Origin: an uncultured Collinsella sp.
Lineage (GTDB): Bacteria; Actinomycetota; Coriobacteriia; Coriobacteriales; Coriobacteriaceae
Direction of reading: 5' to 3'
Assembly (NCBI GenBank): GCA_900547505.1
Contig: URGY01000017.1
Span: 1-16,222 of the forward strand
Length of the DNA: 16,222 nucleotides
The notes under the pieces were generated by a model that saw nothing but the letters and a program-made list of their open reading frames with translations, did no database searches and was not told the DNA's origin. The position numbers were made by a program, and so were the translations under genes. Below are positions 1 to 16,222 of this stretch, in pieces; position 1 is the first letter of the stretch, and each line of letters starts with the position of its first letter.

Positions 1-43
1 ACAAGGCTATTCGTCGGCAGCGTCAGATGTGTATAAGAGACAG
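1..43 (+). other. Illumina Nextera adapter and index remnant (not genomic)
   Basis: Bases 11-43 match the Nextera/Tn5 Read 1 adapter exactly, ending in the 19-bp transposon mosaic end AGATGTGTATAAGAGACAG at 25-43. The ten bases before it read AC followed by AAGGCTAT. That fits the last two bases of the i5 primer plus an 8-base i5 index; from memory it matches index S520. The arrangement is what a minus-strand read gives when it runs off the end of a short library fragment. Genomic sequence therefore starts at base 44. Any reading frame beginning here, such as one starting Met-Cys-Ile-Arg-Asp-Arg, is an artefact. Confidence 0.98.
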
Positions 44-98
44 GGACGCAAAGAGGCTCCGCAGCGCGAAGCGCGATGCGGAGCCTCTTTGCATGTCC
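44..98 (-). terminator. Strong hairpin downstream of groL, probable transcription terminator
   Basis: A perfect 16-bp stem pairs 48-63 with 77-92 around a 13-nt loop. The loop can pair further (GCGC with GCGC). GGAC at 44-47 can also pair with GTCC at 95-98 across a 2-nt bulge. The hairpin begins about 70 bp after the groL stop codon on the minus strand, where a terminator is expected. The three T's of the minus-strand tail lie inside the stem (CTCTTTGC) and no U-run follows it. The adapter begins right after, so the true downstream sequence is unknown. Confidence 0.7.
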
Positions 99-168
99 GA
101 GGACGTTCCGGAGAGAAGCCCCCGTCACGCCCCCGGATTCCCGGTGGGAGTTCTAGACCTTGTCGGCC

Positions 169-1884
<1,716 letters not shown>

Positions 1885-1902
1885 TCAGAGATTCTGACGA
1901 GA

Positions 1903-2196
1903 CTAGGCCTCGACGACGGCGTAGATGTCGTCGGCGCGCATGAGCAGATACTTCTCGCCGTCGACCTTGACCTCGTTGCCACCGAACTTACCGTAGATGA
2001 CAACGTCGCCGACCTGAACGTCCATGGGGATGCGCTCGCCCTTGTCGTTGACCTTACCGGCGCCAACGGCAACGATGGTGCCGCGCTGCGGCTTCTCCTG
2101 AGCGTTGCTGGCGATGTACAGACCAGAAGCGGTCTTCTGCTCGGCCTCGTCGGGCTTGACCAGGACGCGATCTGCAAGCGGCTTCAAAGACGACAT
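1903..2196 (-). CDS. groS: 10-kDa co-chaperonin GroES (Hsp10)
   Basis: The 97-residue protein has the length and signature of GroES, the heptameric lid of the GroEL cage. It begins with LKPLADRVLVKP, has a mobile-loop region around residues 17-33 (AEQKTASGLYIASNAQEKP), then GTIVAVGAGK, and ends with the IYGKFGGNEVKVDGEKYLLM strand region and DDIYAVVE. An AAAGGAGG Shine-Dalgarno lies directly upstream of the ATG. It is the first gene of the groES-groEL operon. Its leader is unusual: a GC-rich hairpin next to the ribosome-binding site, and farther upstream a degenerate CIRCE-like sequence at the edge of a large palindromic element. Confidence 0.98.
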   Translation of the reverse strand: MSSLKPLADRVLVKPDEAEQKTASGLYIASNAQEKPQRGTIVAVGAGKVNDKGERIPMDVQVGDVVIYGKFGGNEVKVDGEKYLLMRADDIYAVVEA

Positions 2197-2217
2197 GCTT
2201 GTTTCCTCCTTTTTGGG

Positions 2218-2238
2218 CCGCGCGGTTGAGCCGCGCGG
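2218..2238 (-). promoter_or_regulatory. groS: GC-rich leader hairpin next to the groES ribosome-binding site
   Basis: CCGCGCGG occurs at 2218-2225 and again at 2231-2238, separated by 5 nt. Each half is self-complementary, so the mRNA can form a perfect 8-bp G+C-only stem with a 5-nt loop. It sits about 10 nt 5' of the AAAGGAGG ribosome-binding site of groES. It could be a 5'-stabilising stem or affect translation. No U-run follows it on the minus strand, so a terminator is unlikely. Function is inferred from position only. Confidence 0.5.
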
Positions 2239-2288
2239 GTTAACCCTTTTTGTTTGCGTACGCGTTGAATGGTACCCACGAATGGCGG

Positions 2289-2323
2289 GTTATACAACAC
2301 GGAGTCAAAAAATCTTATTTTTT
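2289..2323 (-). promoter_or_regulatory. Putative groES-groEL promoter region with an A/T palindrome
   Basis: On the minus strand this AT-rich stretch in GC-rich DNA holds TTGACT (2303-2308) and TATAAC (2289-2294), which resemble -35 and -10 hexamers. They are only 8 bp apart, so they cannot be one standard sigma-70 promoter. TATAAC may be a -10 element with a poor -35. Next to them is a perfect inverted repeat, AAAAAAT at 2307-2313 and ATTTTTT at 2317-2323. The groESL promoter is expected here, but the exact start site cannot be read from the sequence. Confidence 0.35.
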
Positions 2324-2348
2324 GGCACTTAGATTTTCTGAATGCCGG
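2322..2348 (-). promoter_or_regulatory. Degenerate CIRCE-like inverted repeat (possible HrcA site)
   Basis: The plus strand reads TTGGCACTT, 9 bases, then GAATGCCGG. The HrcA operator CIRCE is TTAGCACTC-N9-GAGTGCTAA. The left half matches 7 of 9, the right half 5 of 9, and the 9-bp spacer is exact. It lies about 126 bp upstream of the groES ATG, a plausible place for heat-shock control. The weak right half also belongs to the outer arm of the palindromic element at 2325-2552, so the resemblance could be chance. Confidence 0.3.
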
Positions 2349-2552
2349 GGGATAACTTGTGCGCAGCTCCCGTGTGGCGCCGGAGGGGCGGGATATAAGG
2401 TTTCCTGCTCGGGCAGTCCTGCTCGCACGAAGGCCACATTAAGTGGCCTTCGGCTCGTGCGGAACTCGCGATAAACCTTATATCCCGCCCCTCCGGCGCC
2501 ACACGGGAGCCAGGTTAACTAATTCGGACCCGGCATTCAGAAAAGCCAGTGC
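2325..2552. repeat. Nested inverted-repeat element of about 228 bp upstream of groES
   Basis: This fills most of the 380-bp gap between the YtcJ-type gene and groES. Outer arms at 2334-2349 and 2529-2544 are perfect 16-bp inverted repeats (ends TTTTCTGAATGCCGGG), extended by GCACT (2325-2329) and AGTGC (2548-2552). Middle arms at 2366-2403 and 2473-2510 are perfect 38-bp inverted repeats. The centre is a hairpin: 9 bp pairing 2429-2437 with 2443-2451, followed by a possible CGCACGA/TCGTGCG extension around a bulge (2424-2430 with 2455-2461). CCTGCTCG is directly repeated at 2404-2411 and 2418-2425. The middle unit is flanked by CA on both sides (2364-2365 and 2511-2512), possibly a 2-bp target duplication. 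No open reading frame of note is inside. It may be a MITE-like element, a terminator for the upstream gene, or both. Confidence 0.85.
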
Positions 2553-2576
2553 AGCAAAATGGCGATGCGGATGGGG

Positions 2577-4226
2577 TTAGCGCTCGTAAATCAAGTCGCC
2601 TGCCAAGTAGGTAGCCTGAACTTTGGTGCCCTGGAGCTCTTGGGGGTCGATGGTGAGCGGGTTTTGGTCTAGGACTACCAGATCGGCGTATTTGCCGGGT
2701 TCCAGGCTGCCGAGGTTTTGCTCGTCGCCCGCTGCATAGGCGCTGCCCAGGGTGTAGTTGCGCAGAGCCGTTGCCGCATCGATACGCTCACTCGGCAGCC
2801 AGCCGCCCTCGGGCCAGTGGCTTTTGGGGTCTTGTCGCGTGATAGCCGTGTAGAGCACGTTCATGCTAGTAACAGGCGTGATAGGGCTGTCGGTACCGAA
2901 GGCTTGGCGAATGCCGCGCTGTTTATAGGTCGCAAGCGGCCACATGATGCGGCTGCGCTCCAAGCCCAGGTCGCGCTCCGGGCCACCCGGGTCGAGCGTG
3001 ATATGGCAGGGCTGGCTCGAGGCAATGACGTTGAGCTTGCGCAGACGATCGATGTCCTGAGGCAGCAAATTCTCCAGATGCTCGAGCGTGTTATGACCGT
3101 GCGGGGGCAGACCGTAGAGCTCTGCCGCCTCCTCAAAGATATCGAGCGCAGCATGGATGGCACCGTCGCCGATAACGTGGATGCGCACGGTGTGGCCGCG
3201 CTCGGCTGCAGCCAGAACCAACTTGCGCATGCGCTCGACAGGAACCGTCAGGCGACCCTGATCGCCCGGGAAGCGTGGATTGGTATAGGGCTCAGTGAGG
3301 TATGCGGTATGTTCGCTCGAGACGCCGTCGAAGAACTGCTTAAAACCAGGCGCCGAGAGCAGCGCGTTGTTCGCGTAGCGGGTCTGCAGTTCTTCCAAGC
3401 GCGACTGGTCATCCAGCAGCGTGGGGAACAGATGGGCGCGGATACCCAGCTTGCCGGCGGCTTGCAGCTTGTCGTAGACGTCGTCGCGGATGAAGTCACA
3501 ACCCGGCATGGGCATGAGCGACATGTCGCAGATCGAAGTGATGCCCTGCTCGGCCATACGCCTCATTTGATCGGCGTAAGCGCTTGCAATGCGATCCTCC
3601 CCCAGCCACTCAAGGCAGCGCGGAAGCAGCTGCATAGCGGCCGCCTCGTGAGCAATACCCGTGAGCTCGCCGTTTGCATCCTTGTCGTAGCTACCGCCCG
3701 CCGGAGGCTCGCTGTCGCGTGTGACGCCGAGCGCCTCGAGTGCGCGGCTGTTGAGCCAAAGCGTATGCCCGTCGCCCGAATACATAACGCAGGGACGATC
3801 GGGGAATGCCGCATCGAGCGACGCCTTGGTAGGATGCTCGGGCGGGTCCCAACGGTAGTCGCGCCAGCCCTGCGTCACAACCCAAGCGTCATCGGGCAGG
3901 TCCTTGGAAAACTCGAACGCGTGCTGCACCAGCGCAGCCTCGGACGTGCCCATATCCATGAGCATGTACGGCGAGGAACCGACCGAGGTATGGAAGAAGT
4001 GCAGATGAGCGTCATGAAAGCCGGGGCAGACAAACTGCTCGCCGTAGTCGATAACCGACGTGGCGGCGGGAGCGGCGGCAATCACGTCATCGGGCTTGCC
4101 GACTGCGACGATACGGTCGCCTGCGATGGCAATCGCCAGCTCGCGGGCGGTATCGATGCCGTCTTGCGCGGTAAAGACGTTCTTGGAGCGGATAATCCGA
4201 TCGATATGCTGCATGGGCATCCCCAT
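2577..4226 (-). CDS. YtcJ-type amidohydrolase (amidohydrolase family 3)
   Basis: From the ATG at 4226 the product is 549 residues, normal for the YtcJ/amidohydrolase-3 family of metal-dependent TIM-barrel hydrolases that cleave amide or related C-N bonds. Seen in order: an N-terminal beta-sandwich segment (IIRSKNVFTA, GDRIVAVG), the metal-binding CPGFHDAHLH (His74 and His76), GHTLWLNSRAL, then RIHVIGDGAI, HNTLEHLENL, and the C-terminal metal-site strand FGTDSPITP with Asp, ending in the second half of the beta-sandwich (LGSLEPGKYADLVVLD). The frame is open far upstream to 5930, but that part is antisense to the M20 gene and is not family-like. Three Met codons lie close together (4226, 4220, 4214). 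None has a strong Shine-Dalgarno; MQHIDRI from 4214 is a real alternative. It is divergent from the M20 gene. No signal peptide is seen, so it is probably cytoplasmic. Substrate unknown. Confidence 0.9.
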   Translation of the reverse strand: MGMPMQHIDRIIRSKNVFTAQDGIDTARELAIAIAGDRIVAVGKPDDVIAAAPAATSVIDYGEQFVCPGFHDAHLHFFHTSVGSSPYMLMDMGTSEAALVQHAFEFSKDLPDDAWVVTQGWRDYRWDPPEHPTKASLDAAFPDRPCVMYSGDGHTLWLNSRALEALGVTRDSEPPAGGSYDKDANGELTGIAHEAAAMQLLPRCLEWLGEDRIASAYADQMRRMAEQGITSICDMSLMPMPGCDFIRDDVYDKLQAAGKLGIRAHLFPTLLDDQSRLEELQTRYANNALLSAPGFKQFFDGVSSEHTAYLTEPYTNPRFPGDQGRLTVPVERMRKLVLAAAERGHTVRIHVIGDGAIHAALDIFEEAAELYGLPPHGHNTLEHLENLLPQDIDRLRKLNVIASSQPCHITLDPGGPERDLGLERSRIMWPLATYKQRGIRQAFGTDSPITPVTSMNVLYTAITRQDPKSHWPEGGWLPSERIDAATALRNYTLGSAYAAGDEQNLGSLEPGKYADLVVLDQNPLTIDPQELQGTKVQATYLAGDLIYER

Positions 4227-4301
4227 CTCTGGCAGGAAATTCAACACCCCCGAGTGTACTCCCCCGCCCTTGTAACAAAACTCCAAGCGGCAAACGGCAA
4301 C

Positions 4302-4331
4302 TTTACCAGCCCTAGCGGCAGGTGGCATACT
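4302..4331 (+). promoter_or_regulatory. Possible sigma-70-type promoter for the M20 gene
   Basis: TTTACC at 4302-4307 and CATACT at 4326-4331 each match the -35 and -10 consensus at 4 of 6 positions, with an 18-bp spacer. They lie about 50 bp upstream of the M20 start codon in the divergent intergenic region. No equally good promoter is seen on the minus strand for the YtcJ-type gene. Confidence 0.35.
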
Positions 4332-4382
4332 GGAGAGAGCCTGTACGATTTTGCGATCAACCCAGCAAGGAGCAAATCGACC

Positions 4383-5846
4383 ATGACGAAGACCAAGGCA
4401 CAGCAAATTATGGCGGCAACCGAGGTTCGCGCGGCAGACGACGTCACCGCGGCCATCCGAGATATCGCCGCCGAGTTTGAACCCTACATCATCAAGCAGC
4501 GCCGGCACTTCCATAAGCACCCGGAGCTGAGCCTTGCCGAGGAGCGTACGACCTCCGACATCGCCAACCAGCTCGACGCCATGAATATCCCCTACGAGCG
4601 CCCGCTCAAGACGGGCCTGGTGGCGACGCTCCGCGGTACCGCGCCCGATGCCTACCGCGAAGACGGCACGCCGCGCCGCCGTATCCTGCTGCGCGCCGAT
4701 ATCGACGCCCTGCCCGTCACCGAGCAGACCGGCGAGGAGTTCGCCAGCGTCAACGAGGGCTGCATGCACGCCTGCGGTCACGACTGCCACATCGCCATGA
4801 TGCTCGGCACGCTGCAGATCCTGCGCCACATGACCGATGACATCCACGGCGAGATTCGCATCGTATTCCAGCCCAGCGAGGAAAACGGCCAGGGCGCCAA
4901 GCTCATGATCGGCACGGGCGTACTCGATGGCGTCGACGGCGCCTATGCCGCGCACATCTGGAGCGAGGTCGATGCCGGCACCGTGAGCTGCGAGCCCGGC
5001 CCGCGCATGGCAAACACCGACTGGTTCCGCATCGACGTCCGCGGCACCTCGTGCCATGGCGCCATGCCCCAGCGCGGCCACGACGCCGTTATGGTTGCCG
5101 CCGAAATCGTCAACGCCCTGCAAACTATCGTCTCGCGCGAGATTAGCCCCTATGAACCCGCCGTCATCACCGTCGGCGAACTGCACGGCGGCACCGCGCG
5201 CAACGTTATCGCCGGCACGGCGTACCTCGCCGGCACGGTACGCACCTATGGCGACAAGACGCATGAAGAGATGCCCGAGCTTATGCGCCGCATCGTGGAG
5301 CACACCGCGGCTGCCCTGGGCGCCGAGGCCGAACTCACCGACTACACCATCGCCAACTACAAGGTAGAAAACGATGCCGCCTCGAGCGAGCGCTGCCGCC
5401 AAGCTGTGCTCAAGTGCCTGGGCCCCGCGGGCGAGGGCCATTACCGCGGCACGCTTTCGGGCGAGGACTTCTCGGAGTATCTGCGCCGCGTACCGGGCGT
5501 GCTCGCCTTTGTTGGCACGCGCAACCCCCAGATTGGCGCCACCTATGCCCAGCACTCCTGCTTCTATAAGATCGACGAGAGCGTGCTCGCCAAGGGCTCC
5601 ATGGTAGCCGCTCAGTATGCCATCGACTTTTTGGCCGAGCCCACGCAAGAAGAGCTCGACGGCCCCGCGATCGCCGCGGTTGCCGAGACCAATCCCGACC
5701 TGGCAGCCAAGCTGCGCTCTGCCAAGGCAACGGCCGCCGAGGCCCGCGACGCCATCCATGATGCCCGAACGGCTCGCCATGCCGCGATCAAGGGCATCCA
5801 CGATGCACGCGCTGCTGCACGCCGCGAGGAGAAGCACGACGAGTAG
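4383..5846 (+). CDS. M20 family amidohydrolase/aminoacylase with an Ala-rich C-terminal extension
   Basis: The 487-residue product belongs to the M20 (M20D, HipO/AbgB-like) metal-dependent amidohydrolases, which remove acyl groups from N-acyl amino acids or similar amides. Seen: RRHFHKHPELS (40-50), LLRADIDALP (102-111), MHACGHDCH (128-136), FQPSEENGQGA (162-172), SCHGAMPQRGHDAV in the lid domain (223-236) and HSCFYKID (391-398). Likely metal ligands are Cys131, His133, Glu167, His191 and His391, the classic set for this family. The start ATG is chosen because AAGGAG lies 10 bp upstream and the frame before it is antisense to the neighbour. The family usually ends near residue 420. The remaining 65 residues or so are Ala/Arg/His-rich, helical-looking, and contain IHDAR twice. 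It is the only plus-strand gene here and ends before a shared terminator. Confidence 0.93.
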   Translation: MTKTKAQQIMAATEVRAADDVTAAIRDIAAEFEPYIIKQRRHFHKHPELSLAEERTTSDIANQLDAMNIPYERPLKTGLVATLRGTAPDAYREDGTPRRRILLRADIDALPVTEQTGEEFASVNEGCMHACGHDCHIAMMLGTLQILRHMTDDIHGEIRIVFQPSEENGQGAKLMIGTGVLDGVDGAYAAHIWSEVDAGTVSCEPGPRMANTDWFRIDVRGTSCHGAMPQRGHDAVMVAAEIVNALQTIVSREISPYEPAVITVGELHGGTARNVIAGTAYLAGTVRTYGDKTHEEMPELMRRIVEHTAAALGAEAELTDYTIANYKVENDAASSERCRQAVLKCLGPAGEGHYRGTLSGEDFSEYLRRVPGVLAFVGTRNPQIGATYAQHSCFYKIDESVLAKGSMVAAQYAIDFLAEPTQEELDGPAIAAVAETNPDLAAKLRSAKATAAEARDAIHDARTARHAAIKGIHDARAAARREEKHDE

Positions 5847-5891
5847 TCGATTCGCTGGCATCTCGCAGTCATAGCCACATCGCGATGTCAA

Positions 5892-5927
5892 AGCGGGGGC
5901 GGACGTATCGAAACGTCCGCCCCCGCT
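5892..5927. terminator. Bidirectional terminator between convergent genes
   Basis: A perfect 15-bp stem pairs 5892-5906 with 5913-5927 around a 6-nt loop, very G+C-rich. A short T-rich stretch follows on the plus strand. It lies 45 bp after the M20 stop and about 60 bp after the stop of the convergent zinc-ribbon gene, so it can serve both. Confidence 0.85.
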
Positions 5928-5949
5928 CATTCTTCAAGCGCTATTTCTA

Positions 5950-5974
5950 CCATTTCTACCCCGTCCCCAAATGG
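5950..5974 (+). repeat. REP-like palindromic element, variant core
   Basis: CCATTT (5950-5955) pairs with AAATGG (5969-5974) around a 13-nt loop that ends CCCCGTCCCC. The layout matches the other palindromes at 8613, 11237, 13471 and 13550, but the core is CCCCGTCCC rather than CCTGTCCC. It starts 12 nt past the stop codon of the zinc-ribbon gene. ATTTCTACC is repeated in tandem at 5943-5951 and 5952-5960 and overlaps it. It is the weakest of the five copies. Confidence 0.5.
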
Positions 5975-5986
5975 CAGACGGCGTGG

Positions 5987-7270
5987 CTACTCGTCCTGAG
6001 GCTCCTCGTCGGAGCTTGGCTCGGACGCCGACTCAGGTGCAGGTGCAGGTGCCGGCTCAGGCTCAGGCTCAGGCTCAGATGCCGTCTCAGACTCGGGCGC
6101 CGGTTCAGGCTCGGGCGCGGGAACAGGTGCAGGTGCAGGTGCCGGCGAAGCATCCGGAGCACCGTGACCCGAAGGAGCGGACTTCTTCTCGAAGGGCAAT
6201 ACAAAAGTCAGAACGTCGTCCTTATCCTCATCGGCCCATTCGCTTGCATAGCGTGCAACCCAATAGCCAACGGCACGGTGCTTGAGCATCTTGCCAAAGA
6301 CCGTGAGGAATACCGTGACAAACGCCGTCAGCACCAAGAACAATACGAGCGTGATGCCACCGCCAGTAACAAGCGCCTCAATAGCCGTAGGACGGTAGTA
6401 GTAGCTATACATACCGACAGAGGCAATGGTGCCAAAGACGAACGTCAGAATCCAGGTGACAACGTTGGCGACCAGGCCCGTCAAAAACTCGGGAAGGAAC
6501 GAAGCACAGAACAGCTTGGTCTTGTTGTGCTTAAACGCCGCCCAGACCTTGTCGAGCGAAAACGCACTCTCCACACGACCAGTCACCGCAAAGTGCATCA
6601 CGGCGACGTCGGCGAACATTTTAAAGAAGACCCCCAGGACCGCCGTGGCAATCATAGCCAGGACAAGCAAGCCAAGCGAGCCAAACAGCGCAGCCTCGAG
6701 CGCATAAGAGCCGTAATAAGAATACGAGCCCGCGGCGCCAATTACCACGCTCTCCACCAGCGAAAGCACTACACCGATAACGGGAATGGCAGCGATAACC
6801 TCGAGCACGACCGAGATAACGCTCGAAAAGACTCCGAGGCCAAACGACGTGGAACGCATGAGTGGACGATCCATACCGTCATCAACCTTGAGCGACAGAT
6901 CGCGACCCCACTCGATACCAAAGCCGGAACCACACACGCTCGCAATGCAAGCTGCCAAAAAGCCGATGGCAGCTGCAATGCCGCCAATAACGGGAATAAA
7001 CAGCACGAGTACCGACACAACACAAATCAGCGCCGGCAAAAACGCGATTTGGCATACACGCTGAAGCACGCCCGGGGTCTTGGTCATATCTTGGAACGCC
7101 TGAGCCACACAGCCCTTTGGCGCATTCGCCACGGGCGGTTGAGGGGCAAACTGCTGAGGCTGAGGCTGACCCTGAGGGGCAGAGGCTGCGGCACCGGCAT
7201 TGGGGGCACCACACGCGCCGCAGAACTTGTCGTTATCGCCCATGGGGGCGCCACACTGCGAGCAGAACAT
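5987..7270 (-). CDS. Zinc-ribbon polytopic membrane protein (DUF4013-like) with Pro/Ala/Glu tail
   Basis: From the ATG at 7270 the product is 427 residues. It opens with a double-CxxC zinc ribbon (Cys3, Cys6, Cys17, Cys20), then a Gln/Pro-rich linker, then about five to six hydrophobic segments between residues 73 and 330 in the style of DUF4013 proteins, then an acidic C-terminal tail dominated by Pro-Ala and Glu-Pro repeats (about residues 365-427). An AAGGG site 8 bp upstream supports this start; the frame is open farther upstream, but those residues do not resemble the family. A weak promoter candidate lies upstream (TTGACC at 7348-7353 and GATGCT at 7325-7330 on the minus strand, 17-bp spacer). 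It is converging with the M20 gene. Role unknown; membrane location is inferred. The DUF4013 assignment is from overall pattern, not a search. Confidence 0.8.
   Translation of the reverse strand: MFCSQCGAPMGDNDKFCGACGAPNAGAAASAPQGQPQPQQFAPQPPVANAPKGCVAQAFQDMTKTPGVLQRVCQIAFLPALICVVSVLVLFIPVIGGIAAAIGFLAACIASVCGSGFGIEWGRDLSLKVDDGMDRPLMRSTSFGLGVFSSVISVVLEVIAAIPVIGVVLSLVESVVIGAAGSYSYYGSYALEAALFGSLGLLVLAMIATAVLGVFFKMFADVAVMHFAVTGRVESAFSLDKVWAAFKHNKTKLFCASFLPEFLTGLVANVVTWILTFVFGTIASVGMYSYYYRPTAIEALVTGGGITLVLFLVLTAFVTVFLTVFGKMLKHRAVGYWVARYASEWADEDKDDVLTFVLPFEKKSAPSGHGAPDASPAPAPAPVPAPEPEPAPESETASEPEPEPEPAPAPAPESASEPSSDEEPQDE
6034..6146 (-). repeat. Tandem hexamer repeats coding the Pro-Ala/Glu-Pro tail
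   Basis: Imperfect 6-bp repeats encode alternating Pro-Ala and Glu-Pro dipeptides. A 23-bp block at 6034-6056 recurs exactly at 6124-6146, 90 bp apart, with a GGCTCA-type repeat between them. Such arrays tend to change length by slippage, so the tail length may vary between strains. Confidence 0.85.
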
Positions 7271-7419
7271 AGAATCATCCCTTCGTATCTTGAACGAATC
7301 ACTTGGATCGCAAACGATGTCTTTAGCATCATTATTGCCCAATGTGGGGTCAAATACTCAAAGATGACCGATTTGCAAGGTACACGGCGCCAGCAGGCGG
7401 TTCGTTGAATACGTCTGCG

Positions 7420-8442
7420 TTAGTTCGTTCCGCGGAAGCCCTTGCCGACGATCTCGGAGCTGTCAACGATCGTGATAAAGGCACCCGGATCGACTTCGCG
7501 CGCATAGCGGCGTAGTTGCACGGCCTCGCGACGGCTCAGCACGCTCATGATCACCGTCACGCACTTGCCCGAGAAGGCACCGTAGCCGCGGCTGATGGTC
7601 GCCGTGCGGTTGAGATGCTTGACGATAAACTCCTCGACCTTAAGGGGCTCGGAACAAATGACCGTGCAGACTTTGCGCAGATGAATGCTCTCAATGGCTT
7701 TGTCGACCACAAGCGTCTTGGCAAACAGACCGAGCACGCAGTACAGACCGACACGCGGGCCATACAAAAAGGCCGCGATGGTCACGATGCCGATATCGAC
7801 CAGCAGCAGGGCGCGGCCAATCTCGAGCGTCGTGCGACGTTTGAGGATCATGGCGAGAATGTCCGTGCCGCCCGTCGAGGCACCAATATCAAAGACGATA
7901 GCGCTGCCGAGCGCCGGCAGAATCACGGCAAAGCACAGGTCGAGCCACATATCACCCGTCAGAGAGACATCGGTCGGAATGAAGAGCTCAAACAGCGAGA
8001 CGTAGGCCGAAAGCGCAAACGAAGCGAAGACGCTCCAAAGAATCGCCTTGCGCTCCAAAAAGATAAAGCCCAAGACGACGAGAACCGCGTTGATAATCCA
8101 CATAAAGACGCCGACGGGAAGGGTCGGGAACAGCGTGGATAGAATGACCGACACGCCCGAGGTGCCGCCAAAAGCAAAGTGATTAGGGGTTTTAAACGCA
8201 ACGATGGCAAAGGCCGTAAGAATCAGGCCCAGATTGAGCTCGGCGAAAAAGCGCGGGAAGCCTGGCTCCTGGCTGCGCTTTTGGCCGGCACGCTCGCCGC
8301 GCTCGATATCGGTGCGATCGACCACGCGCTCCATCGGCACCACGGGAGGACGATGCACCTCCTCGGCAGCTCGCGATGCCGCCTCTGCCGCGGCAGCCTC
8401 AATCGCCCATGCCTGGCTTTCTGTTTCGTGCTCGTCGGCCAT
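7420..8442 (-). CDS. YitT family membrane protein with C-terminal DUF2179 domain
   Basis: The 340-residue product has a soluble N-terminal stretch of about 65 residues rich in Ala and Glu, then about five hydrophobic segments with YitT/DUF161 hallmarks (FGGTSGVSVILSTLF; FDIGASTGGTDILAMIL), and a C-terminal soluble domain (RKVCTVICSEPLKVEEFIV to DSSEIVGKGFR) typical of DUF2179. Family members are usually 280-300 residues, so the N-terminal stretch is an extension. The start is supported by GAGGAG about 8 bp upstream of the ATG. It is predicted to sit in the cytoplasmic membrane with the DUF2179 domain inside the cell. No function is established for most of the family. It stands alone, about 150 bp from the zinc-ribbon gene and about 200 bp from asp23. 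Confidence 0.93.
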   Translation of the reverse strand: MADEHETESQAWAIEAAAAEAASRAAEEVHRPPVVPMERVVDRTDIERGERAGQKRSQEPGFPRFFAELNLGLILTAFAIVAFKTPNHFAFGGTSGVSVILSTLFPTLPVGVFMWIINAVLVVLGFIFLERKAILWSVFASFALSAYVSLFELFIPTDVSLTGDMWLDLCFAVILPALGSAIVFDIGASTGGTDILAMILKRRTTLEIGRALLLVDIGIVTIAAFLYGPRVGLYCVLGLFAKTLVVDKAIESIHLRKVCTVICSEPLKVEEFIVKHLNRTATISRGYGAFSGKCVTVIMSVLSRREAVQLRRYAREVDPGAFITIVDSSEIVGKGFRGTN

Positions 8443-8556
8443 TACGGCAACTCCTCGTTAACAATTTGGAAACAATGCGCTCATTAGGGTAACGCGGAAC
8501 GTGGGGATTGCAACCCTTAGTTAGACGAGCGGTATGACTATATCGGGAGCGTACAG

Positions 8557-8596
8557 AAACGGCCGGCTACGCTTTTACTTGCGCGGTCGGCCGTTT
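8557..8596 (-). terminator. Probable terminator of the amaP-DUF2273-asp23 operon
   Basis: AAACGGCCG (8557-8565) pairs perfectly with CGGCCGTTT (8588-8596), giving a 9-bp stem with A's at its 5' base and T's at its 3' base, around a 22-nt loop. It lies about 50 bp past the asp23 stop on the minus strand. No long U-run follows the stem. Confidence 0.6.
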
Positions 8597-8612
8597 AACG
8601 TTTTCGCAGATA

Positions 8613-8650
8613 AAACCTGCCAAAACAAACCTGTCTTTTTTGGAAGGTTA
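8613..8650 (+). repeat. REP-like palindromic element overlapping the asp23 stop codon
   Basis: This copy has arms AAACCTGCCAAAA (8613-8625) and an imperfect partner ending GGAAGGTTA (8642-8650), with core CCTGTC at 8630-8635. It matches the reverse complement of the copy at 13471-13508 at 33 of 38 positions. The TAA stop of asp23 (8648-8650) is formed by its last three bases. Stem symmetry is partly decayed by substitutions. Confidence 0.75.
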
Positions 8651-9169
8651 TTCGTGCTGGCTGGTGCGGTGCTCGTACTCCTCGGGGGTGATGACGTCCT
8701 CGATGCGCAGGTTGACGCCCGCCACCTCAAGGCCGGTCATCGCGGCAAGGCGCTCGGTGACACGTGCCTTGACATCGTCGAAGATCGCGGGCGCATAGGC
8801 GCCGTACTCGATGATGACGGAGATGTTGACGACCACGCGATTATCATCGGTGACCTCGACCGTCACGCCCTTGGTCAGATTCTCGGCACCAAACTGCTCC
8901 TGCACAAAGTGCATGAGGTTACCCTTCATGCCCAGAACGTGCGGAACCTCGCGGGTGGCCATGGCAACGATTTTCTCAATCACGCCGTTGGAATAGGTCA
9001 GCGAGTCCTCGGACTCGTCCGCTTCCTCGTCGTCCTCGTCCGCATCGTCGGCGGGTTCGGCCTCGACGAGCGCCTCGTCCTCGAGCGTTACGTCCTCGGC
9101 CTCGGCGGCGACGGTCTCGTCGGCCTCGAGCTCGGTATCGGCTACATCGACCTTCGTATTAAAAGCCAT
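8648..9169 (-). CDS. Asp23/Gls24 family envelope stress protein
   Basis: The 173-residue product has an Asp23/Gls24 domain from about residue 57 (LTYSNGVIEKIVAMATREVPHV... to AGVNLRIEDVI). Before it is a 55-residue acidic, low-complexity N-terminal stretch rich in Glu, Asp and Ala, longer than usual. Asp23 proteins are abundant cytosolic proteins held at the membrane by AmaP and linked to cell-envelope homeostasis. AAGGAGG lies a few bases upstream of the ATG. It is the last gene of amaP-DUF2273-asp23, 44 bp after DUF2273. The stop codon lies in a REP-like repeat, and a hairpin terminator follows. Confidence 0.93.
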   Translation of the reverse strand: MAFNTKVDVADTELEADETVAAEAEDVTLEDEALVEAEPADDADEDDEEADESEDSLTYSNGVIEKIVAMATREVPHVLGMKGNLMHFVQEQFGAENLTKGVTVEVTDDNRVVVNISVIIEYGAYAPAIFDDVKARVTERLAAMTGLEVAGVNLRIEDVITPEEYEHRTSQHE

Positions 9170-9213
9170 GGTTCCTCCTTATGCCTGCCGCGGATGCGAC
9201 AGTCGAATACATA

Positions 9214-9591
9214 TTAGCGGCCGCTAAACAGACGGCCGAAGAAGTTGACGATCCCGTTCTCGCCGTCGCGAATTTGGCCGATCACAGCGCCGATCAGCAC
9301 GAAGAATGCAATGACGAGCGTGTCCCACAGGCCCAGCGTGAGCACCAACACGGCGAGGATAAAGCCGGCGACGGCGCCAAGCGTGGTGTTGGGATGACGC
9401 ACAGCATAGCTCCAGATGGCAGCGCCCGTACCCTTGATGAGACCCATAGCCTCGTCAAAATCCGCGGCTGCCGCGTCTTGCAACTCGGTTGCCCCCGCTT
9501 TGGAATCAACAGGTTCGCTCGCCGGCGTGGCGCTCTGGTCAATCGTCAGGCGCGGCGTACGAGCGGTCTTATCTTGATTGGTATCACTCAC
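9214..9591 (-). CDS. DUF2273 family small membrane protein with extended N-terminus
   Basis: From the GTG at 9591 the product is 125 residues. The C-terminal 65 residues form the DUF2273 pattern: IWSYAVRHPNTTLGAVAGFIL, two close hydrophobic segments, then IGQIRDGENGIVNFFGRLF. The first 60 residues are soluble and polar, an extension over the usual family length of about 60-70. The start is chosen because GGAGG lies 6 bp upstream and because GTGAGTGA makes an 8-bp overlap with the amaP end, a sign of translational coupling. It lies between amaP and asp23, the usual setting for DUF2273. Predicted inner-membrane protein; role in the Asp23 complex is inferred from the neighbourhood. Confidence 0.9.
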   Translation of the reverse strand: MSDTNQDKTARTPRLTIDQSATPASEPVDSKAGATELQDAAAADFDEAMGLIKGTGAAIWSYAVRHPNTTLGAVAGFILAVLVLTLGLWDTLVIAFFVLIGAVIGQIRDGENGIVNFFGRLFSGR

Positions 9592-10129
9592 CGGAAACCT
9601 CCACGGTCTGGACGGTAGTCTTGGACGGCAAAAAACGGACGCGCGTGGTCGTACCCGGCGTGCCGAGCATGGTGTCGCAAGCTTCCTCGATGCGCTGCTG
9701 CATCGCGGTAGCCAGAGATGCCACGTCCTTATCGTCAAGCGCGATAGCCTCGACCTTAAAACGGACGTGCGAATCGTCGGGGCCTTGGACGCGGGCCTCG
9801 ACATGCTCGACCATCACGCGGTCGTCACGCTCGGCAGCAGCCCTAGCGCACGAAGAAAGCGCCGCAAGGGTAACCTCGATATTGCGCTCCCCCGCCGGAT
9901 GCACGCAGGACGGTTCGCGACGGGCGAACATCAGGCGGAAAAAGCTCAGCAGTGCGCCGAGCGCCACGACGCCGGCACACGCCGTGACGACGATGCGCGG
10001 CATGGGGTCGCGCATCAGCAGCATAAAGCGATACGTATACGGCCCCCAAAACTGGCAGACAAGCGTACCCAGCGCCACGATGGTGGCAGCAAGATACACG
10101 ATCGCTAGGGCTCGTTTGAGTACGCGCAC
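9584..10129 (-). CDS. amaP: Alkaline shock response membrane anchor protein AmaP
   Basis: The 181-residue product has two hydrophobic segments (about residues 7-29 and 44-66) followed by a soluble domain of mixed alpha/beta character ending TTVQTVEVSGE. This is the AmaP layout: a membrane hairpin plus a domain that recruits Asp23 to the membrane. The start is GTG, supported by AAGGGAG 6 bp upstream. Its TGA stop is inside the first codons of DUF2273, with an 8-bp overlap. It is the first gene of the trio, just downstream of the yebC terminator and a TATAAT box. The sequence is diverged, so the name rests on topology and context as much as on similarity. Confidence 0.82.
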   Translation of the reverse strand: MRVLKRALAIVYLAATIVALGTLVCQFWGPYTYRFMLLMRDPMPRIVVTACAGVVALGALLSFFRLMFARREPSCVHPAGERNIEVTLAALSSCARAAAERDDRVMVEHVEARVQGPDDSHVRFKVEAIALDDKDVASLATAMQQRIEEACDTMLGTPGTTTRVRFLPSKTTVQTVEVSGE

Positions 10130-10179
10130 GCGGCGCTCCCTTCAAATCTCGACTCTCGAAATGCAAAACGGTTCGCATC

Positions 10180-10185
10180 ATTATA
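10180..10185 (-). promoter_or_regulatory. Candidate -10 box for amaP-DUF2273-asp23
   Basis: On the minus strand a perfect TATAAT lies about 50 bp upstream of the amaP GTG start. No good -35 hexamer is seen 16-18 bp upstream; that position falls inside the loop of the yebC terminator. The box overlaps the T-rich tail of that terminator (CTTTTATAAT). Confidence 0.4.
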
Positions 10186-10189
10186 AAAG

Positions 10190-10225
10190 AGCCGGGTCCG
10201 GTGCTCTACGCACGCGGATCCGGCT
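10190..10225 (-). terminator. Intrinsic terminator of yebC
   Basis: An 11-bp stem (10190-10200 with 10215-10225, one G-T pair, 14-nt loop) is followed on the minus strand by CTTTTAT, a short U-run in RNA. It begins about 70 bp after the yebC stop codon, with nothing else in between. Confidence 0.8.
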
Positions 10226-10295
10226 CATCTATTCCACGAGGCTTGCATGCTCGCTTCATTATGCCCAGATATGCACGGCTCAATCCGTGCTGGCG

Positions 10296-11102
10296 CTACT
10301 CCTCCTCGAGGGCAGCGATGACCTCGTCGGTCATGTCCATGGTGCTGTAGACGTCCTGGACGTCGTCGAGCTCCTCAAGACGGTCGATGAGGCGCTGGAC
10401 CTTCTTGGCGTCGGCGCCGGAAACCTCGGTCGGGGTGGTCGGGACCATGGTGGTCTCGGAGCCCTTGACCTGGACGCCCTGCTCCTCGAGCGCCTTGGAG
10501 ACAGCCATAACCTCGTTGGCAGTAGTCCAGACGATCCACTCCTCGCCGGCATCCTCGTAGTCCTCGCCACCGGCCTCGGCGATAGCCATCATGAACTCAT
10601 CCTCGTCACCGGCAGCACCGTTGGCGATCATGGTCTCCTTCTTGGCGTTCTCGTCCAGGATCTCCTTGGCGACGACAATCTGGCCCTTGCGCTCAAACTG
10701 GAAGGCGACGGAGCCGGAGGTACCCAGGTTGCCACCAGCGTGGGAGAAGGCGGAGCGGACGTCAGCGGCGGTACGGTTGCGGTTGTCGGTCAGGCAGTCG
10801 ACGTAGACGGCGACACCGGCAGGACCGTAGCCCTCGTACACGATGTTCTCGTAGACGGCGGCGTCAGCACCCGAACCAAAAGCCTTGTCGATAGCGGACT
10901 TGATCTTGTCCTTAGGCATGGACTGAGCCTTGGCCTTGGCAACGGCAGCGGCGAGGCTGGCGTTGTTCTCGGGCAGCGGGTCACCGCCGAGACGGGCAGC
11001 AACGGTGATGTTGCGGCTGAGCTTGGAGAAGAGGGCGGAACGCTTGGCGTCCTGCGCGCCCTTACGATGCTTGGTTGTGGCCCACTTAGAGTGTCCGGAC
11101 AT
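10296..11102 (-). CDS. yebC: YebC/PmpR/TACO1 family protein
   Basis: The 268-residue product begins with the diagnostic MSGHSKWATTKHRKGAQDAKR and carries the family phrases MPKDKIKSAIDKA, YEGYGPAGVAVYVDCLTDNRNRT and VRSAFSHAGGNLGTSGSVAF. YebC-type proteins were long called transcription regulators; bacterial and mitochondrial (TACO1) members are now tied to translation of difficult proline-rich stretches. It is cytoplasmic. It is a little longer than the usual 240-250 residues, owing to an acidic insertion (GGEDYEDAGEEW) and an acidic C-terminus. AGGAG lies close upstream of the ATG. It is flanked by the DUF6020 gene 165 bp upstream and its own terminator downstream, so it is probably transcribed alone. 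Confidence 0.96.
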   Translation of the reverse strand: MSGHSKWATTKHRKGAQDAKRSALFSKLSRNITVAARLGGDPLPENNASLAAAVAKAKAQSMPKDKIKSAIDKAFGSGADAAVYENIVYEGYGPAGVAVYVDCLTDNRNRTAADVRSAFSHAGGNLGTSGSVAFQFERKGQIVVAKEILDENAKKETMIANGAAGDEDEFMMAIAEAGGEDYEDAGEEWIVWTTANEVMAVSKALEEQGVQVKGSETTMVPTTPTEVSGADAKKVQRLIDRLEELDDVQDVYSTMDMTDEVIAALEEE

Positions 11103-11236
11103 ACGTGTCTCCTATCGGTTTCGACCTAAAGCCCAGCGCAAATGCTCGGGCAATATAAACAAACGTCGTTATGATATACCTACTAGCCTGCGAGATAAAC
11201 CCCAAAATGAAGGCGTCGTGATGATGCAGCCCCTTA

Positions 11237-11263
11237 GTGCAAAGTAACCTGTCCCCTTTGCAC
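11237..11263 (+). repeat. REP-like palindromic element after the DUF6020 gene
   Basis: GTGCAAAG (11237-11244) pairs perfectly with CTTTGCAC (11256-11263) around an 11-nt loop with the core CCTGTCCC. It starts 4 nt past the stop codon of the DUF6020 gene on the minus strand. No U-run follows on that strand. Confidence 0.75.
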
Positions 11264-11267
11264 CAAA

Positions 11268-13451
11268 TTAGGACCAGAGGAGGTCGCTGCGGGTGACGGT
11301 GGCGCCGATGGCGAAGGGCATGCAGGCAATGACCGGATACAGGTAGCGCATGTAGGTCGAGCCGTTGCACGGACCAATCAGGCACACGGCGAGCACGCCC
11401 AGCAGCGGCACCCAAATGGCCAGCCCGCGCCACGAATGGCGGCGCAACAGGTAGACCACCACGGCGATCATAATCCACACGTAAGTAGCCGAGCTCATGG
11501 TGAGCGAGATAAACGGGATGCGCTGTACTGCCACGCGATACAGGTTGATCAGGTGGTCGCACCAGCGCACAACCTTGCTATCGACCGGATGGAAGTCGAA
11601 GTACTTGAGATTATCGGGGCGTGCCATAATCTCGGCACTGCGCGCCGTGCTGTAGACCCACGCATCGCGGGTACTCGGATAAAAGTAGCCGTAGTAGTTA
11701 TTGATGAGCGCCGAGATATAGCACTCGGGATCCTTCTTAAACATCTGGGTCCATACCTCAAAATAGGCCTTGATGTCCTCCTGCGAGGCGTACTCGTTAA
11801 AGCAATTTTTGACGGCGTCCGACTTATCCGGGTTGTAACGGCGGCCCAGATTCTCGTACTTGAGCACACGGTCGATCACGGCACGCTCTTCGTCGGTCAC
11901 CAAGCCGTCGCAAGGAGCTTCCACGATGGTGCCATCCTCCTTAACCGTAGGGTTAACGCCCGAGTTGAGGCCGTCGTGCTTTTGGACGAAACGAGCCGTC
12001 TGTTGGAACGGAATCGAGAGGATTTCGCGCTTGGAACCAGGCGTGATGTCGTGCGCCGGCATAAAGACCTTGGTGAAGTACATATTAGAGGCAAGGCAGA
12101 GTGCGAGCACCGCGAGGACGCCAACCCAGCGGAAGCGCGGCGTGGCGCATGAGACCGCGGTGCCCGTCTGCTTAGCCGCACGACGAGCGACATGTATATC
12201 CCATGCGCAAAACGCCGCCGCAATCACGCAGGCCGCCAACGGAAAGACCAGGCCTCCATTGCGCAAAAACGTGGAACCCATGGCAGCCAGCGCAAGCAAC
12301 AGCCAGTCGTGGCACGCAAAGAGCACGGGGGCTTTCTCGCCCGCTCGCTCGACATGGGCATCACGACGGGGCAAGCCACATGTCACGAGCTTGACGGTCT
12401 GTACCAGCAGCACCAAAAACGCGTCGGCAAAGAGCACGTCTTTGGTGAGCAACGCCGCGTAGTTAGAGAACATCGGCATAAACGCAAAGAACAGCAGGAT
12501 CGCACCGCGAACCGGCAGGCTCACGCCCAGTTTGCGCAGCGACGAAATGGAATAGGCCATGCAGGCAGCCGTGATGACAAATTGAGCGCAGGTATAGATG
12601 ATGAGGCCCGCGTTAGCGCTGTTGAACAGCGAAAGCCCCAGTTGAACGCACGAGCCGATAATGGCCGTATGCACTACGGGATGATGCCCGTTGAGCAGCA
12701 CGTTGGGGTTGAGTAGGCGCAGGTAGTCGCTCGTGCCGTTGGGATAGTTGAACCACTGGCGAATCTGCGCACCCGTATCTCCCATAAAAAGGCCGGGCAG
12801 CGAAGCGATGAGCGTGGGCGCCCAGGCGATCATAAGCACCAGGAAGGGCCCGGCAAAGGGGTGGACCGAGAGCACGGCGTGAGTCACACGCCATACGCGG
12901 CCAAAGTGCGCTTCCGAAAACGGAATGCGCCGAGAGCTCAGCCAATCCAAGCACTCAAAAGCCAGATAGAAGGCAACGACCGCCAAGAGCATCCAGCCCG
13001 CGCCGCCAATCCAGGCGCAGATGATGCGGGCTTTGTCGCCGAGCACGATCTCGGCCGAATCGGTGAGGTCGTAGCTGCGGCCGAACACCATGCAGATGGC
13101 AAAGAACAGCGACGGCAGAATGATCGATGGACGCCAGGTGTCGCCACGGCCAAAGAACACGTAGCGAAACGGCAAGGTGAGCAGGCAGGCAAGTGCAAGC
13201 AGCATGACCGCGTCGGTATGGCCGGCAAACGAGAGGAGCACCTCGTAGCACACGTACAGCATGCCCGAAGCTTTGGGGTCAATCGCCAAGACTGCGTTGC
13301 TCGACACCGGGGCGGGATCGATGGAAAACGCCGTGGTCGCCAATAGCGCGAGCAAAAATGCGATGAGCGTCTGCTTGGCAGGGTAGCGCTTAAACCAGAC
13401 GATGCGGGCAGCGTCGCGCGCAGCCGTTGTGGAGAGGTCGGAATCCTTCAC
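11268..13451 (-). CDS. DUF6020 family polytopic membrane protein (GT-C-like)
   Basis: The 727-residue product has a dozen or so hydrophobic segments spread over the first 450 residues and near the C-terminus. Between them are a soluble loop (about residues 480-620), an Asp-containing motif GDTGAQIRQWFN (Asp225) just after a hydrophobic segment and LLNGHHPVVHT (His256, His257). The layout resembles GT-C membrane glycosyltransferases and Coriobacteriia proteins named DUF6020; both are from recalled patterns. If it is a GT-C enzyme it would use a lipid-linked sugar to modify an envelope polymer; that is inference. The start is GTG with AAAGG about 10 bp upstream. REP-like palindromes flank it on both sides. 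It follows lgt on the same strand after 142 bp. Confidence 0.75.
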   Translation of the reverse strand: MKDSDLSTTAARDAARIVWFKRYPAKQTLIAFLLALLATTAFSIDPAPVSSNAVLAIDPKASGMLYVCYEVLLSFAGHTDAVMLLALACLLTLPFRYVFFGRGDTWRPSIILPSLFFAICMVFGRSYDLTDSAEIVLGDKARIICAWIGGAGWMLLAVVAFYLAFECLDWLSSRRIPFSEAHFGRVWRVTHAVLSVHPFAGPFLVLMIAWAPTLIASLPGLFMGDTGAQIRQWFNYPNGTSDYLRLLNPNVLLNGHHPVVHTAIIGSCVQLGLSLFNSANAGLIIYTCAQFVITAACMAYSISSLRKLGVSLPVRGAILLFFAFMPMFSNYAALLTKDVLFADAFLVLLVQTVKLVTCGLPRRDAHVERAGEKAPVLFACHDWLLLALAAMGSTFLRNGGLVFPLAACVIAAAFCAWDIHVARRAAKQTGTAVSCATPRFRWVGVLAVLALCLASNMYFTKVFMPAHDITPGSKREILSIPFQQTARFVQKHDGLNSGVNPTVKEDGTIVEAPCDGLVTDEERAVIDRVLKYENLGRRYNPDKSDAVKNCFNEYASQEDIKAYFEVWTQMFKKDPECYISALINNYYGYFYPSTRDAWVYSTARSAEIMARPDNLKYFDFHPVDSKVVRWCDHLINLYRVAVQRIPFISLTMSSATYVWIMIAVVVYLLRRHSWRGLAIWVPLLGVLAVCLIGPCNGSTYMRYLYPVIACMPFAIGATVTRSDLLWS

Positions 13452-13470
13452 AGTCCGAAAGCCTTTCTAG

Positions 13471-13508
13471 AAACCTGCCAAAAGGGACAGGTTTATTTTG
13501 GCAGGTTT
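13471..13508 (-). repeat. REP-like palindromic element, long perfect stem
   Basis: AAACCTGCCAAAA (13471-13483) pairs perfectly with TTTTGGCAGGTTT (13496-13508), a 13-bp stem around a 12-nt loop with GGGACAGG (the core CCTGTCCC on the minus strand). It lies 19 bp upstream of the DUF6020 start and has the opposite orientation to the other copies. It matches the copy at 8613-8650 at 33 of 38 positions. Confidence 0.85.
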
Positions 13509-13549
13509 TATCTGGGGAAACGTTACGGTTCTGTCATCGTTGCCCAGCG

Positions 13550-13586
13550 AACCACCACAAAGGTTCCTGTCCCCTTTGTGGTGGTT
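13550..13586 (+). repeat. REP-like palindromic element after lgt
   Basis: A perfect 14-bp stem pairs 13550-13563 with 13573-13586 around a 9-nt loop, with the core CCTGTCCCC spanning loop and stem. It begins 7 nt past the lgt stop codon on the minus strand and 41 bp from the copy at 13471-13508. It may act as the lgt terminator, though no U-run follows it on that strand. Confidence 0.85.
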
Positions 13587-13593
13587 TTGGTGG

Positions 13594-14415
13594 TTAGGCG
13601 TCCAGGTAGACGCGCTGGGGCTGGTTGCGGCGACGAGCAAAGATGATGAGCGCCAGGCCCGCGATTACGAGCGGCAGGCTCAGCAACTGGCCCATGGTGA
13701 TAACGCCACCCAGTAGATAGCCCAGCTGCGCATCGGGCACGCGCACAAACTCAATGAGGAAGCGGACGATGCCGTAACCCATCACAAACACGCCCATAAA
13801 CGTGCCTTGGGGCAGTAGCGGCTTTTTGCGGCTGAGCACCTGCAGAATGCAAAAGAGCACGATGCCCTCAAGAAATGCCTCGTAGAGCTGGGAGGGGTGA
13901 CGCGGCATATCGCCCGCGGTGCCACCGAAGACCACGCCCCAGGGCAGATCGGTCGGCTTGCCCCACAGCTCACCGTTGACAAAGTTGGCACAACGGCCCA
14001 GGCACAAGGCCAGCGGCGCGCCTATGACGGCAAGGTCTGCCAAAGTCCATGCATCGAGCTTATACATGCGGCACACAATGATGCCGCCGATAATGCCGCC
14101 CACCAAACCGCCATGGAAGCTCATGCCGCCCTCGTTGGTGGCAAAGATCTCGAGCGGGTGCGCCCAGTAGTAGCCATCACCGTAAAAGACGACGTAGAAC
14201 AGGCGCGCACCGATAATGAGGCCAAAGACCACGCCGACCACGACACTCGTCAGGTCGTCAATCGTGATGTTAAAGCCCCAGCGACGCTGCGCGCGGTACA
14301 TGACGACCGCCGTGAGCAGGGCGCCGACCACGTAGGCTAGGCCGTACCAGTAGATGGTGATGGGGCCCGCCGAGATCGCGACGGGATCAAGCATATGGTA
14401 GAGGTCGTTGAGCAT
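13594..14415 (-). CDS. lgt: Prolipoprotein diacylglyceryl transferase
   Basis: The 273-residue product is Lgt, the polytopic inner-membrane enzyme that moves diacylglycerol from phosphatidylglycerol to the lipobox cysteine of prolipoproteins, the first step in lipoprotein maturation. Seen: IYWYGLAYVVG (21-31), GGMSFHGGLVGG (96-107, with the essential His101), the signature GRCANFVNGELWGKPT (140-154, with Arg141 and Asn144), RHPSQLYEAFLEG (172-184) and RFLIEFVR (218-225). The start at 14415 (MLNDLYHM) has GGGAG 6 bp upstream; a longer frame to 14475 lacks such a site and its extra residues are not Lgt-like. Nfu lies upstream and the DUF6020 gene downstream, on the same strand. Confidence 0.96.
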   Translation of the reverse strand: MLNDLYHMLDPVAISAGPITIYWYGLAYVVGALLTAVVMYRAQRRWGFNITIDDLTSVVVGVVFGLIIGARLFYVVFYGDGYYWAHPLEIFATNEGGMSFHGGLVGGIIGGIIVCRMYKLDAWTLADLAVIGAPLALCLGRCANFVNGELWGKPTDLPWGVVFGGTAGDMPRHPSQLYEAFLEGIVLFCILQVLSRKKPLLPQGTFMGVFVMGYGIVRFLIEFVRVPDAQLGYLLGGVITMGQLLSLPLVIAGLALIIFARRRNQPQRVYLDA

Positions 14416-14442
14416 ATCGATCTCCCTGCTCCCTACATACAA

Positions 14443-14475
14443 ATGCGGCCGCGGGCCTTGCGCTCGCAGCCGCAT
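14443..14475 (-). terminator. Probable terminator between nfu and lgt
   Basis: ATGCGGC (14443-14449) pairs with GCCGCAT (14469-14475), with further G+C pairing possible in the loop. On the minus strand a short T-rich tail follows (TTTGTATGT). It lies 50 bp after the nfu stop. A second small hairpin (14494-14499 with 14508-14513) lies nearer the stop. Confidence 0.5.
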
Positions 14476-14524
14476 ATTTGGGCGTAACGTCTATGCGGAG
14501 TATGCCGTCCGCAGCTTTCGCATC

Positions 14525-14803
14525 TTAGAACGGCGCGTACTCGTCGTACAGGTCCTCGGCCTCGCCGGAAGCATTGACCTGCTCAACGCGGGTAACGCCG
14601 GGCACATGCTCCTTCAGGATACGCTCAATGCCCATGGACAGGGTCAGCGAGCTCATGGGGCAGCCGGCGCAAGCGCCCTGCAGTTCCAGTTTGACGACAC
14701 CCTCGTCGTCGACGCCCACATACTCCATATCGCCGCCGTCGGCCTGCAGGTTGGGGCGAATCTCTTCAAGAACCTTCTTAAGCAGCTCTTCGTTAACAGC
14801 CAC
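14525..14803 (-). CDS. NifU C-terminal-domain iron-sulfur protein (Nfu type)
   Basis: The 92-residue product is a stand-alone Nfu domain, which carries or delivers Fe-S clusters to target proteins in the cytoplasm. It has VLEEIRPNLQADGGDMEYVGV near the N-terminus and the CxxC motif GACAGCPMSSLTL (Cys45, Cys48) that holds the cluster at a dimer interface. The length matches single-domain Nfu proteins. The start is GTG, supported by AAGGAG 5 bp upstream. No SUF or ISC genes are seen in this window. A 16-bp palindrome lies just upstream of its ribosome-binding site. Confidence 0.93.
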   Translation of the reverse strand: MAVNEELLKKVLEEIRPNLQADGGDMEYVGVDDEGVVKLELQGACAGCPMSSLTLSMGIERILKEHVPGVTRVEQVNASGEAEDLYDEYAPF

Positions 14804-14825
14804 AGGGGCTCCTTTCTCACAATTA

Positions 14826-14841
14826 CGCGGGCGCGCCCGCG
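14826..14841. promoter_or_regulatory. Perfect 16-bp GC palindrome upstream of nfu
   Basis: CGCGGGCGCGCCCGCG is a perfect 16-bp palindrome about 20 bp upstream of the nfu GTG codon. It could be a dimer-binding operator or an mRNA leader hairpin. GC-rich genomes make such palindromes by chance, so a function is only suggested by its position. Confidence 0.3.
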
Positions 14842-14974
14842 GACAGAAGCTATGTTACTACAGCCATGTACCCGCTCACGAGCCGTCCATGCGCGCAGAC
14901 GCGACTTTCACGAGTAGTCAATTTGGGACGGGGCTCTTTGAGCTGCGTTCGTCGTCAGATAGCGACAACGCATA

Positions 14975-15499
14975 TTACTGTCGAGCCTGTCCCCCGGTAC
15001 CAATCTGGACATCGACGATGACCTGGCGGTAGCTGATGCCACAGGAGTCGAGGATGCGGCGGCTGATGCGTCCGTCATCGGTGTCGGCGTACTTGTTGTC
15101 CAGGTAGACGACCTCGCCCACGCCCACCTGAGCCAAAATCTTGGCGCAGTCGTGGCACGGGAACAGCGTGACGTAGACCGTGGAACCCTCGAGGTCCTTG
15201 AGCGAGCCACGGTAGTTGAGAACGGCGTTGGCCTCGGCATGGACCACGTAGTTGTGCTTGTCCTGCAGCGGGTCGTCGCTCGTACCCCACGGGAAAAAGT
15301 CGTCGTTGAGCGCCGAGGGTGTACCGTTGTAGCCCACCGAAAGGATGCGGTGGTTGGTGTTGGCGATGCACGCACCCACCTGCGTGTTGGGGTCCTTGCT
15401 GCGGCGCTGCGCGGCGATGGCCACGCTCATAAAGAACTCGTCCCAGCTAATGACGTCCAGGCGCTTGCCTGACGAAGTTTGATGAAGATCGTCCGACAT
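14975..15499 (-). CDS. dCMP/cytidine deaminase family protein
   Basis: The 174-residue product is a zinc-dependent deaminase of the dCMP deaminase (ComEB-like) group, which converts dCMP to dUMP for dTMP synthesis. Seen: WDEFFMSVAIAAQRRSKDPNTQVGA (19-43), GYNGTP (57-61), the zinc and catalytic motif HAEANAVLNY (His87, Glu89) and PCHDCAK (Cys115, Cys118). The start at 15499 is chosen over the longer frame to 15535 because GGAGG lies 8 bp upstream of MSDDLHQ. The last codons include CCTGTCCCC on the plus strand, the same core as the REP-like elements, so the C-terminal GTGGQARQ may be repeat-derived. It follows coaX after 84 bp on the same strand. Confidence 0.92.
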   Translation of the reverse strand: MSDDLHQTSSGKRLDVISWDEFFMSVAIAAQRRSKDPNTQVGACIANTNHRILSVGYNGTPSALNDDFFPWGTSDDPLQDKHNYVVHAEANAVLNYRGSLKDLEGSTVYVTLFPCHDCAKILAQVGVGEVVYLDNKYADTDDGRISRRILDSCGISYRQVIVDVQIGTGGQARQ

Positions 15500-15583
15500 G
15501 GCAGACACCTCCGTAATCGCAATAGTTTGACCCATTGTAGCAGGTGAAAGGTGGAGGCGTATGTCCCACCGGCGCCCTCACTT

Positions 15584-16222
15584 TTACACGCGGCGGGGCT
15601 TTTGGTTGATGCGGTAGAGCTCGGCGAGACCCCGCAGCGTCAGCGCGTCGTCGACCGTCAGGCTATGGCCGACCAGCGACGCGAGCGCCTCGGCGTCGTC
15701 GCCGGTAATGACGATGGGCACGTCGCCCTCCCCCGCGGCCTTGGTCGCGCGCATCTCGGCGAGCACCATGTCGAGCATGCCGTCGATGCGGGCCACCTCG
15801 CCCAAGACCACGCCCGAGCGCATGGCCTCGCGCGTGTTGCGACCGATCACATGCGTGGGTGCCGAGGGCTCGACCTGCGGCAGGCGCGCCGCAGCGGCCG
15901 AAAGCGAGCGGGCGCCAAGTGCCAGACCCGGCGCGATGACGCCGCCGACAAAGGTTCCGTGCGTATCGATGACCTCGATATTGGTCGTTGTGCCCAGGTC
16001 GGTCACGATGCACGGAGAGCCGTAGACGGCACGGGCCGCCACGGCGTCGGCGATGCGGTCGGGGCCGATCTCGGCCGGGTCGTCGTAGTGCACGGGCATG
16101 CCGGTCTTGAGGCCCGGTCCCACCGTGAGCACGCGTCCCGTGCAGGTACGGGAAAGCGCCGCCTTCCACGGGCGCTCGAGCGCCGGCACCACGCAGCTCA
16201 GCACTGCGGCCGCGGGAACGAG
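15584..16222 (-). CDS. coaX: Type III pantothenate kinase, N-terminus cut by the window edge
   Basis: The 212 visible residues are the middle and C-terminal part of CoaX, which phosphorylates pantothenate in the first step of coenzyme A synthesis. Seen: DPAEIGPDRIADAVAARA (the pantothenate-site DP..IG.DR motif), VTDLGTTTNIEVID, the second ASKHA nucleotide-binding motif, here TTT in place of the common TAT, and GGVIAPGLALGARSL. The frame stays open to base 16222 (visible N-terminal residues LVPAAAV), so about 40-45 residues including the first phosphate-binding motif lie beyond the edge. Any internal start is false. The dCMP deaminase follows on the same strand; co-transcription is possible. 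Confidence 0.93.
   Translation of the reverse strand, partial: LVPAAAVLSCVVPALERPWKAALSRTCTGRVLTVGPGLKTGMPVHYDDPAEIGPDRIADAVAARAVYGSPCIVTDLGTTTNIEVIDTHGTFVGGVIAPGLALGARSLSAAAARLPQVEPSAPTHVIGRNTREAMRSGVVLGEVARIDGMLDMVLAEMRATKAAGEGDVPIVITGDDAEALASLVGHSLTVDDALTLRGLAELYRINQKPRRV

What the first reader, a model, noticed from the sequence alone, without database searches (positions are those of the whole stretch)
2325..2552. Nested three-tier palindrome of about 228 bp upstream of groESL
A 16-bp outer pair, a 38-bp middle pair and an inner hairpin are all present, the first two perfect. Random DNA would not hold 38-bp perfect arms 69 bp apart. Matching arms suggest a recent or selected element: a MITE, a composite terminator, or a structured RNA. 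Its place between groESL and an accessory amidohydrolase makes a regulatory effect on heat-shock genes possible.
Basis: seen in the sequence. Interest (0 to 1): 0.7.

Follow-up and report, generated by a model that had tools for sequence, protein, structure and literature searches.

The report
Dispersed palindromes with self-copied arms
The palindrome upstream of groES is one of about thirty similar DNA hairpins scattered between genes of this gut bacterium; they share the same hairpin tip, while each has its own long stem whose two sides seem to be kept matching by copying one another.

Summary
The palindrome is real: 38-bp perfect arms (2366-2403/2473-2510), a 16-bp outer pair and a capped hairpin; 100 Markov sequences of equal length gave at most 14 bp. 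It is not special to groESL. It is one copy of a dispersed intergenic family: 32 distinct places in one complete relative, and 15 of 296 sampled phylum genomes, all 15 in the same order. The shared part is an asymmetric ~65-bp cap (2405-2471). The arms differ between loci and strains, yet pair almost perfectly within a copy. In 137 distinct copies, chosen for pairing arms: 4665 Watson-Crick pairs, 25 G.U, 26 A.C, so no RNA-wobble excess. At three loci the cap lies inverted between matching arms and flanks. Best reading: a REP/BIME-like family of intergenic hairpins with a selected cap; the arms are homogenised at the DNA level, most likely by replication template switching. Cap function is unknown; a binding factor is inferred. 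Against: some loci carry wholly unrelated arms, one copy has unpaired arms, and Y1 transposase domains are commoner in copy-rich genomes. I found no evidence for groESL regulation.

The parts
2334..2349 (+). left outer arm (groES side); its groES-proximal end overlaps a conserved groES-upstream box by 3 nt
   Evidence: overlap and box
2529..2544 (-). right outer arm, inverted repeat of the left outer arm
2366..2403 (+). 5' middle arm, 38 bp; sequence differs between loci and strains
   Evidence: variable between strains
2473..2510 (-). 3' middle arm, perfect inverted copy
2405..2471 (+). conserved asymmetric cap (core) shared by the family
2429..2451 (+). terminal cap hairpin, 9-bp stem and 5-nt loop
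2310..2337 (-). conserved groES-upstream region with inverted AAATCTTA and AGATTT halves; the box CACTTAGATTT is at 2326-2336
   Evidence: a role as operator is inferred
1903..2196 (-). groES
   Evidence: groES is annotated at the orthologous place in NZ_OY725717.1
2577..4220 (-). amidohydrolase gene; stop at 2577, far end approximate (taken from the 1644-bp annotated relative)

Best explanation
The palindrome is one member of a dispersed, REP/BIME-like family of intergenic hairpin elements of Coriobacteriales. Each element has a conserved asymmetric cap of about 65 bp and two arms of roughly 20-50 bp, specific to locus and strain, that are almost perfect reverse complements. The family is shown; the arm mechanism is inferred. 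When one arm changes, the change is copied into the other by DNA-level template switching between the arms during replication (or equivalent recombination within the palindrome), which occasionally also inverts the cap between the arms and may copy flanking sequence across and so lengthen the palindrome. The cap is kept constant by selection, presumably because a host factor recognises the hairpin tip (inferred, not shown). Strains also exchange whole alleles at a locus by ordinary recombination (inferred from chimeras). The element is not specifically a groESL regulator.
For: Dispersed family with near-invariant cap. Arms differ between loci but pair within a copy. At locus 1186862, 21 aligned genomes have nearly constant flanks but four arm allele classes; 19 of the 21 passed the motif filter and have 0-2 arm mismatches each. 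At locus 1759679 unrelated arm classes occupy one site (16 of 21 loci passed the filter), one pair with flank identities 0.99 and 0.90 and arms 0.5. Standing mismatches: 25 G.U, 26 A.C in 137 distinct elements, and 17 to 15 on the transcribed strand of tandem genes. Cap inversions at three loci: L179 against L333, L361 against L362, L406 against 18 others. The left outer arm abuts a groES-upstream box found in 61 of 64 relatives, so the right outer arm is probably the inverted copy. Template switching between inverted repeats is reported to give arm homogenisation and spacer inversion (PMC8604942, abstract and passages) and has been proposed to create and maintain perfect hairpins (PMC8794818, passages).
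Against: The wholesale arm differences at some loci (about 0.5 identity, near what I take as the floor of the alignment method) are larger than single template switches explain; allele exchange with unsampled lineages or an unknown process is needed. In 25 copies from other lineages mismatches were 6 G.U to 17 A.C (binomial p 0.03), a bias towards G.U on the opposite strand that I cannot explain. A looser count over extended arms gave 96 G.U to 79 A.C (p 0.23). One G042 copy (L173) is a chimera with unpaired arms; such copies were excluded by the arm-score filter before the mismatch counts. Orthologous copies are not independent. The first systematic inversion test over 137 elements flagged one locus, and groES, 1186862 and 1759679 show none. 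No experiment shows a cap-binding factor.
Confidence: 0.58

Rival explanations
1. A structured RNA (3'-UTR or leader element, for example an RNase III site or mRNA stabiliser) whose stem is kept by selection on RNA pairing.
For: Strong folds; covariation in 18 of 24 pairs; an asymmetric conserved cap. In 12 of 14 loci with a sense gene upstream, the 5' arm begins within 50 nt of that gene's predicted stop. The mismatch bias in other lineages (6 G.U, 17 A.C) would fit G.U tolerance on the opposite strand.
Against: No wobble excess in the C. aerofaciens-type copies in the element frame or the transcribed frame; orientation relative to tandem genes is mixed (13 antisense, 7 sense of 28 loci); no Rfam match at gathering in the window.
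Confidence: 0.2
2. A mobile or recently mobile MITE/REP-like element, moved by a transposase in trans, perhaps a Y1 (REP-associated) type.
For: Dispersed copies and order-wide distribution. At locus 2174928 only 4 of 12 genomes with both flanks carry the element. A possible empty site in L058 against L061. Y1 transposase domains in 6 of 6 copy-rich and 2 of 7 copy-poor genomes (Fisher p 0.02), confounded by kinship.
Against: Ends are not shared between copies. Positions are largely shared: the element is in 21 of 21 aligned genomes at 1186862, and by motif in 19 of 22 at 1692677 and 16 of 21 at 1759679. No target duplication was seen by eye at L058/L061; no formal test was run. No match of the 228 bp in phage records; 4 exact core-word hits in viral contigs had no matching arms.
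Confidence: 0.13
3. A phase-variable invertible switch flipped by a site-specific recombinase acting on the arms.
For: Cap inversion between conserved arms at three loci.
Against: No arm sequence common to the loci was found; 0 inversions among 15 groES, 19 (1186862) and 16 (1759679) copies.
Confidence: 0.05
4. A bidirectional terminator or insulator, at groES separating the amidohydrolase from the groESL promoter.
For: Lies between the amidohydrolase stop and the groES-upstream box; 1 of 28 loci is in a divergent spacer (no genome baseline was measured).
Against: No hairpin followed by a T run found at 1850-2700.
Confidence: 0.15

Closest known systems
REP/BIME palindromic repeats (GTAG- and CGTC-tagged families; PMC3733652, abstract and outline seen)
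   Same: Dispersed intergenic palindromes, mostly between tandem and convergent genes, often downstream of coding regions, sometimes in opposed pairs.
   Different: REPs are described as 20-40 bp; here elements are ~110-150 bp, the shared part is the cap and the stem is locus-specific. GTAG tag in 0 of 32 loci, CGTC at 4 (5' side) and 5 (3' side) of 32.
Quasipalindromes corrected by replication template switching (PMC8794818 and PMC8604942, passages seen)
   Same: Arm homogenisation, paired changes, spacer inversion.
   Different: In the passages seen, described for short repeats in yeast coding genes and for RNA genes; here in a multi-copy family with a conserved cap and 20-50-bp arms.
MITEs (recalled)
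   Same: Small, non-coding, dispersed, inverted arms.
   Different: No terminal repeats shared between copies; no target duplication seen.
EFASI RNA, Rfam RF02957
   Same: Long hairpin; weak match to the window.
   Different: 21 bits against a gathering score of 51.2.

Membership tests
REP/BIME | Multi-copy intergenic palindrome | tested here: met
REP/BIME | GTAG or CGTC tag at the foot of the hairpin | tested here: not met
   GTAG 0 of 32 loci; CGTC 4 (5' side) and 5 (3' side) of 32
REP/BIME | Associated RAYT (Y1) transposase | tested here: inconclusive
   Y1 domains in 6 of 6 copy-rich and 2 of 7 copy-poor genomes; confounded by kinship, RAYT type not distinguished
MITE | Terminal inverted repeats shared by all copies | tested here: not met
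MITE | Target-site duplication at empty sites | tested here: inconclusive
   one possible empty site, inspected by eye, no duplication seen; the 8 element-free alleles at 2174928 are too diverged
Intrinsic terminator | Hairpin followed by a T run | tested here: not met
   0 found at 1850-2700 (this copy only)
Known structured RNA family | Rfam match at gathering score | tested here: not met
   0 matches in the window
RNA stem under pairing selection | G.U tolerated more than A.C | tested here: not met
   for C. aerofaciens-type copies; other lineages lean to A.C, 17 against 6
Template-switch homogenised palindrome | Near-perfect arms that change together | tested here: met
   exception L173
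Template-switch homogenised palindrome | Spacer inversion between intact arms | tested here: met
   three loci

The most novel reading that the evidence does not exclude
An order-wide family of DNA hairpins in which the cap is the heritable information and the long arms are disposable, continually rewritten by self-templating. Selection would act on the palindrome as a structure, recognised with its cap by a dedicated Coriobacteriales protein; the stems of a multi-copy element would then evolve by concerted self-copying rather than by descent of sequence.
Probability: 0.3. Interest if true: 0.8.

Novelty: new variant of a known kind. Interest (0 to 1): 0.6.

Why it matters
It gives dozens of natural replicates per genome, in many strains, of long near-perfect palindromes that keep their arms matched while the sequence changes. 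That would make the rate and direction of template switching measurable in nature. It also warns that paired covariation, usually taken as proof of a functional RNA, may arise at the DNA level. A cap nearly invariant across an order points to an unknown recognition factor.

Tried and rejected
Rfam with loose thresholds gave microRNA precursors and EFASI far below gathering: generic long-hairpin similarity. An exact core word in viral contigs gave 4 hits without matching arms, taken as chance. No phage match of the 228 bp. The single plasmid-collection record with matches is an 899,693-bp C. aerofaciens record that carries groESL. Y1 transposase as mobiliser: partial association only, not resolved. 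Clean empty sites at locus 2174928: 4 of 12 genomes with both flanks have the element, and the 8 others are too diverged to read the junction.

Literature: in the titles and abstract starts listed for Collinsella with inverted repeat/hairpin/intergenic/noncoding RNA (20 of 4,145 listed), Collinsella with palindromic (20 of 88), Eggerthella with repetitive extragenic palindromic (1 of 1), Coriobacteri- with inverted repeat/intergenic/repeat family (20 of 74) and Collinsella aerofaciens with intergenic/repeat/hairpin (0 papers), I saw none that describes this family. Most subscription papers and all supplements were out of reach. PMC8040213 (passages only) reports 250 palindromic candidate RNAs from human microbiomes and may contain it. 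PMC10434271 (passages) has no occurrence of Coriobacteri-, Collinsella or Eggerthella. Searches were searches on mechanism and REPs.

Limits: gene calls for context came from my own codon-usage script, not an annotation pipeline. Elements were found by a motif filter that needs pairing arms (score 9 or more), so broken copies (L173; L186 looks degenerate) are under-counted; at the deeply sampled loci it kept 19 of 21 (1186862), 19 of 22 (1692677), 16 of 21 (1759679) and 15 of 16 (groES) loci given. The 137 distinct elements include orthologs. My partition into 32 loci is imperfect: at least L179/L333 and L344/L200 were split though each pair is one locus. Counts include opposite-strand shadow matches and its list was cut. 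One search scored 13 candidates per genome under strict filters, and its class split relies on the order of a cut list. On re-check I withdrew the statement that Y1 genes do not track copy number, weakened the outer-arm argument (the 16-bp arm overlaps the conserved box by only 3 nt), and for these and the mismatch bias in other lineages moved the best explanation from 0.62 to 0.58 and the transposon rival from 0.10 to 0.13.

Full report
Observation. Window-length Markov sequences reached at most 14 bp in 100 trials. Both strands fold far better than shuffles.

It is a family. The 228 bp matched 56 of 98 related genomes by BLAST, with up to 13 matches per genome; in the (cut) list, full-length matches are at groES-type places and the other places match mainly the middle. 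I aligned 24 copies (18 of 24 predicted pairs had double changes), built a covariance model and searched with it. Five C. aerofaciens-group genomes gave 36-49 raw matches each, including opposite-strand shadows; for the single-contig G042, 32 distinct places stand in the cut list. With stricter filters 64 of 98 relatives matched. In a phylum sample 15 of 296 matched; reading the order of the cut list, these are 15 of 23 genomes of the same order, 0 of 3 of the same class outside it, and 0 of 270 beyond.

Anatomy. The constant part is a cap with near-invariant CAGTCCTG on one side and GTGCGGAACT on the other, closed by a terminal hairpin. Among 137 distinct C. aerofaciens-type elements there are three main cap subtypes, 58, 48 and 25, with 6 others; each looks like a compensating version of one short helix (my reading). 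Outward the arms lose similarity between loci: a short consensus for about 12 bp, then a G-rich 5' side, then no clear consensus. In genomes of other families of the order (unnamed) the arms are different again but in most copies shown still pair; a few of those loci were not centred on an element and show none.

Arms change together. At groES the element is at the same place in 14 of 16 relatives, with two cap and arm types. At locus G042:1186862, 21 genomes share nearly the same flanks but fall into four arm classes; the 19 that passed the motif filter have 0-2 arm mismatches each. At 1759679 unrelated arm classes occupy one site; one pair has flank identities of 0.99 and 0.90 with arms at 0.5. 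Over 387 orthologous pairs mean flank identity is 0.90 and arm identity 0.86, both arms moving together (r 0.975; partly expected from complementarity).

Mismatches. In the 137 elements 4665 pairs are Watson-Crick, 25 G.U, 26 A.C, 24 other and 8 gaps. On the transcribed strand of tandem genes the ratio is 17 to 15. Selection on RNA pairing should spare G.U; here it is not spared. Against this: an earlier set of 25 copies from other lineages had 6 G.U and 17 A.C (p 0.03), which on the opposite strand would be a G.U excess; and a looser count over extended arms gave 96 to 79 (p 0.23). All these sets were chosen for pairing arms.

Inversions. In G042 (L179) the cap lies inverted between nearly the same arms and flanks as in G001 (L333). 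The same holds for G005 against G043 at 2174928 (L361, L362) and for G007 (L406) against 18 genomes at 1692677. None appeared at groES (0 of 15), 1186862 (0 of 19) or 1759679 (0 of 16). Arm homogenisation plus spacer inversion is the reported result of template switching between inverted repeats (PMC8604942, passages), and template switching has been proposed to create and maintain perfect hairpins (PMC8794818, passages).

Flank copying, weaker evidence. A groES-upstream box is present (up to 1 mismatch) in 61 of 64 other groES upstream regions, two of which (L057, L061) carry an element. The left outer arm overlaps this box by 3 nt and continues its native surroundings (the extended string recurs in 14 of 64), so the right outer arm is probably the inverted copy. 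In L061 the outer end of one arm matches sequence present in the element-free relative L058, which fits copying of native flank but could also be a deletion remnant.

Counter-evidence. L173 (G042) is a chimera of two alleles of its locus with unpaired arms, and L324 and L197 look like partial chimeras. So recombination between alleles happens and broken copies exist. Template switching alone does not readily make wholly new arms. At 2174928 only 4 of 12 genomes with both flanks carry the element, so gain or loss occurs. Y1 transposase domains were found in 6 of 6 copy-rich and 2 of 7 copy-poor genomes, an association confounded by kinship.

Context. Of 28 loci with predicted neighbours, 20 lie between tandem genes (13 antisense, 7 sense), 7 between convergent genes and 1 between divergent genes; in 12 of 14 loci with a sense upstream gene the 5' arm begins within 50 nt of its stop (home-made gene calls, imperfect locus partition). 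This resembles REP placement (PMC3733652, abstract). At groES the element sits beyond the conserved box, so it is probably outside the groESL transcript (inferred); no intrinsic terminator was found.

Verdict. A real dispersed repeat with an unusual way of evolving: a conserved cap on self-matching, fast-changing arms. The family is shown; template switching is the most likely mechanism (0.58); function is open.

Noticed in passing
window 2310-2337 (groES strand): A region with inverted AAATCTTA/AGATTT halves; its box AAATCTAAGTG (up to 1 mismatch) lies upstream of groES in 61 of 64 other loci; a possible heat-shock operator unlike the CIRCE sequence as I recall it.
   Followed up: partly
L333 around 820-900; L363-L370 element-free alleles: A second intergenic inverted-repeat family with ends like TTGCGGTGAAATA/TATTTCACCGCAA in the C. 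aerofaciens group.
   Followed up: no
L162, L165, L169, L191, L192, L193, L194, L195: Elements occur as opposed pairs about 200-280 bp apart with their 5' sides outward; L189 instead has two copies about 2.8 kb apart around an 899-aa gene with 5' sides inward.
   Followed up: partly
L167 1672-1969: One element locus lies beside three tRNA genes; the region matches 40 of 43 genus genomes.
   Followed up: partly
NZ_OY725717.1: An 899,693-bp C. aerofaciens record labelled plasmid 6 carries groESL and is probably chromosomal.
   Followed up: no
L173 1237-1290: Rfam match to Ref55 just above gathering (47.2 bits, gathering 43) beside the chimeric element; meaning unknown.
   Followed up: no
L182 1536-1637, L184 1498-1598, L181, L189: A cap variant (GTCAGGTCCTG on one side, GCGGAATCTACG on the other) with perfect arms, possibly a subfamily.
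   Followed up: no
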